From NCBI RefSeq assembly GCF_018967865.2, contig NZ_JAHLZY020000001.1:3596001-3660000 (forward strand): DNA of 64,000 nucleotides, read 5' to 3'. Each line of letters begins with the position of its first letter. Position 1 is the first letter of the stretch. Made by a program: the position numbers and the translations under genes. Below the pieces are notes generated by a model, which saw only the letters and a program-made list of their open reading frames with translations, did not search any database and was not told the DNA's origin. Below, in pieces: positions 1 through 64,000 of the stretch. This stretch comes from Hymenobacter siberiensis. GTDB lineage: Bacteria > Bacteroidota > Bacteroidia > Cytophagales > Hymenobacteraceae.

Positions 1-135
1 GCGCCAGAAAAGCCAGTCGAATAGCACTACGCCCAGCGGCAGCAATGCCTTCTAGATGGTTGAAAGTGACGCTGCAGCCGTGGTTTGCAGCTGGGCCGTA
101 TCCGAATGGGCGGAAACAGGAATGACCGGGTTCAT
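1..135 (-). pseudogene. Start of a membrane protein gene, cut by window edge, with an in-frame amber
   Basis: On the minus strand an ATG at 135 opens a frame that reads MNPVIPVSAHSDTAQLQTTA and continues to a TAG at 52-54. The same frame carries on to the window edge as KALLPLGVVLFDWLFWR, which looks like the first hydrophobic helix of a polytopic membrane protein. It resembles the N-termini of DUF4153/DUF4173-type proteins, but too little is visible to assign a family. Either the gene is interrupted by a nonsense codon or it starts after the TAG, for example at the TTG at 43-45. It lies downstream of and in the same direction as the winged-helix gene at 286-579, so it may belong to that operon. 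Confidence 0.35.
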
Positions 136-285
136 GAACAATCAGTTAGATGAAGAATAGATTTAAGGCCGCTAAATGAGCCGGGCCAGCAGCTGGAATA
201 AATCGAAGAACCAATCTTAAAAAAACTTTGCTATTCAAAGTTACTAGTCAAAAAAAAGAGCCTGACTTGCTCCTTTCTCAAAAAA

Positions 286-579
286 TCAGGGCCGCAGCAG
301 CTTCTCCAGCGTGGCCAGGTGCTGCTGAAACGCGGCCTTGCCGGCGGCGGTAGCGGTGTAAGTCGTGTTGGGTTTCTTGCCGATAAACTGCTTGCTGACG
401 AGGACGTATTCGGCTTTTTCGAGGGCGGCTACGTGGCTGGCAAGGTTGCCATCGGTCAGGTCGAGCACTTCTTTTAAGTCGTTGAAGCTCACAGAATCGT
501 TGGCCAACAGCACGGCCATTACGCCCAGCCGCACGCGGTGGTCAAAGGCCTTATTGAGAGTGTGGATGAGGTGCTTCAC
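286..579 (-). CDS. Winged-helix transcriptional regulator (97 aa)
   Basis: A small single-domain protein. Residues 10-85 form a winged helix: a helix-turn-helix with LTDGNLASHVAALEKAEYV as the recognition region, followed by a wing with FIGKKPNTTYTATAAGKAA. This is the pattern of the ArsR/PadR-like HTH_34 proteins that lack an effector domain. The start is GTG at 579, only 15 bases after the stop of the membrane protein gene at 595-1260, so the two are probably one transcript. Such regulator/membrane-protein pairs are common in Bacteroidota; the ligand and target are unknown. It ends with TGA at 286. Confidence 0.8.
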   Translation of the reverse strand: MKHLIHTLNKAFDHRVRLGVMAVLLANDSVSFNDLKEVLDLTDGNLASHVAALEKAEYVLVSKQFIGKKPNTTYTATAAGKAAFQQHLATLEKLLRP

Positions 580-594
580 CGAGTTGCTGCGGGG

Positions 595-1260
595 TTATTG
601 GGCCGAGGTGCCGGCCGCGCCCGGCCGCTCGTAGCGGTTATACATCAGCAGGCCGTAGCCAATGTGGCCCAGGCCAAAGCCGAGTGCAAAGTAAGCCAAG
701 CCCCAGCCGGGCTGCAGCATGGCCAGCAGCCCAAGTCCGATTTGGCTGAGGCCCAGCAAACGAATTTCGTCGAGGGTGTACTTGCTGGCGTTGAGCAGCG
801 CGAGGCCGTAGAACAGCAGCAGGCACGGCACCACCATGCCCGCATCGCCGCCCAGGTACAGGCGCAGGCAGAACAGCTCGCCCGCCACCAGCGGCACGGC
901 CAGGGCCACGGCCAGCCGGCGTGCCGGGCTGCTCCACAGGGTTTGCCCGCTGCTGTGGGTGCGGCGCCGAGTAAAAAACACGGCCACCAGCAGCGCCGCC
1001 GCAATCATACCGCCCGCCAGCAGCAGCAGAAACGGCAGGGCTGCCCGCCGTTCCGGCTCCGAGGCCTGCATCAGGCGCAGGTAGCCGTCGGGAAATTCGC
1101 TTTGCAAATAGAAGTGGCCCGCCGCCGACCCCAGCAGCGCCACCACGCCCGCCCCTACCCCACTCAGGCCCGAGAGCGACAAAAAGCGCGAGCTGCGCTC
1201 CATAATAGCGCGGATTTCGGTGAGCTGAGCAAGGGGGTCGGGAGCAGCGGCGGACTTCAT
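595..1260 (-). CDS. Polytopic membrane protein of unknown function
   Basis: I chose the ATG at 1260 (MKSAAAPDPLAQLTEIRAI), giving 221 aa; the frame stays open 27 codons further upstream but that part looks non-coding. A short N-terminal region with a predicted amphipathic helix (EIRAIMERSSRFLSLSGLS) is followed by about six hydrophobic segments: residues around 25-45, 75-95, 110-130, 140-155, 165-185 and 188-205. No catalytic motif is visible. The gene directly precedes the winged-helix regulator, so it may be that regulator's partner or target. This arrangement is frequent in Cytophagales but its role is not known to me. Confidence 0.75.
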   Translation of the reverse strand: MKSAAAPDPLAQLTEIRAIMERSSRFLSLSGLSGVGAGVVALLGSAAGHFYLQSEFPDGYLRLMQASEPERRAALPFLLLLAGGMIAAALLVAVFFTRRRTHSSGQTLWSSPARRLAVALAVPLVAGELFCLRLYLGGDAGMVVPCLLLFYGLALLNASKYTLDEIRLLGLSQIGLGLLAMLQPGWGLAYFALGFGLGHIGYGLLMYNRYERPGAAGTSAQ

Positions 1261-1549
1261 ATTTTTCGAAGTGCTTTGTAATGCAAAGTTTATAAAAAGA
1301 GTTGATGTATTTGTCATGCTTCCACCAAATTTTATTCTCAATGCCTGCCGCCCCCGCAGCTATTGCCCAGCCCAAGTTAGCGCCTACACAATCGGGGGAA
1401 GCAGCGCTTTGCTCAATACTTGCATCTACGGGACAGGATTCGTAATTCTCCGGTGGCGGAGGCGGGGTTGGATTTGGCCTGCTTACAGCAGTTTTCAGCG
1501 CATCAACCTACTGTCCAAATACTAAGCATACCCCAACTCACCGGTCAGC

Positions 1550-2935
1550 CTACGCCGATTCGGCGGGAAACAGCAGGGTAAACGTGGTGCCCCGGCCCAG
1601 CTCGCTGGCCACGCTCACCTCGATGTGCAGTAGACCGCAAGCCTTGGCCACAATGGACAAGCCCAGCCCGGTACCGCCGATTTGCTTGTGCGCCAGCGCA
1701 TCGGACCGAAAAAGCGGGTCGAAAATCCGCGCCAAATCCTCCGGCCGAATGCCGATACCCTCGTCGCTGATGGTGCAGCGCAGGTGCGCTGCGGGCCGCG
1801 AGAAACCCACGGTGATGGCAGAGCCGGCAGGCGAATACTTAATGGCATTGGCCAGCAGGTTGTCCAGAATCAAATCGACCAGAAATGGGTCTGACACGAT
1901 GGGCGGCAGGTCACCGTCTTCCACATCGACGCGGATGTGCTTGGCACTGAGGTCGACGCGGTGGCGATGCAGCACATCGTGCACGCAGCTGAGCACCGAC
2001 AGCTCCTGCCGCTTCAGGTCTTTGGCCTGGGTTCCGAAGCGGGCCAGCAACAGCAGCTGGTCGACGAGGAGGCTGAGGCGGTCGATTTCGCCGATGCCGA
2101 GGCCGATGCTTTCCACGTATTCGGCGGGCGTGCGGGGCTTGCGCACCAGCACTTCGAGGGTGCCGCGCAGCACGGCCAGCGGCGTGCGCAGCTCGTGCGA
2201 GGCATCGGCGGTGAATTGCTTTTCGCGCTCCACCGCCTGCTCGATGCGCTGGAGCAGGCTGTTGATGGCGCTGGCCAGGGTGTGGAGCTCGTCGGGGCGC
2301 GGCGGCAGGGCAATGCGCTCGGCTAAGTTGTTGCTGGTAATGCGGTTGGTGGTGGCCGTAATTTGGGCAATGGGCGCAATGCTGCGCCCGGCCAGCCCCC
2401 GCGCCAGCCCAAACACCAGCAGCAGCACCACCGGAAACGAAAGCAGCAGCACGGTTTCGAGGCTGTCGAGCACGTGCCGGGCCGCCTCCGACGAAATGGC
2501 CGCCACCAGATAGCCCACCGTGGTGCCGGCCGGCCGAATAGGCTCGGCCAGTTGCCGCAGGGCCTGCCCGCGCAGCGTGGAATTCAGCGGCACCAGCGGC
2601 GGGGTGGCGTCGAAGGGCAACAGGTCATTTTTCAGGTTGGGCGAGCGGTCGAGCACCCGGCCGCGCGCATCGGCCAGTTGAATGAACACCGGGGCCACCT
2701 GCACCTCGCGGTGCTCCCGCTCCTGCCACTCCTGCCGGTGCAAAAAGACCACCTGCGAACCATCCAGCCGCAACTTTCCCATGTGCTTGGCCACCTCAAA
2801 TCGCAGGCTGTTGTCCAAATCGAGGTACACCCGGTGCTGCACCACGCCAAAAACCACCAGGTACACGGCCGCCACCAGCGCGGCGGTGGCCAGCATGTAG
2901 TGCAGGGCAATGCGGTTTTTGAAAGTGAGCGACAT
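1550..2935 (-). CDS. Sensor histidine kinase with HAMP domain
   Basis: Autophosphorylating inner-membrane kinase of a two-component pair. From the chosen start MSLTFKNRIA (2935) the order is a first transmembrane helix (about 10-30), a periplasmic sensor region of about 120 residues, a second helix (about 160-185), a HAMP linker, a HisKA domain with the phospho-acceptor histidine in DASHELRTPLAVLRG, and a HATPase domain with N box LLANAIKYSP, G1 box DEGIGIRPEDL and G2 box GGTGLGLSIV. The response regulator lies 64 bases upstream on the same strand, so the two form an operon. The short periplasmic domain gives no clue to the signal; metal or envelope stress would be typical. Confidence 0.93.
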   Translation of the reverse strand: MSLTFKNRIALHYMLATAALVAAVYLVVFGVVQHRVYLDLDNSLRFEVAKHMGKLRLDGSQVVFLHRQEWQEREHREVQVAPVFIQLADARGRVLDRSPNLKNDLLPFDATPPLVPLNSTLRGQALRQLAEPIRPAGTTVGYLVAAISSEAARHVLDSLETVLLLSFPVVLLLVFGLARGLAGRSIAPIAQITATTNRITSNNLAERIALPPRPDELHTLASAINSLLQRIEQAVEREKQFTADASHELRTPLAVLRGTLEVLVRKPRTPAEYVESIGLGIGEIDRLSLLVDQLLLLARFGTQAKDLKRQELSVLSCVHDVLHRHRVDLSAKHIRVDVEDGDLPPIVSDPFLVDLILDNLLANAIKYSPAGSAITVGFSRPAAHLRCTISDEGIGIRPEDLARIFDPLFRSDALAHKQIGGTGLGLSIVAKACGLLHIEVSVASELGRGTTFTLLFPAESA

Positions 2936-2999
2936 TGGGGGATTTTGGGGCATGGGTGGCAAAGTTGCTACGTTCTGGCATTTCGCCCTCCTACCTCAG

Positions 3000-3665
3000 C
3001 TAGTCCCGGGCCACGTAACCAATGCCGCGCACGGTCTGCAAATACTCGTCATCCTTTCTCATAACCAGCTTCTTACGCAGCGCGTTCATGTACACATCGA
3101 GCACGCCGGTATTGTATTCGAAGTGAATGTCCCACACATTTTCGATAATGCTTTGGCGGCGGCACACCTTGCCCTTGTTGCGCAGCAGGTATTCAAGCAG
3201 GGCAAATTCCTTCTGGGTGAGGGCAATTTTCTTGTCGTTTTTATGCACCTGGTGCGTGTCCACATCCAGCGTGATGGGGCCGAGCACGAACTGCTCGGCC
3301 GACGCGGGCACGGGCCGCAGCTGCACTCTGATGCGCTCCAGCAGCTCCGCAAAATGAAACGGTTTTTTGATGTAGTCGTTGGCACCGGCCTGCAAGCCGG
3401 CCACGGTATCGGCCACGGTGTCTTTGGCCGTGAGGAAGATAAGGGGCGTCGTGAGCTGCCGGGCGCGCAGCTGCTGGCACACTTCCAGCCCCGTGAGGCC
3501 GGGCAGCATCCAGTCCACGAGCAGCAGGTCGTAGGGCCGGGCCTGGGCCTGGGCGAGGCCGGCGGGGCCGGCAGCGGCCACATCCACCACAAAGCCCTCT
3601 TCCTCGAGGCCCTGTTTCAGAAAGCGGGCAATACCGGATTCGTCTTCGATGAGTAGCAGGTTCAT
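3000..3665 (-). CDS. OmpR/PhoB-family response regulator
   Basis: DNA-binding partner of the downstream histidine kinase. The start is ATG at 3665 (MNLLLIEDES). The receiver domain (1-120) has the acidic pair ED, the phospho-acceptor aspartate in LLVDWMLPGLTG, the conserved threonine/lysine in FLTAKD and an ANDYIKKPF end. The C-terminal winged helix (about 128-221) has the Trans_reg_C signature LTQKEFALLEYLLRNKG and ends in VRGIGYVA. Length (221 aa) is standard. An AACCTTTG box at 3699-3706 on the same strand resembles the Bacteroidota -7 element (TAnnTTTG) and could be the operon promoter. Confidence 0.94.
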   Translation of the reverse strand: MNLLLIEDESGIARFLKQGLEEEGFVVDVAAAGPAGLAQAQARPYDLLLVDWMLPGLTGLEVCQQLRARQLTTPLIFLTAKDTVADTVAGLQAGANDYIKKPFHFAELLERIRVQLRPVPASAEQFVLGPITLDVDTHQVHKNDKKIALTQKEFALLEYLLRNKGKVCRRQSIIENVWDIHFEYNTGVLDVYMNALRKKLVMRKDDEYLQTVRGIGYVARD

Positions 3666-3881
3666 AAGCGGGGAGGCGCCGACCGCAGCAGCGGAGAGCA
3701 AAGGTTCAAAGTTCAGCTTAACGGCATCCTCCTATCAGCGGGTATCCCCGAACGAAGATGAGCCAATACTTTAATGGAATATTAATATTTTTCCAAGAAA
3801 AAGCAAAGATGCCGAGGCGTAAAGATGGCCAATTCAACCCCATTCAATGCAGGGCCCTGCTCATCTGCCGCGTCCTGGCTT

Positions 3882-3930
3882 TAAACCACCCGGTTTGTCG
3901 GCAGCAACGTCGGCGGGCCGGGTGGTTTTT
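3882..3930 (+). terminator. Terminator-like hairpin just upstream of a start codon
   Basis: AAACCACCCGG (3883-3893) pairs with CCGGGTGGTTT (3918-3928), and the arm ends in a TTTTT run in the + direction. It stops 16 bases before the ATG of the methyltransferase gene at 3946, and no + strand gene lies upstream of it. It could be a transcription attenuator in that gene's leader or the end of a short non-coding transcript from 3700-3930. Confidence 0.5.
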
Positions 3931-3945
3931 GCGTAAGTTCGGTTT

Positions 3946-4743
3946 ATGCGCCTTCGCCTTCGGTTGTTTGAGTTTGAGGATTTGCCGTGGTTTCCGGCCA
4001 CCATTCGGGCCGGGATGATGGATTACCTACGATTTATGATTTCGCTGCTGGGCACCTACCGGCCCATTGCCCCGCTGCTGGCCGAGGGCCTCACCCGCAC
4101 CGCCCAAACCCACGTGCTGGAGCTAGGTGCCGGGGCCGGCGGCGGCACCGAGACCGTGCTGGCCGCCCTGCGCACCCACGGCCAGCCCACGGCCACCATC
4201 ACCCTCACCGACCTCTACCCCCAGCCCGTCGCCTGGGCCGATATTGCCCGGCGCACCCACGGCGCCATTGGCTACGAGCCGGCGGCGGTAAATGCCCTGG
4301 CTGTGCCCGCGCAGCTGGCGGGCTTCCGCACCATTTTTTCGGCCTTCCACCACTTCCCGCCCGAGGCGGCCACTGCCATGCTGCGCGATGCCGTGCGGGC
4401 CGGCACCGGCATCGGCGTGTTTGAGGGGGCGGGCAAGCACTGGGCCGAGCTGCTGCTGGCCGTGACGGTGCTGCCGGTGGCGCAGCTGCTGCTCACCCCG
4501 TTTTTCCGGCCATTTCGACTCAGCCGACTGGTATTTACTTACTTAATTCCCATCATTCCGCTCTGCACTATCTGGGATGGGTCGGTATCGCTGCTGCGCA
4601 TGTACTCCACGGCCGAGCTGCTGGCCCTGGCCCGGGCGGCCGACCCGGACAGCACTTTCGCCTGGCAGGCCGGCAAAAAGCGGCACTGGTGGGGGCCACA
4701 GGTCACGTATCTCATCGGCTGGCCAAATGCTACGCTTAATTGA
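3946..4743 (+). CDS. Class I SAM-dependent methyltransferase
   Basis: 265 aa. The SAM-binding motif I is VLELGAGAGGGTETVLAAL (around residues 57-75), followed by an acidic strand end LTDLYPQP (motif II) and a post-motif region FSAFHHFPPEAATAML (motif III/IV), all in the order of class I methyltransferases. The C-terminal third contains a hydrophobic stretch (LLAVTVLPVAQLLLTPFF) and an aromatic end, suggesting membrane association. The substrate is not evident. The UbiA-type prenyltransferase gene lies 76 bases downstream, so a joint role in modifying an isoprenoid or aromatic lipid is possible but unproven. A terminator-like hairpin sits 16 bases before the start. Confidence 0.8.
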   Translation: MRLRLRLFEFEDLPWFPATIRAGMMDYLRFMISLLGTYRPIAPLLAEGLTRTAQTHVLELGAGAGGGTETVLAALRTHGQPTATITLTDLYPQPVAWADIARRTHGAIGYEPAAVNALAVPAQLAGFRTIFSAFHHFPPEAATAMLRDAVRAGTGIGVFEGAGKHWAELLLAVTVLPVAQLLLTPFFRPFRLSRLVFTYLIPIIPLCTIWDGSVSLLRMYSTAELLALARAADPDSTFAWQAGKKRHWWGPQVTYLIGWPNATLN

Positions 4744-4744
4744 T

Positions 4745-4838
4745 AAGGAAGAATGAGGAAGGAAGAATTGACAGAGCGACCTTTGTTGTCATTCCTCATT
4801 CTTCATTCTTGATTCTTCATTGATAATTGAAAATTATC
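4745..4838. repeat. Imperfect inverted repeat of GAAGAATGAGGAA type
   Basis: AAGGAAGAATGAGGAAGGA near 4746 faces TTCCTCATTCTTCATTCTT near 4792-4810 in inverted orientation. The element fills the gap between the methyltransferase and prenyltransferase genes and appears to supply the TTG start region of the latter. Confidence 0.5.
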
Positions 4839-5695
4839 GGCGGGCACTGCCGCTGCTGCGCATCCCGTTTTCCGTGTACCTCATGCCCGTATTCTGGTTT
4901 GGGCTGAGTGCCCTGCGCGGGCCGTGGAGCGGCTGGCGGGCCCTGAGCGTGTTTGTGGTGCTGCACCTGCTGGCGTACCCCGCCTCCAACGGCTACAATT
5001 CCTATTACGATAAGGACGAAGGCAGCATTGGTGGCCTCAAAGCGCCGCCCAAAGTCACGCCCGAGCTGCTGCACCTGGTCTGGCTGTTCGATGCGCTGGC
5101 CGTGGCGGGCGCGGCGCTGCTGTCACTGCCCTTCGCGGCGCTGGTGGTGGTGTATTTGCTGGTGTCAAAAGCCTACAGCTACGAGGGCATCCGGCTGAAG
5201 AAATACCCGCTGCTGAGCACGCTGGTAGTGGTTATTTTCCAGGGCGCTTTCACGTTGCTGATGACGCAGGTGGGCGTGGGCGCTACGCCGACGCAGCTTT
5301 TTGAGAAAACCAATCTGCTGCTGGCCTTGGTGAGCACGCTGTTCCTGTGCGGCTCCTACCCACTCACGCAGGTGTACCAGCATGAGGAAGATGCCCGGCG
5401 CGGCGACCACACCCTGAGCCTGCGACTGGGCATTCGGGGCACGTTCATATTTGCGGCGGTGGGGCTGCTGGCGGGCGCAGCGGCGCTGGGCCTGGCCTAT
5501 TGGCTGCGCCAGGAAATCCACCCACTGCTGATTTTTCTGGTGGCTACCGGGCCGGTGGTGGTGCTGTTCGGCCGCTGGGCCTGGGCCGTGTGGCACGACG
5601 AAAGCGCCGCCGATTTTGAGCACACCATGCGAATGAACCAGATTTCATCGTTGTGCCTGAGCGCGGCCTTTATCGCCATGCTGCTCTGGCGCTGA
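4820..5695 (+). CDS. UbiA-family prenyltransferase (integral membrane)
   Basis: 291 aa with eight or nine hydrophobic helices. The first aspartate-rich site is in NGYNSYYDKDEGS (about 59-71) and the second in HEEDARRGDHTLSLRLG (about 190-206), the two Mg/diphosphate-binding loops of UbiA enzymes that attach a polyprenyl chain to an aromatic or other acceptor. The acceptor cannot be named from sequence; menaquinone, heme O or a lipid are the known alternatives, and the first motif is not the strict NDxxDxxxD. The start is taken as TTG at 4820 because no ATG lies in the conserved N-terminal part. It is followed 10 bases later by a lipoprotein gene. Confidence 0.85.
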   Translation: MIIENYRRALPLLRIPFSVYLMPVFWFGLSALRGPWSGWRALSVFVVLHLLAYPASNGYNSYYDKDEGSIGGLKAPPKVTPELLHLVWLFDALAVAGAALLSLPFAALVVVYLLVSKAYSYEGIRLKKYPLLSTLVVVIFQGAFTLLMTQVGVGATPTQLFEKTNLLLALVSTLFLCGSYPLTQVYQHEEDARRGDHTLSLRLGIRGTFIFAAVGLLAGAAALGLAYWLRQEIHPLLIFLVATGPVVVLFGRWAWAVWHDESAADFEHTMRMNQISSLCLSAAFIAMLLWR

Positions 5696-5704
5696 GCGCT
5701 GGCC

Positions 5705-6406
5705 GTGCGCCAGCGGCAACTTAAGCAGCCCCTCGGCGCGTATCAATGGGGCATTTCACTTCACTGTGCCCCCTGTACCACCCGACTCTTTCTGTTGCTG
5801 CCGCTACTGGTCGCCTGCAACGCCACTCCTTCGGCCGTAAATGAGGAAACAGTTTCGCGTGCAGCTGACCGCCAGGGCTCCGATACCACCCAGGCACTGC
5901 CCGCCCCCGATACTGCCCGCACCAAAGCCGTTTCGGCCCTGAGCGATACCCTGCGCGTGGCGCGGCTGACGCACAATTTCAGTCGCCCCAAAGGCCCGAC
6001 CGATAAGTTCCAGCTGGTATTTCGTGGCCCGTCCATCCTCGAACGCGCCGCCGAATTCACTATCACCGACCCCAACGGCCAGGTTGTTTTCCGCGAAATG
6101 CTGACCGAGCCCGACCTCGAAGCCGCCCTGGTGTATGAGATGAAAGCCCCCACCGCCACCCGCGCCGAGCGCGAAACCTTCGTGCTCCGCCGCATCGACC
6201 GGTTTTTCCTGCCAGCGCAGTTTCACACGCCGGCCGTGGGGGCCCTAACGCCGTTTGTCGGTGGCATTGAGAACCTCGCCCCCACCACTTGGACTGACTT
6301 GGCCAAACGGCCTGATGCCATCGGCTTCGAGTACCTGAAAGGCAAGGAAGACCGCCGCCATATTACCTGGTCGCCCCTAAAAAAGCAAACTGTGCGGCTA
6401 CAGTAG
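5705..6406 (+). CDS. Putative lipoprotein of unknown function
   Basis: 233 aa read from a GTG at 5705; no ATG is available near the N-terminus. A hydrophobic stretch LFLLLPLLVAC around residues 28-38 ends in a lipobox-like LVAC, so the mature protein would begin at the cysteine and be anchored to a membrane. The mature part has a low-complexity Ala/Thr/Asp linker, then a compact domain of about 150 residues (VARLTHNFSRPKGPTDKFQL onward) with many beta-prone stretches. I do not recognise a family. It starts 10 bases after the prenyltransferase stop, so co-transcription is likely. Confidence 0.65.
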   Translation: MRQRQLKQPLGAYQWGISLHCAPCTTRLFLLLPLLVACNATPSAVNEETVSRAADRQGSDTTQALPAPDTARTKAVSALSDTLRVARLTHNFSRPKGPTDKFQLVFRGPSILERAAEFTITDPNGQVVFREMLTEPDLEAALVYEMKAPTATRAERETFVLRRIDRFFLPAQFHTPAVGALTPFVGGIENLAPTTWTDLAKRPDAIGFEYLKGKEDRRHITWSPLKKQTVRLQ

Positions 6407-6414
6407 CGGCTGCG

Positions 6415-7083
6415 TTAGCGCCCCGATTCCTCGCGCAACAGCTGCTCCAGCCCCGCCCGCAACTGCTCAAACGGCTGGTAGCCCCGAGCCAGCACGTAGC
6501 CCTGCTCTCCAATCCGCACCACGGCCGTGGGGAAACCCTGAACCCCAATGCGGGCCACGGCCGCAAGCTCCTGTTGGGTGGCCGTAGCCGTTTCGGGTGC
6601 CGCCCAGCGCCGCAGAAATTCGGCCTCATCCACTTCAAACGGGGCCAGCAGCGGCGCATACGTAGTGGCGGCGTTCAAATCATGGCCGTCGCGGAAAAAG
6701 GCCGTTTGCACGGCGTGGGCAAAAGCCACGGCGCGGGCCGGGTCCTGCGTAAGCTGCCGAAACGCCACAATGGCCCGGCTCGGCGGCTCGGAATCGTAGT
6801 AGTAAGTCCCGGCCTCGCCCAGCGCCTTGAACGGTTCGCCAAAGGCTACGCCGGTTACGTCTTCCACCTGCCCCAGGGCCTGGCGGATGTAGTCCCAGCT
6901 TTCGCCAATCGGGCCGGCATCGGCATCGCGCACCATGCCGCCGCACAGCACCGACACATCTACGCGCCCCGCAAACGCCCGCTGCACCTGGTTGATAACC
7001 GAGCTCATGCCGTAGCACCAGCCGCACAACGGGTCGTGAACGTAGAGCAACTCGGGCAGCTGGACGAGAGATTCGGGATTCAT
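6415..7083 (-). CDS. DsbA/FrnE-family thioredoxin-fold protein
   Basis: Start ATG at 7083 (MNPESLVQLPELLYVHDPLC), 222 aa. The redox site is CGWC (about 20-23) directly after the first strand, followed by a long helical insertion and the cis-proline loop GFPTAVV (about 185). This is the layout of the DSBA-like thioredoxin domain seen in FrnE and related proteins. There is no signal peptide, so it probably acts in the cytoplasm, for example as an oxidative-stress disulfide isomerase. It is convergent with the lipoprotein gene, ending 8 bases after it. Confidence 0.85.
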   Translation of the reverse strand: MNPESLVQLPELLYVHDPLCGWCYGMSSVINQVQRAFAGRVDVSVLCGGMVRDADAGPIGESWDYIRQALGQVEDVTGVAFGEPFKALGEAGTYYYDSEPPSRAIVAFRQLTQDPARAVAFAHAVQTAFFRDGHDLNAATTYAPLLAPFEVDEAEFLRRWAAPETATATQQELAAVARIGVQGFPTAVVRIGEQGYVLARGYQPFEQLRAGLEQLLREESGR

Positions 7084-7274
7084 ACGCAGTTTTTTTGCCA
7101 AAAATAGCGCCCTATTGCTCGTCCGGCGACTTATGCGGAACAGGTAAAATTTATTTTCGACGGTGGTGAATTTATTCTTCCAGCCCACAGTTTGCTCCGT
7201 GATATCTAACCCTATTCAAGTGGACAATTTTTATACGTCCATTTATTATTATCGACGATTGTTATTCTACTGAT

Positions 7275-7304
7275 AGCCCGCCGCAGCAATGTGGCGGGCT
7301 TTTT
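7275..7304 (+). terminator. Orphan rho-independent terminator on the + strand
   Basis: AGCCCGCC (7275-7282) pairs with GGCGGGCT (7293-7300) and is followed by a T run. No + strand gene precedes it; the flanking genes read on the minus strand. It may end a short RNA starting in the AT-rich stretch around 7190-7260. Confidence 0.5.
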
Positions 7305-7377
7305 CAGGACCATTTGAGTCGATTAAATTATTTTAATAAAATGAATAATTCAAACGATTAGGCTGTACTGACTCATC

Positions 7378-7416
7378 AAAAAAGGCCCGCTGCATTGCTG
7401 CAGCGGGCCTTTTCGC
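7378..7416 (-). terminator. Terminator downstream of rho
   Basis: A strong stem of GGCCCGCTGCA with TGCAGCGGGCC, flanked by A and T runs on both sides. It lies about 20 bases after the rho stop codon and is suited to end the rho transcript on the minus strand. Confidence 0.8.
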
Positions 7417-7434
7417 TTTTGATAACCAGGTTAT

Positions 7435-9684
7435 TTAGCCGTTCATCGCCAGCAGGAATTCTTCGTTATCCTTGGTGCCTTTGATGCGGTCCTTGAGGAA
7501 TTCCATGGCCTCGGTGGCCGTCATGTCCGACATGAACTTGCGGAGCACCCACACGCGGTTCAGCTCGTCCTTGCTCATCAGCAGGTCTTCGCGGCGGGTG
7601 CCGGAAGCCGGAATGTCGATGGCCGGGAACACGCGCTTGTTGGCCAGCTTGCGGTCCAATTGCAGTTCCATGTTGCCGGTGCCCTTGAATTCCTCGAAGA
7701 TAACCTCGTCCATCTTGGAGCCGGTTTCGATGAGGGCCGTGGCAATGATGGTGAGCGAGCCGCCGCCTTCCACGTTACGGGCCGCACCGAAGAAACGCTT
7801 GGGCTTTTGCAGCGCGCCCGCGTCGATACCACCCGAGAGGATGCGCGACGAGCTGGGCTGCACCGTGTTGTAAGCCCGCGCCAGGCGGGTGATGGAGTCG
7901 AGCAGAATCACCACGTCGTGGCCGCATTCAACTAAACGACGCGCTTTATCCAACGCCATTTCGGCGATTTTTACGTGGCGGTCGGCCGTTTCGTCGAAGG
8001 TCGAGCTGAGCACTTCGGCCTTCACGGTGCGGGCCATGTCGGTCACTTCCTCGGGGCGCTCGTCGATGAGCAGCACCATGAGGTAGACTTCGGGGTGGTT
8101 TTCGGCAATGGCGTTGGCGATTTCCTGGAGCAGCACCGTTTTACCAGTCTTGGGCTGAGCCACGATGAGGCCGCGCTGGCCCTTGCCGATGGGCGCAAAC
8201 AAATCGAGCACGCGGGTGCTGATTTGGCTAGGCTTGGTGGTGAGCTTCATGCGGTGGTCGGCAAAAAGCGGGGTGAGGTGGCTGAACGGCACCCGGTCGC
8301 GGACTTCCTCCACGGTGCGGCCATTCATGCTTTCCACGCCCACCAAGGCGAAGTATTTCTCGCCCTCGCGCGGCGGCCGGATGGTGGCCACCACCGTATC
8401 GCCGGGCTTCATGGCGAACTGCTTCACCTGCTGCGGCGACACATACACGTCGTCGGGCGAGCTGAGGTAGTTGTAGTAGGGCGAGCGCAGGAAGCCGTAG
8501 CCGCCGTCAGGCATCAGCTCAAACGTGCCGCCGCCGGGCACCACCAAATCCAACTCCTGGCGCTGTGGGCGCTGGTTCTGCTGCTGGTTTTGATTCTGGT
8601 TCTGACCTTGATTCTGGCCCTGGGGCTGGTCGGGGCGGGGCGAGCCATCGGGGTTTTGCTGGCGCTGCTGGCGTTGCAGGTCGCGCTGGGCGTAGCGCTC
8701 CTCGCGGGTTTGGTTGCGGTTGCCTTCGCCACGGGGCTGGTCGTTGCGCGGCTGGTCCTGGCGGGGCTCGCGCTCCTGGCGGGGCTGGTCGTTGCGGGGC
8801 TGCTGATTGTCGCGGTTTTCGCGGGGCTGCTGGTCCTGGCGGGGGCCACGGGGCTGGTCCTGGCGGGGCTCGCGTGCTTCGCGGTTGTCGCGCTCGAAAC
8901 GGTCGGCGCGGTTTTCGCGGCGGTCGGCAAAGCCATTGCCACCGAATTCGCGGCGGCCGTTAGAATTGCCTTCGCGGTTGTCGGCGCTGGGTTCGGGAGC
9001 GGGCGCAGCAGCGGCGGCAGCCTCATTAGCGGCTTTTTCGGCGGCCATTTCGGCAGCACGCTGCTCGGTGATGGGCCGGCCGGCACGGTCAACGCGCTCC
9101 CGACGGGGGCGGTCGAGGCGCGGAGCGGCAGCATTCTGGTCGTCGGCGCTGACGGCGGGGGCGGCAGCTTCTTCGGGAGCGGTGGCCGGTGCCTGGGCCA
9201 GGGTGGCACCAGTGGCCTCGGAAGGCGTAACCAGGGCCAGGCCCTCAATAGAATCCAATATCTCAACCGTGGGGGCCACCGCGACGGCCACTGCCGGGGC
9301 GGGCTCCTCGGCAACGGCAACGGCGGCTTCGCGGCGCGGCTCGCGGGCCGGGCGGGCATTTGGGGCCTTAGCCACGGGTGGCGCTACATCGGAAAAAGGC
9401 TGTTCGGCCGTGCTGGGGGCGGCGCGGCGAGTGGCCGTGCGGGCTGGGCGGGCAGCACTGGCGGCGGGCACCACAGCGGCCGGGCTGGCCGCCGCCGGAG
9501 CAACGGCAGCCGGGGCAGCAATAGCTGGAACTGGAGCCGCGCCGGGGGTGAGAGCCTGGTGGTCGAGGATTTTATAAATCAAATCCTGCTTACTGAGCCG
9601 TTTAAAGTTGCCAACGTTTAGGTTTTCGGCAATTTCCTTGAGGTCGGACAGCAGCCGGTCCTTCAACTCGTTAATGGTATGCAT
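7435..9684 (-). CDS. rho: Transcription termination factor Rho with long disordered insert
   Basis: Hexameric RNA-dependent ATPase that ends transcription. Residues 1-45 are the Rho_N domain ([19 protein letters not shown]). Residues about 50-385 form an extended low-complexity region: first Ala/Pro/Val-rich, then dense in R, Q, N, D, P and E (repeats such as [11 protein letters not shown]). Next come the cold-shock-like RNA-binding domain ([20 protein letters not shown]) and the RecA-type ATPase with P-loop VAQPKTGKT (about residue 500), [10 protein letters not shown] and [13 protein letters not shown]. At 749 aa it is far longer than the 419-aa E. coli protein; the excess is the insert. Bacteroidota Rho proteins commonly carry such inserts. 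The gene is monocistronic and followed by a terminator. Confidence 0.97.
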
Positions 9685-10136
9685 AATGGAAATAAGGGGG
9701 GAACATCTGGCTGTAAAGCGCGGGGGGCTGGCTGCCCGCTATGGCCCACTGGGGGCGCAAAAAGCCAGCTACGACACGGCGGCGGGGCCGCTGGAAATAT
9801 ATTAATTCGCGGGGGTCCGAACAAGCTACTAGTGAGCAACGCACGGCGCGAGATGAATACGCAGGAAAATGAGGTGCAGAATGGGCCGCTGGAAATTCAG
9901 CAAACAGACGGACCAACGACGGGCACTGTGGCCTGCGGGCCCGACCAGGGCGGCCGGTTGCTCCCGCAATGTTAGCGCATTACGGACAAACTGCCAAATC
10001 GGATGCCTTCCGAATAGTGTTTGAACGCGGGATGGGGCAAAATAAGTTGCGCGTCGTGCCAAAGCTTTCGCAGCCAAGGCGGTGGTGAGGTCGGTTTTTA
10101 CTTACGACCTTTGCCCGGCTTACCCCAACCTGCCTC
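9685..10136. promoter_or_regulatory. Divergent intergenic region between rho and serS
   Basis: No gene is visible in these 452 bases, which must carry the promoters of rho (minus) and serS (plus). GGGCCGCTGGAAAT occurs twice as a direct repeat, near 9786 and 9889. A GACCTTTG box around 10107-10114, about 23 bases before the serS start, resembles the Bacteroidota -7 element. The long distance before rho leaves room for autoregulation by its own RNA leader. Confidence 0.4.
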
Positions 10137-11408
10137 ATGCTGCAACTTTCCGTTCTCCGCGACCAGACCGACCATGTGCTGGCCGGCCTCGCCAAAAAAC
10201 GCTACGCCACCGGCCCCGCCGATGTGGCCGCCATCCTCGACCTCGACCAGCGCCGCCGCCAGCTCCAGACCAGCCACGACTCGGCCCAGGCCGAAGCCAA
10301 CGAGCTGGCCCGCCAAATCGGCGGCCTCATGAAGTCCGGCGACAAAGCCGGGGCCGAAACCCTCAAGGCCCGCACCGCCGAGCTGAAGCAGCACACGCAG
10401 AGCGCTGCCGCCGAGCTGGCTCAAGTGGAGAAAGAGCAGCAGCAGCTCCTGTATAAGCTGCCAAACCTGCCCCACGCCAGCGTGCCCGAAGGCCGCGCCG
10501 CCGCCAACAACGAAATTGTGCGCGAGCACGGCAGCAAGCCCGAACTCGGCTCCGATGCCGTGCCGCACTGGGATTTGATTAAGAAGTACGACATCATCGA
10601 CTTCGAGCTGGGGGTGAAAATCACCGGCGCGGGCTTCCCCGTGTACAAGGGCCAGGGCGCCCGTTTGCAGCGCGCCCTCATCAACTTTTTCCTGGATGAG
10701 GCCCGGGCCGCCGGCTACACCGAGATGCAGCCGCCCATTCTGGTGAACGAGGCCAGCGGCTACGGCACCGGCCAGCTCCCCGATAAGGAGGGCCAGATGT
10801 ACCACGACGCCAAGGACGACCTCTACCTCATTCCCACGGCCGAGGTGCCGCTGACGAATATTTACCGCGACGAGATTATTCCCGTTGAGAAGCTGCCCGT
10901 GCGCATTGCCGGCCACACGCCCTGCTTCCGCCGCGAGGCCGGCTCGTGGGGAGCCGATGTGCGCGGCCTCAACCGCCTGCACCAGTTCGACAAGGTAGAA
11001 ATCGTGCAAATCACGGAGCCGGAGCACAGCTATGCCGCCCTCGACACCATGGTGGCTCACATCGAAGGGCTGCTGCAAAAGCTGGAGCTGCCCTACCGCG
11101 TGTTGCGCCTCTGCGGCGGCGACATGGGCTTCACCAGCGCCCTGACGTTTGACTTGGAGGTGTGGAGCGCCGCCCAGGGCCGCTGGCTCGAAGTAAGCTC
11201 GGCCTCGAATTTTGAGACTTACCAGGCCAACCGCCTCAAGTGCCGCTACAAGGTGGACGGCAAAACTCAGCTGCTGCACACGCTCAACGGTTCGGCGCTG
11301 GCGCTGCCCCGTATCGTGGCCGCGCTGCTGGAGAACAACCAGACAGCGGAGGGCATCAAGCTGCCGGCAGTGCTGCACAGCTACTGCGGGTTTGGGATGA
11401 TTGTCTGA
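10137..11408 (+). CDS. serS: Seryl-tRNA synthetase
   Basis: Class II aminoacyl-tRNA synthetase charging tRNA-Ser. 423 aa, the usual length. Residues 1-110 are the antiparallel coiled-coil arm that grips the long variable arm of tRNA-Ser. The catalytic part has the serine/ATP site TAEVPLTN, motif 2 PCFRREAGSWG, and motif 3 in the C-terminal segment ending GSALALPRIVAALLENNQT. The stretch LCGGDMGFTSALTFDLEVW is characteristic of the family. The stop TGA overlaps the left arm of a palindromic repeat. Confidence 0.98.
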   Translation: MLQLSVLRDQTDHVLAGLAKKRYATGPADVAAILDLDQRRRQLQTSHDSAQAEANELARQIGGLMKSGDKAGAETLKARTAELKQHTQSAAAELAQVEKEQQQLLYKLPNLPHASVPEGRAAANNEIVREHGSKPELGSDAVPHWDLIKKYDIIDFELGVKITGAGFPVYKGQGARLQRALINFFLDEARAAGYTEMQPPILVNEASGYGTGQLPDKEGQMYHDAKDDLYLIPTAEVPLTNIYRDEIIPVEKLPVRIAGHTPCFRREAGSWGADVRGLNRLHQFDKVEIVQITEPEHSYAALDTMVAHIEGLLQKLELPYRVLRLCGGDMGFTSALTFDLEVWSAAQGRWLEVSSASNFETYQANRLKCRYKVDGKTQLLHTLNGSALALPRIVAALLENNQTAEGIKLPAVLHSYCGFGMIV

Positions 11409-11551
11409 ACCGCGGATTCGTCGGATTTAACGGATTAATCGGATTTTGTGGCCGATTAGCCTCGTCCCTCTTTGCCTTTCTTGTTTGATGAATCTAGTTG
11501 TCGACCACAAAATCCGATTAATCCGCTAAATCCGACGAATCTGCGGTTCAG
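11405..11551. repeat. Palindromic element, family A (first copy)
   Basis: Arms of about 47 bases (11405-11451 and 11505-11551) are near-perfect inverted copies beginning CTGAACCGCGGATTCGTCGG and enclose a loop of about 53 bases. The left arm contains the serS stop codon and the right arm ends 2 bases before the stop of the convergent zinc-finger gene. A second family member is at 51073-51254. Confidence 0.85.
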
Positions 11552-11553
11552 AC

Positions 11554-11826
11554 CTAATACTCCGCCATTTCCTCATCCACGTAGCACCAGAGCCACTGCT
11601 CGCCCGGCTCGGCCGATGATACCACCGGGTGCTGACTGGCTTGGAAGTGCCTGGTAGCATGCTTATTCCTGGAAGAGTCGCAGCAGCCGACGTGGCCGCA
11701 CTGCTGGCATACGCGCAGGTGCACCCAGGTATCGCCGAGGGCTACGCACTCGGGACAGGCGTACTCGGGGGCGGTTTTGAGCTTGATGACGGCGGTAAGG
11801 TGCTGGCAGGGTTCGGTTTCGGACAT
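11554..11826 (-). CDS. UBP-type zinc-finger protein
   Basis: 90 aa consisting almost only of a UBP-type zinc finger. The ligands are visible in order: C7 and H9 (PCQH), CPEC, CQQCGHVGC, then histidines in NKHATRHFQASQHP. In eukaryotes this fold binds the ubiquitin C-terminus; small bacterial stand-alone versions exist and have no established function. The gene is convergent with serS and lies 30 bases before the end of the GT9 gene read in the same direction (upstream on the minus strand), so it may be the second gene of that transcript. Confidence 0.85.
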   Translation of the reverse strand: MSETEPCQHLTAVIKLKTAPEYACPECVALGDTWVHLRVCQQCGHVGCCDSSRNKHATRHFQASQHPVVSSAEPGEQWLWCYVDEEMAEY

Positions 11827-11856
11827 GGCGACGGGGGTTGGTGTTGGTGTATCAAG

Positions 11857-12870
11857 TTAGCGCCCATCGCGCAATGGCGGCAATTCCAGGTTCAGGGTCT
11901 GCTCGCGCATGCACTTGAAATGGCCTTGCGGGCACTTGGCAAAGCCGATTTTGGAGCAGGGACGGCAGCTCAGGCCCTCTACTTCCAGCACCTTAAATTC
12001 GGTGCGGTACGGGTACATGCCGAAGGCGGGCACGGTATTGCCCCACACGCTGAAAATCTCTTTGCCGAAGGCGGCCGCGATGTGCATCAGGCCGGTATCG
12101 TGGCTTACCACAAAATCGGCCTGCCGCAGCAGCGAGGCCGACTGGTGCAGCGAGTAGCGCCCGCAACCGTTGTGAATTGAAGATTGCACAACTTTATTAC
12201 TGTGAGATTTTTCGCTCAAAAAGCGGATAGCGCTTATCACTAATTCAGCCTCGGGAGCATCTTCTGGGCCGCCGAGCAGCACAATGGGCCGTGGGGCCAG
12301 ACGTTCGCACAGTTCAATCAGCTTGCCTAAAGGCAGGCGCTTAGTGGCGTGCTGCGCCCCGATAGCTACGGCTACGTAGCCAGTGGCAAAACCGGCGGGC
12401 AACGTGGCCAGGGCCACTTCCTGACCGGTGGGGATGAAGTAATCGAGGCCCTTACCATCGTCGTGCACGCCCAGCGGGGCGGCGGCGGCCAGGTAGCGCT
12501 GCACGATGTGCACGCGCGGCAGCTTATCAATCTTGAAATTGACCAGCAGCCACTTTTGCCAGTTCAGCTTGTCGAAACTGCTGGATTTTACGCCCAGCCG
12601 TAGCTTGATGAGGCGGGTGCGCAGGTTGTTGTGCAGGTCTACGATGTAGTCGAACCGCTCGGCTTTCAGCGCCTCCACCAGCTCGCCCAGGCTACCGGTG
12701 AGGCAGTGCACTTTGGCGATGTAGGGATTGGGTTCCAGCAGGCTGCGGTAGCCGGGCTTGGTGGCGAAGTGCACCTCCGCACCCGGCACCTGCTGGGCCA
12801 GCGCCCGCACCACCGGCGTGGTGAGCACGATGTCGCCGATGGAAGAGAAACGGAGAACGAGGATTTTCAT
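11857..12870 (-). CDS. Glycosyltransferase family 9 (heptosyltransferase-like)
   Basis: 337 aa, GT-B fold. The N-terminus MKILVLRFSSIGDIVLTTPV is the hallmark of ADP-heptose:LPS heptosyltransferases, and the C-terminal half has the nucleotide-sugar region VSHDTGLMHIAAAFGK and SVWGNTVPAFGMYPY. It probably adds a sugar to lipopolysaccharide core in the cytoplasm. A lower-GC segment near 12172-12245 (AIRFLSEKSHSNKVVQSS) sits where GT9 proteins are usually shorter and might be an inserted stretch. A second GT9 gene is at 42650. The 5' side faces a compound inverted repeat. Confidence 0.9.
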   Translation of the reverse strand: MKILVLRFSSIGDIVLTTPVVRALAQQVPGAEVHFATKPGYRSLLEPNPYIAKVHCLTGSLGELVEALKAERFDYIVDLHNNLRTRLIKLRLGVKSSSFDKLNWQKWLLVNFKIDKLPRVHIVQRYLAAAAPLGVHDDGKGLDYFIPTGQEVALATLPAGFATGYVAVAIGAQHATKRLPLGKLIELCERLAPRPIVLLGGPEDAPEAELVISAIRFLSEKSHSNKVVQSSIHNGCGRYSLHQSASLLRQADFVVSHDTGLMHIAAAFGKEIFSVWGNTVPAFGMYPYRTEFKVLEVEGLSCRPCSKIGFAKCPQGHFKCMREQTLNLELPPLRDGR

Positions 12871-12889
12871 TGAGGCAAGGCAGAACGCT

Positions 12890-13069
12890 CACTTCCCCTC
12901 CTTAAAAAAGGAGGGGAAGTGAGCGCCGAAGAGGCGCGAACGGGGGTGGTGAGTCGTTGAACGATGCGCTGAAGCAAGTTGGGCGGGTATCGTTCGGGTA
13001 TCATTCAACGACTCACCACCCCAATTTTCACTTCGTGAAAATATCCCCTCCTTAAAAAAGGAGGGGAGT
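12890..13069. repeat. Compound inverted repeat with CCCCTCCTT palindromes at both ends
   Basis: Two copies of the short palindrome CCCCTCCTTAAAAAAGGAGG lie at the ends (about 12896 and 13046), and between them GGGGTGGTGAGTCGTTGAA faces TTCAACGACTCACCACCCC. The whole looks like a miniature mobile element without coding capacity. It fills the gap between polX and the GT9 gene. Confidence 0.75.
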
Positions 13070-13075
13070 TTCGTT

Positions 13076-14824
13076 CTACTCAAACAACGACTTCTTATAC
13101 TCCAGCGGCGGCGTGATGCTGGCTTTGCGGGCTTCGAAATAAACCGCTGCCTCTTCCACTGATTTCGCGTTGAACGTCATCTCCTTCGTCAGATGGCCTT
13201 TGCGGCCCATCAGCACACCGTAGCGCATGTCCTCGTAGCCGTTGGTGTGATGGGCATCGGGGTTGATGCTGAGCTGCACGCCCTGGTCGAGGGCGTAACG
13301 TACCCAACGCCAGTCGAGGTCGAGCCGCCAGGGGTTGGCGTTGATTTCGATGATAACATTGTGCTGGGCGCAGGCATCGATGACGGCTTTGTAGTTGATG
13401 GGGTAGCCCTGGCGGCGCAGCAGCAGGCGGCCGGTGGGGTGGCCCAGCATGGTCGTATAAGGATTTTCGATGGCGCGCAGCAGGCGGTTGGTCGCCTTGG
13501 CCTCATCCATTTTCAGGTTCGAGTGCACCGAGGCCACAATGAAATCGAAGCTGGCCAGCACATCGTTGGGGTAGTCGAGGGAGCCGTCGCTGAGGATGTC
13601 GCTTTCGATGCCTTTGAAGATGCGGAACGGGGCCAGCTCGGCGTTCATCTGGTCGATTTCCTGATGCTGCTGGCGCACGCGCTCCACGCTCAGGCCGTTG
13701 GCGTAGTGGGCGGCCTGGCTGTGGTCGCAGAGGCCCAGGTACTCGTAGCCGTGGTCGCGCAACCAAGTGGCCATCTCACGGATGCTGTGGTTGCCGTCGG
13801 ACCAAGTGCTGTGGTTGTGCAGGGAGCCGCGCAGGTCACCGTCTTCGAGTAGGTGAGGCAGTTTTTTATCGGCCGCCAGGGCAATTTCGCCCAGGCCTTC
13901 GCGCAGCTCGGGCACGATGAATTGCAGGCCGGCGCGCTCGTACAAGGCTTCTTCCTGCTGGAATTTCTCGCGCCGCGCCAGCTGGCGCAGGGTGAGCTGG
14001 TGAGCTGGTGAGGTGGTGAGCTGTTCGCTCAGATGCGCCTCGGCGGCAGAATTCAGGAAAACTTCGGTGGTAAAATCCTCCGGCTTCACCAGCAGCACTT
14101 CTACCGGCGTGCCCGATTCGGTGGCCGTGCCGCGCCAGGCAAACGGCCCCGAGCGGCGCGGGTCGGATGTGAGGCCGGCCGTGGTGCTCAGCAGCTCGTG
14201 GGCGGCGGCCGGCTTTTCGGTAGCGGCCACCAGGCGCACGGTTTCCACGATTTCGAGGCGGCGGCGGATTTCGCCGGCCACAGCCACCTGCTCGGTTTTC
14301 AGGCCATCGCGCAGCAGCTGGGCCAACTCGTTGCCCAGCTTTTCGGCCTGCGGGTAGAGCAGCTTGCCCTTGCTCTGGCCCGCAAATTCCAAGGCCTCCA
14401 GAATGCTGTCCTGGGTCTTTTTACCGAAGCCCTTGAGCTTGCTCACCTGGTCGGTTTCGGCGGCCTCGCGCAGCTGCTCAATGGTTTCGAGGCCCAACTC
14501 ACGCCACAAGCTGCGGATTTTTTTCGGACCAATGCCTTTGATGGCCAGCATTTCGACCACGCCAGGCGGCGTCACGTCCAGCAGGCGCTGCAGGTCGGAG
14601 AAGGTGCCGGTATCGAGCAGCTCGGCCACTTTGGCGGCGGCGGTTTTGCTCAGGCCGGTGCGGTCGGGCAGGCCGGCGCGCTCCACTTCCGCCACCGGAA
14701 AGCTCAGGGCATCGAGGGCGCTGGCCGTGCCTTCGATGGCGCGGATTTTGAACGGGTTTTCGTCGTGCAGCTCCATGAGCTGGGCGGCCAGCTTGAAGGC
14801 ACGGGTGAGGGCGCGGTTATCCAC
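13076..14824 (-). CDS. polX: PolX-type protein: degenerate polymerase domain plus PHP exonuclease
   Basis: Related to bacterial DNA polymerase X, which fills gaps and trims 3' ends in base-excision repair. I start at GTG 14824 (then DNRALTRAFKLAAQLMELHD), where the family begins; the frame is open 20 codons further. Order: helix-hairpin-helix domain (1-80), second HhH with IKGIGPKKIRSLW, a polymerase palm remnant, and a C-terminal PHP domain. The palm reads AGEIRRRLEIVETVRLVAA where active enzymes have a GDxD pair, and VEVLLV at the third aspartate, so nucleotidyl transfer is probably lost. The PHP metal ligands look intact: SLHNHSTWSDG, GLCDHSQ, GIESDIL, ASVHS, LGHPTGR and INPDAHH. A low-complexity stretch is encoded at 13991-14022. 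Confidence 0.88.
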   Translation of the reverse strand: MDNRALTRAFKLAAQLMELHDENPFKIRAIEGTASALDALSFPVAEVERAGLPDRTGLSKTAAAKVAELLDTGTFSDLQRLLDVTPPGVVEMLAIKGIGPKKIRSLWRELGLETIEQLREAAETDQVSKLKGFGKKTQDSILEALEFAGQSKGKLLYPQAEKLGNELAQLLRDGLKTEQVAVAGEIRRRLEIVETVRLVAATEKPAAAHELLSTTAGLTSDPRRSGPFAWRGTATESGTPVEVLLVKPEDFTTEVFLNSAAEAHLSEQLTTSPAHQLTLRQLARREKFQQEEALYERAGLQFIVPELREGLGEIALAADKKLPHLLEDGDLRGSLHNHSTWSDGNHSIREMATWLRDHGYEYLGLCDHSQAAHYANGLSVERVRQQHQEIDQMNAELAPFRIFKGIESDILSDGSLDYPNDVLASFDFIVASVHSNLKMDEAKATNRLLRAIENPYTTMLGHPTGRLLLRRQGYPINYKAVIDACAQHNVIIEINANPWRLDLDWRWVRYALDQGVQLSINPDAHHTNGYEDMRYGVLMGRKGHLTKEMTFNAKSVEEAAVYFEARKASITPPLEYKKSLFE

Positions 14825-14846
14825 GGGGAAGGGGCTTTGGGAGGTA

Positions 14847-14854
14847 CGAAGGTA
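14847..14854 (-). promoter_or_regulatory. Possible -7 box of polX (TACCTTCG)
   Basis: TACCTTCG on the minus strand, 22 bases before the chosen GTG start of polX, is one base from the Bacteroidota -7 consensus TAnnTTTG. It supports the internal GTG over the upstream ATG as translation start. Confidence 0.35.
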
Positions 14855-14986
14855 GTTTATCCCGGGGCTTACGTGGCGCGGCAACGGGCGACCAACCCAC
14901 TCGGCTCGGAAGTACCCGGCCCGCAGGCAGTACCTTGGCCACCGGGCCGGGAGCGCGAAACAGCCCGCTCAGCCCACCCCATTGCC

Positions 14987-15400
14987 ATGTCCAAACCGCC
15001 TTTTTCGCCCCGGCTGCTGCTGGCACCGCTCCTGCTGGCTGCCGCCTGCGAGCACCCCAAAACCGCCGTTATTACCTCCTCCCCCGCTTCTATTGAGCAG
15101 CTGGAAGGCACCTGGCTGGCTGCGCACGAAGAGAACCACGGCGATACGCTGGTGTACCGCCCCAATACCCACAAGTTCCCACCGACGCGGGGCCGCACGG
15201 GCTTCGCTATCAGGCCCTACGGCCGGTTTGAGCAGTTCGATATCGCGCCCACCGACGGCCTTATCGGCCGCCCCGGTACCTGGACCGCCGACGGTGACAC
15301 CCGCCTGCGCATTCACCTCACCGAGGGCCAGCAGCCGGACTATACTTTTGAAATTCTGTCGCTTGACAAAAAGGTACTGGAACTGCGGCGGGTGAACTAA
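14987..15400 (+). CDS. Small lipoprotein with a lipocalin-like domain
   Basis: 137 aa from the ATG at 14987 (MSKPPFSPRLLLAPLLLAAAC). The signal peptide ends in the lipobox LAAAC, so the protein should be lipid-anchored at the cysteine. The mature part starts SIEQLEGTWLAAHEEN and ends with regularly spaced beta strands (TRLRIHLTEGQQ, YTFEILSLDKKVLELRRV), the pattern of small lipocalin-like single-barrel proteins in Bacteroidota. No ligand can be inferred. The gene diverges from polX. Confidence 0.75.
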   Translation: MSKPPFSPRLLLAPLLLAAACEHPKTAVITSSPASIEQLEGTWLAAHEENHGDTLVYRPNTHKFPPTRGRTGFAIRPYGRFEQFDIAPTDGLIGRPGTWTADGDTRLRIHLTEGQQPDYTFEILSLDKKVLELRRVN

Positions 15401-15432
15401 GGTGCTTCCCTTCACAAAGGGCTTTTATGCTC

Positions 15433-15565
15433 CAGGTTGGAAATAGCCGCGTAGCGGTGGCGTTCCCGCTGGTAAGCTGTCACCGCTACGCGGCTTTCGC
15501 CCGCTTATTATCCGGTCTGCTACAAACCTGCCGCCGCTACACGGCTACTCCCAACCTGGGTTTTA
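15433..15565. repeat. Inverted-repeat element, family C (first copy)
   Basis: AGCCGCGTAGCGGTG near 15447 is repeated in inverted form as CACCGCTACGCGGCT near 15480, and outer sequences GGTTGG and CCAACC close the element. The inner text CTACAAACCTGCCGCCGCTA matches the second copy at 26158-26335. The 351-base gap 15401-15751 holds nothing else that I can support. Confidence 0.6.
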
Positions 15566-15751
15566 TAGCACCAACGGCGGCGGCGGCTGACGTTTCATGC
15601 CATACTCATTTTCTGGCAGGAGTTTTGGCATACTGCAGCGAGCGAACCCGCCTCGGCTCCGCGCTTCAACTTCCGGCCCCGCCCGTCGTAGAACCCGACG
15701 GAGCATGGACGGCATTGCTCACAGTCTCTCACTTTCTACGTGTATATCCTC

Positions 15752-16459
15752 ATGTCACTCATCAATTCTTTTGGTCCCGTGCGGGCTTTTGCCCTCGGGC
15801 TGGCCCTCATTAGCCTGGCCCCGGCCCAAGCCCAGAAAACCACTGTTAAGACCAACAAGAGCAAGGTTAAAACCAAGATTTCGGATGCTTCCGGCACTAC
15901 CGTCAGCAAAACCACTGTGGTAGCCCCTTCGGCCCCTGTGGTTGCAATGGAGCCCCAGTATGCGCCCAGGCCTGCGAATGCACCCGAGCAGCCCGCTCCC
16001 GCACCAGTTTCGCCCGTCGCCTCGTCGCCGCAGGTAGTAACGGCGGCCCCGGCCGCTCCGGCTGGGCTGCCCGCCGAATGGATTTCCGACCTCGGCGCGG
16101 CGCAGGCCCAAGCCAAGGCCACCAACCGGCCCATTCTGGCCGTTTTTTCGGGCTCCGACTGGTGCAAGCCCTGCATTATGTATGAGCAGGAAGTTTTTGC
16201 CAAGCCCGAGTTCATGGCCTATGCCAAGGATAAGCTGGTGCTGGCGCACTTCGATTTTCCACGCATGAAAAAAAACCAGCCCACCGCCGCGCAGCTCAAG
16301 CTGAACGAGGCCGCCGCTGCCCAGCTCAATAAGGAAGGTGATTTCCCGCTGGCCGTCGTTATCGCGCCCGATGGCAAGGTGCTGGCCAAAACCGGCTACA
16401 TTGCCGGCGGCCCGGCTGCCTTCGAGGCCTACCTGAAAAAGGTGGTGCCCACGCTTTAG
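15752..16459 (+). CDS. Secreted thioredoxin-family protein of an ApbE/DUF4266/DUF3570 module
   Basis: 235 aa from the ATG at 15752; a signal peptide runs to about residue 28 (ALGLALISLAPAQAQ). An Ala/Pro/Thr-rich linker follows to about residue 105. The C-terminal thioredoxin domain has the redox site SDWCKPC (a CxxC with Lys-Pro), then an alpha-rich insertion and the cis-proline region GDFPLAVVIAPDGK. It should act as a thiol-disulfide protein outside the cytoplasm. It is the first of four co-directional genes (gaps 73, 15 and 125 bases), so it probably serves the cysteine-rich DUF4266 protein or the flavin-transfer step in the same module. Confidence 0.85.
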   Translation: MSLINSFGPVRAFALGLALISLAPAQAQKTTVKTNKSKVKTKISDASGTTVSKTTVVAPSAPVVAMEPQYAPRPANAPEQPAPAPVSPVASSPQVVTAAPAAPAGLPAEWISDLGAAQAQAKATNRPILAVFSGSDWCKPCIMYEQEVFAKPEFMAYAKDKLVLAHFDFPRMKKNQPTAAQLKLNEAAAAQLNKEGDFPLAVVIAPDGKVLAKTGYIAGGPAAFEAYLKKVVPTL

Positions 16460-16532
16460 GAAATCTTAAGGCTGATGGGCCAGCCGGGCACGAACCAATG
16501 TCGGTCCTTTGGACTTTGCGACTAGCATGCAC

Positions 16533-17579
16533 ATGAAACTAACACCTGGAATAGCCGTTTGGGCGCTGCTGGTGATGCTGTTTTCAGCAAGGTCGGGCAG
16601 CGCCCAAACCGTTTCGGCCCCGCGCCACACCTTCACGCGCAGCGCCCACCTCATGGGTTCGCACTTTACGTTCACGGTGGTGGCCGAGAATGATTCGGCG
16701 GGGCAACAGGCCTTGCGCGCCGGCCTGGGCGAGGTGAAGCGCATCGACCGGCTGATGTCGTTCTGGGATTCCACGTCCGAAGTGGTGCGCATCAACCGGG
16801 CGGCGGGCGTGCAGCCGGTGGCCGTGTCCGCCGAAACGTTCGATTTGATTACCCGCACCCTTAACCTGTCGCGGCTCAGCGGGGGCGCGTTCGATATCAC
16901 CTTCGCCAGCGCCGACAAGCTATACAAGTTTGACCGGCATGCCCACCCTGCCCTGCCCGATTCGGCGGCCGTCCGGGCATCGGTGCGGCGCATTGGCTGG
17001 CAGAAAATTCAGATGGATGCCGCGAAGCACACGGTTTTCCTGCCCGAAAAAGGCATGCGCATCAACTTAGCGGGCATTCTGCAGGGCTACGGCCTGCGCC
17101 GAGCCAAGCAGGTGATCGACAAAATGGACATCAAAGGCGGGCTGATGAATGGCTCGGGCGACATCTATTGCTGGGGCCGGCAGGCCGACGGCTCGCTCTG
17201 GCGCGTAGCTATCGGCGACCCCGACCACCCCAACAGCATGGCCGCCTGGGTGGACGTGACGGACATGGCCGTGGTGACGGCCGGCAACTACGAGCAGTAT
17301 TTCACGGTGGACAAGCAGGTGTACGGCCACATCATCAACCCGCACACCGGCTACCCGTCTATCGGGCTGCGCTCGGTTACCATCCTCTGCTCCGATGTGG
17401 AGCTCGCCGATGGATTAGACGAAGTCGTCTTCGTGAAAGGCCCAACCGCCGGTTTGGCTTTCATCAACAGCCTGAAAGGTATTGATTGCACGCTGATAAC
17501 CGACGACAACCGCACGCTGGCCTCGCGGGGCATGACATTGAACTACTACCACGGCGCGACTCCGGCCGCCCGTCCCTGA
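16533..17579 (+). CDS. apbE: ApbE-family FAD:protein FMN transferase
   Basis: 348 aa from the ATG at 16533; ATG 16527 is two codons upstream. An N-terminal signal peptide (GIAVWALLVMLFSARSGSAQ) sends it to the periplasm. The family motifs are in order: MGSHFTFTV, the SFWDSTSEVVRIN loop, GGAFDITF, INLAGILQGYGLRRAK, GGLMNGSGDIYCWG, VVTAGNYEQYF, HIINPHTGYP and ADGLDEVVFVKG. Enzymes of this family take FMN from FAD and attach it to a Ser/Thr of a target protein. No obvious flavinylation-site motif is present in the neighbouring proteins, so the acceptor is unknown. Fifteen bases separate it from the DUF4266 gene. Confidence 0.92.
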   Translation: MKLTPGIAVWALLVMLFSARSGSAQTVSAPRHTFTRSAHLMGSHFTFTVVAENDSAGQQALRAGLGEVKRIDRLMSFWDSTSEVVRINRAAGVQPVAVSAETFDLITRTLNLSRLSGGAFDITFASADKLYKFDRHAHPALPDSAAVRASVRRIGWQKIQMDAAKHTVFLPEKGMRINLAGILQGYGLRRAKQVIDKMDIKGGLMNGSGDIYCWGRQADGSLWRVAIGDPDHPNSMAAWVDVTDMAVVTAGNYEQYFTVDKQVYGHIINPHTGYPSIGLRSVTILCSDVELADGLDEVVFVKGPTAGLAFINSLKGIDCTLITDDNRTLASRGMTLNYYHGATPAARP

Positions 17580-17594
17580 TTTTTTGCAATTCCT

Positions 17595-17843
17595 ATGACT
17601 TTGAAAACCATCTCCTTATCTGCGCATCCCCGCCTGGCGCTGGGGCTGCTGCTGCTGCCTTTCGGGGCGGCGCTGCCGAGCTGCGTGTCGGTGAAAGCCT
17701 ACCAGAAAGTGTATCTCAACGACGAGGACATGAAGCTGGCCAGCAAAACCGTGGAAACGCCCGAAACCAACTTCGAAAGCTACCGCGAGGGAGCCGGGGG
17801 GGCCAATGGCGGCAAAGTAGGCGGCGGCTGCGGCTGCAACTGA
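17595..17843 (+). CDS. DUF4266 small lipoprotein with Gly/Cys C-terminus
   Basis: 82 aa. A signal peptide ends in the lipobox LPSC (around residue 30), giving a mature protein of about 53 residues. The conserved part reads VKAYQKVYLNDEDMKLAS and the C-terminus ends GGGCGCN, with two cysteines next to a glycine run. The fixed GGGCGCN tail is the diagnostic feature of DUF4266. Cysteines at an exposed flexible tail suggest a redox, metal-binding or modification site that the module's thioredoxin and ApbE proteins could act on; this is inference. Confidence 0.88.
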   Translation: MTLKTISLSAHPRLALGLLLLPFGAALPSCVSVKAYQKVYLNDEDMKLASKTVETPETNFESYREGAGGANGGKVGGGCGCN

Positions 17844-17856
17844 TTCAAAGCACAAA

Positions 17857-17962
17857 AGAGCGTCATGCTGAGCGCAACCGAAGCATCTCGCTCGCTTCGT
17901 TGCAACCAGCATTGATTACTACCACAGGCGAGATGCTTCGGCTGCGCTCAGCATGACGCTCT
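17857..17962. repeat. Palindromic element, family B (GTCATGCTGAGCG), copy 1
   Basis: AGAGCGTCATGCTGAGCG at 17857 is inverted at the right end, and the arms of about 35 bases enclose a loop of about 35 bases. It lies between the DUF4266 and DUF3570 genes and ends 6 bases before the DUF3570 start codon, so it must be part of the operon mRNA unless DUF3570 has its own promoter. Confidence 0.85.
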
Positions 17963-17968
17963 CTTACA

Positions 17969-19342
17969 ATGTTCTACAAAACCAGTTCCTTGAAAAAGCT
18001 ACTACTCCCCCTGCTGGCCCTGAGTGCCCTGGCCACCCCGGCCCTGGCCCAGACCGGTACCACGCAAAACCCGAACCGCATCGACGGCTACGGTGCGCCC
18101 GTGAGCCCTTCGGTGCCGGTGAGCCGTGCGGCCGACGAAACGACCATCGACATCATCGGCGGCTACTACCAGCAAACCGGCAGCCACGGGGCCGTGGAAG
18201 GCGGCCGGGGCACCCAGCAGCTCACGGATGTGCCCCCGGCTATCATCGTGAATGTGCCGCTGGATACCGTGAGCCGGCTGAGCGTGAACGTGGGGGCCGA
18301 TTTCTATGCCTCGGCCTCGACTGACCGGATTGACTTTGCGCTGAGCACGCCCTCGGCGCACGACGTGCGCATCCACGGCGATTTCGGCTACAGCCGCGAG
18401 CAGAAAGCCAAGGGCACCATCTGGGGCGTGGGCACGGGCGTATCGAAAGAATATGACTACCTGTCGTTCAACGTGGCCGGCTCCTTCGCCAAAACCTCGC
18501 AGGACGGCAACCGCCAGCTGAGCTTGGCCGGGCAGGTATTCTTCGACCAAGTGACGCTGATTACACCCATTGAGCTACGTGAGCCGGGCAATGGTCGCGG
18601 CAAAAGTCAGTATGGCACCGACACGCGCCAGACCTACAACTTCACGGCCACCTACTCGCAGGTGCTCACCAAGCGCTTGCAGGCGGCCATTAGCACCGAG
18701 CTGGTGTCACAAAACGGGCTGCTGAGCACGCCGTTCCACCGGGTGTATTTCCGCGACAACCCCGCGCAGAATACCGTTCCGACCCTGAGCGACAACTTCA
18801 TTCCGCGCTTCCCCACGGCGGCCCGCATCGAAAACCTGCCCCGCGCCCGCTTTAAGTATCCGGTGAGCCTGCGGCTGAACTACTACGCCTCTGATTTGGT
18901 GCAGATTCGTGGATTCTACCGCTTTTACAACGACAACTTTGGCGTTGTAGCCCACACCTTTGAGCTGGAGCTGCCCGTGAAAATCACGCCGTTTTTCGTG
19001 GCCTACCCCTTCTACCGCTACCATACCCAGACGGCGGCCAAGTATTTCGCGCCGTTTGCTCAGCATTCCATCAACGACACGTATTATACTTCCGACTACG
19101 ACCTGGCGGCCCTCTCGGCCAACAAAGTGGGCCTGGGCCTGCGCTACTCGCCGGTGTACGGCATCGGGCGCTTCCACGTACCGGGCAAAAACGCGCAGGG
19201 CCTGCCCCGCGTCATGCGCTTCAAGTCGCTGGATGTACGCTACGCCAACTACCAGCAAACCGGCTCCTCTATTTACCTCGCCGCCGACCGCGCCGACCTA
19301 AAAGCCAATATTATCAGCTTCGATTTGGGCTTTGCCCTATAG
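17969..19342 (+). CDS. DUF3570 predicted outer-membrane beta-barrel protein
   Basis: 457 aa with a signal peptide to about residue 28 (LLLPLLALSALATPALAQ). The rest is made of alternating aromatic/polar strands typical of an outer-membrane barrel (YNFTATYSQVLTKRLQAAIS, FKYPVSLRLNYYASDLVQIR, HTFELELPVKITPFFVAYPF) and ends in FDLGFAL, a barrel-like C-terminus. The position after thioredoxin, ApbE and DUF4266 is the recurring context of DUF3570. It may be the outer-membrane partner or exporter of the small lipoprotein. A family B hairpin stands directly before its start. Confidence 0.85.
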   Translation: MFYKTSSLKKLLLPLLALSALATPALAQTGTTQNPNRIDGYGAPVSPSVPVSRAADETTIDIIGGYYQQTGSHGAVEGGRGTQQLTDVPPAIIVNVPLDTVSRLSVNVGADFYASASTDRIDFALSTPSAHDVRIHGDFGYSREQKAKGTIWGVGTGVSKEYDYLSFNVAGSFAKTSQDGNRQLSLAGQVFFDQVTLITPIELREPGNGRGKSQYGTDTRQTYNFTATYSQVLTKRLQAAISTELVSQNGLLSTPFHRVYFRDNPAQNTVPTLSDNFIPRFPTAARIENLPRARFKYPVSLRLNYYASDLVQIRGFYRFYNDNFGVVAHTFELELPVKITPFFVAYPFYRYHTQTAAKYFAPFAQHSINDTYYTSDYDLAALSANKVGLGLRYSPVYGIGRFHVPGKNAQGLPRVMRFKSLDVRYANYQQTGSSIYLAADRADLKANIISFDLGFAL

Positions 19343-19345
19343 AAA

Positions 19346-19376
19346 CCGGGGCATTTGCGCCCGGCTTTATTTTCTT
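19346..19376 (+). terminator. Terminator after the DUF3570 gene
   Basis: CCGGG (19347-19351) pairs with CCCGG (19360-19364), followed by CTTTATTTTCTTT, 4 bases after the DUF3570 stop. It would end the four-gene transcript. A second hairpin (ACGGCCGGC/GCCGGCCGT) follows near 19393-19428. Confidence 0.55.
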
Positions 19377-19490
19377 TGTGGTGTGTAAACCAACGGCCGG
19401 CCGGCATCAATGCCAGTGCCGGCCGTTTGCGTGTCGCGCCATTGCCCTACTTTACTCATTTACTCACTCACTCACTTACCCATTTACCGC

Positions 19491-19901
19491 TTGAAACACT
19501 GGCTCGTTAAATCAGAACCCGAAGCTTACTCCTGGGCCACCTTCGTGCAGGAAGACGGCACCGCCTGGACCGGCGTGCGCAACTACCAGGCCCGCAACAA
19601 CCTGAACCTGATGCAGCCCGGCGACCTCGTGCTCTTCTACCACAGCGTGAGCGAAAAGGCCATTGTGGGCCTGGCCGAAGTAGCCGCCCTGGCCCACCCC
19701 GATGCCACGGCCGAGGCCGGCTCGCCCTGGGTGGCCGTGCCGCTGCGGCCGGTGCAGCCCATTTCGCGCCCCGTGGGCCTGGCCCAACTCAAGGCCGATG
19801 CGCGGCTGGGCGAGCTGGCGCTCATCCGGCAGTCGCGGTTATCAGTGCTACCGGTGCGGCCCGAGGAGTTTGATGCCATCCTGGAGATGGGGGCCGAATA
19901 G
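19491..19901 (+). CDS. EVE-domain protein
   Basis: 137 aa from a TTG at 19491; upstream codons in frame (ACTCACTCACTC repeats) do not look coding. The domain begins KHWLVKSEPEAYSWATFVQE, continues WTGVRNYQARNNLNLMQPGD and LVLFYHSVSEKAIVGLAEV, and ends SRLSVLPVRPEEFDAILEMG. The aromatic cage with W and Y residues fits the PUA-like EVE fold that binds modified bases in DNA or RNA. Stand-alone bacterial copies of this length are common; a role in sensing modified nucleic acids is inferred from the family. Confidence 0.9.
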   Translation: MKHWLVKSEPEAYSWATFVQEDGTAWTGVRNYQARNNLNLMQPGDLVLFYHSVSEKAIVGLAEVAALAHPDATAEAGSPWVAVPLRPVQPISRPVGLAQLKADARLGELALIRQSRLSVLPVRPEEFDAILEMGAE

Positions 19902-20004
19902 CCGGTTGAGCGGCCAGATAAAACGCAGAATTCAGTTGTAACTTTAAAGCAGTAGCTGCGCGTTAGAAACAAGTATTCACGGTTGCTTTTTACGGCGTAC
20001 GGGC

Positions 20005-21600
20005 ATGAAACTTCGCTACCTTTTGCTGTTGATTTCGTTGGCCACGCTGGCCGACCTGGCACCGGTGCGCGCTCAGCACAAGCTTCCGCTGCCGCCCCCC
20101 GCCAACGCGCCCCACCAGCCGGCCCGCACCGAGCTCCTGCTGGAGCGCCACGAAAGCGAGGTGCACGTGCAGCCCCTGGCCCCAGACAGCACCGTGGTGG
20201 TGCTGATAGGCCGCGACCGGCCACTGTCGAACAAAACTAAGTTCTCGTTTCAGCAGTACGACCGCGACCTGCACCTGCGGCAGGAGCTGCCGCTGGAAGT
20301 GGACGAGGAGTTTGATTTTGTTCGTATGTGCGCCGAGGGCACCACGGTGTACGCGCTGTTTACGTCGCACAGCACCGCCGGCCGGCTGCTGGTGGCCGCC
20401 TTCAATGGCCCGGTGAGCCAGACCCGTACCCAAACCTTCGATACCAAGCTCAGCCGCGAGGTGGTGGAGCTGAAGGCGCTCGATGGCCGCCTGTTTGCCA
20501 CGGTACTGCTGAACGACCAGCTCCACGTCACGGCGCTGCTGCTGGACGTGGCCACCGGCCAGATGCAGTACCTGCCCTCCGTGTACGAGCCGCTGCCTAC
20601 GCAGCTCACCTTCGTGGCCGATGCCGCCACCCGCCGCGCCGAGTACGTGCTGAGCCAGACCAACGGCCGCAAAAGCCGCCTGCTCCTCAAGCAGCTCACC
20701 GATAAGGGCCAGCTCGTGAGCTCCGAATTTGTGCAGGCCGAGAGCGAGCGCAGCCTCATCACGGCCCAGCTCACGCCGCTGCAGGACACCACGGCCCGCC
20801 TGCTCATGGGCACCTACTCGCTCCGTGACCCCACTTATGCGCAGGGCCTGTTTGCCACCGACCTGCGCCTAGGGGCCAACACCGGCATCAAGCCCCCGCT
20901 GCGGTTCTACGACTTCCTGCACCTCAAGCATTTCTTCGACTACCTCAAGCCCAGCCGCCAGGCCCGGTTGCGGCTGCGCACCGAGCGGCGCATTGCCCGC
21001 GCGGTGCCGCCCCTGCGCTGGCACTACCGGCTGCTACTGCACGAGCTGCGGCCCCAGCCCGACGGCAGCTACGTGCTGGTGGCCGAAGTGTACTACCCGC
21101 ACTACCGCTACAACAGCTACGGCAGCTACACCGGCCCGCTCAATAGCGGCATCGGCAACCAGTATGGCTCGCCCTACGGCAGCTCCCGGATATTCGATGG
21201 CTACGAAACCACGCACGCCCTGGTATGCGGGTTTGACCGTGCCGGCAACCTGCTCTGGGACAATACTTTTGTGGTAGAAAACCTGCGCCGCTCCGAGCTC
21301 GAAGAAGCCGTGCGCCTGCAAATCCTGCCCGATGGCCGCCTGGTGCTGGCCTACCTCGACGAGGAAAAGCTGCGCTATAAGCTGGTGAACGGGGCCGAGT
21401 CGTCGCCCAACGACCAGCAGGTGCCCGTCCAACTCGGGGCCGGCCCCAACGACAACGGAGCCGAACACGCCACCGATACCTATCAGGCCGACCTGCTGCC
21501 CTGGTTCGGCAGCCGCTTCGTGGCCACGGGCTACCAGCACGTGCGCGTGGAGCGTGGCAAAGACCGCGACGTTTTTTTCCTGAATTCGGTGGTGTTTTAG
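20005..21600 (+). CDS. Large secreted protein of unknown function
   Basis: 531 aa. A signal peptide covers residues 1-24 (LRYLLLLISLATLADLAPVRA). The mature part is beta-rich with repeated blocks that look like propeller strands (STVVVLIGRDRPLSNKTKF, GTTVYALFTSHSTAGRLLVA, DGRLFATVLLNDQLHVTALL, LLHELRPQPDGSYVLVAEVY). A Tyr/Ser/Gly-rich loop (HYRYNSYGSYTGPLNSGIGN) lies near residue 370. No catalytic motif is recognised. It stands alone between the EVE gene and a family B palindrome. It seems to be a Cytophagales-type conserved hypothetical protein, perhaps a periplasmic beta-propeller. Confidence 0.75.
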   Translation: MKLRYLLLLISLATLADLAPVRAQHKLPLPPPANAPHQPARTELLLERHESEVHVQPLAPDSTVVVLIGRDRPLSNKTKFSFQQYDRDLHLRQELPLEVDEEFDFVRMCAEGTTVYALFTSHSTAGRLLVAAFNGPVSQTRTQTFDTKLSREVVELKALDGRLFATVLLNDQLHVTALLLDVATGQMQYLPSVYEPLPTQLTFVADAATRRAEYVLSQTNGRKSRLLLKQLTDKGQLVSSEFVQAESERSLITAQLTPLQDTTARLLMGTYSLRDPTYAQGLFATDLRLGANTGIKPPLRFYDFLHLKHFFDYLKPSRQARLRLRTERRIARAVPPLRWHYRLLLHELRPQPDGSYVLVAEVYYPHYRYNSYGSYTGPLNSGIGNQYGSPYGSSRIFDGYETTHALVCGFDRAGNLLWDNTFVVENLRRSELEEAVRLQILPDGRLVLAYLDEEKLRYKLVNGAESSPNDQQVPVQLGAGPNDNGAEHATDTYQADLLPWFGSRFVATGYQHVRVERGKDRDVFFLNSVVF

Positions 21601-21609
21601 GAAAAATCG

Positions 21610-21717
21610 TTTGTCATCCTGAACGGAGCGAAGGACCTTATCACATAAGAACAGTTTGCAGTAATTTCAAACCCCTGCCAACGTGATAAGGTCCTTCGCT
21701 CCGCTCAGGATGACAAA
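21610..21717. repeat. Palindromic element, family B (GTCATCCTGA), copy 2
   Basis: TTTGTCATCCTGAACGGAGC at the left faces its inverted copy ending CAGGATGACAAA. The arms contain CGAAGGACCTTATCA, shared with the copy at 62525-62623. The element starts 10 bases after the stop of the secreted protein gene. Confidence 0.85.
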
Positions 21718-21747
21718 TGCCTGCACTTGTAGCCCAATCGCCTCCCC

Positions 21748-21755
21748 TACCTTTG
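21748..21755 (+). promoter_or_regulatory. Bacteroidota-type -7 promoter box (TACCTTTG)
   Basis: TACCTTTG matches TAnnTTTG exactly and is preceded at 18 bases by CTTG (21726-21729), a fair -33 element. The ATG of the DUF4252-like gene follows only 4 bases after the box, so the transcript is predicted to be leaderless or nearly so. Confidence 0.6.
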
Positions 21756-21759
21756 CCGC

Positions 21760-22314
21760 ATGATTACTAAACTCCGCTTCCCGGTCCTCATCCTGTTCTT
21801 ACTGCTGTCGGGTTGCCGCGCCGGTGGCCCCGGCAGTCCTTCGCGCACCGTTTCTTCGTTTTTCTCGAAATACAACGGCCGCGAAGGCTTCAAAACCACC
21901 GAATGGTCGGCCGACCTGCTCCAGCGCCTGGCCCTGGTGAAAGCAGCCAAGTTCCTCGGCGGCTCCGACCTCACCAACGCCATCACCGGCATTCGCTCGG
22001 CCAAGGTTATTAGCTTTGCGCCCACCACCACTTCGGCCAAGGAGCTGGCCAGCCAGGGACTGCGTAGCGAAGCATCGGGCATTCTGCAAAGTAACAAGTA
22101 TGACGCCCTCACCACCGCCGGCTTCGGCGGCAGCAACTACGCCGTGTCTACGCGCGGCTCGGGCAACAGCATTTCGGAGTTTGCCGCCCTCGGCACCCTG
22201 CCCGACGTAGCCGATTCGTTCGTGCTAGTGTCGGTACAGGGCAATTTCACCAGTGCCCAGGTAGCAGCCCTGAGCAAATACCTGCCGCAGATTGTGCAGG
22301 CCACCGGTAAATGA
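21760..22314 (+). CDS. DUF4252-like lipoprotein
   Basis: 184 aa. The signal peptide ends in the lipobox LLSGC (residues 15-19), predicting lipid anchoring. The mature region VSSFFSKYNGREGFKTTEWS followed by LAGLITGIRSAKV-like text (ITGIRSAKVISFAP) and a C-terminal DSFVLVSVQGNFTSAQVAAL fits the DUF4252 pattern of small Bacteroidota lipoproteins of unknown function. It is expressed from a box only 4 bases before its start. The stop codon touches the outer arm of a nested palindrome. Confidence 0.65.
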   Translation: MITKLRFPVLILFLLLSGCRAGGPGSPSRTVSSFFSKYNGREGFKTTEWSADLLQRLALVKAAKFLGGSDLTNAITGIRSAKVISFAPTTTSAKELASQGLRSEASGILQSNKYDALTTAGFGGSNYAVSTRGSGNSISEFAALGTLPDVADSFVLVSVQGNFTSAQVAALSKYLPQIVQATGK

Positions 22315-22519
22315 ATGTGAAGAATTGAAAAATGTGGGGAATGTGGGGAATGTGAAAATGGAGTTGTTTAGAAAGTCCCCGAACGGTCATGCTTCGCTGC
22401 GCTCTGCATGACCGTTCGGGGACCTTTTGTGACTTTCTAAACAACTCCAATATTCTTGGGCGCTGTACAACTAGCTTACCCTATTCTCATATTTCCCACA
22501 TTTTTCAATTCTTCACATT
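22314..22519. repeat. Nested palindromes filling a convergent gap
   Basis: The outer arms AATGTGAAGAATTGAAAAAT (22314) and its inverted copy (to 22519) flank an inner palindrome at 22360-22448 (GGAGTTGTTTAGAAAGTC...). The outer arms run from the stop codon of the DUF4252-like gene into the stop codon of pepP. The inner element is also found at 34374-34458. Confidence 0.85.
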
Positions 22520-23807
22520 ATTTTCTCATCAAGGCCTCAATCTCATCGGCCTGAATCGGAATATTGGCCATCAAATCTTCATTGCCATTGGCAGTGAGCA
22601 GGATATCATTTTCCAGGCGGATACCCAGGCCTTCCTCGGGAATGTAGATACCGGGCTCGCAGGTGTACACCATGCCGGCTTCGAAGGTGCGGTACTTATA
22701 GCCCACGTCGTGGACATCGAGGCCGAGGTAGTGGCTGGTGCCGTGCATGAAGTACTTCTTGTAGAGCGGCGCAGCGGGGTCCTGGTTTTTCACGTCGGCG
22801 GCATTCAGCAGGTCGAGCTTGATGAGCTGCTGCTCCATGGCTTCGCCTACCTGGCGGTGGTATTCTTCGATTTCGGTGCCGGGTACGAGGCGCGTTTTGG
22901 CGAAATCCATCACGTTCAGCACGGCATCGTACACCTGGCGCTGGCGCGGGCTGAACTTGCCATTGACCGGAATTGAGCGCGAAAGGTCGGCGGCGTAGTT
23001 GGCGTATTCAGCCCCGAAGTCGAGCAGAATCACCTCGCCGTCCTGGCACTGGTTGTCGTTGGTGGTGTAGTGCAGCACGGTGGCATTTTTGCCGCTGGCC
23101 ACAATACTGCCGTAGGCCGGCCCCCGGCTGCGGTTGCGCATAAACTCGTGCACGATTTCGGCCTCAATCTCAAACTCCCACACGCCCGGCTTTACGAAGC
23201 CCAGCAAGCGCCGAAACGCCTTGCCCGTAATGTCGCAAGCCTCACGCATTACCCGGATTTCCTCGGGGCTCTTGATGGCACGCAGCTGGTGCAGCAAGCG
23301 CGCCGCCCGGCGGTAGGTGTGCAGCGGGTACTGCGCCTGCAGGCTCTTAATGAAGCGGGCATCGCGCGTTTCCACTTCCACCACGGCCCGAATGTGCTCG
23401 TTGGAGGCCAGATACACGTTTTCGGCCTCGTTCATAATCGCGGGCAGCACCGACTTGAAGCTCTCCAGCCACATAATGGTGGGGATGCCGGAGTTCTGGC
23501 GGGCCTCGTCCTTGGTCAGCTTATAGCCTTCCCAGATAAGAATGTGCTCGGAAGTTTCCTTCAAAAACAGGATTTCGCGGTGCTGAGGCAGGCGCGCATC
23601 GGGGAAAATAACAAGGATGCTTTCCTCCTGGTCTACGCCGGAGAGGTAGAACAGGTCGTTGCTCTGGCGAAATGCCATGGTACCGTCGGCGTTGGTCGGC
23701 ATCACATCGTTGCTCTGGAAAATGGCCAGCGAAGCCGGCGGCAACAGCTCACGGAAACGGCGGCGGTTTTCAATAAAAAGCTCGGGGGCAAGGGGAGCGT
23801 AGCGCAT
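22518..23807 (-). CDS. pepP: Xaa-Pro aminopeptidase (M24B family)
   Basis: Removes N-terminal residues preceding proline; a cytosolic dinuclear metal enzyme. 429 aa from the ATG at 23807 (MRYAPLAPELFIENRRRFRE); the frame is open 23 codons further but that part is not conserved-looking. The N-terminal AMP_N domain covers about 1-130. The M24 pita-bread domain carries the metal ligands: D in VILLDFGAEY and in YAADLSRS, H in HGTSHYLGLDVHDVG, and two glutamates in TCEPGIYIPEE and GIRLENDI. A single gene, convergent with the DUF4252-like gene. Confidence 0.93.
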   Translation of the reverse strand: MRYAPLAPELFIENRRRFRELLPPASLAIFQSNDVMPTNADGTMAFRQSNDLFYLSGVDQEESILVIFPDARLPQHREILFLKETSEHILIWEGYKLTKDEARQNSGIPTIMWLESFKSVLPAIMNEAENVYLASNEHIRAVVEVETRDARFIKSLQAQYPLHTYRRAARLLHQLRAIKSPEEIRVMREACDITGKAFRRLLGFVKPGVWEFEIEAEIVHEFMRNRSRGPAYGSIVASGKNATVLHYTTNDNQCQDGEVILLDFGAEYANYAADLSRSIPVNGKFSPRQRQVYDAVLNVMDFAKTRLVPGTEIEEYHRQVGEAMEQQLIKLDLLNAADVKNQDPAAPLYKKYFMHGTSHYLGLDVHDVGYKYRTFEAGMVYTCEPGIYIPEEGLGIRLENDILLTANGNEDLMANIPIQADEIEALMRK

Positions 23808-23903
23808 GGGCGGGAGTTGAGTTGGAATGGGGCCGCAAGTTAGGTAGCCGGCAGCCGGCATGGGCGGCAGCCACAAGCGGGCTTTAGCTGGGGCTAAAAA
23901 CCA

Positions 23904-23938
23904 AAAAGGCCCTTGCTTACGAGAAGCAAGGGCCTTTT
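23904..23938 (-). terminator. Terminator after the 23960-24415 gene
   Basis: AAAAGGCCCTTGCTT pairs with AAGCAAGGGCCTTTT around an ACGAG loop. It is symmetric, but lies 22 bases past the stop of the minus-strand gene, which it should serve. Confidence 0.8.
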
Positions 23939-23959
23939 AAAATAGCAAACAGCTGGGCC

Positions 23960-24415
23960 TTACATTTTAGTTGAGGTCTTTTTCACCGTCGTTTTGTTGG
24001 CATGGTAGCGCATATCGGGCGTGCCGTCGGCCTTCATCGGGCCGGTGCGCATCTTGGTGGTTTTGGTCGATTTGTTCTCCGAGTAACGCATATCGGGCGT
24101 GCCATCGGCTTTCATTTTGGTGCTGCTGGTGGCCGTCGACGATTTGGTCATGCCCGAGGGCGTGGTCATCGTGCTCGATTTGCTGGTCACAGCCGCACCC
24201 CTGGTCGTGGTGCTCGACTTGGTCATGCCCGCCGGGTTGCTCATCGTCGATGATTTTACCGTGGTCCTGGTGGCGGGGGCCTGCATGGTTTTGGTCGTCG
24301 TCATTTTCGACGAACTAGTGCTCATCTGGGTGCCGGCCGGCGTAGCAGTTTGGGCATGGGCCACCGAACTACCAAGCAAGCTGAGGGAAACGAGGAATCC
24401 GAGAATGCGTTTCAT
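23960..24415 (-). CDS. Secreted Ser/Thr/Met-rich repeat protein
   Basis: 151 aa with a signal peptide to about residue 22 (GFLVSLSLLGSSVAHAQ). The mature protein is almost entirely Ser, Thr, Lys and Met: two copies of a KSSTMxxPxGMTKSSTxT unit and, at the C-terminus, two copies of MKADGTPDMRY followed by xxNKxTxK. The KADGTPDMRY-type repeat recurs in small secreted proteins of Bacteroidota; its role is unknown. No globular domain is evident and the region is probably disordered. It has its own terminator. Confidence 0.75.
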   Translation of the reverse strand: MKRILGFLVSLSLLGSSVAHAQTATPAGTQMSTSSSKMTTTKTMQAPATRTTVKSSTMSNPAGMTKSSTTTRGAAVTSKSSTMTTPSGMTKSSTATSSTKMKADGTPDMRYSENKSTKTTKMRTGPMKADGTPDMRYHANKTTVKKTSTKM

Positions 24416-24614
24416 GAGATTGGGAGTGAGAATAAGCTGAATGGTGTGATAATTCGCCTCTTACGGGGTTTCGGGCCGCGTGGTTGGATACCAATGCAGC
24501 TATTTTTTTACGCCTCCTGCCAACCTCGTTTTCTCCCTTACGGCACGCGTTAAACCTTCCCAGCCGCCGGGCCTCCAACCCGCATCTTTTCCCCTATCAC
24601 TGTTTTTTATTCCC

Positions 24615-24953
24615 ATGAAAAAGTCCTTGTTTTCGCTCCTGGCCGCTGTTGGTTTTCTGGCCGTTTCCTACACTTCCGCAGCGCAGGTCGTTATGCCCGG
24701 CATCAATGCCCGCCAGCGCAACGAAAGCGCCCGCATCCGCCAGGGCGTGGCCACCGGCGAGCTGACCCGCACCGAAGCTGCCCGCCTCAAAAGCCGCGAA
24801 GCCGATATCCGGCAGGACAAGCGCGCAGCCCGCGCCGACGGCGTGGTAACCCGCGACGAGCGCCAGGACATCCGCAAGGATGAAACCAAGGCCAACCGCG
24901 CCATCTACCGCCAGAAGCACGACGGCCAGGAACGGCCCCGCGCCGAGCGCTAA
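24615..24953 (+). CDS. Small secreted charged protein
   Basis: 112 aa from ATG 24615 (MKKSLFSLLAAVGFLAVS), with a signal peptide ending near SAAQ. The mature part is helical and highly charged: NARQRNESARIRQGVATGEL, then TRTEAARLKSREADIRQDKR, then a second similar unit with DGVVTRDERQDIRKDE. The GELTRTEA and DGVVTRDE stretches look like paired helix-turn units, reminiscent of EF-hand-like small periplasmic proteins, but no clear Ca loop is present. Function unknown. A terminator follows at 24986. Confidence 0.7.
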   Translation: MKKSLFSLLAAVGFLAVSYTSAAQVVMPGINARQRNESARIRQGVATGELTRTEAARLKSREADIRQDKRAARADGVVTRDERQDIRKDETKANRAIYRQKHDGQERPRAER

Positions 24954-24985
24954 GCGCGTCGGTAATACGGCCCCTTTTCGTCACG

Positions 24986-25023
24986 AAAATCCCTGCATCT
25001 TTTGTCAGATGCAGGGATTTTTT
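24986..25023 (+). terminator. Terminator after the 24615-24953 gene
   Basis: AAATCCCTGCATCT pairs with AGATGCAGGGATTT and a T run follows; located 33 bases after the stop. Confidence 0.85.
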
Positions 25024-25129
25024 ATTAAATTATGTTTGATATTTAAAATATAATACTACTTTAGTGCAATCAATCACACAGCCGCCTAAACCAGACCGGT
25101 GTATACTCCCACTTCCTGCCGCCTTATAT

Positions 25130-25525
25130 ATGAAGCACATTCTCTACTCTATCCTAACCATCAGCGCTTTATTTCTACTCGGGCCGGCTTCCGCCACCGC
25201 GGCCCCCACCCGCCACAGCCTGAGCGATACGCCCGCCGATGTGCAGCGCAAAGCCGCCGCCCGCGAGAAACAGACTGCCGCCCGTGAAAAAGTTGTTGCT
25301 GCTAAATCGGCTAAGCAAGCCTCCAAAATGCAGCGCCTAGCCATCAAATCCCGCAAGGTCACGGGTAAGCTGCAACGGGCCATGCTCGTCTTTCTGGGCC
25401 TGGAAGAGAGCAAAGCTGTAACCTCGCCGGCCCGCCTGCGCCGCCAGCTCCACAGCCACCAGAAACAGCTGAAGGCCCGGGCCCGCATGGCCGCCCGCGC
25501 CCATCGCCACCGCACCCACGAGTAG
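25130..25525 (+). CDS. Small secreted basic protein (intact paralogue of the next gene)
   Basis: 131 aa from the ATG at 25130 (MKHILYSILTISALFLLG), with a signal peptide to about residue 25. The mature part is helical and very basic: DTPADVQRKAAAREKQTAAR, then RKVTGKLQRAMLVFLGLEES, then KAVTSPARLRRQLHSHQKQL, ending in a His/Arg tail. The segment LQRAMLVFLGLEESKAVTSP is the most conserved part versus the neighbouring copy. An AT-rich stretch (25023-25075) precedes it and probably holds the promoter. No family recognised. Confidence 0.65.
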   Translation: MKHILYSILTISALFLLGPASATAAPTRHSLSDTPADVQRKAAAREKQTAAREKVVAAKSAKQASKMQRLAIKSRKVTGKLQRAMLVFLGLEESKAVTSPARLRRQLHSHQKQLKARARMAARAHRHRTHE

Positions 25526-25785
25526 TATTCGTACTCACCTGGGTTTCTCAAAACACCCTTTGCCGCCATGGTAAAGGGTGTTTTGCTGTCTACTGGTTTT
25601 CAGTAGTTGTCTTGCCCGGCTCCAGCCATGCCTCACAGACTTGCTATAAATTATTTGCTATTTTATTTAATAATATATATTTTATCATATAATTGACTGA
25701 GCCAGTTGTGCCGGGCTACTCTGGGGGCCTGGGCGGCGTGTTGGCAATACTGCCCCACTGTTTGTGTCACCCATTGCTGTATCCC

Positions 25786-26154
25786 ATGAAAACGTATTGC
25801 TACTCGCTATTGGCAGGCAGCGGGCTGTTCTTGCTGTCGGGGAATGCTCCTACGGTAGCTCGCCCGGCTTCGTCGCCCGCCGACAGCCCCACCGAAATCT
25901 AGCGCAAGGCCGCGCGGGTACGCGCAGCAGCCGCCCAAAAAGCCGCCCTCATAACCCGTAATAATGCCCGCACCACCCGCAAAACGGCTTCCAAGCTCAA
26001 CCGCGCCGTACTGGCACTGTTGGGCTTGGAAGCCACTCGGAAAGTTACCTCCCCGGGCAAGCTGGACTGGCAGCTGCATCAGCAGCAGCTGAAGCGGCAG
26101 ACCCTGCACGCCTCGCAGGCCCGCAAACGGCGTTGCACCCGCACGCTTAACTAA
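25786..26154 (+). pseudogene. Second copy of the small basic secreted protein, stopped by an amber codon
   Basis: The ATG at 25786 opens a signal peptide (MKTYCYSLLAGSGLFLLSG) and reads SPADSPTEI to a TAG at 25900-25902. The same frame continues without another stop to TAA at 26152-26154 as RKAARVRAAAAQKAALITRN and then LNRAVLALLGLEATRKVTSP, which aligns with the paralogue at 25130 (LQRAMLVFLGLEESKAVTSP). At the aligned position the intact copy has CAG (Gln), so one C-to-T change explains the stop. Full length would be 122 codons plus stop. It could be a recent pseudogene or a read-through or sequence error. Confidence 0.75.
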
Positions 26155-26157
26155 CCC

Positions 26158-26335
26158 AAGCTGCGGAATAGCCGCAGCGCGGCGACAGGTTTGTAGAAAA
26201 AGAGGGATAAACCGGGAAAAGCCGCGTAGCGGTGACAGAATCGCCCCGTTTTTCTGTCGCCGCTACGTGGCTTTCCCTCTTTTGTCCACCGCCCTGCTAC
26301 AAACCTGTCGCCGCTACGCGGCTGTTGAGGTACTT
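26158..26335. repeat. Inverted-repeat element, family C (second copy)
   Basis: AGCCGCGTAGCGGTGACAG near 26221 and CTGTCGCCGCTACGTGGCT near 26255 are inverted; outer GACAGGTTTGTAG (26184) faces CTACAAACCTGTC (26298). The same core occurs at 15433-15565. Together with the terminator at 26490 it accounts for most of the 390-base gap before trxA. Confidence 0.65.
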
Positions 26336-26489
26336 CGCAACTTGGATTAACTAGCTTGGTTGCTCGTTGAACGCTTGTAAGCTGCATTTTAGGGCGAGAA
26401 ACGAGCAACCAAAAACCTATTGAAACTCCTGGCTCAGGAGTTACCGACGTACCAGCAGCTGATTAAGACCGGCTGTAACAGCCGGCCAC

Positions 26490-26525
26490 AAAAAAGCCCT
26501 TTGCCAGTGCGGCAAAGGGCTTTTT
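26490..26525 (-). terminator. Terminator after trxA
   Basis: AAAAAGCCCTTTGCC pairs with GGCAAAGGGCTTTTT around AGTGC. It lies 19 bases beyond the trxA stop on the minus strand. Confidence 0.85.
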
Positions 26526-26544
26526 CAGCGTCAAGCGGTGGCGA

Positions 26545-26874
26545 TTAAGCCGTTACCTGGGCTTCCAGCTTTTGGGCGAGTACGTGCTTGGGCACGGCGC
26601 CTACTTGCTTATCAACGATTTGACCGTTTTTAAATACCAGCAGCGTCGGGATGCTGCGGATACCGAACTTCATGGAAATCTGGGGGTTGGCATCAACGTC
26701 AACTTTGCCGACAATGACTTTGCCTTCGTATTCGCCGGCCAGCTCTTCCACTACAGGGCCTACCATGCGGCAGGGGCCACACCATTCGGCCCAGAAATCG
26801 ACCAGTACGGGCTTATCGCCGCTGATGATTTCGTCAAAGTTGGCGTCGGTTATCTCAATTGCTTTGTGTCCCAT
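26545..26874 (-). CDS. trxA: Thioredoxin
   Basis: Cytosolic protein-disulfide reductase. 109 aa, the normal size, with the active site [10 protein letters not shown] at about 28-37, cis-proline in [10 protein letters not shown] and the end [16 protein letters not shown]. No signal peptide. A TACCTTG box on the minus strand at 26931-26937 could be its promoter, about 57 bases upstream of the ATG. It is monocistronic with a strong terminator. Confidence 0.97.
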
Positions 26875-26999
26875 TTCAATTTGGGTTGAGGTTAATTAGA
26901 ATAGTCTGGCGTATACGGCCAACGGGGTCGCAAGGTAGCAGATAGTATGGTAAAACAGCGGGGCCGGAGGAAAGTTCAGTGGGGTGGGCCAAGCCTGGT

Positions 27000-29246
27000 T
27001 TATTCTGTTACTATCACCAGCTGCGTAGTTGCCAACCGTTGGTTATCGGCGTCCAGCACCAGGAAATAAAGCCCTGCCGCGAGGCGCGGCAGGCTGCTCA
27101 GCACAAAAGTAGTGGAACCGGACGGATACGGTGTGGGAGCCAGCGGCACGACCACCAGCCGGCCCAGGCCATCGTAGAGGCGCAGGCGGATGCACCGGGC
27201 TTCGGGCAGCACAAGTCGTACCGATACCGGCCCGGCAGCCGGATTGGGAAACACGCTCATTGCCAATGCAACAGCAGCGGCGGGAGCCGAAGCCACCGGT
27301 GCAGCCGACGACCGGGCTCAGGCGCATGGCCTCGGCATAGGTCGAGCTGAGGCACAGGCTTGCCACGGCATGGTTGGGCTGAGGCGCAAGCAGCCCCGTG
27401 CAAGGTGCCGCCACCGGAGCCGGCCCCAGGTCCGGCACCTCAACCAGGGTGGCTGGGTAACGGGCCACCAGCAGCACCGGCTGAGCGGCCGGCACACCGG
27501 GCCGGCGCAGCTGCACCCATATTTTCACGCTCACAGCGCTGTCGGGGAGGAAACCGGCCGCGCAGTTCGCGGGGCCGTCCAGGGTAAACACGCGCCCGGC
27601 CAGGCAGGCGGCGCTCACATAGTCGGTGCGCACCAAATGCTGCATGGGGCCGGCCGGGTCATCGGTGAGGGGCACCGGGGCTTCGTAGGTGCCAAAGTTG
27701 CCGGGTGCGGGCGTGCCGGGATACGTATTGCCCCCCACCACCAGGGCAGCCCAGAAATCAGTCACTTCCAGGCCGGCGGCCGGGTTCAGCGCGTATTCCA
27801 GGTCGGCGGGCAGGCGGAAGCGGTAGCGCAGGCGCGGCTGCCCGGCCGCGTCGCGAACGGGCTCGATGCTACGTTCCACCACGGGGCGACGCAACAGGCT
27901 CAGCACGCCCAGCGCTTCGTTGTAGTAGGGGTAGCGGCTCGAATCGGCCCCCGCCGCAGCCCCCGGGGTAGCCAGGCGAATGGTGCCCAATGATACGTTG
28001 GGCGTGGAATACCCGCGTAGGCGGGTACCCGTTTGGGCAAAGGCACTGGGCTGAGAAACCTGCGGCACGCCCGGCCCGGGCAGGTTGGCACTGAGGCCAC
28101 CGAGGGTCAGAAAATCGAGCCCGTTGGTAAGGCGCTCGGTGCGCGGATTTTGCAGAAAACCGGGGCTGAGGAAGCGTCGACTGCCGGTGCTGGCATCGGC
28201 ATCGCGGGCTTTGAACCAGTACCATGCGGCCGAGTCGAGGGCCACGGCCAAGGCCGCGTCGTGCGTTCGGGCCTGCAGCCAGTCGCGCACGTTGCGCTGC
28301 TGGCTGGCCACCGCGCTGCTGGTATAGCCCGTTGTCAGAAATGCGCCCGGTACCTGGCCCACGTAGCCGAGCATGGGCAGGCCGCGCAGCGTAGAGCTCT
28401 GCACGTTACCAGCCCCGTAAGGCGACAATACCAGGCCGCTTATAGGCCCTGCAACGTTCACGCTGGGCAGGTTGTACACGGCCGTGGGATTACCGGGCAC
28501 CCGGGGGTCGATACCGGCTACTTCCACCTCCAGCTCCGACCGAAATAAACAGGTGCACGGGTCATAGTCGAGCGGAAAATCAGCAAAAAACCACTTACCT
28601 GATTGGTTCAAATGCTGCCCAACGCCCGTGAGCACGACCGCCACGCCAGCCGGAGCATCGAGCAAGGCGGTAGCCGGAGCCGCCACCCGGTTTAGCAAAC
28701 CCGATTTCATAGCTAATCCCTGGCCGCTGGCAAAGCGCAGGCTAATAGAATGATTGATAGGTCCCGCTGCCGGTTGGCCTCCGTGGCAAACACCCGCATT
28801 GTGCCCGTAAAGCGGTGGTAGAGCACCACGTAGGGCAGCGCCGCCCCACCGGCCCGAGGCTGCCCGTGCTCGGTGTAGCCGAGGTTATAAGCCAGCAGCT
28901 CCCAACCGTTGGCGGGCAGGTCGCCAGCCCCGAGCAGGGACGTTAGCATGGGGTTGTCCGACTGCTGGTAAGGCGTGTAGAGCTCGTACGCCAGCCCTTG
29001 CCCACTATGCGGGTCGAAGCCATAGAGCTGGTACAGCCGGTTGGCGCTGGAGCCAGTACCACCGGGCGCATACCAGTTAAAGAACGCGTTGCGGCGGTCG
29101 GGCCGAAGCAGGTTAGTGGGCTGGCTGGGGTCGGTGCTAATGCCAGTGGCCGGGCATGGGCCGGTAGCCTGGGCCCGGGCCGCCAGTGGGCCGCCCAGCA
29201 ACAGCAGTGCCAGCAGGCTCAACTGTTTCAGTAAGTGGTGTCGCAT
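27000..29246 (-). pseudogene. T9SS-type secreted protein gene broken by two frameshifts
   Basis: Three adjoining frames read as one protein of about 750 aa. Part 1 (29246-28713) begins with a signal peptide (LLKQLSLLALLLLGGPLAARAQ) and the domain FFNWYAPGGTG through GWELLAYNLGYTEHG and VVLYHRFTGTMRVFA. Part 2 (28710-27043) continues GKWFFADFPLDYDPCTCLFR; its frame reads INHSISLRFASG just before its first Met, which suits the end of part 1. Part 3 (27296-27000) is a C-terminal sorting domain: VFPNPAAGPVSVRL, RLYDGLGRLV and a final QLVIVTE. The first break is near 28745-28760 and the second near the GGG run at 27314-27316 (equivalent to one inserted base). Intact relatives would be exported by the type IX system; the role is unknown. 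Confidence 0.75.
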
Positions 29247-29304
29247 TTTAGCTGATTGGGTAGAAATCAGGCGGCAAGTTACTATTCCGCAATCATGCAA
29301 CCGC

Positions 29305-32300
29305 TCATATCAGGGTGCAAACTTCCATATCCAGCTCTCTCATCTTTTCGATGAAGGTTTTGGGTTCAATCTGGAAGCGGCGCGAGAACATATCCACTGC
29401 CAGGTGCTCGTGCGGCTCCACAAACTGGATTTCGAGCCGCTTGCTGCCGGGCGCATGTTCGATGGCTTCTTCGAGACGGTCAAGCATGGGCGCGGTGACG
29501 GTGCGCAGGTCGAGGCGCACGCGCACGCCTTTGCTGCGCTTTTCGGCCACGTCGGCCAGCGGTTCCATGGTCAGGATGCGCAGGTCCCACTGGTCCTGGG
29601 TGTGGCGGCGCAGCTCCTGCTTGAGCTTGACGTACATGGGCGGCACCTGCTCGTTGGGGTAGTTGCGCGGGTTGATGAGCGGGGCAAACTTAGTGTAGTC
29701 GTCGCGGAACAGGGCCGGGTTGATGCTCGTCTCGTAGTCCTCCAGGGTGAAGGTGCAAAAGGGCTGGCCGGTTTTAGTGGTCTTGAATAATACGTTGTTA
29801 ATCAGGCCCGCCACGGTAATTTCTTTGTTCTTGATTTCGTCGACCTTTTCCAGGCCGCAGGTGCAATAAGCATCCAGCTCCAGCTTAAAGGCATCGAGCG
29901 GGTGGCCCGAAAGGTAGAAGCCCACCACTTCCTTTTCGCGGCGCAGCTGCTCGGTTTTGCTCCAGGGCTCCATCTCGTGGATTTTGGGCATGGGCGCAGC
30001 CACGGCCCCGAAAGCGCCCGCGCCAAATAGGCTGTGTTGGGCCGATTCCTTAGCGGCAGCATGCTGCTGGCCCACTTTCATGGCCTTTTCGATGAGGTTC
30101 TGGTCGCCGGCCGGGGCATCGAGATAGAGGCGGCGGTGCTTGTCGAAGCCATCGAACGCGCCGGCCTGGGCCAGGCTTTCGAAGGTTTTCTTGTTCACGG
30201 TGCGCAGGTTCACGCGCTTGGCGAAGTCGAAAATATCGGAGTAGTTGCCACTGCTTTCGCGCTCCTGCACCATGCTTTCCACGGCCAGCTCGCCCGCGCC
30301 CTTCACCGCGCCCATGCCGAAGCGGATGGCCCCTTCCTGGTTCACGTTGAATTTCAGGAGGCTTTCGTTCACGTCGGGGCCGAGCACGGGCACGCCCTGC
30401 TTGCGGGCTTCCTCGATGAAGAAAGTCACCTTCTTGATGTCGCCCATGTTGTTGGTGAGCACGGCGGCCATGTACTCGGCCGGGTAGTTCGCTTTTAAAT
30501 ATCCAGTCTGATATGCCACCACACTGTAAGCCGCTGAGTGGGAGTTATGTACAATCAGTCCGTTAGCCACGAAGTTATGGTCCTCGGCCACGGTCAGGTC
30601 GTAGGTTGGCTCCTCACCTGCCGGCGTGATACTCACAACCTCATCCCAGAAAATGTCGCTATGTGCGACCTGGCTCAAAGCTTCCGACTGGAAAAAATCG
30701 GCCAGCAGGGCCAGGGTGCTGCGCCGGAATGCCTGCTTGGCCTGGCTGCCCTGCCCGATAAATTCCTTCATGCTCACGCCCGACTGCGCCCCCACTTCCC
30801 GCCAAGTGAGGCCACGGCCTTCACGGGCCGTGGCAACCAGCTGCCGGGCGTAGCGGTGCGGCACGGTGTCTTTGCTGGTCAGGCCGCGCTGCATACTGGC
30901 CAAGTAGGTGCGCAACGTGGCCACGGCCGCCTCGCGGCTCAGGCAGTGCGGGGCAATCAGGTCGGCAAACCGCTCCACGGCCTCCGTGCCTATCAGGCGC
31001 ACCGTGTAGCCGGGCCGCAACGTGTCGCGGTACTTGAACTGCTTGGCGTGAATACCGCTCTGGATGCCCACGCGCAGCAGTAGGGCCTGCACATCGTCGG
31101 CCAGCTGGCGCGAGGACGTAGCGTAGAACGGCGTCCGCTCTTTGTGGTTAGCAATGAAGCCGTCGCCGGCCCACAGGCGGCCCAAGAACAGTGTTAGGTT
31201 ACTGTCACACAGCGCAAATATCGGCGCGGGCACAAACTTTTCGGTGGCTTTCTTGCCCGTTAGCCCCAGCTTTTCGGCCCAGGCATAAGCCCCGCAGCGG
31301 CGCGGCCCGCTGCCCGCGTGGCTTTGCCGGCCCGTGCTGGCGCACACTTCATAGCGCTTCGAATCGGCACGTTGATAGATGCGGCCCACGGTGTCGGGAA
31401 ACTGCCCGATGGCCGCCGCAAAGTCCTCCACGAAGTCGAACTGGTTGCCGAAGAAATACAAGCAGCTGGGGTGGCAGGTGTTGCCCTCCGAAATCAGGCC
31501 GGCCAGCGCAATCAGCTCATGTGCGGGCCAGGTGGCGGCGGTAGCAACGGGCAGTTGGCGCGGGGCTGCGATGCGGTCGCCGGGAGCCAGGTTTTCCAGC
31601 AGCGTCCAGCCTGTCGGCGTGCGCAACGGGTGATTGGCGGTGGCCCGCAGGCGCTTACCCTGCCGCGTCAGCACCTCAAATACGGGCTTGGTGCCGTTGG
31701 CAAACACATCGGTCACGGGCTGCACACGCAGGGTGCCGGCCTCGGTCAGGGCGTGTACGTGCAGGTCGGCGGGCCGCTGCGTATGAATTTCGGCCATCGT
31801 CCAGCGCCGGCCGGTGAGGGCATCGAACACGACCGCATCACCCGTTAAGCAGCGATTGAAGCCGTACTCCGCGAATTTCTCCATCACGTCGAACACTTCG
31901 TTGGCTTTTTTGGCCGGAATGTCGTGCAGGTTTTTTGAGCCTTCGATGAATTTCTCGCGCTCGAGGGCCATCTTTTTCATGTCCTTCTTACCCATGGCGC
32001 GGCGCAGCAGGTCGGCTCCGCCCAGGGAGTAGCCGGCCAGAATCTGGGCCGTCTGCATAATCTGCTCCTGGTACACCATAATGCCCTGACTGTATTCCAG
32101 GATGGGTTTTAGCAGCTCGTGCGGGTACACCACTTCCTCGCGGCCGTGCTTGCGGTTGATGAAGTTCGGGATGAACTGCATGGGGCCGGGCCGGTACAGG
32201 GCGTTCATCGCAATCAAATCCTCGATGTTGGTCGGCTTCAGGTCCTTGAGGTACTGCCGCATCCCTTCCGACTCGAACTGGAACGTGCCGATGGTATCGC

Positions 32301-34326
32301 CGCGCTGGTACAGCGCGTAGGTCTTCTCATCATCGAGCGGAATTTCGTCGATGTCGATTTTCACGCCGTGGTTGCGCTCAATCAGGCGCATGGCATCCAC
32401 AATCACCGTCAGGGTTTTGAGGCCCAGAAAGTCCATTTTCAGCATCCCGGCGCTCTCAATCACCTTGCCGTCGAACTGCGTGATGAGCAGGTCGGAGTCC
32501 TTGGAAGTCGAAACGGGGATGTACTTCGTGATGTCGTCGGGCGCGATAATCACGCCGGCCGCGTGGATGCCGGTGTTGCGCACCGAGCCTTCCAGCTGCG
32601 TGGCCAGACGCAGAATCTGGCCCTTGAGGTTGTCGGGCGACTCATCCCGCCGAATCATATCCAGCTCCAGATTCTCGGCGAAAGCGCCGGCCAGGGTGGT
32701 ACCCGGCTTGTCGGGCACCATCTTGGTGAGGTCGTTGGTCTGGGGCAGAGGCAGCTCCATGGCGCGGGCCACGTCCTTGATAGCCGACTTGGCGGCCATG
32801 GTGCCGAAGGTGATAATCTGGGCCACCTGCGTTTTGCCGTACTTCTCCACCACGTAATCGATGACTTTCTGACGGTTCACGTCGTCAAAGTCAATGTCGA
32901 TATCGGGCATCGACACGCGCTCGGGGTTCAGGAAACGCTCGAACAGCAGCGAGTACTTAATGGGGTCGATATTGGTGATGCCCACGCAGTAGGCCACCGC
33001 CGAGCCGGCGGCCGAGCCTCGACCCGGCCCCACAGCCACGCCGATGTTGCGGCCGTGGTTGATGAAGTCCTGGGTGATGAGAAAGTAGCCCGCGAAGCCC
33101 ATCGTCTGGATGATGCGCAGCTCATAATCAAGCCGTTCCTCCACTTCGGGCGTGCGGTCGGAATAGCGCGGCGGCTTGGTCATCGTCACGGTACCGTTGC
33201 CGGCACTGGGGCCAAACGCGCCCACGTAGGTCAGCTCGCGCAGGAATTCGTCGGCGTTGGCGAAGGGCGCGGGAATGGGGAAGTTGGGCAGCAGGATATC
33301 GCGGGCCAGCTTGGGGGGCGTGATTTTGCCGACAATCTCATTGGTATTGTCCACGCTCTCGGGCACGTCAATGAACAGCTCGTTCATCTGCGCCTGGTTC
33401 TTAAAGAAGAACTGGTCGTTAGCGAAGCCGAAACGGGTGTGCGGCTTGGGCTTCTGCAGCTCCTCGTCGATGCGGCGGAGCTGGCGCTGGGCTTTTTCGT
33501 CGCGGGAGTTGTCGCGGCGCAGGTTCTCCAGCAGGTCGTATTTCACCTCGCCCTTGCCGGTCATCAGGGTATAGTAATTGGTGCGAATATCCCCAATCGG
33601 ATTGCTACGCTCCTCCCCGGTATTCACGCACAGAAGCAGGTCGTGGGCCGCGTAGTCGGTCTGGTCCACGTAGTGCGAGTCGTTGGTGCAGATGACTTTG
33701 ACGTTGTGTTTCCGGGCCAGGCGCAGCAGCACCTGATTCACGTCTTCCTGGCTTTTGCCGGTGCCATCGAAATTCATCAGGCCGTGACGCTGAATTTCAA
33801 TGTAGTAGTCCTCGCCGAACATATCGAGCCACCACTTCAGCTTTTCTTCAGCCTCGGCTTCGGTTTTGAAAAGAATGGTTTGCGGAATCTCGGCACCGAT
33901 GCAGCAGCTGGTGGCAATGAGGCCCTCGTGGTATTGTTCCAGCAGCTCCTTGTCGATGCGCGGAAACTTGGAGTACACGCCCTCAATAAAGCTCAGCGAG
34001 CACAGCTTGCTCAGGTTGTGGTAGCCGGCCTGGTCCTTGGCCAGCAACAGCTGGTGGTGGCGCTTGTCCTTCTCCCCTTTTTCTTTGCTGAACGACTTTT
34101 TGTGGCGGTCCTCCACCAGGTAGAACTCGCAGCCCACGATGGGCTTCACGTTATACTTGTTGGCCTCGGCCACGAAGTTGAACGCGCCGAACATATTGCC
34201 GTGGTCGGTGAGGGCCACAGCGGGCATGCCATCGGCCTGCGCCTTCTTCATCAGCTTGCTGATGCTGGCCTGGCCGTCGAGCAGCGAGTATTGCGTATGG
34301 CTGTGAAGGTGCGAGAAAACGGGCAT
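29305..34326 (-). CDS. dnaE: DNA polymerase III alpha subunit containing an intein
   Basis: Catalytic subunit of the replicative polymerase. 1673 aa as encoded, 1237 aa after removal of the intein (residues 826-1261). Order: N-terminal PHP domain (FSHLHSHTQYSLLDG, DHGNMFGA), polymerase palm with catalytic aspartates in MPDIDIDFDD (about 473-482), finger region with YRPGPMQFIP and YQEQIMQ, the extein junction YGFNR/SHSAAYS, an HhH region, and an OB domain with ITVAGLINNVLFKTTKTGQP near the end. All polymerase signatures are intact, so splicing must be efficient for the cell to live unless a second copy exists elsewhere. The start is the ATG at 34326. Confidence 0.97.
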   Translation of the reverse strand: MPVFSHLHSHTQYSLLDGQASISKLMKKAQADGMPAVALTDHGNMFGAFNFVAEANKYNVKPIVGCEFYLVEDRHKKSFSKEKGEKDKRHHQLLLAKDQAGYHNLSKLCSLSFIEGVYSKFPRIDKELLEQYHEGLIATSCCIGAEIPQTILFKTEAEAEEKLKWWLDMFGEDYYIEIQRHGLMNFDGTGKSQEDVNQVLLRLARKHNVKVICTNDSHYVDQTDYAAHDLLLCVNTGEERSNPIGDIRTNYYTLMTGKGEVKYDLLENLRRDNSRDEKAQRQLRRIDEELQKPKPHTRFGFANDQFFFKNQAQMNELFIDVPESVDNTNEIVGKITPPKLARDILLPNFPIPAPFANADEFLRELTYVGAFGPSAGNGTVTMTKPPRYSDRTPEVEERLDYELRIIQTMGFAGYFLITQDFINHGRNIGVAVGPGRGSAAGSAVAYCVGITNIDPIKYSLLFERFLNPERVSMPDIDIDFDDVNRQKVIDYVVEKYGKTQVAQIITFGTMAAKSAIKDVARAMELPLPQTNDLTKMVPDKPGTTLAGAFAENLELDMIRRDESPDNLKGQILRLATQLEGSVRNTGIHAAGVIIAPDDITKYIPVSTSKDSDLLITQFDGKVIESAGMLKMDFLGLKTLTVIVDAMRLIERNHGVKIDIDEIPLDDEKTYALYQRGDTIGTFQFESEGMRQYLKDLKPTNIEDLIAMNALYRPGPMQFIPNFINRKHGREEVVYPHELLKPILEYSQGIMVYQEQIMQTAQILAGYSLGGADLLRRAMGKKDMKKMALEREKFIEGSKNLHDIPAKKANEVFDVMEKFAEYGFNRCLTGDAVVFDALTGRRWTMAEIHTQRPADLHVHALTEAGTLRVQPVTDVFANGTKPVFEVLTRQGKRLRATANHPLRTPTGWTLLENLAPGDRIAAPRQLPVATAATWPAHELIALAGLISEGNTCHPSCLYFFGNQFDFVEDFAAAIGQFPDTVGRIYQRADSKRYEVCASTGRQSHAGSGPRRCGAYAWAEKLGLTGKKATEKFVPAPIFALCDSNLTLFLGRLWAGDGFIANHKERTPFYATSSRQLADDVQALLLRVGIQSGIHAKQFKYRDTLRPGYTVRLIGTEAVERFADLIAPHCLSREAAVATLRTYLASMQRGLTSKDTVPHRYARQLVATAREGRGLTWREVGAQSGVSMKEFIGQGSQAKQAFRRSTLALLADFFQSEALSQVAHSDIFWDEVVSITPAGEEPTYDLTVAEDHNFVANGLIVHNSHSAAYSVVAYQTGYLKANYPAEYMAAVLTNNMGDIKKVTFFIEEARKQGVPVLGPDVNESLLKFNVNQEGAIRFGMGAVKGAGELAVESMVQERESSGNYSDIFDFAKRVNLRTVNKKTFESLAQAGAFDGFDKHRRLYLDAPAGDQNLIEKAMKVGQQHAAAKESAQHSLFGAGAFGAVAAPMPKIHEMEPWSKTEQLRREKEVVGFYLSGHPLDAFKLELDAYCTCGLEKVDEIKNKEITVAGLINNVLFKTTKTGQPFCTFTLEDYETSINPALFRDDYTKFAPLINPRNYPNEQVPPMYVKLKQELRRHTQDQWDLRILTMEPLADVAEKRSKGVRVRLDLRTVTAPMLDRLEEAIEHAPGSKRLEIQFVEPHEHLAVDMFSRRFQIEPKTFIEKMRELDMEVCTLI
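30544..31851 (-). other. Intein with LAGLIDADG homing endonuclease inside dnaE
   Basis: The in-frame insertion covers dnaE residues 826-1261 (436 aa). Splicing blocks are clear: block A starts with Cys (CLTGDAVVFD), block B is RLRATANHPLRT with the TxxH histidine, block F is TYDLTVAEDHNFVANG, and block G ends LIVHN before the extein Ser (SHSAAYS). The two dodecapeptide motifs of a DOD-type endonuclease are LIALAGLISEG (about 938-948) and FLGRLWAGDGFI (about 1047-1058), and a helix-turn-helix-like stretch (LTWREVGAQSGVS) follows. It sits three residues downstream of the position of the split cyanobacterial DnaE intein (AEY/CFN). Because both the splicing and nuclease parts look complete, it may still be mobile. 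Confidence 0.93.
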
Positions 34327-34333
34327 ATCTTTT

Positions 34334-34370
34334 AATTACTAATTAATAATTACTAATTATTAATTAACAG
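34334..34370. repeat. AT-only palindromic stretch upstream of dnaE
   Basis: A run of TTAATTACTAATTAATAATT type with several overlapping inverted repeats. It lies in the dnaE promoter region and may form part of a regulatory or insertion-scar sequence. Confidence 0.45.
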
Positions 34371-34373
34371 TGG

Positions 34374-34458
34374 GGTTGTTTAGAAAGTCACAAAAGGCAC
34401 TCAAACGGTCATGCTTCGCTGCGCTCTGCATGACCGTTCGGGGACTTTCTAAACAGCT
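34374..34458. repeat. Palindromic element with GTTGTTTAGAAAGTC ends (second copy)
   Basis: The same element as the inner palindrome at 22360-22448: GGTTGTTTAGAAAGTCACAA at the left, ACGGTCATGCTTCGCTGCG in the centre, and the inverted GACTTTCTAAACAGC at the right. It stands upstream of dnaE and downstream of a minus-strand gene's start, so it is an intergenic insertion. Confidence 0.85.
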
Positions 34459-34592
34459 TCAGTGGCTGGTTTTAGTAAAGATACCCCCGACCAGCGGGCA
34501 TTGCCAAATGCCCAAAGCCTGCTGCCTGATTCCCTGATAGCTGCATTTATTTCGGCTCGCGCGCCGAAAGCCAACCCCCTTTTCGTGCTCTT

Positions 34593-36959
34593 TTATTTCG
34601 TAGCAGCCTGCACGCGCAGCACTTCGCCCAGCTTCACGGAGGCATCGGGCTTGTTGTTCCAAGCTTGCAGGTCGGCGATGGTTACCTGGTAGCGCCGGGC
34701 GATGCTATACAGCGTTTCGCCTTTCATAACGATGTGCTGCACAGCCGCTTCGGCAGCCGGCACGGATGGCGCGGCGGTAGCTACCGCCGTTAGATTCGCT
34801 TTTTTGGGTACGTACAACAGCGCCGGGTTTATTTGCCCGGCAGCACGCGCAGCGGGCATTGGCGCGGGCGCTTTTACAGGTGCCGCTTTAGCCACCGGAG
34901 CTGGCTGCTGCTCAGCATCTTTCAGCGTTAGCACCTGGCCCGTAACCAGGCCATAAGGCGGAGCCAGCTGATTGATGGCAATCAACGTAGCGGGAGCAAT
35001 ATTATACAGGCGGCCCACGGAATACACCGTTTCGCGGGCTTCCACGCGGTGCCTTGCGTCGCCGGGAATGGCGCGCACGGCCACAACAGCGGCGGGCTTT
35101 GGCGCGGACACGACAGCGGCGGGCACCAGGGCAGCTTCGGGCCGGGGCGCAGCGGCAATCGGCGCGGCCACTACGGCCGGAGCTGGCTTTGGTGAATAAA
35201 CGGGCGCGGCAGGCGCAGCTACAGGCACAGGCCGGGCCGCTACCGCCGGGCGGCTGGCCACGGGGGCCGCTACGGTCGAGTCGGGCTGGCGCGGCTCATC
35301 GGCCAGGGGCGCGGGGGCCGGGGCGGCAGCGGGCGGCGGCAGGTAGGTTCTTTTAGCAAACGACGGCTGCGCGGGGGCCGGAGCCGGGCGCGCCGGGGCC
35401 GGAGCAGCTACCACCGAAGCGGGCGCTACCGCTGGCAGCGTCGCCGCAGCGGTAGTAGCCGTTTCCAGCGCTTCTCCCCAGCCGTCGGTGCTTTCGATGG
35501 TGACGCGCTTGGTTTTGCCGGACTCATTTTTCACTTTGATTTTGACCTTCACTTTGCCATCGCCAGGAGACCCCGTGCGGCGGGCGGCCAGGGCTTCGTT
35601 GGCCTGGTCGACCAATATATCTGTCTCCGTTTCGGCGGCCGTGGTGGCTACGCTGGGCCGCTCCAGGGCCGCGCCTTCGGGCAGGGTGCGGTATTCGATG
35701 GCGGTTTCGCGGGGGCGGGTGTGCTGGAGCCACAGCACCCGGCCGGGCCGCAGCTCCTCGACGCGGGCCATGCGGTTTTTGCTGTAAATGGCCTTCTGGC
35801 GGATGCCGTACTTCTGGGCCACATCAAAAATGCGCTCGCCGGGCGAGAGGACGTGGTATGGCACGGCGGCCACGTCGCGCTTTTTCTCCAGGAAATAAGG
35901 CCGGCCCGTTACCACCTGGTCGAAGGCCGATAGCTCGTTGTGTTTCAGGAACTCGCCCAGGCGCTGGTGGCCGCGCCGGGCCAGGTCGGCCATGGTTTCG
36001 CCGGGCAGGGCGATGAGCGCGCGCAGCTTGTTGAGGCGCACCTCGGCGGTGTTGGCGGCCACGGTGGGGGCATTCAGGAGCTGGCCCCGGCTTTGGAGGC
36101 GCTGGTTGGCCACAATGCCGGCGGCCTGGGTCACGTCGCCCACCGGCACGATGAGCGTGTAGGCTTTATCGGCAGGCACGGTGGCGGCCAGCAGCCAGTG
36201 GTTGTGGATGGTCAGCGCGCCCGAGTCGACGTGCAGCGTGAGGGCCTGGGCATAAAGCGTTTGGCCGGCCACGGCGGGGAACTCCTGGAGCAGCAGCTTC
36301 GGCCGGGGGTTGAGGCCGCAGGATGGCTCGAAGGCGATTTTTTGGGCCAGAAACATCAGCACGTAGGGCGAAGTGGCCTCGGTGATGGCCATTTCGGTGG
36401 CGTCCGCGTCGGTGGGCAAGGTGTAGGGTTTCACGCCGCCCAGGCCGGTGTAGTAGCTCAGCAGGGCGTTCATCCAGTTGTGCAGGCTGGCGTTGCTGCG
36501 GGTGAGGTAGCGGGCGGCGGCGCGGGTGCTGGTGGTGAGGTGCTGGCGCTCATCCACGGCATCGTTCACGCTGAGGCCCAAGCCAGTGGCAGTTTCCTGC
36601 TTGAGCTGCCAGTAGCCCACGGCCTCGTGGTTGCTGCGCGCATTGCCCAGCAGGGCGCTTTCCTGAAGGGCCAGATAGCGGAAATCGAGCGGCACGCCTT
36701 CTTCCTTCAGCACCCGGTCGATGATGGGAAATGAGGCATCGGCCAAATCAACCCGCGCCTGGAAAGAGGGCTGGTGGCGGCACAGGCCGTCGGCCTTTTG
36801 CTGCACCAGGCGCTGGGCTTCTTCGCTGAGCACGAGGTGAATGCCGGCCACGTCCATGGCGGCGGGCACGTCGGGGTGCGGGCGCGGGGCCAGCGACTGG
36901 GCGGCCAATGCGCCCGTCAGCGTTAGTAAAATCCCCAGCAGCAGAATCGAATTTCGCAT
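34593..36959 (-). CDS. LysM-containing lytic transglycosylase (MltD-like)
   Basis: Cleaves peptidoglycan glycan strands in the periplasm. 788 aa with an N-terminal signal peptide (LLLGILLTLTGALAAQ). An SLT domain (about 70-230) has the catalytic glutamate in ALQESALLGNARSNHEAVG and the helices LKQETATGLGLSVND and TTSTRAAARYL. Three LysM repeats follow: YHVLSPGERIFDVAQKYGI (about 385), HRVEARETVYSVGRLYNI (about 640) and HIVMKGETLYSIARRYQV near the C-terminus. They are separated by a long Ala/Pro-rich linker. The layout matches membrane-bound transglycosylase D of Bacteroidota. It is followed by the dnaE leader region. Confidence 0.9.
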   Translation of the reverse strand: MRNSILLLGILLTLTGALAAQSLAPRPHPDVPAAMDVAGIHLVLSEEAQRLVQQKADGLCRHQPSFQARVDLADASFPIIDRVLKEEGVPLDFRYLALQESALLGNARSNHEAVGYWQLKQETATGLGLSVNDAVDERQHLTTSTRAAARYLTRSNASLHNWMNALLSYYTGLGGVKPYTLPTDADATEMAITEATSPYVLMFLAQKIAFEPSCGLNPRPKLLLQEFPAVAGQTLYAQALTLHVDSGALTIHNHWLLAATVPADKAYTLIVPVGDVTQAAGIVANQRLQSRGQLLNAPTVAANTAEVRLNKLRALIALPGETMADLARRGHQRLGEFLKHNELSAFDQVVTGRPYFLEKKRDVAAVPYHVLSPGERIFDVAQKYGIRQKAIYSKNRMARVEELRPGRVLWLQHTRPRETAIEYRTLPEGAALERPSVATTAAETETDILVDQANEALAARRTGSPGDGKVKVKIKVKNESGKTKRVTIESTDGWGEALETATTAAATLPAVAPASVVAAPAPARPAPAPAQPSFAKRTYLPPPAAAPAPAPLADEPRQPDSTVAAPVASRPAVAARPVPVAAPAAPVYSPKPAPAVVAAPIAAAPRPEAALVPAAVVSAPKPAAVVAVRAIPGDARHRVEARETVYSVGRLYNIAPATLIAINQLAPPYGLVTGQVLTLKDAEQQPAPVAKAAPVKAPAPMPAARAAGQINPALLYVPKKANLTAVATAAPSVPAAEAAVQHIVMKGETLYSIARRYQVTIADLQAWNNKPDASVKLGEVLRVQAATK

Positions 36960-37063
36960 AAATAACCCCGGGCCGGCAGCAGCTACCGCAGCAGCTTTCG
37001 ACCCGGAAGTTACAAAGAACCTGATTTTTGCACAAACAGCGGGACGCTCATGAGACAGAGAAA

Positions 37064-37153
37064 CGTCATGCTGAGCGCAGTCGACCCATCTTTACCGAGG
37101 AAGCAAGTAGCTACTATCGTGGTAAAGATGGGTCGACTGCGCTCAGCATAACG
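37064..37153. repeat. Palindromic element, family B (CGTCATGCTGAGCG), copy 3
   Basis: CGTCATGCTGAGCGCAGTCG at the left faces its inverted copy ending CGCTCAGCATAACG; the inner arms carry CCCATCTTTACC and GGTAAAGATGGG. The right arm ends 36 bases before the end of the TonB receptor gene. Confidence 0.85.
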
Positions 37154-37189
37154 GGCATTTTATTGCTTTCGCTCCGGAAAATCCGGCCC

Positions 37190-40114
37190 TTACTGCGGGC
37201 CACCGCCGGGCGGCGGGCCCCCGCCCCCACCGGGCCGGTCGCCGCCACCGTCCGGACGGCTGAAGCCACGCCCTTCGCCACGCCCTTCGCCACGCCAGCC
37301 GCCGCGCCCGCCGCCTTCGCTCGGCGTGGGGGCTATCACGTTGCCGCTGCGGATGTTGTAGGTAAACATCAGCATGAAGTAGCGCTGGAGAATGGTGGTT
37401 TGCACGTCCTCGTAGTAGGCATCGGTCACGTTGCGCTGGATGGAGCGGTTCTGGCCCAGCAAATCGAAGGCGTACAGCCGGATTTCGCCGCGCTGACCGG
37501 GAAATACCTTCTTGCCCAGACTGGCATTCCAGAGGATATACTGCTGGTTGTAGCCCGCCGAGAGGCCCGAGTAAGCCTGGTGCAGCACATCGGTGGCAAT
37601 ATTGATGCCGGGGCCCACAATCCAGTTCAGCCGGAAGCGCGTCACCTGCGAGAAGTAATTGGTATTGAGCCGCGTTTGCAGGGTATTGATGACGTAATTC
37701 TGGTTCGAGGTGGTGGAGGCCGTGAAATCGAGGTTGGCGCTGATGTTGGAGCTCAGCGTGAGGCCGGCCCCAAAGGTGGGCACGCGGGCGTAGTTCAGGC
37801 CGCCGTTTACCAGGCCGGGGGTTTGGGTGTAGCCGGCATTGGCGCTCAGGTTCACGTTGGTTTTAATGGCCTTGATGGGCCGGCCGTAGCTCACCAGCGA
37901 GCGCACCGTGTACTGCTGGCTGAGGTTGATGGGCTGAATGAGCTGGCCACCGGCGGGCAGGCGCACGGCGGGCGAGCCTTCGGGCGTCACAATAGTGTCG
38001 CGGGCGGCCACGATGGTACGGTTCGAAATCGGGTTCTGGGTATAAGCCCCCGACAGCAGCGCGAAGAAGTTGCTCGACACTTCGGGGTTAGAGACCGAGT
38101 AGCGGATGTTGAGCGAGTGCTGAAATTCCTGGCGCAGCGTGGGGTTGCCGATGGTGAGCTGCAAGGGGTTAGAGTTATTCACCACCGCCTGCAACTGGCT
38201 CACGCTGGGGGCGTTGGTATTGGTGCGGTAGAACAGGCGCAGGTTCTTCTGCCGTGTGAATTTGTAGTTGAAGTTGGCCGTCGGTAGCACATTCACGAAG
38301 TAGTAGCGCCCAATGCTGGGGCGCGGAAACTGCGCATCACTGTACAGCTCCGAATACTGCCCGGCCAGCCCGAAACTAGCCTGGTACCTGGGCGTGATGT
38401 GCCGGTAGGTGAGCCCGCCCGACTGCGTCAGATAATAGTTCTGAAACACGTTGCTCAGGCCATCGTTCTGCTGGCGGGTGTCGCCGGTGAGCACGTCGTA
38501 GGTGTATTTGCTGGAGTTGTTGGGCGCATAGCTGATGGCGTAGTTGCCCTGCAACACGTCCTTTTTGGTGAGGGCTTCGGTGAGCGCGAGGTTGGCGTTG
38601 ATGCTGCCACCGTGCTGCGTAAGGTCACTGGCCTGGTTGAGGTTGTTGAGGCGCGAGCCGGTGTCGATGGTTTGCAGCGTGGTATTGCTGTTGCGCTGCG
38701 TATAGGTGCCCCCGATGCTGAGGCTGGCGGTGCGGCCGGCCTTGGCAAAACGGTGGCGCAGCAGCAGGTCGCCGCCCGTGTTCAGGCCCTTGTTGTTGGA
38801 GCCGTAGTGGCTGTTTATTTTGCTTTGCGTGGTGTCGGCGCGGCGCGTGAGGCCGTCCACGGTGCTGTTGGCATCGTTCAGCTGGTAGCTGAAGCGCGGG
38901 CGAAACAGGATGGAGTTGGCCGAGTCAATCTTGTGCTCCAGCCGCAGGTTGAAGCGCTGGTTGGTGTTGAGGCTGCTGGTGGTGGCGTTCTGGGTATAGG
39001 TGGTGCCGACCGGCAGCACATATTGCCGGTTAACATTGCTGTTCAGCGTATTATCAGCCCGATTAAAGAAGTAGCTGGCCGCGAGGTCGGTTTTCTTGTT
39101 CCAGGAATTCGAGTAGTTCAGGCCCACGGCGTTGGTTTTGGTAATACCGCCGCTCTGGTTCACCAGGAAGTCGCCGGCGTTGCCACCGTTGCCGCCGCTG
39201 CCTCCCCCACTGCCCCGGCCGCCACGCCCGCCGCCGCCCTGGTTCGAGTTGCCCACCACGCCAAGCAGGTCTTCGGTGCCGAAGTTCTGCTCGTTCACGT
39301 TGTTGCTCTGGGCCAGCACCGACATCTGCTCGTTACCCTTGAACTTGTTTACGTTGCCGCTGGCCTTGTAGCGGTCCGGCCCCGCGCCGGCCACCACCCG
39401 CCCAAAGGTGCCGTTGCGAAATTCCACCTTGGTCACGATGTTGATGGTCTTGGTCGTGTTGCCGTCATCAAAGCCTGAAAAGCGGCTCTGCTCGCTGCGC
39501 TGGTCAAATACCTCCACCTTGTCCACCATTTCGGCGGGCAGGTTTTTGAGCACCGCGTCGGGGTCGTTGCCGAAAAACGGCTTGCCGTCCACCAGTACCT
39601 GCTGCACGTTTTCGCCCTGAGCCTGCACCTTGCCGTCGGTGCCGCGGCTCACGCCAGGCAGCTTATCGATGAGGTCGCCGGTGGTAGCATCGGGGTTGGT
39701 TTTGAAGGCGCGGGCGTTGAACTGGGTGGTGTCACCCTTCTGCACCGATTGGGCGGCGGCGCCCGTCACCACCACGCCCTTCAGCTGCACGCCGCCGGCT
39801 TGCAGGGCCAGCATGCCCAACTGCACGGGCGCGCCGGCCACGGTCACGGCCTGCCGGGTTTTCTGGTAGCCCACAAAAGAAGCATCGACCACGTAGCGCC
39901 CGGCGGCCACGTTATCAAACTGAAACCGGCCCTCGGCATCGGCCGCCGCGCCGCTCTTGGCCGAGTCGGGCAGGTGAATCAGCAGCACGTTGGCCCCGAT
40001 GAGGGCCGACTGGTCCTTGCCGTCCGTCACGCGCCCACTCACTGTGGTGGGGGCCTGGGCCCGGGCCGCCTGTAAGCCAATCAGCAGGAAAAACAAGACC
40101 GCAAAATGCCGCAT
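37190..40114 (-). CDS. TonB-dependent outer-membrane receptor with CarboxypepD_reg domain
   Basis: 974 aa. A signal peptide (FAVLFFLLIGLQAARAQ) precedes a carboxypeptidase-regulatory-like beta sandwich (VSGRVTDGKDQSALIGANVL, residues 25-105). A plug domain follows (GDLIDKLPGVSRGTDGK, VLVDGKPFFGNDPDAVLKNL, EVFDQRSEQSRFSGFDDGN), then a large barrel of the outer-membrane beta-barrel type found in Bacteroidota (OMP_b-brl_3). A Gly/Asn-rich loop lies near residue 300. The C-terminus is unusual: instead of ending in an aromatic strand it carries a Gly/Arg/Pro-rich tail of about 40 residues (RGEGRGEGRGFSRPDGG). The transported substrate is not evident and no SusD gene is adjacent. Confidence 0.9.
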   Translation of the reverse strand: MRHFAVLFFLLIGLQAARAQAPTTVSGRVTDGKDQSALIGANVLLIHLPDSAKSGAAADAEGRFQFDNVAAGRYVVDASFVGYQKTRQAVTVAGAPVQLGMLALQAGGVQLKGVVVTGAAAQSVQKGDTTQFNARAFKTNPDATTGDLIDKLPGVSRGTDGKVQAQGENVQQVLVDGKPFFGNDPDAVLKNLPAEMVDKVEVFDQRSEQSRFSGFDDGNTTKTINIVTKVEFRNGTFGRVVAGAGPDRYKASGNVNKFKGNEQMSVLAQSNNVNEQNFGTEDLLGVVGNSNQGGGGRGGRGSGGGSGGNGGNAGDFLVNQSGGITKTNAVGLNYSNSWNKKTDLAASYFFNRADNTLNSNVNRQYVLPVGTTYTQNATTSSLNTNQRFNLRLEHKIDSANSILFRPRFSYQLNDANSTVDGLTRRADTTQSKINSHYGSNNKGLNTGGDLLLRHRFAKAGRTASLSIGGTYTQRNSNTTLQTIDTGSRLNNLNQASDLTQHGGSINANLALTEALTKKDVLQGNYAISYAPNNSSKYTYDVLTGDTRQQNDGLSNVFQNYYLTQSGGLTYRHITPRYQASFGLAGQYSELYSDAQFPRPSIGRYYFVNVLPTANFNYKFTRQKNLRLFYRTNTNAPSVSQLQAVVNNSNPLQLTIGNPTLRQEFQHSLNIRYSVSNPEVSSNFFALLSGAYTQNPISNRTIVAARDTIVTPEGSPAVRLPAGGQLIQPINLSQQYTVRSLVSYGRPIKAIKTNVNLSANAGYTQTPGLVNGGLNYARVPTFGAGLTLSSNISANLDFTASTTSNQNYVINTLQTRLNTNYFSQVTRFRLNWIVGPGINIATDVLHQAYSGLSAGYNQQYILWNASLGKKVFPGQRGEIRLYAFDLLGQNRSIQRNVTDAYYEDVQTTILQRYFMLMFTYNIRSGNVIAPTPSEGGGRGGWRGEGRGEGRGFSRPDGGGDRPGGGGGPPPGGGPQ

Positions 40115-40202
40115 ATACTTGGTTAAAACAGGGTAGCGGTGTCTGACGGTATTCGGTATTCTGCGGCTGAGAGTTGGCCTGGTGGGTCAACGCGGGCGGC
40201 GG

Positions 40203-40838
40203 CTACTTCCTACGCAGCAGCAGCAAGCCGTCGCGCAGGGGCAGAAACACCGGCTCCACCCGTGGGTCCCGGGCCATCTTGTCGTTGAAAGCCCGCACCA
40301 GGGCCGTGTCCTTGTCGCCGGCTTTCAACGCGTGCGTGGGCAGCACCTTGCCACCCCACAGCACATTATCAACGATGAGCAGCCCGCCGGGCCGCACCTG
40401 GTCAATCACTGCTTCAAAATAAGCGTCATTATTCCGCTTGTCGGCATCAATAAAGACCAAATCCCACACTTCATCGACCAGGCCGGCCAAAACGTCGAGC
40501 GCCGCGCCAATGTGCAGCCGCACCTGCTCCGTGAGGCCGGCCGCTGCCACGTAGCGCCGGATGCGGGCTTCCTTCTCCGGGTCAATTTCAATGGTGTGCA
40601 GCAGGCCGTTAGCTGCCAGCCCCTCACCTAAACACAGCGTGGCATACCCGCAAAACGTGCCAATTTCGAGAATGCGGCGCGGGCGCGCCAGGTGGCTGAG
40701 CAGGCTGAGCATACGGCCCTGTACGTGCCCGCTGCTCATGCGCGGCATCAGGAGCTGCAGGTGGGTTTCGCGGGTGAGCTGGGCGAGGAGCGGCGGCTCG
40801 GGCGCGGTGTGGAGTTCGGCGTAGCGGTCGGTGGTCAT
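40203..40838 (-). CDS. SAM-dependent O-methyltransferase (caffeoyl-CoA-type)
   Basis: 211 aa. Motif I is ILEIGTFCGYATLCLGEGL (about 56-74), followed by LHTIEIDPEKEARIRRY, the metal/catalytic aspartate in DLVFIDADKRNN and the loop GGLLIVDNVLWGGKV, in the order of the Methyltransf_3 family. The members use a divalent metal to methylate catechol-like hydroxyls; the substrate here is unknown. Reads in the same direction as the TonB receptor 88 bases downstream. Confidence 0.92.
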   Translation of the reverse strand: MTTDRYAELHTAPEPPLLAQLTRETHLQLLMPRMSSGHVQGRMLSLLSHLARPRRILEIGTFCGYATLCLGEGLAANGLLHTIEIDPEKEARIRRYVAAAGLTEQVRLHIGAALDVLAGLVDEVWDLVFIDADKRNNDAYFEAVIDQVRPGGLLIVDNVLWGGKVLPTHALKAGDKDTALVRAFNDKMARDPRVEPVFLPLRDGLLLLRRK

Positions 40839-40849
40839 GGGCTATTCGG

Positions 40850-40922
40850 ATTTCTCGCTGAGGTTCGCGGAGGAAAACGCCGAGGTACGCGGAGACGACC
40901 TCCGCGTACCTCGGCGAGAAAT
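40850..40922. repeat. Inverted repeat CGCCGAGGTACGCGGAG
   Basis: CGCCGAGGTACGCGGAG (40878-40894) faces CTCCGCGTACCTCGGCG (40900-40916) with a short loop, and TTTCTCGC and GCGAGAAA extend the arms outward. It fills the gap between the O-methyltransferase start and the SRA-YDG gene end. Confidence 0.7.
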
Positions 40923-40923
40923 T

Positions 40924-41374
40924 TTAACTACAAAAACGGCCGGAGGCGAAAGACAAAACGTTGTACCCCGATTTCCCCGGCCCAAAGCGCGCCTCTACCA
41001 CCCGGCACAGCCCCTCGTAGCGATAAACATCCGGCCCGTACTCGCCTGGCACCTTGCCGGGCACGCGCACGGGCCGGCCGGTTTCCTGGCTTTTGAGCAG
41101 GGCCAGATTGGTGCCAACCGCCAGCTGGCCGGTCACCTGCCGGCCGGTTTTGGGGTCGCGCCCGCCGTTGCCGGAGTAGCGGATTTCGGGCTCACCAAAT
41201 TCGTCGTCCTCATACTGCCCGGCCAGCACGATGCTTTCGGCCACCAACGCCCGGGTGCCGCACACGCCCGCCCGGCGCGGCCGGTGCACACCACTAAAAG
41301 CCAGCTCGATGCGGTTGTGAAAGGTGTCGCCCGGCCGGTAGGTGCCTACGTGGCCAAAAACCGGCGGCAGCCAT
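40924..41374 (-). pseudogene. SRA-YDG domain protein with a one-base frameshift near the N-terminus
   Basis: The ATG at 41374 overlaps the M16 peptidase stop as TAATG, the usual coupled arrangement. It reads MAAAGFW and then runs out of frame to a stop. If the T5 run (A5 on the + strand, 41356-41360) had four bases, the protein would read MAAAGFGHVGTYRPGDTFHN and join the long open frame (GVHRPRRAGVCG...). That frame has the SRA hallmarks ESIVLAGQYEDDEFGEPEIR, YSGNGGRD and YRYEGLCRVVEA. About 149 aa would result. SRA domains bind modified or hemimethylated cytosine; small bacterial ones often accompany modification-dependent nucleases, none of which is adjacent here. Confidence 0.75.
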
Positions 41375-42612
41375 TACTTCCCTTCCGGCACGTATTGCAG
41401 CACGCTAAGGTGCTCCTCGGTCAGCACTTCATTGGCCATTTCCTGCAGCTCAGCGGCCGAAATCTGCTCGATTTTACCAAAAATCTCGCTCAGCGGCTCC
41501 ACGCGGCCCAGGTCCAACGTGCTTTTGCCGAGGAGCTGCATCAGGCCGCCGTTGCTTTCCTCGCTCATGGCGAGCTGGCCCATGAGCTGGTGCTTGGCGA
41601 TGTGCAGCTGGTTGGTGGTCAGCGATTTTTCGCGCAGCAATTTTAGCTCCTTCTGCACCAGGCCCAGCGTGCGCTTCACCTGCTTGCCCTCGGTGCCAAA
41701 GTAGATACCGAACAGGCCGGTGTCGGTGTAGGGCGAATACGTGCTGTCGATGGTGTACACGAGGCCGTATTTCTCGCGCACGGCCAGGTTGAGGCGCGAG
41801 TTCATACCCGGGCCGCCGAGGATGTTGTTCAGCATGAAAAACGGGATGCGGCGGGCGTCGTTCAGCGAATACGCCGGGCCGCCCAGCAGGCAATGCGCCT
41901 GCGAGATGGGCCGGGTTTCGGTCTGCGACTTGCGCTCGTAGCTGCCCACGGGGCGGCGGGTGCGCGGGCCCAGCCGGGCCGGCAGCGGGGCCAGGAATTT
42001 ATCGGCCAGTTTTTTCACCGCCTCAAACGGCAGGTTGCTCACCGAGCTGAATACCAGCCGGTCGGTCCGCAGCTGCTCCTGCAAAAAGGCGTAGAAATCG
42101 GCCGTCTGGAAGCGGCTCACGCTCTCGCGGGTGCCCAGAATGTTCACGCCCAGCGGGTGGTCGCCGAATACGACGGTATCAAAATCGTCGATGATGGCAT
42201 CTTCCGGGGCGTCCTGGTACATGCTCATCTCCTCCAGAATCACGCCCCGCTCCTTCTCCACCTCGCGGCCCGGAAAGATGGAATTGAACGTGAGGTCGGT
42301 CAGCAGCTCAAACGCCCGCTCGAAGTGCGTGCTGAGCAGCGCAGCGTAGAAGCAGATTTTCTCTTTGGTGGTGTAGGCGTTCAGCTCGCCGCCCACGGTT
42401 TCGAGGCGGTTGAGGATGTGGAACGACTTGCGCTTTTCGGTACCCTTAAAGGCCATGTGCTCCCAAAAGTGGGCCAGGCCCTGCTGGTGCGGGGCCTCAT
42501 CGCGCGAGCCGATATCGAGTAAAAACCCGCAATGCGCTATTTTAGTATGCAGTACCTGCTTGTGTAAGAGGCGGATACCGTTAGGATATTCGTGAATGTG
42601 ATAATCGAGCAT
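41374..42612 (-). CDS. M16 family zinc metallopeptidase
   Basis: 412 aa, the size of a single-chain M16 (insulinase-type) peptidase with two homologous halves. The inverted zinc motif HxxEH is in GLAHFWEHMAFKGT (about 47-60) and the third ligand is in VEKERGVILEEM. The second half starts near residue 200 with RPISQAHCLLGGPAYSL. No signal peptide, so cytoplasmic or exported by other means. It probably degrades short peptides or processing products. The stop overlaps the start of the SRA gene. A TACCTTTG box lies 8 bases before the start. Confidence 0.93.
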   Translation of the reverse strand: MLDYHIHEYPNGIRLLHKQVLHTKIAHCGFLLDIGSRDEAPHQQGLAHFWEHMAFKGTEKRKSFHILNRLETVGGELNAYTTKEKICFYAALLSTHFERAFELLTDLTFNSIFPGREVEKERGVILEEMSMYQDAPEDAIIDDFDTVVFGDHPLGVNILGTRESVSRFQTADFYAFLQEQLRTDRLVFSSVSNLPFEAVKKLADKFLAPLPARLGPRTRRPVGSYERKSQTETRPISQAHCLLGGPAYSLNDARRIPFFMLNNILGGPGMNSRLNLAVREKYGLVYTIDSTYSPYTDTGLFGIYFGTEGKQVKRTLGLVQKELKLLREKSLTTNQLHIAKHQLMGQLAMSEESNGGLMQLLGKSTLDLGRVEPLSEIFGKIEQISAAELQEMANEVLTEEHLSVLQYVPEGK

Positions 42613-42620
42613 AAGTAGGG

Positions 42621-42628
42621 CAAAGGTA
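42621..42628 (-). promoter_or_regulatory. Bacteroidota-type -7 promoter box of the M16 gene
   Basis: TACCTTTG on the minus strand matches TAnnTTTG, and the ATG of the M16 gene is only 8 bases downstream. A TTG lies about 16 bases upstream (42645-42647). The transcript should have a leader of a few bases at most. Confidence 0.55.
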
Positions 42629-42649
42629 CGGCTGGGCAGTCACGCAAGC

Positions 42650-43753
42650 TCAGGATAACAGCCGGCTTTCGGATGATATAACCGGCAGCGTAGCCAGTAG
42701 TTGCCCCACCTCAATGCCGTAGGCGCAGCGAAAGTGCCCCAACGGGCAGGCCGCGTGGCCGTGCAGGCCGCACGGCCGGCAGGCCAGCGCCTCCTGGGTT
42801 TCGACGATGAACGAAACGGGGCTCAGCGGCCCGAACCCGAACGCTGGCACTGTGCTGCAAAAAACGGCCGTCACGGGTGCGCCCACAGCCGAGCACAGGT
42901 GCATCGGAGCCGAGTCGTTCACATAATTCATCATCGCCCCGCGCATGAGGGCGGCGGAGGCGAGCAGGCCGATTTTGCCGGCAATGCTGGTCACGTTGGC
43001 GCGGCTGCTGGCGGCCAGGCGCTCGCAGGCGGCCACGTCGGGCGGGCCGCCCAGCAGGTACACCCGCACGCCCTGGGGCAGGGCGGCCAGCAGCTCCAGC
43101 CACTTCTCCTCGGGGTATTGCTTGGTGAACCACACCGAGGTCGGGGCCAGGCAGATGTAGGGGCCGGCCATGGCATACGGGGCAATGGCCGCTTCATCGG
43201 CGGCCGAGGGATAGAGCCGGGGCGGGTAGAGAGTTAAAAGTGAAGAGTTAGAAGTTAAAACCTCTGCGGATTTACCGGCTGCTTTTTCGCTTTTAATTTT
43301 TAACTCTTCACTTTTAACTATAACCAACCGCAGGTTGCGCGTCACCTCATGGGTGCCGTCGCCAATCTGGTGGGGCACGCGGCGCGTGAAAAACCGGCTC
43401 AACGGGTTTTTGGCGAACCCGATACGCTCCCGGGCTTTGGAAAACGCCGTGAGAAAGCCCGTGCTGGCAAAGCGCTGCAGGGTCACGACGCGGCCGTAGT
43501 GCGCCGCCCGAATCTGGCCCAACAAGTCCCACAACGCGGCGTATTTGCGGTATTTCTTATTCCAAATCAGTACGTTGCGGACGTGCGGATGGCCGGCCAG
43601 CAGGCCCTCGTTGCCGCGGCGCACCAGCACATCGACAGGCGTGGCGGGCTCGGACTGATGCAGATATTCCAGCAGCGCCGTCATCAGAATAACGTCGCCG
43701 ATGAAGGCGGTTTGAATGAGTAGCGTGGCGGGCGGGGCAGGAGTCGTGGGCAC
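42650..43753 (-). CDS. Glycosyltransferase family 9 with an in-frame palindromic repeat
   Basis: 367 aa, GT-B fold. N-terminal LLIQTAFIGDVILMTALLEY and the C-terminal nucleotide-sugar site region YVNDSAPMHLCSAVGAPVTA, followed by FCSTVPAFGFGPLSPVS and CRPCGLHGHAACPLGHF, fit heptosyltransferase-type enzymes. Between residues about 145 and 175 the protein reads VKSEELKIKSEKAAGKSAEV and TSNSSLLT, encoded by a repeat with inverted arms (43231-43320); without it the reading would join to PPRLYPSAADEA. The insertion keeps the frame (about 30 codons) in a region between the two Rossmann domains, so the enzyme may still work. Probably modifies LPS. Confidence 0.88.
   Translation of the reverse strand: MPTTPAPPATLLIQTAFIGDVILMTALLEYLHQSEPATPVDVLVRRGNEGLLAGHPHVRNVLIWNKKYRKYAALWDLLGQIRAAHYGRVVTLQRFASTGFLTAFSKARERIGFAKNPLSRFFTRRVPHQIGDGTHEVTRNLRLVIVKSEELKIKSEKAAGKSAEVLTSNSSLLTLYPPRLYPSAADEAAIAPYAMAGPYICLAPTSVWFTKQYPEEKWLELLAALPQGVRVYLLGGPPDVAACERLAASSRANVTSIAGKIGLLASAALMRGAMMNYVNDSAPMHLCSAVGAPVTAVFCSTVPAFGFGPLSPVSFIVETQEALACRPCGLHGHAACPLGHFRCAYGIEVGQLLATLPVISSESRLLS
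43231..43320. repeat. Palindromic repeat translated inside a GT9 gene
   Basis: GAGTTAAAAGTGAAGAGTTA at the left faces TAACTCTTCACTTTTAACTA at the right, about 90 bases apart end to end. It lies wholly inside the GT9 coding sequence. Its composition is much more AT-rich than the surrounding gene. Confidence 0.8.
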
Positions 43754-43829
43754 GGCACAAAATTACAGCGGCGCGGGCACGTCGCGTGCTTGCGGCGGCA
43801 AGCTGCACGCACGCAGGGATTAAAAAGCA

Positions 43830-43879
43830 GATATGCGGCACCGACCAAGGCTATCCAAGCCTGGCCAATGCCGCATATC
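43830..43879 (-). terminator. Terminator after the Lrp-family regulator gene
   Basis: GATATGCGGCA (43830-43840) and TGCCGCATATC (43869-43879) form the stem; read on the minus strand it is followed by TGCTTTTTAA. It stands 40 bases past the lrp stop. Confidence 0.65.
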
Positions 43880-43918
43880 CTGGCTGCTGCTGCTGCTGCT
43901 CAATCTCAGCCGGTGCAG

Positions 43919-44383
43919 CTACGTCAGTTGCGTGGGTCGGTTCACTACTTCTTCCAGCGAAATAAGGGTTTCGGTGCGCTCAATACCGTCAATCGGCTGA
44001 ATGCGGTCGTGGAGCACATCGCGCAGATGCTGGGTATCGCGGCACACCAAACGGGCAAAAACCCCGTAGGCGCCGGTGGTGAAGTGAATGCTCACAACCT
44101 CCGGTATTTCACGGAGCTGCTGCACCACGCTGGTATACACCGAGCTTTTCAGCAGATAAATACCCAGAAAGGCGCTCACGCCGTAGCCTAGCTTTTGGTA
44201 ATCAATGCGCAGGGTAGCGCCCTGTACAATTCCCAGCTCTTCCAGCCGGGCCATTCGCACGTGGACCGTGCCGCCCGAAACATTGACTTTGCGGGCAATT
44301 TCGGTGTACGGCATTTTGGCATCCTGAATCAGTAAGTTCAGGATGTTCCGGTCGGTGTCATCAAGTTCGTAATTTCTGGCCAT
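43919..44383 (-). CDS. Lrp/AsnC-family transcriptional regulator
   Basis: 154 aa. N-terminal helix-turn-helix (residues 5-55): LDDTDRNILNLLIQDAKMPY, TEIARKVNVSGGTVHVRMAR, and the wing EELGIVQGATLRIDYQKLGY. C-terminal RAM/effector domain (about 70-145): GIYLLKSSVYTSVVQQLREI and EVVSIHFTTGAYGVFARLVC. These proteins bind amino acids and control amino-acid metabolism. The gene stands alone, with its own terminator. Confidence 0.92.
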   Translation of the reverse strand: MARNYELDDTDRNILNLLIQDAKMPYTEIARKVNVSGGTVHVRMARLEELGIVQGATLRIDYQKLGYGVSAFLGIYLLKSSVYTSVVQQLREIPEVVSIHFTTGAYGVFARLVCRDTQHLRDVLHDRIQPIDGIERTETLISLEEVVNRPTQLT

Positions 44384-44509
44384 TTTTTGCGGAAAGGAGT
44401 TGGAGAGAGTGTTGAATTAAACGCTTAAAATTAAATTTATTGCAAAGCTCGAGTTAGATGAAAGAATTATTTGCATCATCTAACCATACATCTTACATTT
44501 GTCATAATC

Positions 44510-44599
44510 CTAGGCAGAAGGCCACGGTGCTAAGTAAGAACGTACTAGTGCTTGAAACAAGGCCGATACCTCGACCATGCCATTCGCTAAGTTCTTCAT
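44510..44599 (-). CDS. Possible small ORF upstream of the Lrp-family gene
   Basis: An ATG at 44599 opens a 29-codon frame (MKNLANGMVEVSALFQALVR then SYLAPWPSA). It is directly preceded by the perfect palindrome AAAAGGAAGTTTCCTTTT. It lies 126 bases upstream of the Lrp gene on the same strand, in a 407-base gap with no other gene. It could be a leader or chance; only the hydrophobic-helix-like composition and position argue for it. Confidence 0.25.
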   Translation of the reverse strand: MKNLANGMVEVSALFQALVRSYLAPWPSA

Positions 44600-44663
44600 A
44601 AAAGGAAACTTCCTTTTGTTACGGCCGTGGTTGGATACGGAGGAGAAGAGGGGAAAACGGGGC

Positions 44664-44727
44664 TGCGCATCTGGGTGGGTGCGCACCTCACATTTGTAAG
44701 AGGCGGCCTCTGGGTGGGGGCCGCCTC
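44664..44727. other. Two successive hairpins with the same 10-base loop
   Basis: TGCGCA-TCTGGGTGGG-TGCGCA (44664-44685) and GAGGCGGCC-TCTGGGTGGG-GGCCGCCTC (44700-44727) share the loop TCTGGGTGGG. The second is stable enough to act as a terminator after dsbD (minus strand, 62 bases past its stop). The repeated loop is not expected of a simple terminator. Confidence 0.6.
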
Positions 44728-44789
44728 TTCGTGCTTTAACTCGTCCGGGGATTGTGTGTGCTACCGCCACGGAATTGCTCAACTGATTT

Positions 44790-47009
44790 TTAGCGGGCCG
44801 CTACCGGGACCCGCTGCGTACGGTACTGCTTCGAGCCGGCTTGCAGGAAAGCGCTGAATTGCGCTACGTCGGGCTCATAGGCAATAGGCGTTACCAGGGG
44901 CTGGCTGGTTGCATCGTCGGCATCGAGAATCACATAGTACGGCTGGGCATTGATGCCGTAGCGCGTTATCTGGAGGTCGGCGTTTTGCTTGCCGAGGGTG
45001 GTTTTAATTTGGTTATCGTGGGTGGAGGTGTACCACTCCTTCTGGGGCAGCTCGGTTTTATCGTCCACGTACAGCGCCACCACCACGTAATCGTTGCGGA
45101 GTTGGGTGAGTACCTGCGGGTCGCTCCACACCGTAGCTTCCATCTTGCGGCAGTTCACACAGGCATGACCGGTGAAATCGATAAAAATGGGTTTGTGCTG
45201 CAACCGGGCCACGCGCTTGGCCTGCTCCAAGTCGAAATAGCCGTCGAGGTTGTGAGGCAGTTCCAGGAACTCGCCGAAGCGGGGCGTTTCGCGGGCGGCG
45301 GCCCCGGCAGTGCTGGTTGCCATGGCGGGCGCGGCCCCACCCTCGGCCGTGGCCAGGGAGAAGTCGTGCTTGCTCTGGGGCGGCAGGTAGCCGGCCAGCA
45401 GCGGCAGCGGCGCCCCAAACAGGCCCGGCACCAAGTACACGGTGAAGGCGAAGGCCAGCACGGCCATCAGCAGGCGGCCCACGCTGAGGTGGTCGAGGGG
45501 CGAGTCATGCGAGAGGCGGAACTTGCCTAGTAGGTAGAAACCCAGCAGCGCCGAAAGCACAATCCAGAGCACGATGTACACGTCGCGGTTGAGCAGGTGC
45601 CAGTGGTAGGCCAGGTCGGCGGTGCTCAGGAATTTCAGGGCCAGCATCAGCTCAATGAAGCCCAGCACCACCTTCACCGTGTTTAGCCAGCCACCCGAGC
45701 GGGGCAGGCTTTTCAGCCACGAAGGGAAGATGGCAAACAGCGTGAACGGCAGCGCAAACGCCAGCGAGAAGCCCAGCATGCCCACAATAGGCGTGATGCG
45801 CTCGCCGCGCGCGGCCATACTCAGAATGCTGCCCACAATGGGCGCGGTGCACGAAAATGACACCACCACCAGCGTAAGAGCCATGAAGAAGATGCCGGCC
45901 CAGCCGCCTTTATCAGCCTGCGCATCCACCGAATTCACAATCTGGTGGGGCAGCGTAATTTCAAACAAGCCCAGAAACGACAGGCCAAACACTACAAAAA
46001 CGATGAAGAAAATCAGGTTTGGAATCCAGTGCGTGGCAATGAGATTAGGGCCGTCTTCGCCCAGCAGCACCGATACGAGCACGCCCATCAGCACATAAAT
46101 ACCAATGATGCTGGCCCCGTACACCAGCGCCTTGAAAATACCGCGCTGGCGGCTGTCGTTGCCGCTGGTGAAAAGCGAAACCGTCATTGGTACCATCGGG
46201 AACACGCAGGGCGTAACCAACGCGGCCAGGCCAAAGGTGAAGGCCAGCAGCGCGAAGGCCCACAGGCCGCCGGCTTTGTTCACGGGGTCGGCGGCGAGGG
46301 CTACGCTGGCCACGGCGGGCGCGGGCGCGGCCGTGGCTTCGGGGGTGGCGCTGGTGGCTGGGGCGGGCACAACTGCCGCAGTGGCTGCCTGGGCAGCCGT
46401 ATCACCGGCAGGGTCGGCCGCCTGCACAGCGGCGGGGGCGGCAGCAGTTGGGGCAGCCGCTACCGCCGCTGTGGTGGGCATGGCAGCGGGCGGCATGGCC
46501 CCGGTGGCTTTAGCCGGAGCAGCCGCGCCGATGGCAGTAAGCGGGCCGAATTTCAGGGTTTCGCTGCCGGGCACGCATTTGCCGTCCACGGTGGTGCAAC
46601 TTTGGTAGTCGGCATCGGCCACGATGCTGAGCGCGCCGGGCTGCAGTATTTTGATACGCTGGCGCATCTGGCCGGTTTTTTCCCAGAAGGCGACTTCGCC
46701 CTTGAAAATCTCGTCCTGCTCGTGGTGCGACTTGATGGCCTGGAGCTTGCCCACCAGCGCATAGGCCGGGCTGGGCTTGAATTTGAGCGTGAACACCACG
46801 GGGCCGACTTCATCGCTGAAATCGGAGGCGTAGAGGTGCCACTTGTCGTCGATGCGGGCGTTGATAATTAATTCGACCTCCTCGCCTACTTTGGCGGTGG
46901 GCTTGCTCAGGGCGGTGCTTAGGTGGGTAGGCGTGAGAATCTGAGCGGCGGCGGGGCCCATCAGGGCCAGCCAAAACAGCGCTGCAGTTAATATCCGAAA
47001 ATTCTTCAT
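44790..47009 (-). CDS. dsbD: Thiol:disulfide interchange protein DsbD
   Basis: Carries electrons from cytoplasmic thioredoxin to the periplasm. 739 aa: signal peptide (ILTAALFWLALMGPAAAQ), N-terminal DsbD-like domain (about 25-170, with the CTTVDGKCV pair), an Ala/Pro-rich linker, and a membrane domain of eight helices. The two membrane-embedded cysteines are in LVTPCVFPMVPMTVS and VSFSCTAPIVGS. A C-terminal thioredoxin domain has CVNC in GHACVNCRKMEATVW. All three redox modules are complete. Single gene; its role may extend to the periplasmic thiol proteins in this window, but they are not adjacent. Confidence 0.95.
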   Translation of the reverse strand: MKNFRILTAALFWLALMGPAAAQILTPTHLSTALSKPTAKVGEEVELIINARIDDKWHLYASDFSDEVGPVVFTLKFKPSPAYALVGKLQAIKSHHEQDEIFKGEVAFWEKTGQMRQRIKILQPGALSIVADADYQSCTTVDGKCVPGSETLKFGPLTAIGAAAPAKATGAMPPAAMPTTAAVAAAPTAAAPAAVQAADPAGDTAAQAATAAVVPAPATSATPEATAAPAPAVASVALAADPVNKAGGLWAFALLAFTFGLAALVTPCVFPMVPMTVSLFTSGNDSRQRGIFKALVYGASIIGIYVLMGVLVSVLLGEDGPNLIATHWIPNLIFFIVFVVFGLSFLGLFEITLPHQIVNSVDAQADKGGWAGIFFMALTLVVVSFSCTAPIVGSILSMAARGERITPIVGMLGFSLAFALPFTLFAIFPSWLKSLPRSGGWLNTVKVVLGFIELMLALKFLSTADLAYHWHLLNRDVYIVLWIVLSALLGFYLLGKFRLSHDSPLDHLSVGRLLMAVLAFAFTVYLVPGLFGAPLPLLAGYLPPQSKHDFSLATAEGGAAPAMATSTAGAAARETPRFGEFLELPHNLDGYFDLEQAKRVARLQHKPIFIDFTGHACVNCRKMEATVWSDPQVLTQLRNDYVVVALYVDDKTELPQKEWYTSTHDNQIKTTLGKQNADLQITRYGINAQPYYVILDADDATSQPLVTPIAYEPDVAQFSAFLQAGSKQYRTQRVPVAAR

Positions 47010-47222
47010 TGTATTTGAATGACGCGTTGTGGTTGGCCACGCCTGGCTTCTTTCTAACCGGCAAAGAGCCGCTCTCGTTGCAATTACCCCGGTTGGAGGC
47101 CACGGGTAGTCGCTTCACCCGGCCATAGCTTACACCTACTTCAGAGCACAAAATTAAGCCTCGTTGAATGACAAACCGATGAGTTAAAAGTTCAGCAAGC
47201 CAACCACCTGCGCCAAACTGCG

Positions 47223-47230
47223 TACTTTTG
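47223..47230 (+). promoter_or_regulatory. Possible -7 box (TACTTTTG)
   Basis: TACTTTTG matches TAnnTTTG and lies 44 bases before the start of the CNNM/CBS gene. No clear -33 TTG is present. Confidence 0.3.
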
Positions 47231-47274
47231 GCCTACAAAGGCTTCCAGACCGACCGCGTCGCGGGGCCGCCGAC

Positions 47275-48609
47275 ATGGGTTTAAAAATACTTTTCACCGT
47301 TTTACTGGTCTTGGTAAACGGATTTTTTGTGGCCGCCGAGTTTGCGCTGGTCAAGGTTCGACTTTCGCAGATTGACCTGCGAGCACAGGAGGGCAACCGC
47401 TTGGCGCAGCTCACCAAGACCATGCTCCACAACCTAGATGCCTACCTCTCGGCCACCCAGCTGGGCATCACGCTGGCATCGCTGGGGCTGGGCTGGATTG
47501 GCGAAAGTGTGGTGGCGGAGGTGCTGCTGGCCATTATTCACAAGCTCGGGCTGGTAATCGCACCCGAAACCGTGCACACCATTGCCCTGTTCGCGTCGTT
47601 TGCTACCATCACGGTGCTGCACATCGTTATTGGCGAGCAGGCTCCCAAGGTGCTGGCCATTCAGAAGCCCGAGGCCACCACGCTGGTTATTGCCGCACCG
47701 CTGCGCTTCTTCTACATCATTACCTTCCCGGCCATCTGGCTGCTGAACGTGCTTTCTAACGGCCTGCTGGGCATGTTTGGGGTGAAATCGACGCACGGGG
47801 CCGAGATTCATACGGCCGAAGAGCTACGCCTGCTCATCGACCAGGGCAAAGAGAGCGGCGAAATCCAAGACTCTGAGCATGAGCTGATTGAAAATGTTTT
47901 TCAGTTCAACGACCGCATGGTGAAGCAGATTATGGTGCCCCGCACCAAGCTTTCGGCCTTGGAGGTGAATGCGCCCGAAGAAACCATTCTAGACCTGGTA
48001 TTCAGCGAAGGCTTTTCGCGCATGCCGGTGTTCGAGGGCAATATCGACAACATCGTGGGGGTGCTCAACGTGAAGGACCTGCTGCCCATCATCCGGCGCG
48101 GCGAGGCCGTGGATTTGGCCCGCATCATGCGCCCGCCCTACTTTGTGCCCGAAACCAAGAAAATCAACCGCCTGCTGCGCCAGTTTCAGCGCAAGCACAT
48201 TGTGATGGCCATTGTGAGCGACGAGTTCGGCGGCGTGTCCGGCATTGTCACCATCGAAGACATTATGGAGGAGCTGGTGGGCGAAATCCAGGACGAATAC
48301 GACAACGAGGTGCCCGTGGTGGAAAAAGTGGCCGAAGACGAGTACCGCGTAAACCCCGCCACCCCCATCTCCGACGCCAACGAGTACCTCCCCTTCCCCC
48401 TACCCGAGGGCGAAGACTACGAAACCGTGGGCGGCCTGCTCAACGTCATCTACGGCAGCATCCCGGAAGTGGGCGACGTGGCCGTGCTCGACCCCTACGA
48501 GTTCCGCGTGCTGCAACGCTCGCGCCGCGCCGTGGAGCTGGTGCAACTCCGCGTGACCACCCACGCCGAGCGCGAGGCTCCGCGCGGCGAGCTAAGCGAC
48601 GAGGTGTAA
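47275..48609 (+). CDS. CNNM/CBS-domain transporter-like protein (hemolysin C/CorC family)
   Basis: 444 aa. The N-terminal CNNM (DUF21) domain has four hydrophobic helices in residues 1-185 (ILFTVLLVLVNGFFVAAEFA, TQLGITLASLGLGWIGES). A CBS pair follows at about 200-330 (VPRTKLSALEVNAPEETILD, FSRMPVFEGNIDNIVGVLNV, IVTIEDIMEELVGEIQDEYD), and a C-terminal CorC_HlyC domain (YETVGGLLNVIYGSIPEVGD). Related proteins handle Mg/Co efflux; the hemolysin name is historical. It converges on the gamma carbonic anhydrase gene with a shared terminator. Confidence 0.93.
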   Translation: MGLKILFTVLLVLVNGFFVAAEFALVKVRLSQIDLRAQEGNRLAQLTKTMLHNLDAYLSATQLGITLASLGLGWIGESVVAEVLLAIIHKLGLVIAPETVHTIALFASFATITVLHIVIGEQAPKVLAIQKPEATTLVIAAPLRFFYIITFPAIWLLNVLSNGLLGMFGVKSTHGAEIHTAEELRLLIDQGKESGEIQDSEHELIENVFQFNDRMVKQIMVPRTKLSALEVNAPEETILDLVFSEGFSRMPVFEGNIDNIVGVLNVKDLLPIIRRGEAVDLARIMRPPYFVPETKKINRLLRQFQRKHIVMAIVSDEFGGVSGIVTIEDIMEELVGEIQDEYDNEVPVVEKVAEDEYRVNPATPISDANEYLPFPLPEGEDYETVGGLLNVIYGSIPEVGDVAVLDPYEFRVLQRSRRAVELVQLRVTTHAEREAPRGELSDEV

Positions 48610-48612
48610 AGG

Positions 48613-48660
48613 GAATTAAGAATGGTCCTCCTGACGATACAGGAGGGCCATTCTTAATTC
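48613..48660. terminator. Bidirectional terminator between convergent genes
   Basis: GAATTAAGAATGGTCCTCCTG pairs with CAGGAGGGCCATTCTTAATT around ACGATA, followed by T-rich sequence. It lies between the stop of the CNNM/CBS gene and the stop of the gamma carbonic anhydrase gene. Confidence 0.8.
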
Positions 48661-48667
48661 TTTATTT

Positions 48668-49183
48668 TTAATTCTCCAACCAGCTGGCATAAGTCTGGTA
48701 ATTAGCAGCCGTGCGCTTCAGCCCCTCGCGCTGCTTCTCCGTCACGGGCTTAATCTTTTTGGCGGGCACTCCCGCGTACAGAAAACCGGGCTCGCACACG
48801 AAATTTTCGAGTACCACGGCCCCGGCCGCGACGATGCAGCCGGTGCCCACCACGGCGTGGTCCATCACGATGGCTCCCATGCCGATGAGCACGTCGTCCT
48901 CCACGGTACAGCCGTGCACCATCGCCCGATGCCCGATACTAACGCGGCTGCCGATGTTGAGCGGGGCCTGCTGGTAGGTGCAGTGCAGCACGGCCCCATC
49001 CTGGATATTAGTTTCGTCACCGATGCGGATGCGGTGCACGTCGCCGCGAATCACGGCCGTGAACCAGACGGTGCATTTTGAGCCAAGGACGACATCGCCG
49101 ATGATGGTGGCGTTATCGGCAACGAAGCAGTCGGCGGGAATGGTGGGCGAGATGCCATGAACAGGGAGAATTAGAGCGGGCAT
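48668..49183 (-). CDS. Gamma-class carbonic anhydrase-like hexapeptide protein
   Basis: 171 aa from ATG 49183 (MPALILPVHGISPTIPADCF). Left-handed beta-helix of hexapeptide repeats (NATIIGDVVLGSKCTVWFTA, NIQDGAVLHC, NIGSRVSIGHRAMVHGCTVE, DDVLIGMGAIVMDHAVVGTG). The trimeric family binds a metal through three histidines, visible in VLHC, SIGHRAMVHG. Many close homologues (PaaY/YrdA-like) show little anhydrase activity, so the reaction is uncertain. The upstream palindrome begins 4 bases before its start codon. Confidence 0.92.
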   Translation of the reverse strand: MPALILPVHGISPTIPADCFVADNATIIGDVVLGSKCTVWFTAVIRGDVHRIRIGDETNIQDGAVLHCTYQQAPLNIGSRVSIGHRAMVHGCTVEDDVLIGMGAIVMDHAVVGTGCIVAAGAVVLENFVCEPGFLYAGVPAKKIKPVTEKQREGLKRTAANYQTYASWLEN

Positions 49184-49186
49184 GAG

Positions 49187-49250
49187 TTGTGAGGTAAGCT
49201 TTAGCTTGCCGTATCGGCAATGAGACGGCAAGCTAAAGATTACCTCACAA
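49187..49250. repeat. Inverted repeat GTGAGGTAAGCTTTAGCTTG
   Basis: TTGTGAGGTAAGCTTTAGCTTGCCGT on the left is matched by the inverted right arm (49225-49250). The right arm contains the last three codons and stop of the radical SAM gene (LVR then TAA), and the left arm starts 3 bases before the gamma carbonic anhydrase ATG. Confidence 0.8.
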
Positions 49251-50223
49251 GCAGCCGTTTCCACGTCCCCTTCTCCCAGTTATACTTCAGCGTACTCGGC
49301 AGCGCCTGCCAGAAATATTTACTGGTTTCGACCGCGAAGCTGGGCTGCATATAGCAGTTGATAGTGCAGCCCTCGCAGGCGGGCAGGCGGCCTTCAAGGG
49401 CAGCCAGGCGCTGGGTTTCGGGCGCGTTGTAGAGGTCGAACAGCTTGCCGTCAATGGGGAATTTCTGTTCGCCGAGGTGGTAGCAGGGCAGCACCAGCTC
49501 GTTGCTGGGCGAAATGACCAGCGTGGTGCTGGCGGCCCGGCACACGGGCGCGGCAATGTGGTTGCCGCCATCGCGCCGCAACTCGATGAAGGCTTCGTTC
49601 AGGTACACACCCTTGCGCTTGCCGAAGGCCGAGAGATAGTCCAGCTCCTCGGGAGTGAGCTGCTCACCGGTTTCCACGTCGCCGTATTCGAAGGCGGGAT
49701 TGAGGATGAGCACGAGGCCGTTGGGCTGGGTAATGTCGCGGTACACGGCCTCCAAATCCGCCAGGTTTTTGCGGAATACGGTGAAGAGGATATCCGGCCG
49801 CTCGCCCAGCTCTTTGGCTACGCGAATGCTTTCGAGCACGAAATCGTAGCAGGCCACGCCCCGGCCCAGGTCGTGAGTGTCGCGGTCGGCCGAGTCGAGC
49901 GAGAAATGCAGCATATCGACCTTGCCGCGCAGCTTTTCGGCGTTTTTGGGGTAAAGCAGGCCGTTGGTCGTGACGGTAGTGATGAAGCCCAGCTCCCGCG
50001 CCAGTCCCAGAAACTCGGGCAGCTGCCGGTGCAACAGCGGCTCACCGCCGGTGAAGTCAATCACCGAAACGCCCAGCCGCTTGAGGTCGCGCAGGTTGCG
50101 GTCCACATCCTCCAGAGTGATGTAGGGCGAGGGCTTCTCCCAGATATCGCAAAACGCGCACTTCGCATTGCAGCGGTAAGTGACGTAGTAATTGCAAAGG
50201 ACGGGGTGCTTAACGAGACGCAT
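49240..50223 (-). CDS. Radical SAM protein with C-terminal cysteine-rich region
   Basis: 327 aa. The [4Fe-4S]-SAM cluster motif CNAKCAFC (CxxxCxxC) is at about residues 18-25, followed by VIDFTGGEPLLHRQLPEFLG and TTVTTNGLLYP. The C-terminus holds further cysteines (APVCRAASTTLVISP, LVLPCYHLGEQ, LPACEGCTINCYM), as in SPASM-like auxiliary-cluster regions. The substrate is unknown; no small peptide substrate gene is adjacent, so a RiPP role is not supported. It may be co-transcribed with gamma carbonic anhydrase downstream. Confidence 0.9.
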   Translation of the reverse strand: MRLVKHPVLCNYYVTYRCNAKCAFCDIWEKPSPYITLEDVDRNLRDLKRLGVSVIDFTGGEPLLHRQLPEFLGLARELGFITTVTTNGLLYPKNAEKLRGKVDMLHFSLDSADRDTHDLGRGVACYDFVLESIRVAKELGERPDILFTVFRKNLADLEAVYRDITQPNGLVLILNPAFEYGDVETGEQLTPEELDYLSAFGKRKGVYLNEAFIELRRDGGNHIAAPVCRAASTTLVISPSNELVLPCYHLGEQKFPIDGKLFDLYNAPETQRLAALEGRLPACEGCTINCYMQPSFAVETSKYFWQALPSTLKYNWEKGTWKRLLVR

Positions 50224-50227
50224 ATTT

Positions 50228-50322
50228 TTAGCTGTTAGCCATTAGCTTTTAGCTATCAGCTTTTTATGTTCCGGCCTCCTCCAAGCGCCACAACGAAGCT
50301 AACAGCTAAAAGCTAACAGCTA
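50228..50322. repeat. Inverted repeat TAGCTGTTAGC
   Basis: TTAGCTGTTAGCCATTAGCT on the left faces AGCTAAAAGCTAACAGCTA on the right with further internal AGCTTTTAGCT repeats. It fills the 101-base gap between the nth gene end and the radical SAM start. Confidence 0.75.
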
Positions 50323-50324
50323 GG

Positions 50325-51072
<748 letters not shown>

Positions 51073-51101
<29 letters not shown>

Positions 51102-51254
51102 GGATTGGTCGGATTTCGTGGACGATTTTCATCAAACGCAAAAAAGCCGCCCGGGTAGGCGGCTTTTTTCAATCTCACTACGGTTCGGCTTACGTTTTTG
51201 GTCAGCTACAAAATCCGACCAATCCGTGTCATCCGATAAATCTGCGGTTCTGAC
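51073..51254. repeat. Palindromic element, family A (second copy) containing a terminator
   Basis: The left arm GTCAGAACCGCGGATTTATC and right arm ATCTGCGGTTCTGAC are inverted over about 50 bases, as in the copy at 11405-11551 (GAACCGCGGATT core). In the loop lies AAAAAAGCCGCC/GGCGGCTTTTTT (51140-51169), a ready terminator for the OmpA-domain gene. The left arm runs into the 5' end of nth. Confidence 0.85.
51140..51169 (-). terminator. Terminator in the loop of the family A repeat
   Basis: AAAAAAGCCGCC pairs with GGCGGCTTTTTT around CGGGTA, downstream of the OmpA-domain gene at 51257-51973. Confidence 0.8.
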
Positions 51255-51256
51255 AA

Positions 51257-51973
51257 TTACAGCTGGCCTTTTTTGGCGGCCTTCTGCATCTTGTCGTTGG
51301 CGAAGATGGCTACTTCTACGCGGCGGTTGGCCGATTTGCCGGCGGCGGTAGCGTTGTCGCCCACGGGCTGGGTAGCGCCGTAGCCGGTGGCCGTGATGCG
51401 GCCCGAGTCTACGCCCTGGCCCTGAATCTCGTTCGACACGGCCTGGGCCCGACGCTCCGACAGGGGCTGGTTGATGGCATCTGAGCCCGAGCTATCGGTG
51501 TGGCCTTCCACCACCACGCTGGTATCAGCATACTTCTTGAGGGTGGTGGCCAGCTGGTCGATGTTGCCGGCAGCTTCCGGGGTCAGGTTCGACGAGTTGG
51601 TGCCGAACAGGATGCCCGATGCAAAGGTAATTTTGATGCCTTCGCCCACGCGCTCTACAGTTGCGCCTTCCAGGTCGCGGCGCAGCTCGGCGGCCGCCTT
51701 ATCCATTTTGCGGCCGATGAGGGCACCCGCCGTACCACCTACTACAGCCCCAATGATGGCCCCTTTGGCCGTGCCCGACTTACCGCCAATCAGGCGGCCG
51801 GCCACGCCACCAACTACGGCACCACCCAGGCCACCAATGAGGCCGCCTTTGAGGGTTTTGCTCATGCCCTTCGGCTTGGCAGTCGAAACGGTAGAGGTCT
51901 GGGCTTGCGCAAAATTGTTTACCAGCAGCAGCAGGGCGAACAGAAACGCAATGGATGAACGAAGAAATTTCAT
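51257..51973 (-). CDS. OmpA-domain protein with glycine zipper
   Basis: 238 aa from ATG 51973 (MKFLRSSIAFLFALLLLVNN), signal peptide ending FAQAQ. A glycine-zipper segment follows (GGLIGGLGGAVVGGVAGRLI then KGAIIGAVVGGTAGALIGRK), and the C-terminal OmpA domain binds peptidoglycan: VVVEGHTDSSGSDAINQPLS, RAQAVSNEIQGQGVDSGRIT, GYGATQPVGDNATAAGKSAN, RRVEVAIF. No lipobox, unlike its close paralogue at 52654-53400. Probably periplasmic, associated with the wall. Confidence 0.93.
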   Translation of the reverse strand: MKFLRSSIAFLFALLLLVNNFAQAQTSTVSTAKPKGMSKTLKGGLIGGLGGAVVGGVAGRLIGGKSGTAKGAIIGAVVGGTAGALIGRKMDKAAAELRRDLEGATVERVGEGIKITFASGILFGTNSSNLTPEAAGNIDQLATTLKKYADTSVVVEGHTDSSGSDAINQPLSERRAQAVSNEIQGQGVDSGRITATGYGATQPVGDNATAAGKSANRRVEVAIFANDKMQKAAKKGQL

Positions 51974-52123
51974 GTTAAAAAAAGGTTTGGATAAAAAATA
52001 CCAGCAAAAATCGCGGTGTGCGAACAGGCCGGCAAGTACGCCATTTGCAACCACCTTGCCAAACTCCTCGGGGCCAGCGCGCCTTTTGGCCCTCCCAACT
52101 CATTAGCCGGCTCGTTCAACCAC

Positions 52124-52155
52124 AAAAAAGGCCCTGCCGGGTGGCAGGGCCTTTT
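52124..52155 (-). terminator. Terminator after the 52192-52470 gene
   Basis: AAAAAAGGCCCTGCC pairs with GGCAGGGCCTTTT around GGGT. Confidence 0.85.
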
Positions 52156-52191
52156 ATAAGCGCGATAGCCTATCGGCGTAGCGCGGCCGAA

Positions 52192-52470
52192 TTACTTCTT
52201 TTTGTGGTAAGCGTTGTAGCGGGCCGGGTCTTTTTTCTTGTCTTTGTTGCGGCCAATCAGGCCGCCGCCAATCACGCCGGCTACCCCGCCAATAATGGCC
52301 CCTTTACCGCCGCCAATCACGGCACCCGTCACGGCACCCGCACCGCCGCCAATGGCCGCGCCTTTGGCCTTATTACTCCAACCTTTTTTGGGCGTCTGGG
52401 CCTGCGCACTGGTGCCGGCCAGCACGAACAGCATTAAAAACAAAGCGAATACTACACGCAGGGATTTCAT
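52192..52470 (-). CDS. Small glycine-zipper protein
   Basis: 92 aa. Signal peptide (VVFALFLMLFVLAGTSAQAQ) followed by a glycine zipper (KGAAIGGGAGAVTGAVIGGG, KGAIIGGVAGVIGGGLIGRN) and a Lys-rich tail (KDKKKDPARYNAYHKKK). It lacks the OmpA domain of its two neighbours but its zipper is closely similar in pattern. Glycine zippers pack helices in membranes or at the envelope. It stands between the two OmpA paralogues with its own terminator. Confidence 0.8.
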   Translation of the reverse strand: MKSLRVVFALFLMLFVLAGTSAQAQTPKKGWSNKAKGAAIGGGAGAVTGAVIGGGKGAIIGGVAGVIGGGLIGRNKDKKKDPARYNAYHKKK

Positions 52471-52582
52471 AATTCAGGAGGTTAAAGTTTATGGGAGGGA
52501 TTACGGGATTTCAACGCATACCAGGCGGGCAGGGTTGCTGAAGAAAATGCGTCTGTTTGCGCGCCCAAGGCTTCCGCATTCA

Positions 52583-52619
52583 CAAAAAAAAGGCCGCCCC
52601 GGTGGAGCGACCTTTTTTT
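52583..52619 (-). terminator. Terminator after the 52654-53400 gene
   Basis: AAAAAAAGGCCGCC faces GAGCGACCTTTTTTT, an imperfect stem with long A and T runs, 35 bases past the stop. Confidence 0.75.
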
Positions 52620-52653
52620 GCATACCGGGCAGCAGTGGCCCGACAAATACTGC

Positions 52654-53400
52654 TTACAAACGGCCTTGCTCGGCCGCTTTCTTCATCTTTTCGTTGGCGT
52701 AGATAGCGATTTCTACGCGACGGTTGGCCTGCTTGCCTTCGGCCGTGGTGTTGTCGCCCACGGGCTGGGTCGAGCCGTAGCCCTGAGTGGTGATGCGGCT
52801 CGACGAAACACCTTTGGCGATGGTGGAGTTGGCCACGGCCTGGGCCCGGCGCTCCGACAGGGGCTGGTTGATGGCATCCGAACCCGAGTTATCGGTGTGG
52901 CCTTCCACCAGCACGTTGGTATCGGGGTATTTCTGGAGAATGGCAGCCATCTTGGTGATGTCCGATTCCGAAGCCGAACGCAGCGTAGCCGAGTTGGTAT
53001 CGAAGAGGATACCCGAGTCGAAGGTAATTTTAATGCCTTCGCCCACGCGCTCAACCTTGGCGTTCTGCATGTCTTTTTGCAGGTCTTCGGCCTGCTTATC
53101 CATTTTGCGACCAATGATGGCACCCGTGGTACCACCCGCAGCAGCACCTACGATGGCCCCGATAGCCGTGCCCTTGCCACCGCCCAGCAAGCCACCAACT
53201 ACGCCACCAAGAATAGCACCACCACCAGCGCCCAGCAGGCCACCTTTAACGGTTTTGCTCATGCCACTTTTGCGGGCACCGGTACCGTTGTTGGTCGAAA
53301 GATCGGGCTGCGTGGAGCTGGCTTGCTGCGAAGTGGCGCAGGAGCTAAACAGCAGCACGAAAGCCATCAATACAGAAAGAAGGGATTTGGAGGTGTTCAT
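52654..53400 (-). CDS. OmpA-domain lipoprotein with glycine zipper
   Basis: 248 aa. The signal peptide ends in LLFSSC, a lipobox, so the protein is lipid-anchored at the cysteine, unlike the paralogue at 51257. A glycine zipper (GGLLGAGGGAILGGVVGGLL) and the OmpA domain (VLVEGHTDNSGSDAINQPLS, RITTQGYGSTQPVGDN, KQANRRVEIAIYA) follow. The region MSKTVKGGLLG to ERVGEGIKITFDSGIL is strongly similar to the 51257 protein (MSKTLKGGLIG, ERVGEGIKITFASGIL), marking a tandem duplication followed by a change of anchoring. Confidence 0.93.
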   Translation of the reverse strand: MNTSKSLLSVLMAFVLLFSSCATSQQASSTQPDLSTNNGTGARKSGMSKTVKGGLLGAGGGAILGGVVGGLLGGGKGTAIGAIVGAAAGGTTGAIIGRKMDKQAEDLQKDMQNAKVERVGEGIKITFDSGILFDTNSATLRSASESDITKMAAILQKYPDTNVLVEGHTDNSGSDAINQPLSERRAQAVANSTIAKGVSSSRITTQGYGSTQPVGDNTTAEGKQANRRVEIAIYANEKMKKAAEQGRL

Positions 53401-53512
53401 GTGAAAATGAGGGGGTTGGTGAAGTTGTGTTCAGCCCTTATACGGAAAAACCCGTTCCGGGGCTGGAAGCGGATTTTTCAAGAAGTGTGCCGAAAACGAA
53501 AAGTGCCTTTTT

Positions 53513-54421
53513 TTATTGTTGGTGGGCCTTGGTAGCGGCGCGGCGCGGCGCGGGGGCACTGGCGGCGGCGGCCGGCGCGGGCTGCAGCATGCCCAGCAGG
53601 TTGGCCAGGCGCTGCTTCAGCTCGCGGCGGTCCACGATGAAGTCGAGGAAGCCGTGCTCCAGCACGAACTCGGCGCTCTGGAAACCCTTGGGCAGGTCCT
53701 TGCCGATGGTTTCCTTGATGACGCGCGGGCCGGCAAAGCCGATGAGCGCGCCGGGCTCGGCAATGTTAAAATCGCCCAGCATGGCAAACGAGGCCGTGAC
53801 GCCGCCCGTGGTGGGGTCCGTCAGCAAGCTTACGTAGGGCACGCCGGCTTCGGAGAGCAGGGCCAACTTGGCCGACGTTTTGGCCATTTGCATGAGCGAG
53901 TAGCCGGCCTCCATCATGCGGGCCCCGCCGGAGCGCGAAATCATCAGAAACGGCGTGCGGGTCTGGCGGGCGTAGTCGATGGCGCGGGCAATTTTCTCGC
54001 CCACCACCGAGCCCATCGAGCCGCCGATGAACTTGAAATCCATGGCCGCCACCACCAGCGGCTGGCCGGCGCTCAGGCCGTGGGCGGTGCGCACGGCATC
54101 TTTCAGGCCGGTATTGCGCTCGGTGGCCTCCACACGCTGCGGGTAGGCTTTGGTATCCACGAAGTGCAGCGGGTCGCCGGAGGTGAGGTTGGCATCGAGC
54201 TCCGTGAATCCGCCCTGGTCGAAGAGGAATTCGAAGTAGTCGATGGCATCAATGCGGCCATGGTGGCTGCAATTGCCGCAAACATGCAGCAGGCGCTTGT
54301 GCTCGGCCATAGTGGCCACGGTTTTGCACTCGGGGCACTTGTACCAGAGGCCGTCGGGAGTCTCTTTTTTCTGGTCGGTGGGGGTCACAATGCCCTTTTC
54401 TACGCGCTTGAACCAGGCCAT
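53513..54421 (-). CDS. accD: Acetyl-CoA carboxylase carboxyltransferase beta subunit
   Basis: Transfers CO2 from biotin to acetyl-CoA with AccA, starting fatty-acid synthesis. 302 aa. The N-terminal four-cysteine zinc finger is in [15 protein letters not shown] and [14 protein letters not shown]. The crotonase-type core has [40 protein letters not shown] and [20 protein letters not shown]. It ends in an Ala/Pro-rich tail. No accA is in the window. Confidence 0.97.
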
Positions 54422-54796
54422 ATTTCGTTTAACTAACAGCTGCCAGCACGGGGCTGTCAGCTTGAATTTTTAGATGGAAAAGCCGCCGGCTTCGGGCGTG
54501 CAGCGGCAAATTACAGGGCATCAAAGATAAGCCATAACTATTGCCATCTTTCGCAAAATCCTTGGTGGCAGCGGGCTGGCGTGGTTTGGCGCGGGCAAGG
54601 CCGCTGCTTTGGCGCGGCACCCAGCCCCAAACGGAGGCGGGAATGGGCTTCGTTCGCGGTGTTTCCAGCATCGATTCCAAAACCTGTCCGGAGTGGTATT
54701 TTGCTAGGCTGAGCGCGGGTTAAGCGCTACCTTGCCGGGCCAACGCGGCCGGGCAGTCCGACCGCCGATGGCCCGGCGCTGCGCCTTTTTATCCCC
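54422..54796. other. Divergent gap between accD and an OmpA-type gene
   Basis: No gene or repeat is recognised in these 375 bases. A TACCTTG box lies at 54728-54734, with TTTTG at 54699, but the spacing (about 24 bases) is longer than the usual 18-21. Confidence 0.3.
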
Positions 54797-55813
54797 GTGA
54801 AAACCTTCTCCCCTGCCCTGCTGGGCCTTTACCTGCTGGCCGCCCCGGTGCTGAACAGCTGCGTAACGGCCAAGAAATACGACGACCTTAGCGCCCGCCA
54901 GCGGGCCGATGCCGATGGCAAAGCGGCCGCCGAGCGGCAGTACCGCGGCGCTACCGCGGAGCTGCAAAAGGCCAGCGACGAGCTGGCTCAGCTGCACCTC
55001 ACCCAAAAGCGCCTCGTAACGGACTCGGCCGAAACCGGCAATGCCTATCGCAAAACCCGCAGCCTCTACAACGAGCTGAACAACAGCTACGACAAGCTGC
55101 TGAAAAACAGCGACCGCGAGCTGGCCAACAAGTCCTCCGACTACAACAAAGTGGCCAAAGACCTGGCCCGCCGCGAAGCCGAGCTGGGCTCCCTGGAAAC
55201 CACGCTGCAGAAAAGCAAAGCCGATAACGACCGCCTCGCCGTCGACCTCAAAACCCGCGAGGTTCGCCTAACCGAGCTCACCAAAGCCCTGGCCGAAAAG
55301 GACAAAGCCGTGGACGACCTGAAGGCCCGCGTGAGCAAGGCCCTGCTCAGCTTCAACAGCAGCGACCTGCAGGTGAAGCTGAAGGACGGCAAGGTGTACG
55401 TGTCGCTGTCGGAGCAGCTGCTGTTCAAATCGGGCTCGACGAAAGTGGACCCCAAGGGCCAGGAGGCGCTAAAAAATCTGGCCACCGTGCTCCAGGAGCA
55501 GAAAGACGTGAACGTGGTGGTGGAAGGCCACACCGATAACGTGCCCATCCGGTCGGGCACGGCCGGCATGACCGACAACTGGGACCTGAGCGCCCTGCGC
55601 GCCACCGAAATTGCGCGCCTGCTCACCACCGCCGGCGTGGCCCCGGAACGCGTCACGGCCTCGGGCCGCAGCCAGTACGTGCCCGTGGCGGCCAATGACT
55701 CGCCCCAGAACAAGGCCATGAACCGCCGCACCGAGATTATCCTCACGCCCAAGCTAAACGAGCTGTTTAAGATTCTGGACAGCAATTCGGCTACGGCGGC
55801 CACGGGCAAGTAG
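54797..55813 (+). CDS. Coiled-coil OmpA-domain lipoprotein
   Basis: 338 aa from GTG at 54797. Signal peptide with lipobox APVLNSC (around residue 22), then a long helical coiled coil (about 35-185: ADADGKAAAERQYRGATAEL, LYNELNNSYDKLLKNSDREL, ETTLQKSKADNDRLAVDLKT) and a C-terminal OmpA peptidoglycan-binding domain (VEGHTDNVPIRSGTAGMTDN, WDLSALRATEIARLL, MNRRTEIILTP). The layout resembles MotB/PAL-like wall tethers without the motor helix. Single gene, followed by a hairpin-rich element. Confidence 0.9.
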   Translation: MKTFSPALLGLYLLAAPVLNSCVTAKKYDDLSARQRADADGKAAAERQYRGATAELQKASDELAQLHLTQKRLVTDSAETGNAYRKTRSLYNELNNSYDKLLKNSDRELANKSSDYNKVAKDLARREAELGSLETTLQKSKADNDRLAVDLKTREVRLTELTKALAEKDKAVDDLKARVSKALLSFNSSDLQVKLKDGKVYVSLSEQLLFKSGSTKVDPKGQEALKNLATVLQEQKDVNVVVEGHTDNVPIRSGTAGMTDNWDLSALRATEIARLLTTAGVAPERVTASGRSQYVPVAANDSPQNKAMNRRTEIILTPKLNELFKILDSNSATAATGK

Positions 55814-55824
55814 CCCACGCCGCT

Positions 55825-55867
55825 AGCAACGACCCAAAAGGCCCGCTCGGCCTTTTGGGTCGTTGCT
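55825..55867 (+). terminator. Strong terminator after the OmpA lipoprotein gene
   Basis: AGCAACGACCCAAAAGGCC pairs perfectly with GGCCTTTTGGGTCGTTGCT around CGCTC. It lies 12 bases past the stop. Confidence 0.85.
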
Positions 55868-55998
55868 CCGGTCTAACCGGTTGTCGCTAGGCCGGAATCG
55901 TGCTCACTTCAACCGGTCAGACCGCCTAGGGCGGTCTGACCGGAGCAACGACTTGGGTAAGGCCTGCGCTGAAGTCGAGCGGGCCTTTTGGATTAGAA
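55825..55998. repeat. Palindromic element with GTCGTTGCTCCGGTCTGACC core (family D, first copy)
   Basis: After the terminator comes CCGGTCAGACCGCC-TAG-GGCGGTCTGACCGG (about 55913-55945) and a further AACGACTTGGG arm and GCCCGC/GCGGGC segment. The centre CCGCCTAGGGCGG is shared with the element at 63749-63823. Confidence 0.75.
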
Positions 55999-56017
55999 AT
56001 TTCGCTGAGCCCCTGGA

Positions 56018-58825
56018 CTAAAAAGCCACGTTGACGCGGCCGAAGTAGAATGCGCCCTGGAAGCCGAACTGGCTGGCATTGTACACGAAACGGCCCCGGT
56101 TGGTGTTATCGAGCGAAGAGCTGTAGCTCTGGGCCGGGTCGACGGAGAAGTTGTTGGGGTCGTTGCGCGGGTTCTGGATGATGCGGTCGGGGTACACGTC
56201 GAACAGGTTGTTGATGCCCACGGCTACGCCCACCTGCTTGATGACCTGCACGCTGAGCGTGAGGTCGGTAATCCACTTGGCCGAGTAGGTCTGGTCGAGG
56301 AACGAGCGGGCCGGGTCGGCATCCTTGGTCTGCACCTCGCCGAAGCGCACACTGCGGGCTTCGAGGCCGAAGATGCCGTAGGTGTAGTTGGCCGAGAGCA
56401 GGATTTTGCTGCGCGGGTTGCCGTTTTCGAGGCGGGCACGCTGCTGGCGGTCAAACAGCGTGTTCTGGAGGTTGCTGGTGCCCACGGTCGCATCGTTGTT
56501 GATGGTCGTAGACGTGCTGTTGAAGCTGCGCACGGTGGTTTCGTTGAAGTTGGCGGCAGCCGTCAAGGCCAGGCGGCCTTTCTCGCCCAGCGGAAGGCGG
56601 CTGTTGGCCACAATGTCGATGCCCTGGGTGCGGGTATTCACGGCATTGGCGAAGAACTGCACCCGGCTCACGGGCAGCGTGCCCAGAATGGTGTTCACAA
56701 TAGCGTTGGTGCGGGTAAAGGCCGACGACAGCACAATGCGGTCGTCAATGTCAATCTGGTAGGCATCCACGGTCAGCGTGACTACCTGGGCCACGCGGCC
56801 GGTCAGGCCCAGGCTGTAGTTGCGCGAGTTTTCCTGCTTCAGCGGAGCCACCCCGAAGCCCTGCTGGCCGGTGCCGCCCACCGTGTAGCTGTTACGCACG
56901 ATGGGGTTTTCGTTGTTCACCGTCAGCACCTGGTTGGGTACGCCGCTGATGAACTGGGTGCTCACGTTGGTGAAATAGCGCTGTTGCAGCGAGGGGGCCC
57001 GGAAGCCGTTGCCCAGCGAGCCGCGCAGGGCCAGCCCGTCCACGATGCTAAAGCGGGCGGCCAGCTGCCCGCTGGCACTGCTGCCGAAATCGGAGTAGCG
57101 CTCGATGCGGCCGGCGGCGTGCACCAGCAGCTTTTCGGTTATATCGCTTTCCAGGTCCACATAGCCAGCCACGTTGGTGCGGCTTCTGATTACCTCGTCG
57201 GAGGGCTGATAGCCAGGAAACACCTGCGAGCCCGACGCCGTGGGCGTGGTGCCAATCAGGCGCCCGCCGTTGATATAAGAATTACGTTCCCCGGCCTCAA
57301 TCTGAAACTGGTCGCGGCGGTACTCGCCGCCAAAGGCCACGTTCAGCGTGGCCAGCGGGCCCAGCTCGGTGAACTTGCGCGCCAGACCCAGATTGGTCGT
57401 GTTTTGCATGAAGGTGAGCGTGCCGGCATAAAACTGCTGTTGGGCAAAGCCCTGCGGCAGCGAGGCATTCACGGTATTACTGATGTCGTAGCGCACCTGG
57501 TTGCGGCCGAAGGTATTGCTCGCGTCGACCGCGAAGCCGCCAATGGTTTTGCGTAGCCCCGTGATAATCGACTGGTCGTTGATGGTCGTGTTGATAAACG
57601 GCAGGAAGCCATCGGGGAAAACGGTCAGGTCGCTTTGGGTGGCTTGGTTGGGCAGGCGGGCAAAGCCGGCCGACTTGCCCGTGCGGTACGTGGCCCCGCC
57701 CGACACGTAGGCCTCTACTCCACCGCCCAGCCGGTAGCCCGCGTTCAGGAAGCCCCCAATGTTGCGGGTGGCGGCGCTGCCCACGCGCAGGTTGTTGCGG
57801 TCGTAGCCGCGGTCGGCCACTATTTTATCATCAGCCGCCTTGAGGTCGCGGCGCTTCTGCTCGGTGTCGGCGGCGGTGCCGCCGGGGTACTGGCCACTGT
57901 TGTTACCTAAGTAAATGAGCGGGGCCGTGTCGGCTAGGCCGCGGTTGAAGTAGTCGTGATTTTGGAATTGCCCGCTCAGGTCCAAGAAGCCGCGTCCGCC
58001 CAGGCCAACCCCCACGTTGGCATCGGCCTGAAACACGCTGCCATCGTTCTGGGTGGTCTGTCCGGCGGTGCTGCTGGCCGTCACGCCGGTGGAATCGTCC
58101 TTCAACTGGATGTTAATCACGCCGGCGATGGCATCGGAGCCGTAGAGGGCCGCTGCGCCGTCGCGCAGCACCTCGATGCGCTTGATGCTGGCCGTGGGAA
58201 TCACGTTCAAATCGGTGCCCACCGAGCCGCGGCCCACCGTGCCGTTGATGTTCACTAGGGCCGAATTGTGGCGGCGCTTGCCGTTCACGAGTACCAGCAC
58301 CTGGTCGGGGCCGAGGCCGCGCAGGCTGGCGGGGTCAATATGGTCGGTGCCGTCGGAAATAGTCTGGCGCGCACTTTGGAACGAGGGTGCCAGATAAGAC
58401 AGAATCTGAGCCACGTCGGTCTGGGCAAAGGCCTTGATTTCGCGGGCCGAAATCACATCCACCGGCGCAGTGGTCAGGATGTTGGAGCGGCCCTCGGTAG
58501 CGCGCGAGCCCGTTACCACCACCTCGTTCAGGTCCTGGGCAGCAGCCAGCAGACGCACATTGAGGCTGTTGCGGCCGTTGAGCGGAATCTGCTGGGTGGT
58601 GTAGCCAATGGCCTGCACCGTGATAGTAGCCCCGGGATTGACCGAGAGTGAAAACTCGCCGTTGGCACCCGTACTGGTGCCGTTAGAGGTGCCGCGCTCC
58701 AGCACCGTGGAGCCGGGCAAGGCCTCGCCGGAGGCCCCCACCACCCGGCCGCTTACGGCAATCTTTTGGGCCTGGGCCGCAGTCGCACCCAGCAGCAGAA
58801 AGAGAAACAGTAGAAGGTTTTTCAT
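56018..58825 (-). CDS. TonB-dependent outer-membrane receptor (first of two paralogues)
   Basis: 935 aa. Signal peptide (LLLFLFLLLGATAAQAQ), CarboxypepD_reg-like domain (VSGRVVGASGEALPGSTVLE, residues 22-105), plug domain (NEVVVTGSRATEGRSNILTT, VDVISAREIKAFAQTDVAQI, ASLRGLGPDQVLVLVNGKRR, VLRDGAAALYGSDAIAGVIN) and a barrel ending in GFQGAFYFGRVNVAF, with the terminal phenylalanine of outer-membrane proteins. It is closely similar along its length to the protein at 59208. No adjacent SusD, hydrolase or binding-protein gene, so the substrate is not obvious; siderophore or sulfur-compound uptake are candidates. Confidence 0.95.
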   Translation of the reverse strand: MKNLLLFLFLLLGATAAQAQKIAVSGRVVGASGEALPGSTVLERGTSNGTSTGANGEFSLSVNPGATITVQAIGYTTQQIPLNGRNSLNVRLLAAAQDLNEVVVTGSRATEGRSNILTTAPVDVISAREIKAFAQTDVAQILSYLAPSFQSARQTISDGTDHIDPASLRGLGPDQVLVLVNGKRRHNSALVNINGTVGRGSVGTDLNVIPTASIKRIEVLRDGAAALYGSDAIAGVINIQLKDDSTGVTASSTAGQTTQNDGSVFQADANVGVGLGGRGFLDLSGQFQNHDYFNRGLADTAPLIYLGNNSGQYPGGTAADTEQKRRDLKAADDKIVADRGYDRNNLRVGSAATRNIGGFLNAGYRLGGGVEAYVSGGATYRTGKSAGFARLPNQATQSDLTVFPDGFLPFINTTINDQSIITGLRKTIGGFAVDASNTFGRNQVRYDISNTVNASLPQGFAQQQFYAGTLTFMQNTTNLGLARKFTELGPLATLNVAFGGEYRRDQFQIEAGERNSYINGGRLIGTTPTASGSQVFPGYQPSDEVIRSRTNVAGYVDLESDITEKLLVHAAGRIERYSDFGSSASGQLAARFSIVDGLALRGSLGNGFRAPSLQQRYFTNVSTQFISGVPNQVLTVNNENPIVRNSYTVGGTGQQGFGVAPLKQENSRNYSLGLTGRVAQVVTLTVDAYQIDIDDRIVLSSAFTRTNAIVNTILGTLPVSRVQFFANAVNTRTQGIDIVANSRLPLGEKGRLALTAAANFNETTVRSFNSTSTTINNDATVGTSNLQNTLFDRQQRARLENGNPRSKILLSANYTYGIFGLEARSVRFGEVQTKDADPARSFLDQTYSAKWITDLTLSVQVIKQVGVAVGINNLFDVYPDRIIQNPRNDPNNFSVDPAQSYSSSLDNTNRGRFVYNASQFGFQGAFYFGRVNVAF

Positions 58826-58994
58826 ACAGAATTTTTTTAGTGAAAATAGAAAAGCTGCTGCGTTTGAAGGCCCCCATTCTTAGTGACAGCCACTTCCCGG
58901 GCTTCTAAACCGGTTAGCATAGGCGGAGACCGTAGAAGTGAGGGACTTTTCTGAAAAATACAATACAAATTATGGCATTAGCATAATCAGCTGA

Positions 58995-59094
58995 ATTATA
59001 CTCGTCCCAAAGTAGGGGGCGGGGGCAGGCCCTACCGGGTACGACCCCGCACCCTACTGCGTTTTTCACAATCCACTTCGTGACGAGTATAAAT
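58995..59094. repeat. Nested inverted repeat between the two TonB receptor genes
   Basis: Outer arms ATTATACTCGTC and GACGAGTATAAAT enclose inner arms GTAGGGGGCGGGG (59012) and CCCCGCACCCTAC (59045). It sits in the 382-base gap, upstream of the first receptor gene; no gene is visible there. Confidence 0.65.
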
Positions 59095-59154
59095 AGCCAT
59101 TCAACAGAAATTCCCAACAAGCCTCACCATTTTAGCATCCTGGGACCAGGCAGC

Positions 59155-59188
59155 AAAAAGCCAGCCCCGGACGCGGAGCTGGCTTTTT
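59155..59188 (-). terminator. Terminator after the second TonB receptor gene
   Basis: AAAAAGCCAGC pairs with GCTGGCTTTTT around CCCGGACGCGGA, 19 bases past the stop of the receptor at 59208-61979. Confidence 0.85.
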
Positions 59189-59207
59189 GGCAAAAAATAA
59201 GGCCGGA

Positions 59208-61979
59208 TTACAGCGTGAAATTCACGCGGCCGAAATAGTACGCGCCGCTGAAGCCGAACTGGTTGGAGCCGTAGGGGAAGCGGCCCCGGTTGGTGCCGTC
59301 CAGGGTGGTGTAGGTCAGGCTCTGCTCGTTATTGTTGGGGTCCTGGTAGAGGCGGTCGGGGTACACGTTGAACAGGTTGTTCACGCCTATGCTCAAGCCG
59401 ATGTTCTTGATAACCTGGGCGCTGATAGTGAGGTCGGTCACCCATTTGGCCGAAAAAGTCTGGTCGATGTAGGAGCGGGTGGGGTCGGCGTCTTTGGTCT
59501 GCACCTCGCCGAAGCGCACAGTGCGCAGGTTCAGGCCGAAGATTTTGTAGCCGTAGTCGGCGCTGAGGTTGATTTTGCTGCGGGGCTGGCCGTTTTCGAG
59601 GCGAGCGCGCTGGGCGCGGTCAAACAGCGTGTTTTGCAGGCTGGGGTTGTTGTCGATGGTGGCAGAGCTGTTGAAGCTGCGCACCGTGGTTTCGTTGAAG
59701 TTGGCGGCGGCCGTCAGGGTCAGGCGGCTATCGGGGCCGAGGGTCAGGCGCTCATTGGCCACAATGTCGATGCCTTGGGTGCGGGTGTTCACGGCATTGG
59801 CGAAGAACTGCACGCCCTGCACCGGGTTCTGGCCGGGGCGCGGGTTGGCGGTGAGGATGGCAGCCACGGCCGGGTTGCCGCGGCTGAACTGTGAGCTGAG
59901 CACAATGCGGTCGCGGATGTCAATCTGGTAGGCGTCCACCGTCAGGGTGATGGCTTTGAAGAGGCGGGCCGTGAGGCCCAGGCTGTAGTTGGTCGACTTT
60001 TCCTGCTTCAGCGAGCCAATGCCGAAGGCTTTGGTAATGGCGTCGTCATTACTGGTAGTCAGCACTTCACGTAGTTCGCCGCTGGTAAACTGGGTGCTGG
60101 AGTTGGTGAAGTAGCGCTGCTGGAGCGAGGGGGCCCGGAAGCCGTTGCTGAGCGCGCCGCGCAGCGCCAAGCCATCAAGAATGCTATAGCGGGCGGCCAC
60201 TTTGCCGCTCACATTGGAGCCAAAATCGGAGTAGCGCTCGGCGCGGCCGGCCACGTCCACCAGCAGCTTGTCGGTGAGGTCGCTTTCTAAATCGACGTAG
60301 CCCGACACGTTGTTGCGGCTCTGGTTCAGGGCATCGGTCGGCCGGTAGCCCGCAAAACCCTGCGAGCCGGCGGCGGCGGGGCTGCCGTTCACCTTGCGGT
60401 CGCCAAGGATATAGGAGCCTACATCACCGGCATTAATCTGGAAATTATCAACCCGAAACTCGCCACCAAACGCCACGTTCAGCGTGGCCAGCGGGCCCAC
60501 TTCGCTGAACTTGCGGGTGAAGCCCAGGTTGGTGGTATTCTGCTGAAAAGCCAGCTCGCCGGCGTAGAAGCTGGTGGGGCTGGTACCTACCGGCAGCGAG
60601 GCGTTGAGGGTGTTGCTGATGTTGTATTTCAGCGCGTTGCGGCCGTAGGTATTGCTGAGGTCGGCGGCGAAGCCGAATACCTTGCCGCGCAGGCCCACGA
60701 TGGCCGAGCCGTCGTTCACGGTGCTATTGATGAAGGGAAGGAAGCCATTGGGGTAGATGCTGGCATCGGTTTGGGTAACGGCCGTGGGCAGGCGGTAGAG
60801 CGCGCCCGACGAGCCCGTGCGGCGCGTGAGGCCACCCGAGAAATACGCTTCAAGGCCGATGCTGGGGACCAGTGTGTAGGCCGCATTCACAAAGCTGCCG
60901 TAGGTGCGGGTATCGGCGCCGCCCACCCGGATGTCGCGGCGATTAAAGCCATTCTGGGCCACCAGGGCATTATCGCGGGCTTTCAGGTCGAGCTTTTGCT
61001 GGTCGGTGAGACCGGCGGGGTAGTTACCGCCACTGGTGCCCAGGTAGATGAGCGGGGCCGTATCGAGCCCGCTGCGGTCCACGTAGCTGCGGTTCGAGAA
61101 CTGGCCGCTCACGTCCACGAAGCCCCGGTGGCCGAGGCCGAAGCCCAGGTTGGCATCGGCCTGAAACAGCTGGCCGTCGCTCTTGGTGGTCTGGCCGGCA
61201 GTGCTGCTCACGCTGATGCCGGTGGTGTCGTCCTTCAGCTGAATGTTGATGACGCCGGCAATGGCGTCGGAGCCATACTGGGCCGCCGCGCCATCGCGCA
61301 GCACCTCAATCCGCTTGATGGCGGCCGGCGGAATCACGTTCATGTCGGTACCCACCGAGCCGCGCCCGGGCGTGCCGTTGATGTTGACGAGGGCCGAAGT
61401 GTGGCGGCGCTTGCCGTTCACGAGCACCAGCACCTGGTCGGGGCCCAGGCCGCGCAGGGTGGCGGGGTCCACGAAATCGGTGCCGTCGGTCACGGTCTGG
61501 CGCGTGCTCTGGAACGAGGGCGCGATGTAGGTGAGAATCTGGGTGATGTCGGTCTGGGCGTAAGCCTTGATTTCGCGGGCCGAAATCACGTCCACCGGCG
61601 AGGTGGTGAGGATGTTGGAGCGACCCTCGGTGGCGCGCGAGCCGGTGACCACCACTTCGTTCAGCTCGGTCTGGTTGGCGGCGAGGCGAATTTCGAGGGT
61701 GGTGCGGCCGTTCAACGGCACGGTTTGCGTGAGCGAGCCCACGGCAGAAAACACCAGCGTGGCGGTGCCGGGCACGTTGTTGAGGCTAAAACGGCCGTCG
61801 CCGTCGGTGCTGGTGCCGTTGGAAGTGCCTTGCTGGAGCACGGTCACGCCGGGCTGGGTCTGGCCGGTGGCGTCGAGCACGCGGCCGGTTACGGTGAGGT
61901 TCTGGGCCCAGGTGGTGGCGGCGGTCAGCCACAGGAGCAGCGCCACCAGCCCGATGCGGGTAGTTGTGGGGTGTATCAT
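59208..61979 (-). CDS. TonB-dependent outer-membrane receptor (paralogue downstream of a polycysteine leader)
   Basis: 923 aa. Signal peptide (ALLLWLTAATTWAQ), CarboxypepD_reg-like domain (VTGRVLDATGQTQPGVTVLQ), plug domain (NEVVVTGSRATEGRSNILTT, VDVISAREIKAYAQTDITQI, ATLRGLGPDQVLVLVNGKRR) and a barrel ending GFSGAYYFGRVNFTL. Long blocks are identical to the paralogue at 56018, showing a tandem duplication. The mRNA leader between 61980 and 62324 holds a 13-codon frame ending in six cysteine codons, about 300 bases upstream of the start, so expression is probably tuned by cysteine supply. Its substrate may therefore be a sulfur compound; this is inference. Confidence 0.95.
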   Translation of the reverse strand: MIHPTTTRIGLVALLLWLTAATTWAQNLTVTGRVLDATGQTQPGVTVLQQGTSNGTSTDGDGRFSLNNVPGTATLVFSAVGSLTQTVPLNGRTTLEIRLAANQTELNEVVVTGSRATEGRSNILTTSPVDVISAREIKAYAQTDITQILTYIAPSFQSTRQTVTDGTDFVDPATLRGLGPDQVLVLVNGKRRHTSALVNINGTPGRGSVGTDMNVIPPAAIKRIEVLRDGAAAQYGSDAIAGVINIQLKDDTTGISVSSTAGQTTKSDGQLFQADANLGFGLGHRGFVDVSGQFSNRSYVDRSGLDTAPLIYLGTSGGNYPAGLTDQQKLDLKARDNALVAQNGFNRRDIRVGGADTRTYGSFVNAAYTLVPSIGLEAYFSGGLTRRTGSSGALYRLPTAVTQTDASIYPNGFLPFINSTVNDGSAIVGLRGKVFGFAADLSNTYGRNALKYNISNTLNASLPVGTSPTSFYAGELAFQQNTTNLGFTRKFSEVGPLATLNVAFGGEFRVDNFQINAGDVGSYILGDRKVNGSPAAAGSQGFAGYRPTDALNQSRNNVSGYVDLESDLTDKLLVDVAGRAERYSDFGSNVSGKVAARYSILDGLALRGALSNGFRAPSLQQRYFTNSSTQFTSGELREVLTTSNDDAITKAFGIGSLKQEKSTNYSLGLTARLFKAITLTVDAYQIDIRDRIVLSSQFSRGNPAVAAILTANPRPGQNPVQGVQFFANAVNTRTQGIDIVANERLTLGPDSRLTLTAAANFNETTVRSFNSSATIDNNPSLQNTLFDRAQRARLENGQPRSKINLSADYGYKIFGLNLRTVRFGEVQTKDADPTRSYIDQTFSAKWVTDLTISAQVIKNIGLSIGVNNLFNVYPDRLYQDPNNNEQSLTYTTLDGTNRGRFPYGSNQFGFSGAYYFGRVNFTL

Positions 61980-62282
61980 CAGTAAAAAAGAGAGGGAAAT
62001 AAAACAGGTTTCCGGCAGCCCAGAGAATGGGGTTTAGGCCGGATTAACCCAAAAAAAAGAAAAGCCACGGTGTCGACTGGCGAGAGCCACCCACGAAGCA
62101 GCTCTGCCCGGCAAGGCACCCATAAATTTCACAAATAGCATATACCAGAAACACCCAAACGGGTTACGCGACTGGCCCGCCAGCAACGCGGCAGTTGCTA
62201 CGTTGGAATCAGACACCCGCACTTTTCTGGACTGGCATTCAGCCGGGCAAGGCACTCAGGCACTCCCAGCCAACACCCTATC
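61980..62282 (-). promoter_or_regulatory. Leader region between the polycysteine frame and the receptor start
   Basis: About 300 bases of untranslated leader on the minus strand. It contains GTGCCTTGCCCGGCTGA and GGTGCCTTGCCGGGCAGA, two similar GC-rich stretches near 62240 and 62110, and just before the receptor a stem GCCAGTC...GTGGC followed by CTTTTCTTTTTTTT (about 62049-62085), a plausible attenuating terminator. An open frame at 62034-62255 looks like chance. Confidence 0.45.
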
Positions 62283-62324
62283 CTAACAACAACAGCAACA
62301 GCATCCTACCACGGCCACGCGCAT
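62283..62324 (-). CDS. Polycysteine leader peptide MRVAVVGCCCCCC
   Basis: Minus strand ATG at 62324 opens a 13-codon frame: M-R-V-A-V-V-G followed by TGC TGT TGC TGT TGT TGT and a TAG at 62283-62285. Six consecutive cysteine codons at the end of a tiny frame are the mark of a cysteine attenuator: ribosome stalling at low charged tRNA-Cys would change folding of the downstream leader. Such polycysteine leader frames are known from mycobacteria upstream of sulfur-assimilation operons. The only gene downstream on this strand is the TonB receptor at 59208-61979. A near-promoter box is not clear. Confidence 0.75.
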   Translation of the reverse strand: MRVAVVGCCCCCC

Positions 62325-62524
62325 GAACGCTGGCAAGCTGGCAAGGTTCGGGGAAAAGCTGGGAGAGGCCAGCCGATTGCCCGATAAGGGGGCGGCTGCG
62401 AGGAATTGTATCACGAGATAAGCATAAAGTCAGATTGCCGGGCCACGGCAGCGGCCGGAATCGAGTGGGTATAAGCGACGGGCGCGGCAAATGTTTTTCG
62501 CATCCGTCTGGTAATTCAAAAATC
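62325..62524. promoter_or_regulatory. Upstream region of the polycysteine leader
   Basis: No gene is visible here. It should hold the promoter of the leader/receptor transcript; AACCTTGC near 62344 on the minus strand is the best -7 candidate but matches poorly. Confidence 0.3.
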
Positions 62525-62623
62525 CTGTCATTCTGAGCTTGCGAAGAACCTTGTCACGGTCGAATAGCCAGGTTCAAATACGTTCCAGCCGTGATAAGGT
62601 CCTTCGCAAGCTCAGGATGACAG
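62525..62623. repeat. Palindromic element, family B (CTGTCATTCTGAGCTTGCGA), copy 4
   Basis: CTGTCATTCTGAGCTTGCGA on the left faces its inverted copy ending CAGGATGACAG on the right; inner CCTTGTCACGG faces CCGTGATAAGG. It shares AAGGTCCTTCGC and AGGATGACA with the copy at 21610-21717. Confidence 0.85.
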
Positions 62624-62663
62624 ACGCTAAAAAAACCCGTCATAACCAACTACTAAGGCTGCA

Positions 62664-63671
62664 CTACCGCTCCCACCACTGCGAATTCAGTGGACCGGCG
62701 GCTACGTCCATGCGCTGGCCGGGGGCGGGCAGCAGCAGCGGTACTTCGGGCCCGGCGGCTTCGAGCAGGCGTTGCACGGGCTGCCGCCAGGCATGAAAGG
62801 CCAAGTTGAACGTGCCCCAGTGCAGCGGCAGCAGCGGGCAGCCGCCCAGCAGCCGGTGGGCCGCGAAGGCGTGGTCGGGGCCCAGGTGGATATCGGCCCA
62901 CGCGGGGTCGGCAGCGCCGATTTCCAGCATCGTCAAATCGAACGGCCTGTAGGCCTCCCCTATCTGCCGGAAGCCTTCTTCGAAGGGGCCGGAATCGCCG
63001 CCAAGAAACACTTTGTGCGTTGGCCCGAGCAGGCACCAGGAGGCCCATAGCGTATTATTGCTGGTGAGGCCCCGACCCGAGAAATGCCGGGCCGGCGTAG
63101 CCACCAGCGTAAAATCGTCGCCCAACCGGGCCGATTCCCACCAGCTCAGCTCGGTGATGCTGACGGCGGGTACGCCCCAACGGCGCAGGTGCGCGCCCAC
63201 ACCCAGTGGGCAGAAAAACGGCACGCCCGTGCGGCCCAGCACCCGAATGGCGGCGGGGTCGAGGTGGTCGTAATGGTCGTGCGAGAGGACGACGGCGTCC
63301 AGATTCGGCAGCTTATCCAAAGCCAGCGGCGGGACAAAAAACCGCTTCGGCCCCACCAGCTGCGACGGCGACACCCGCTCGCTCCACACAGGGTCGGCGA
63401 GGATGCGGCGGTCATCGATTTCGAACAGCATGCTGCTGTGGCCCAGCTAGGTGGCGCGCAGGGCCGTGGCCGACACGGGGGCCGCCAGGGCAGCAACATC
63501 GGCCCGGAAAGGACCAAGGGGCTTTTGGGGCTCCCGCTCAGCCTTTTCACACAACCAGCGCTTGAGGAGCACGCCGTAGCCGGAGGGCGGGCCAACACGC
63601 GTGGGCACGGCGTTCTGGTAGATTTTGCCGGTGCGAACGGCTTGCAGGCGGGCGGAGGCTACTGGTTTCAT
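62664..63671 (-). pseudogene. MBL-fold metallo-hydrolase gene with an in-frame amber codon
   Basis: From ATG 63671 (MKPVASARLQAVRTGKIYQN) the frame runs through VPTRVGPPSGYGVLLKRWLC to a TAG at 63447-63449 and continues in frame as LGHSSMLFEIDDRRILADPV; related enzymes have Trp there (TWLGHS), so TGG-to-TAG explains the stop. The downstream part has the metal site SHDHYDHLD, then PARHFSGRG and HWGTFNLAFHAW. It resembles the NAPE-PLD/UlaG-like lactamase-fold family. Translation might restart at the Met 8 codons later (63431), but the substrate-facing N-terminus would be missing. Confidence 0.75.
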
Positions 63672-63748
63672 CGCGAGCACAGACGAAGCAGCGGCCGCAA
63701 TGTTTGATGAAGGACCGGAAAGCTGTGCTAAAGGTGGGAGCCCCGAAC

Positions 63749-63823
63749 GTGCTTTCCCAGAGTCGTTGCGCCGGTCTGACCGCCTAGGGCGGTCAGACCG
63801 GCGCAACGACTCTGGGAAAGCAC
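63749..63823. repeat. Near-perfect 75-base palindrome (family D, second copy)
   Basis: GTGCTTTCCCAGAGTCGTTG and the rest of a 37-base arm are matched exactly by the inverted right arm about the centre CCGCCTAGGGCGG. The GTCGTTG/GGTCTGACCGCC core is shared with 55825-55998. It separates the metallo-hydrolase gene from the edge gene. Confidence 0.9.
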
Positions 63824-63853
63824 GGCCTGAAGATTCTGCCTTTACGGGCGAGG

Positions 63854-64000
63854 CTAAAAATCGGCTTTTATGCCCAGCGCCAAGGTCAGCAGCTGGCCGA
63901 AGCCCAGGCCGCCGTTGCGGTTATTGAGGTAGCTAGCAAGGTACAAATCGTTACTACCCAGCTCATAATACAGGGATATTTTGCGCGGCTGGCCGGTGGC
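63854..64000 (-). CDS. C-terminal end of a probable outer-membrane protein (cut by window edge)
   Basis: 48 codons are visible before the TAG at 63854: [20 protein letters not shown] then [16 protein letters not shown]. Alternating aromatic and polar residues and the terminal phenylalanine are typical of the last strands of an outer-membrane beta-barrel. The family cannot be named from this fragment. Confidence 0.6.

Follow-up and report, generated by a model that had tools for sequence, protein, structure and literature searches.

A short open reading frame ending in a run of six Cys codons lies upstream of a TonB-dependent receptor gene in Hymenobacter siberiensis, and it is probably a leader peptide that works as a cysteine-responsive, ribosome-stalling attenuator of that gene. 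The frame is conserved in related species, its Cys run is rich in the rare TGT codon, and the same genome carries counterparts at its sulfur operons. The window, meaning the whole analyzed stretch of 64,000 nucleotides, holds the following features around this frame:

62283..62414, minus strand: leader frame of 43 codons with a GTG start, VIQFLAAAPLSGNRLASPSFSPNLASLPAFMRVAVVGCCCCCC-stop (frame search and alignment of 20 sequences).
62286..62303, minus strand: six Cys codons, TGC TGT TGC TGT TGT TGT, followed at once by the stop (sequence and alignment).
62283..62324, minus strand: the 13-codon frame first described here, which is the 3' part of the leader frame (sequence).
62419..62426, minus strand: predicted -7 promoter box, TATGCTTA in the window and TAnnTTTG in relatives, four bases upstream of the GTG.
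62234..62277, minus strand: predicted hairpin starting 5 bases past the leader stop, -17.7 kcal/mol (folding, without a background comparison).
62051..62112, minus strand: predicted terminator-like stem (62064-62112) with a T-rich tract (62051-62063) (folding).
59208..61979, minus strand: gene behind the leader, encoding a 923-residue TonB-dependent receptor with CarbopepD_reg, Plug and beta-barrel parts (frame list, domain searches and tree).
59153..59188, minus strand: hairpin flanked by A and T runs past the receptor stop, a likely terminator (by eye).
56018..58825, minus strand: gene for a 935-residue paralogous TonB-dependent receptor without a Cys leader (frame list, domain searches and upstream gap by eye).

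An earlier note on this DNA had described the frame as one of 13 codons, and minus-strand positions 62324-62283, when checked directly, do read MRVAVVGCCCCCC-stop with a Gly-Cys6-stop ending. It had also placed no other gene between this frame and the receptor, which agrees with the frame list of the window: nothing of note precedes the receptor ATG at 61979. The start codon and length first given had to be revised, since the reading frame extends upstream without a stop as far as a GTG at 62414, and the ATG at 62324 was rejected as the start because it is an internal Met present in only 4 of 19 aligned rows. That such a run is a chance low-complexity repeat is a reading to which we give next to no credence. 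Repeats of TGY are not rare, as a search for six TGY codons gives 19 overlapping matches in the genome, and another frame of six Cys codons plus a stop, L138, is merely an alternative frame of a Leu-rich signal peptide and was rejected as a leader (further Cys-run places of this genome are L139, L142, L143, and L144). Against chance, however, stand the conservation of the run and its position in 18/21 loci and a shuffle test on 19 upstream regions of 470 bases, with 300 dinucleotide-preserving shuffles each. Frames that were started, promptly closed, and carried at least four Cys in a row appeared in 1/5700 shuffles, and runs of at least five in 0/5700, compared with runs of four to six in 18/19 of the real upstream regions.

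Conservation was assessed by scanning a genome collection for the receptor, which returned 53 loci, and by a mechanical search upstream of the receptors for closed frames that are short and hold at least three Cys. The window receptor matches the H. siberiensis protein (L104) at 100% identity and the H. artigasi protein (L065) at 99%, and in a tree of 52 receptors its group has a support of 100 and comprises 21 rows (the window and 20 loci, with the truncated L116 left out). Conservation in close relatives had been named beforehand as one point that could refute the proposal, and a frame ending in Gly, four to six Cys, and at most one further residue was found at 18/21 loci of the receptor's own group, where it begins about 290 to 340 bases upstream of the receptor; these 18 include L104, which is the window's own species, and L116, where the receptor is cut by a contig end. 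Two more loci keep the frame with fewer Cys (CCYCC in L069 and CCW in L100), and a search of the upstream region of L079 found no leader frame. Among distant receptor homologues in other genera, 10 loci of which 9 were usable (the start of L271 is misplaced), no convincing Cys leader was seen; in L270 and L278, CCC is followed by a tail of 13 residues.

Comparison of the aligned sequences shows where the constraint lies. The leader frame is open in 20/20 sequences (the window and 19 loci, with the window and L104 nearly identical; residue 30 is F in the window and P in L104), whereas the other two frames are open in 0/20 and 13/20, although the 20/20 is not independent, as the GTG was chosen by rule in this comparison after first being found in an unguided scan. 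Pairwise differences at the first, second, and third codon positions are 0.467/0.431/0.457 in the leader body (19 rows), 0.021/0.021/0.179 in the Cys columns (19 rows), and 0.126/0.083/0.378 in the receptor gene (18 rows); all of these rows come from related species and hence are not independent. By these figures the receptor gene is under ordinary purifying selection. The body of the leader varies equally at all codon positions and its Gly-Cys end is fixed, so the constraint is of the leader-peptide type: as judged from the alignment, a frame kept with its Gly and Cys codons while its body is unconstrained has the pattern of a leader peptide. The third positions of the run also bear on the possibility that the TGTTGCTGTTGTTG stretch works as RNA, through pairing or as a protein site, with the Cys reading incidental. 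At codons 2, 3, and 4 of the run the third base hardly varies (TGT 19/19, TGC 18/19, and TGT 18/19), two-fold codons of the receptor are less fixed there (36/138 columns), and the string is common to the receptor leader and to the leader of an ATP-grasp gene. Against this stand the frame, which is open in every sequence over an unconstrained body, and other leaders, which differ in string and spacing and are still Cys-rich (MRMRMCCCCPCCC, CMHSCCCC, and CAMRCCCC), which leaves this reading very improbable beside a leader peptide read as Cys codons.

The codon choice within the run adds to the case for a leader peptide. TGT makes up 16/23 of the Cys codons in the four leaders of this genome and 27/316 of those in long frames (p = 1e-12; the background is 88 long frames from the window and 11 other stretches of the genome), and the receptor run of the window has TGT in 4/6 codons. 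Across 17 receptor loci the share is 57/85 in the leaders versus 39/154, and at loci that combine a SAM riboswitch with a Cys frame it is 34/46 versus 2/43 in genus g1, 22/32 versus 3/25 in g5, and 21/25 versus 0/6 in g6. Genus g3 shows no TGT enrichment (30/56 versus 14/31), TGT being common there anyway. By analogy with classical attenuators, from which the link between rare codons and tRNA supply is drawn, the rare codon could make the leader more sensitive to that supply. The ms2i6A37 modification of tRNA-Cys is made with sulfur, iron, and SAM; as most of the conserved codons are the rare UGU, the leader may respond to how tRNA-Cys is modified as well as to its charging.

Counterparts of the receptor leader are found at sulfur genes of the same genome. 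There are four SAM riboswitches in this genome, and three are then followed by a Cys-rich frame: the first precedes genes for an ATP-grasp protein, an SfnG-like monooxygenase, and a permease; the second precedes cysH, with cysI and siroheme synthase further on; and the third precedes a redoxin-like gene, metY, and a MetX-like gene, with a leader that ends in MRMRMCCCCPCCC. Family matches are above the NCBIfam cut-offs for cysH, cysI, and metY and below them for SfnG, MetX, and ATP-grasp. The fourth riboswitch, at the metH operon, is without a Cys-rich frame. Thus, of the four Cys leaders of this genome, three lie behind a SAM-I riboswitch (RF00162). The receptor leader has no match to it, and its 5 Rfam matches up to E = 5 include neither a SAM riboswitch nor a T-box; at Rfam's cut-offs the riboswitch is likewise absent from 17 receptor loci. 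A 20-base Cys-run pattern, GGNTGYTGTTGCTGTTGTTG, occurs at 15 places in 12/61 Hymenobacter genomes (the window's genome and G029 among them being one species), of which 7 are before this receptor, 6 before the ATP-grasp gene, and 2 before an amino-acid permease, and the reversed pattern has 0 matches in the same 61 genomes. A SAM riboswitch is present at all 8 non-receptor places and was not found at L120, the sole receptor locus in that search.

A broader survey took in 124 SAM-riboswitch loci (30 + 30 from two listings, 60 hand-picked among the matches listed, and the four of this genome), with gene classes assigned by short motifs; 68 of them belong to six genera of the family, g1-g6. With a cut-off of at least 4 Cys in 10 codons, a Cys-rich frame is present at 34/40 assimilation or uptake loci of these genera (MetY, CysH, ATP-grasp, permease, and M14-type peptidase) and at 0/20 methionine-branch loci (metH, CGS-like, and hom), whose leaders are shorter; a Fisher value of 5e-11 for this difference is a guide only, given those shorter leaders and the relatedness of the rows. 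The reverse strand of the 40 loci reaches the cut of 4 in 2/40, both at the peptidase. A looser cut of at least 3 Cys gives 40/40 versus 1/20, and since the reverse strand also often reaches 3 Cys (12/47, with families f2 and f3 included), only the cut of 4 is telling. Unassigned to either class are 21/124 loci, 8/68 loci in g1-g6 (L160, L166, L174, L210, L215, L231, L233, and this genome's metH locus). Three of those eight, L160, L174, and L215, reach the cut of 4, and the methionine branch may therefore include an exception; L231, L233, and this genome's metH locus, which further inspection identifies as metH and which lie outside the 20, have 3, 2, and 2 Cys. Among MetY loci at least 4 Cys were seen in 13/15 from g1-g6, in 3/7 from f2 and f3, and in 0/17 from the remaining genomes, so in this sample the spread of Cys leaders is not phylum-wide. 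Several individual loci are worth recording. At L235, L240, L241, and L242 in g6, a SAM riboswitch and a Cys-rich frame (for example, CMHSCCCC) precede a predicted peptidase gene, which from its motif we take to be of the M14 type and which perhaps serves to scavenge peptides for sulfur. In g3, L163 and L167 have an unbroken run of seven Cys codons right up to the stop, in a frame lying between a SAM riboswitch and an ATP-grasp gene, and L174 has a SAM riboswitch and a frame ending in CGCCCCS before a membrane-protein gene. In another family of the class, L252 has a SAM riboswitch, a frame ending in CMELCCSS, and then a SusC-type TonB receptor.

The receptor itself received only generic TonB matches, below the NCBIfam cut-offs, in searches for a specific family name, and among solved structures SusC, siderophore, and B12 receptors match it over the N-terminal and plug parts only. 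A gene for cystathionine gamma-synthase/lyase is in the upstream flank of 17/52 loci by motif, and of 8/21 in the receptor's own group, with confirmation by family search in the three loci tested; in this genome such a gene, identified by motif, is ~5 kb from the receptor. Together with the regulon, this neighbor hints that the receptor would import a sulfur-containing compound. TonB receptors often import metal complexes, and the structural matches include siderophore and B12 receptors, so one might ask whether the peptide itself is the product, either as a Cys peptide that binds metals or thiols or as a nascent chain that senses a metal (copper, for example), with control of a metal receptor as the outcome; copper sensing by a nascent exported protein, through control of translation, is reported (PMC9973294). 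We consider this very improbable, as the body of the frame is without amino-acid constraint and comparable Cys-rich frames precede genes without an evident tie to metals, namely cysH, metY, and permease genes. A Cys-codon leader that reports on cysteine remains the preferred reading.

The paralogue starting at 56018 had been said to have no such leader, and inspection of its 382-base upstream gap by eye found no Cys run in three frames; given the likely terminator at 59153..59188, the second receptor is probably on a separate transcript. The accompanying suggestion that the two copies have split roles does not extend to a general rule, as in some relatives it is the other copy that is preceded by a Cys frame. 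On the paralogue's side of the tree, 7 other Hymenobacter loci have different Cys-rich frames, which end in ADTxCCC (x being any residue) in L083, L086, and L090 and contain several Cys clusters in L087, L093, L095, and L096, and these frames in seven relatives indicate that Cys leaders have been gained or lost on either receptor copy. In L087, L093, and L096, the frame before the paralogous receptor has CCLCCC and CCC, and its first Cys codons seem by eye to lie inside a GCCTGC...GCAGGC stem. Elsewhere in the neighborhood, an MBL-fold hydrolase gene upstream of the receptor (62664-63806, minus strand) is split by an in-frame stop into 63447-63806 and 62664-63431 and is unbroken in relatives such as L065, where it is one frame of ~335 codons. 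Between this gene and the leader, positions 62531-62617 hold an inverted repeat of the GCTTGCGAAG type, and since similar stretches are seen by eye upstream in L068, L070, and L116, it is probably a repeated element; its Rfam matches, to animal microRNA families, are below the cut-off. A long palindrome was noted by eye at ~63749-63823, as were several OmpA-like proteins beside the receptors at 51257-55813.

Upstream of the leader frame, the predicted promoter box speaks to where transcription would begin. Exact TAnnTTTG ending 4 nt before the GTG is present in 9/20 sequences and at 0 of 9309 other positions examined, and TAnnnnTG at the same spot in 12/20 versus 0.25% of other positions; in the window itself the box is degenerate. 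The sigma-A box of Flavobacterium psychrophilum spans -12 to -5 (passages of PMC9723704), and a box placed likewise would put +1 on the G of the GTG, so the receptor leader frame is probably leaderless, as in mycobacteria. A promoter scan gave a sigma-70-like pair at 62433-62405, which would start transcription inside the leader frame and which is weighed down by being of a type that is not usual in Bacteroidota. Bacteroidota do have leaderless mRNAs, though few: passages of PMC9723704 give 5.5% in F. psychrophilum, and for Bacteroides thetaiotaomicron passages of PMC7366714 put the share of 5' UTRs shorter than 10 nt at 3.7%.

A Cys-codon leader at the receptor is well supported, and we infer its workings as follows. 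Judging from the promoter box, RNA polymerase would start on the GTG, and a ribosome would translate the leaderless 43-codon frame behind it. When Cys-tRNA is sufficient, the ribosome would reach the stop and the downstream RNA would take a shut form, which may be either a blocked start region or a terminator-like hairpin with its T-tract. Under a shortage of Cys-tRNA, the ribosome would pause on the mostly rare UGU run at the end of the frame and interfere with the hairpin that starts a few bases past the stop, and the receptor would be expressed and would import its sulfur-containing compound. Folding predictions provide candidates for these parts. A hairpin starting 5-12 bases past the leader stop is predicted in all 9 close sequences, and in 8/9 of them a second hairpin runs straight into a T-rich tract at -76 to -86, some 80 bases upstream of the receptor (the window, L065-L070, and L116), L071 having no such combination. 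Some of the terminator-like hairpins are weak (-6.5 and -9.3 kcal/mol), and the T-tract is clear in close relatives only. A consensus terminator scan did not report the site at 62051-62112 and gave one terminator-like site, at 62024-62011, which is at chance level since shuffles average 1.0. The leader fold is not more stable than shuffles (z = -1.29, with 12/100 shuffles as good), and a conserved attenuator structure was too weak to claim from an alignment fold of 7 sequences, in which 12 of 95 pairs have paired changes and 40 have breaks.

Other proposed members of the regulon would use a leader of this kind downstream of a SAM riboswitch. In Bacteroidota of this family, the arrangement would amount to a two-input sulfur circuit, in which SAM and Cys-tRNA are sensed on one transcript by a riboswitch and a Cys leader in series at the assimilation genes, with a leaderless Cys leader alone at the TonB receptor; our judgment of this wider scheme is evenly balanced.

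The closest known systems are found in other phyla. In mycobacteria, polycysteine leaderless short frames are cysteine-responsive attenuators of the genes behind them, as described in papers that cite Canestrari et al. 2020. The resemblance to these leaders drawn in the earlier note is borne out by a Cys-codon frame that is conserved and fixed in position, with comparable leaders at this genome's sulfur operons. Both kinds are short frames with contiguous Cys codons near the stop, and sulfur or cysteine genes are also downstream of this genome's three other Cys leaders and at 34/40 of the family loci. The leader described here differs in belonging to Bacteroidota, in having an outer-membrane receptor as its target, and in its UGU enrichment, and in this genome the remaining members lie behind a SAM riboswitch, which means that they are not leaderless. 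Homology with the actinobacterial leaders is hard to judge because the leader body is unconstrained. Passages of PMC1262725 predict Cys leader peptides at the cys operons of Mycobacterium and Propionibacterium and at cbs of Bifidobacterium; these share the Cys-codon runs near the stop codon and the lack of a clear terminator, but as described in those passages they are actinobacterial and without a receptor or a SAM riboswitch in series. The uORFC-8-2 motif before cysS of Rhodobacterales, for which passages of PMC8632094 propose ribosome-mediated attenuation, is also an upstream frame with tandem Cys codons, although there two Cys codons lie inside the terminator structure, in another phylum and before another gene. 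Leader-peptide attenuation has been suggested within Bacteroidota for F. psychrophilum (PMC9723704), at short leader frames before amino-acid operons, and for B. thetaiotaomicron (PMC7366714), but the passages concerned name no cysteine leader and no receptor. In open-licence PMC full texts, among the matches listed, no published cysteine attenuator was found either in Bacteroidota or in control of an outer-membrane receptor.

If the proposed attenuator is true, Bacteroidota would join Actinobacteria and Alphaproteobacteria as users of cysteine leaders, and SAM riboswitches and leader peptides would be shown to work in series. A sulfur regulon in Bacteroidota would become readable from sequence, and a Cys-rich frame before a receptor would provide a rule for guessing the sulfur substrates of some TonB receptors that lack a known function.
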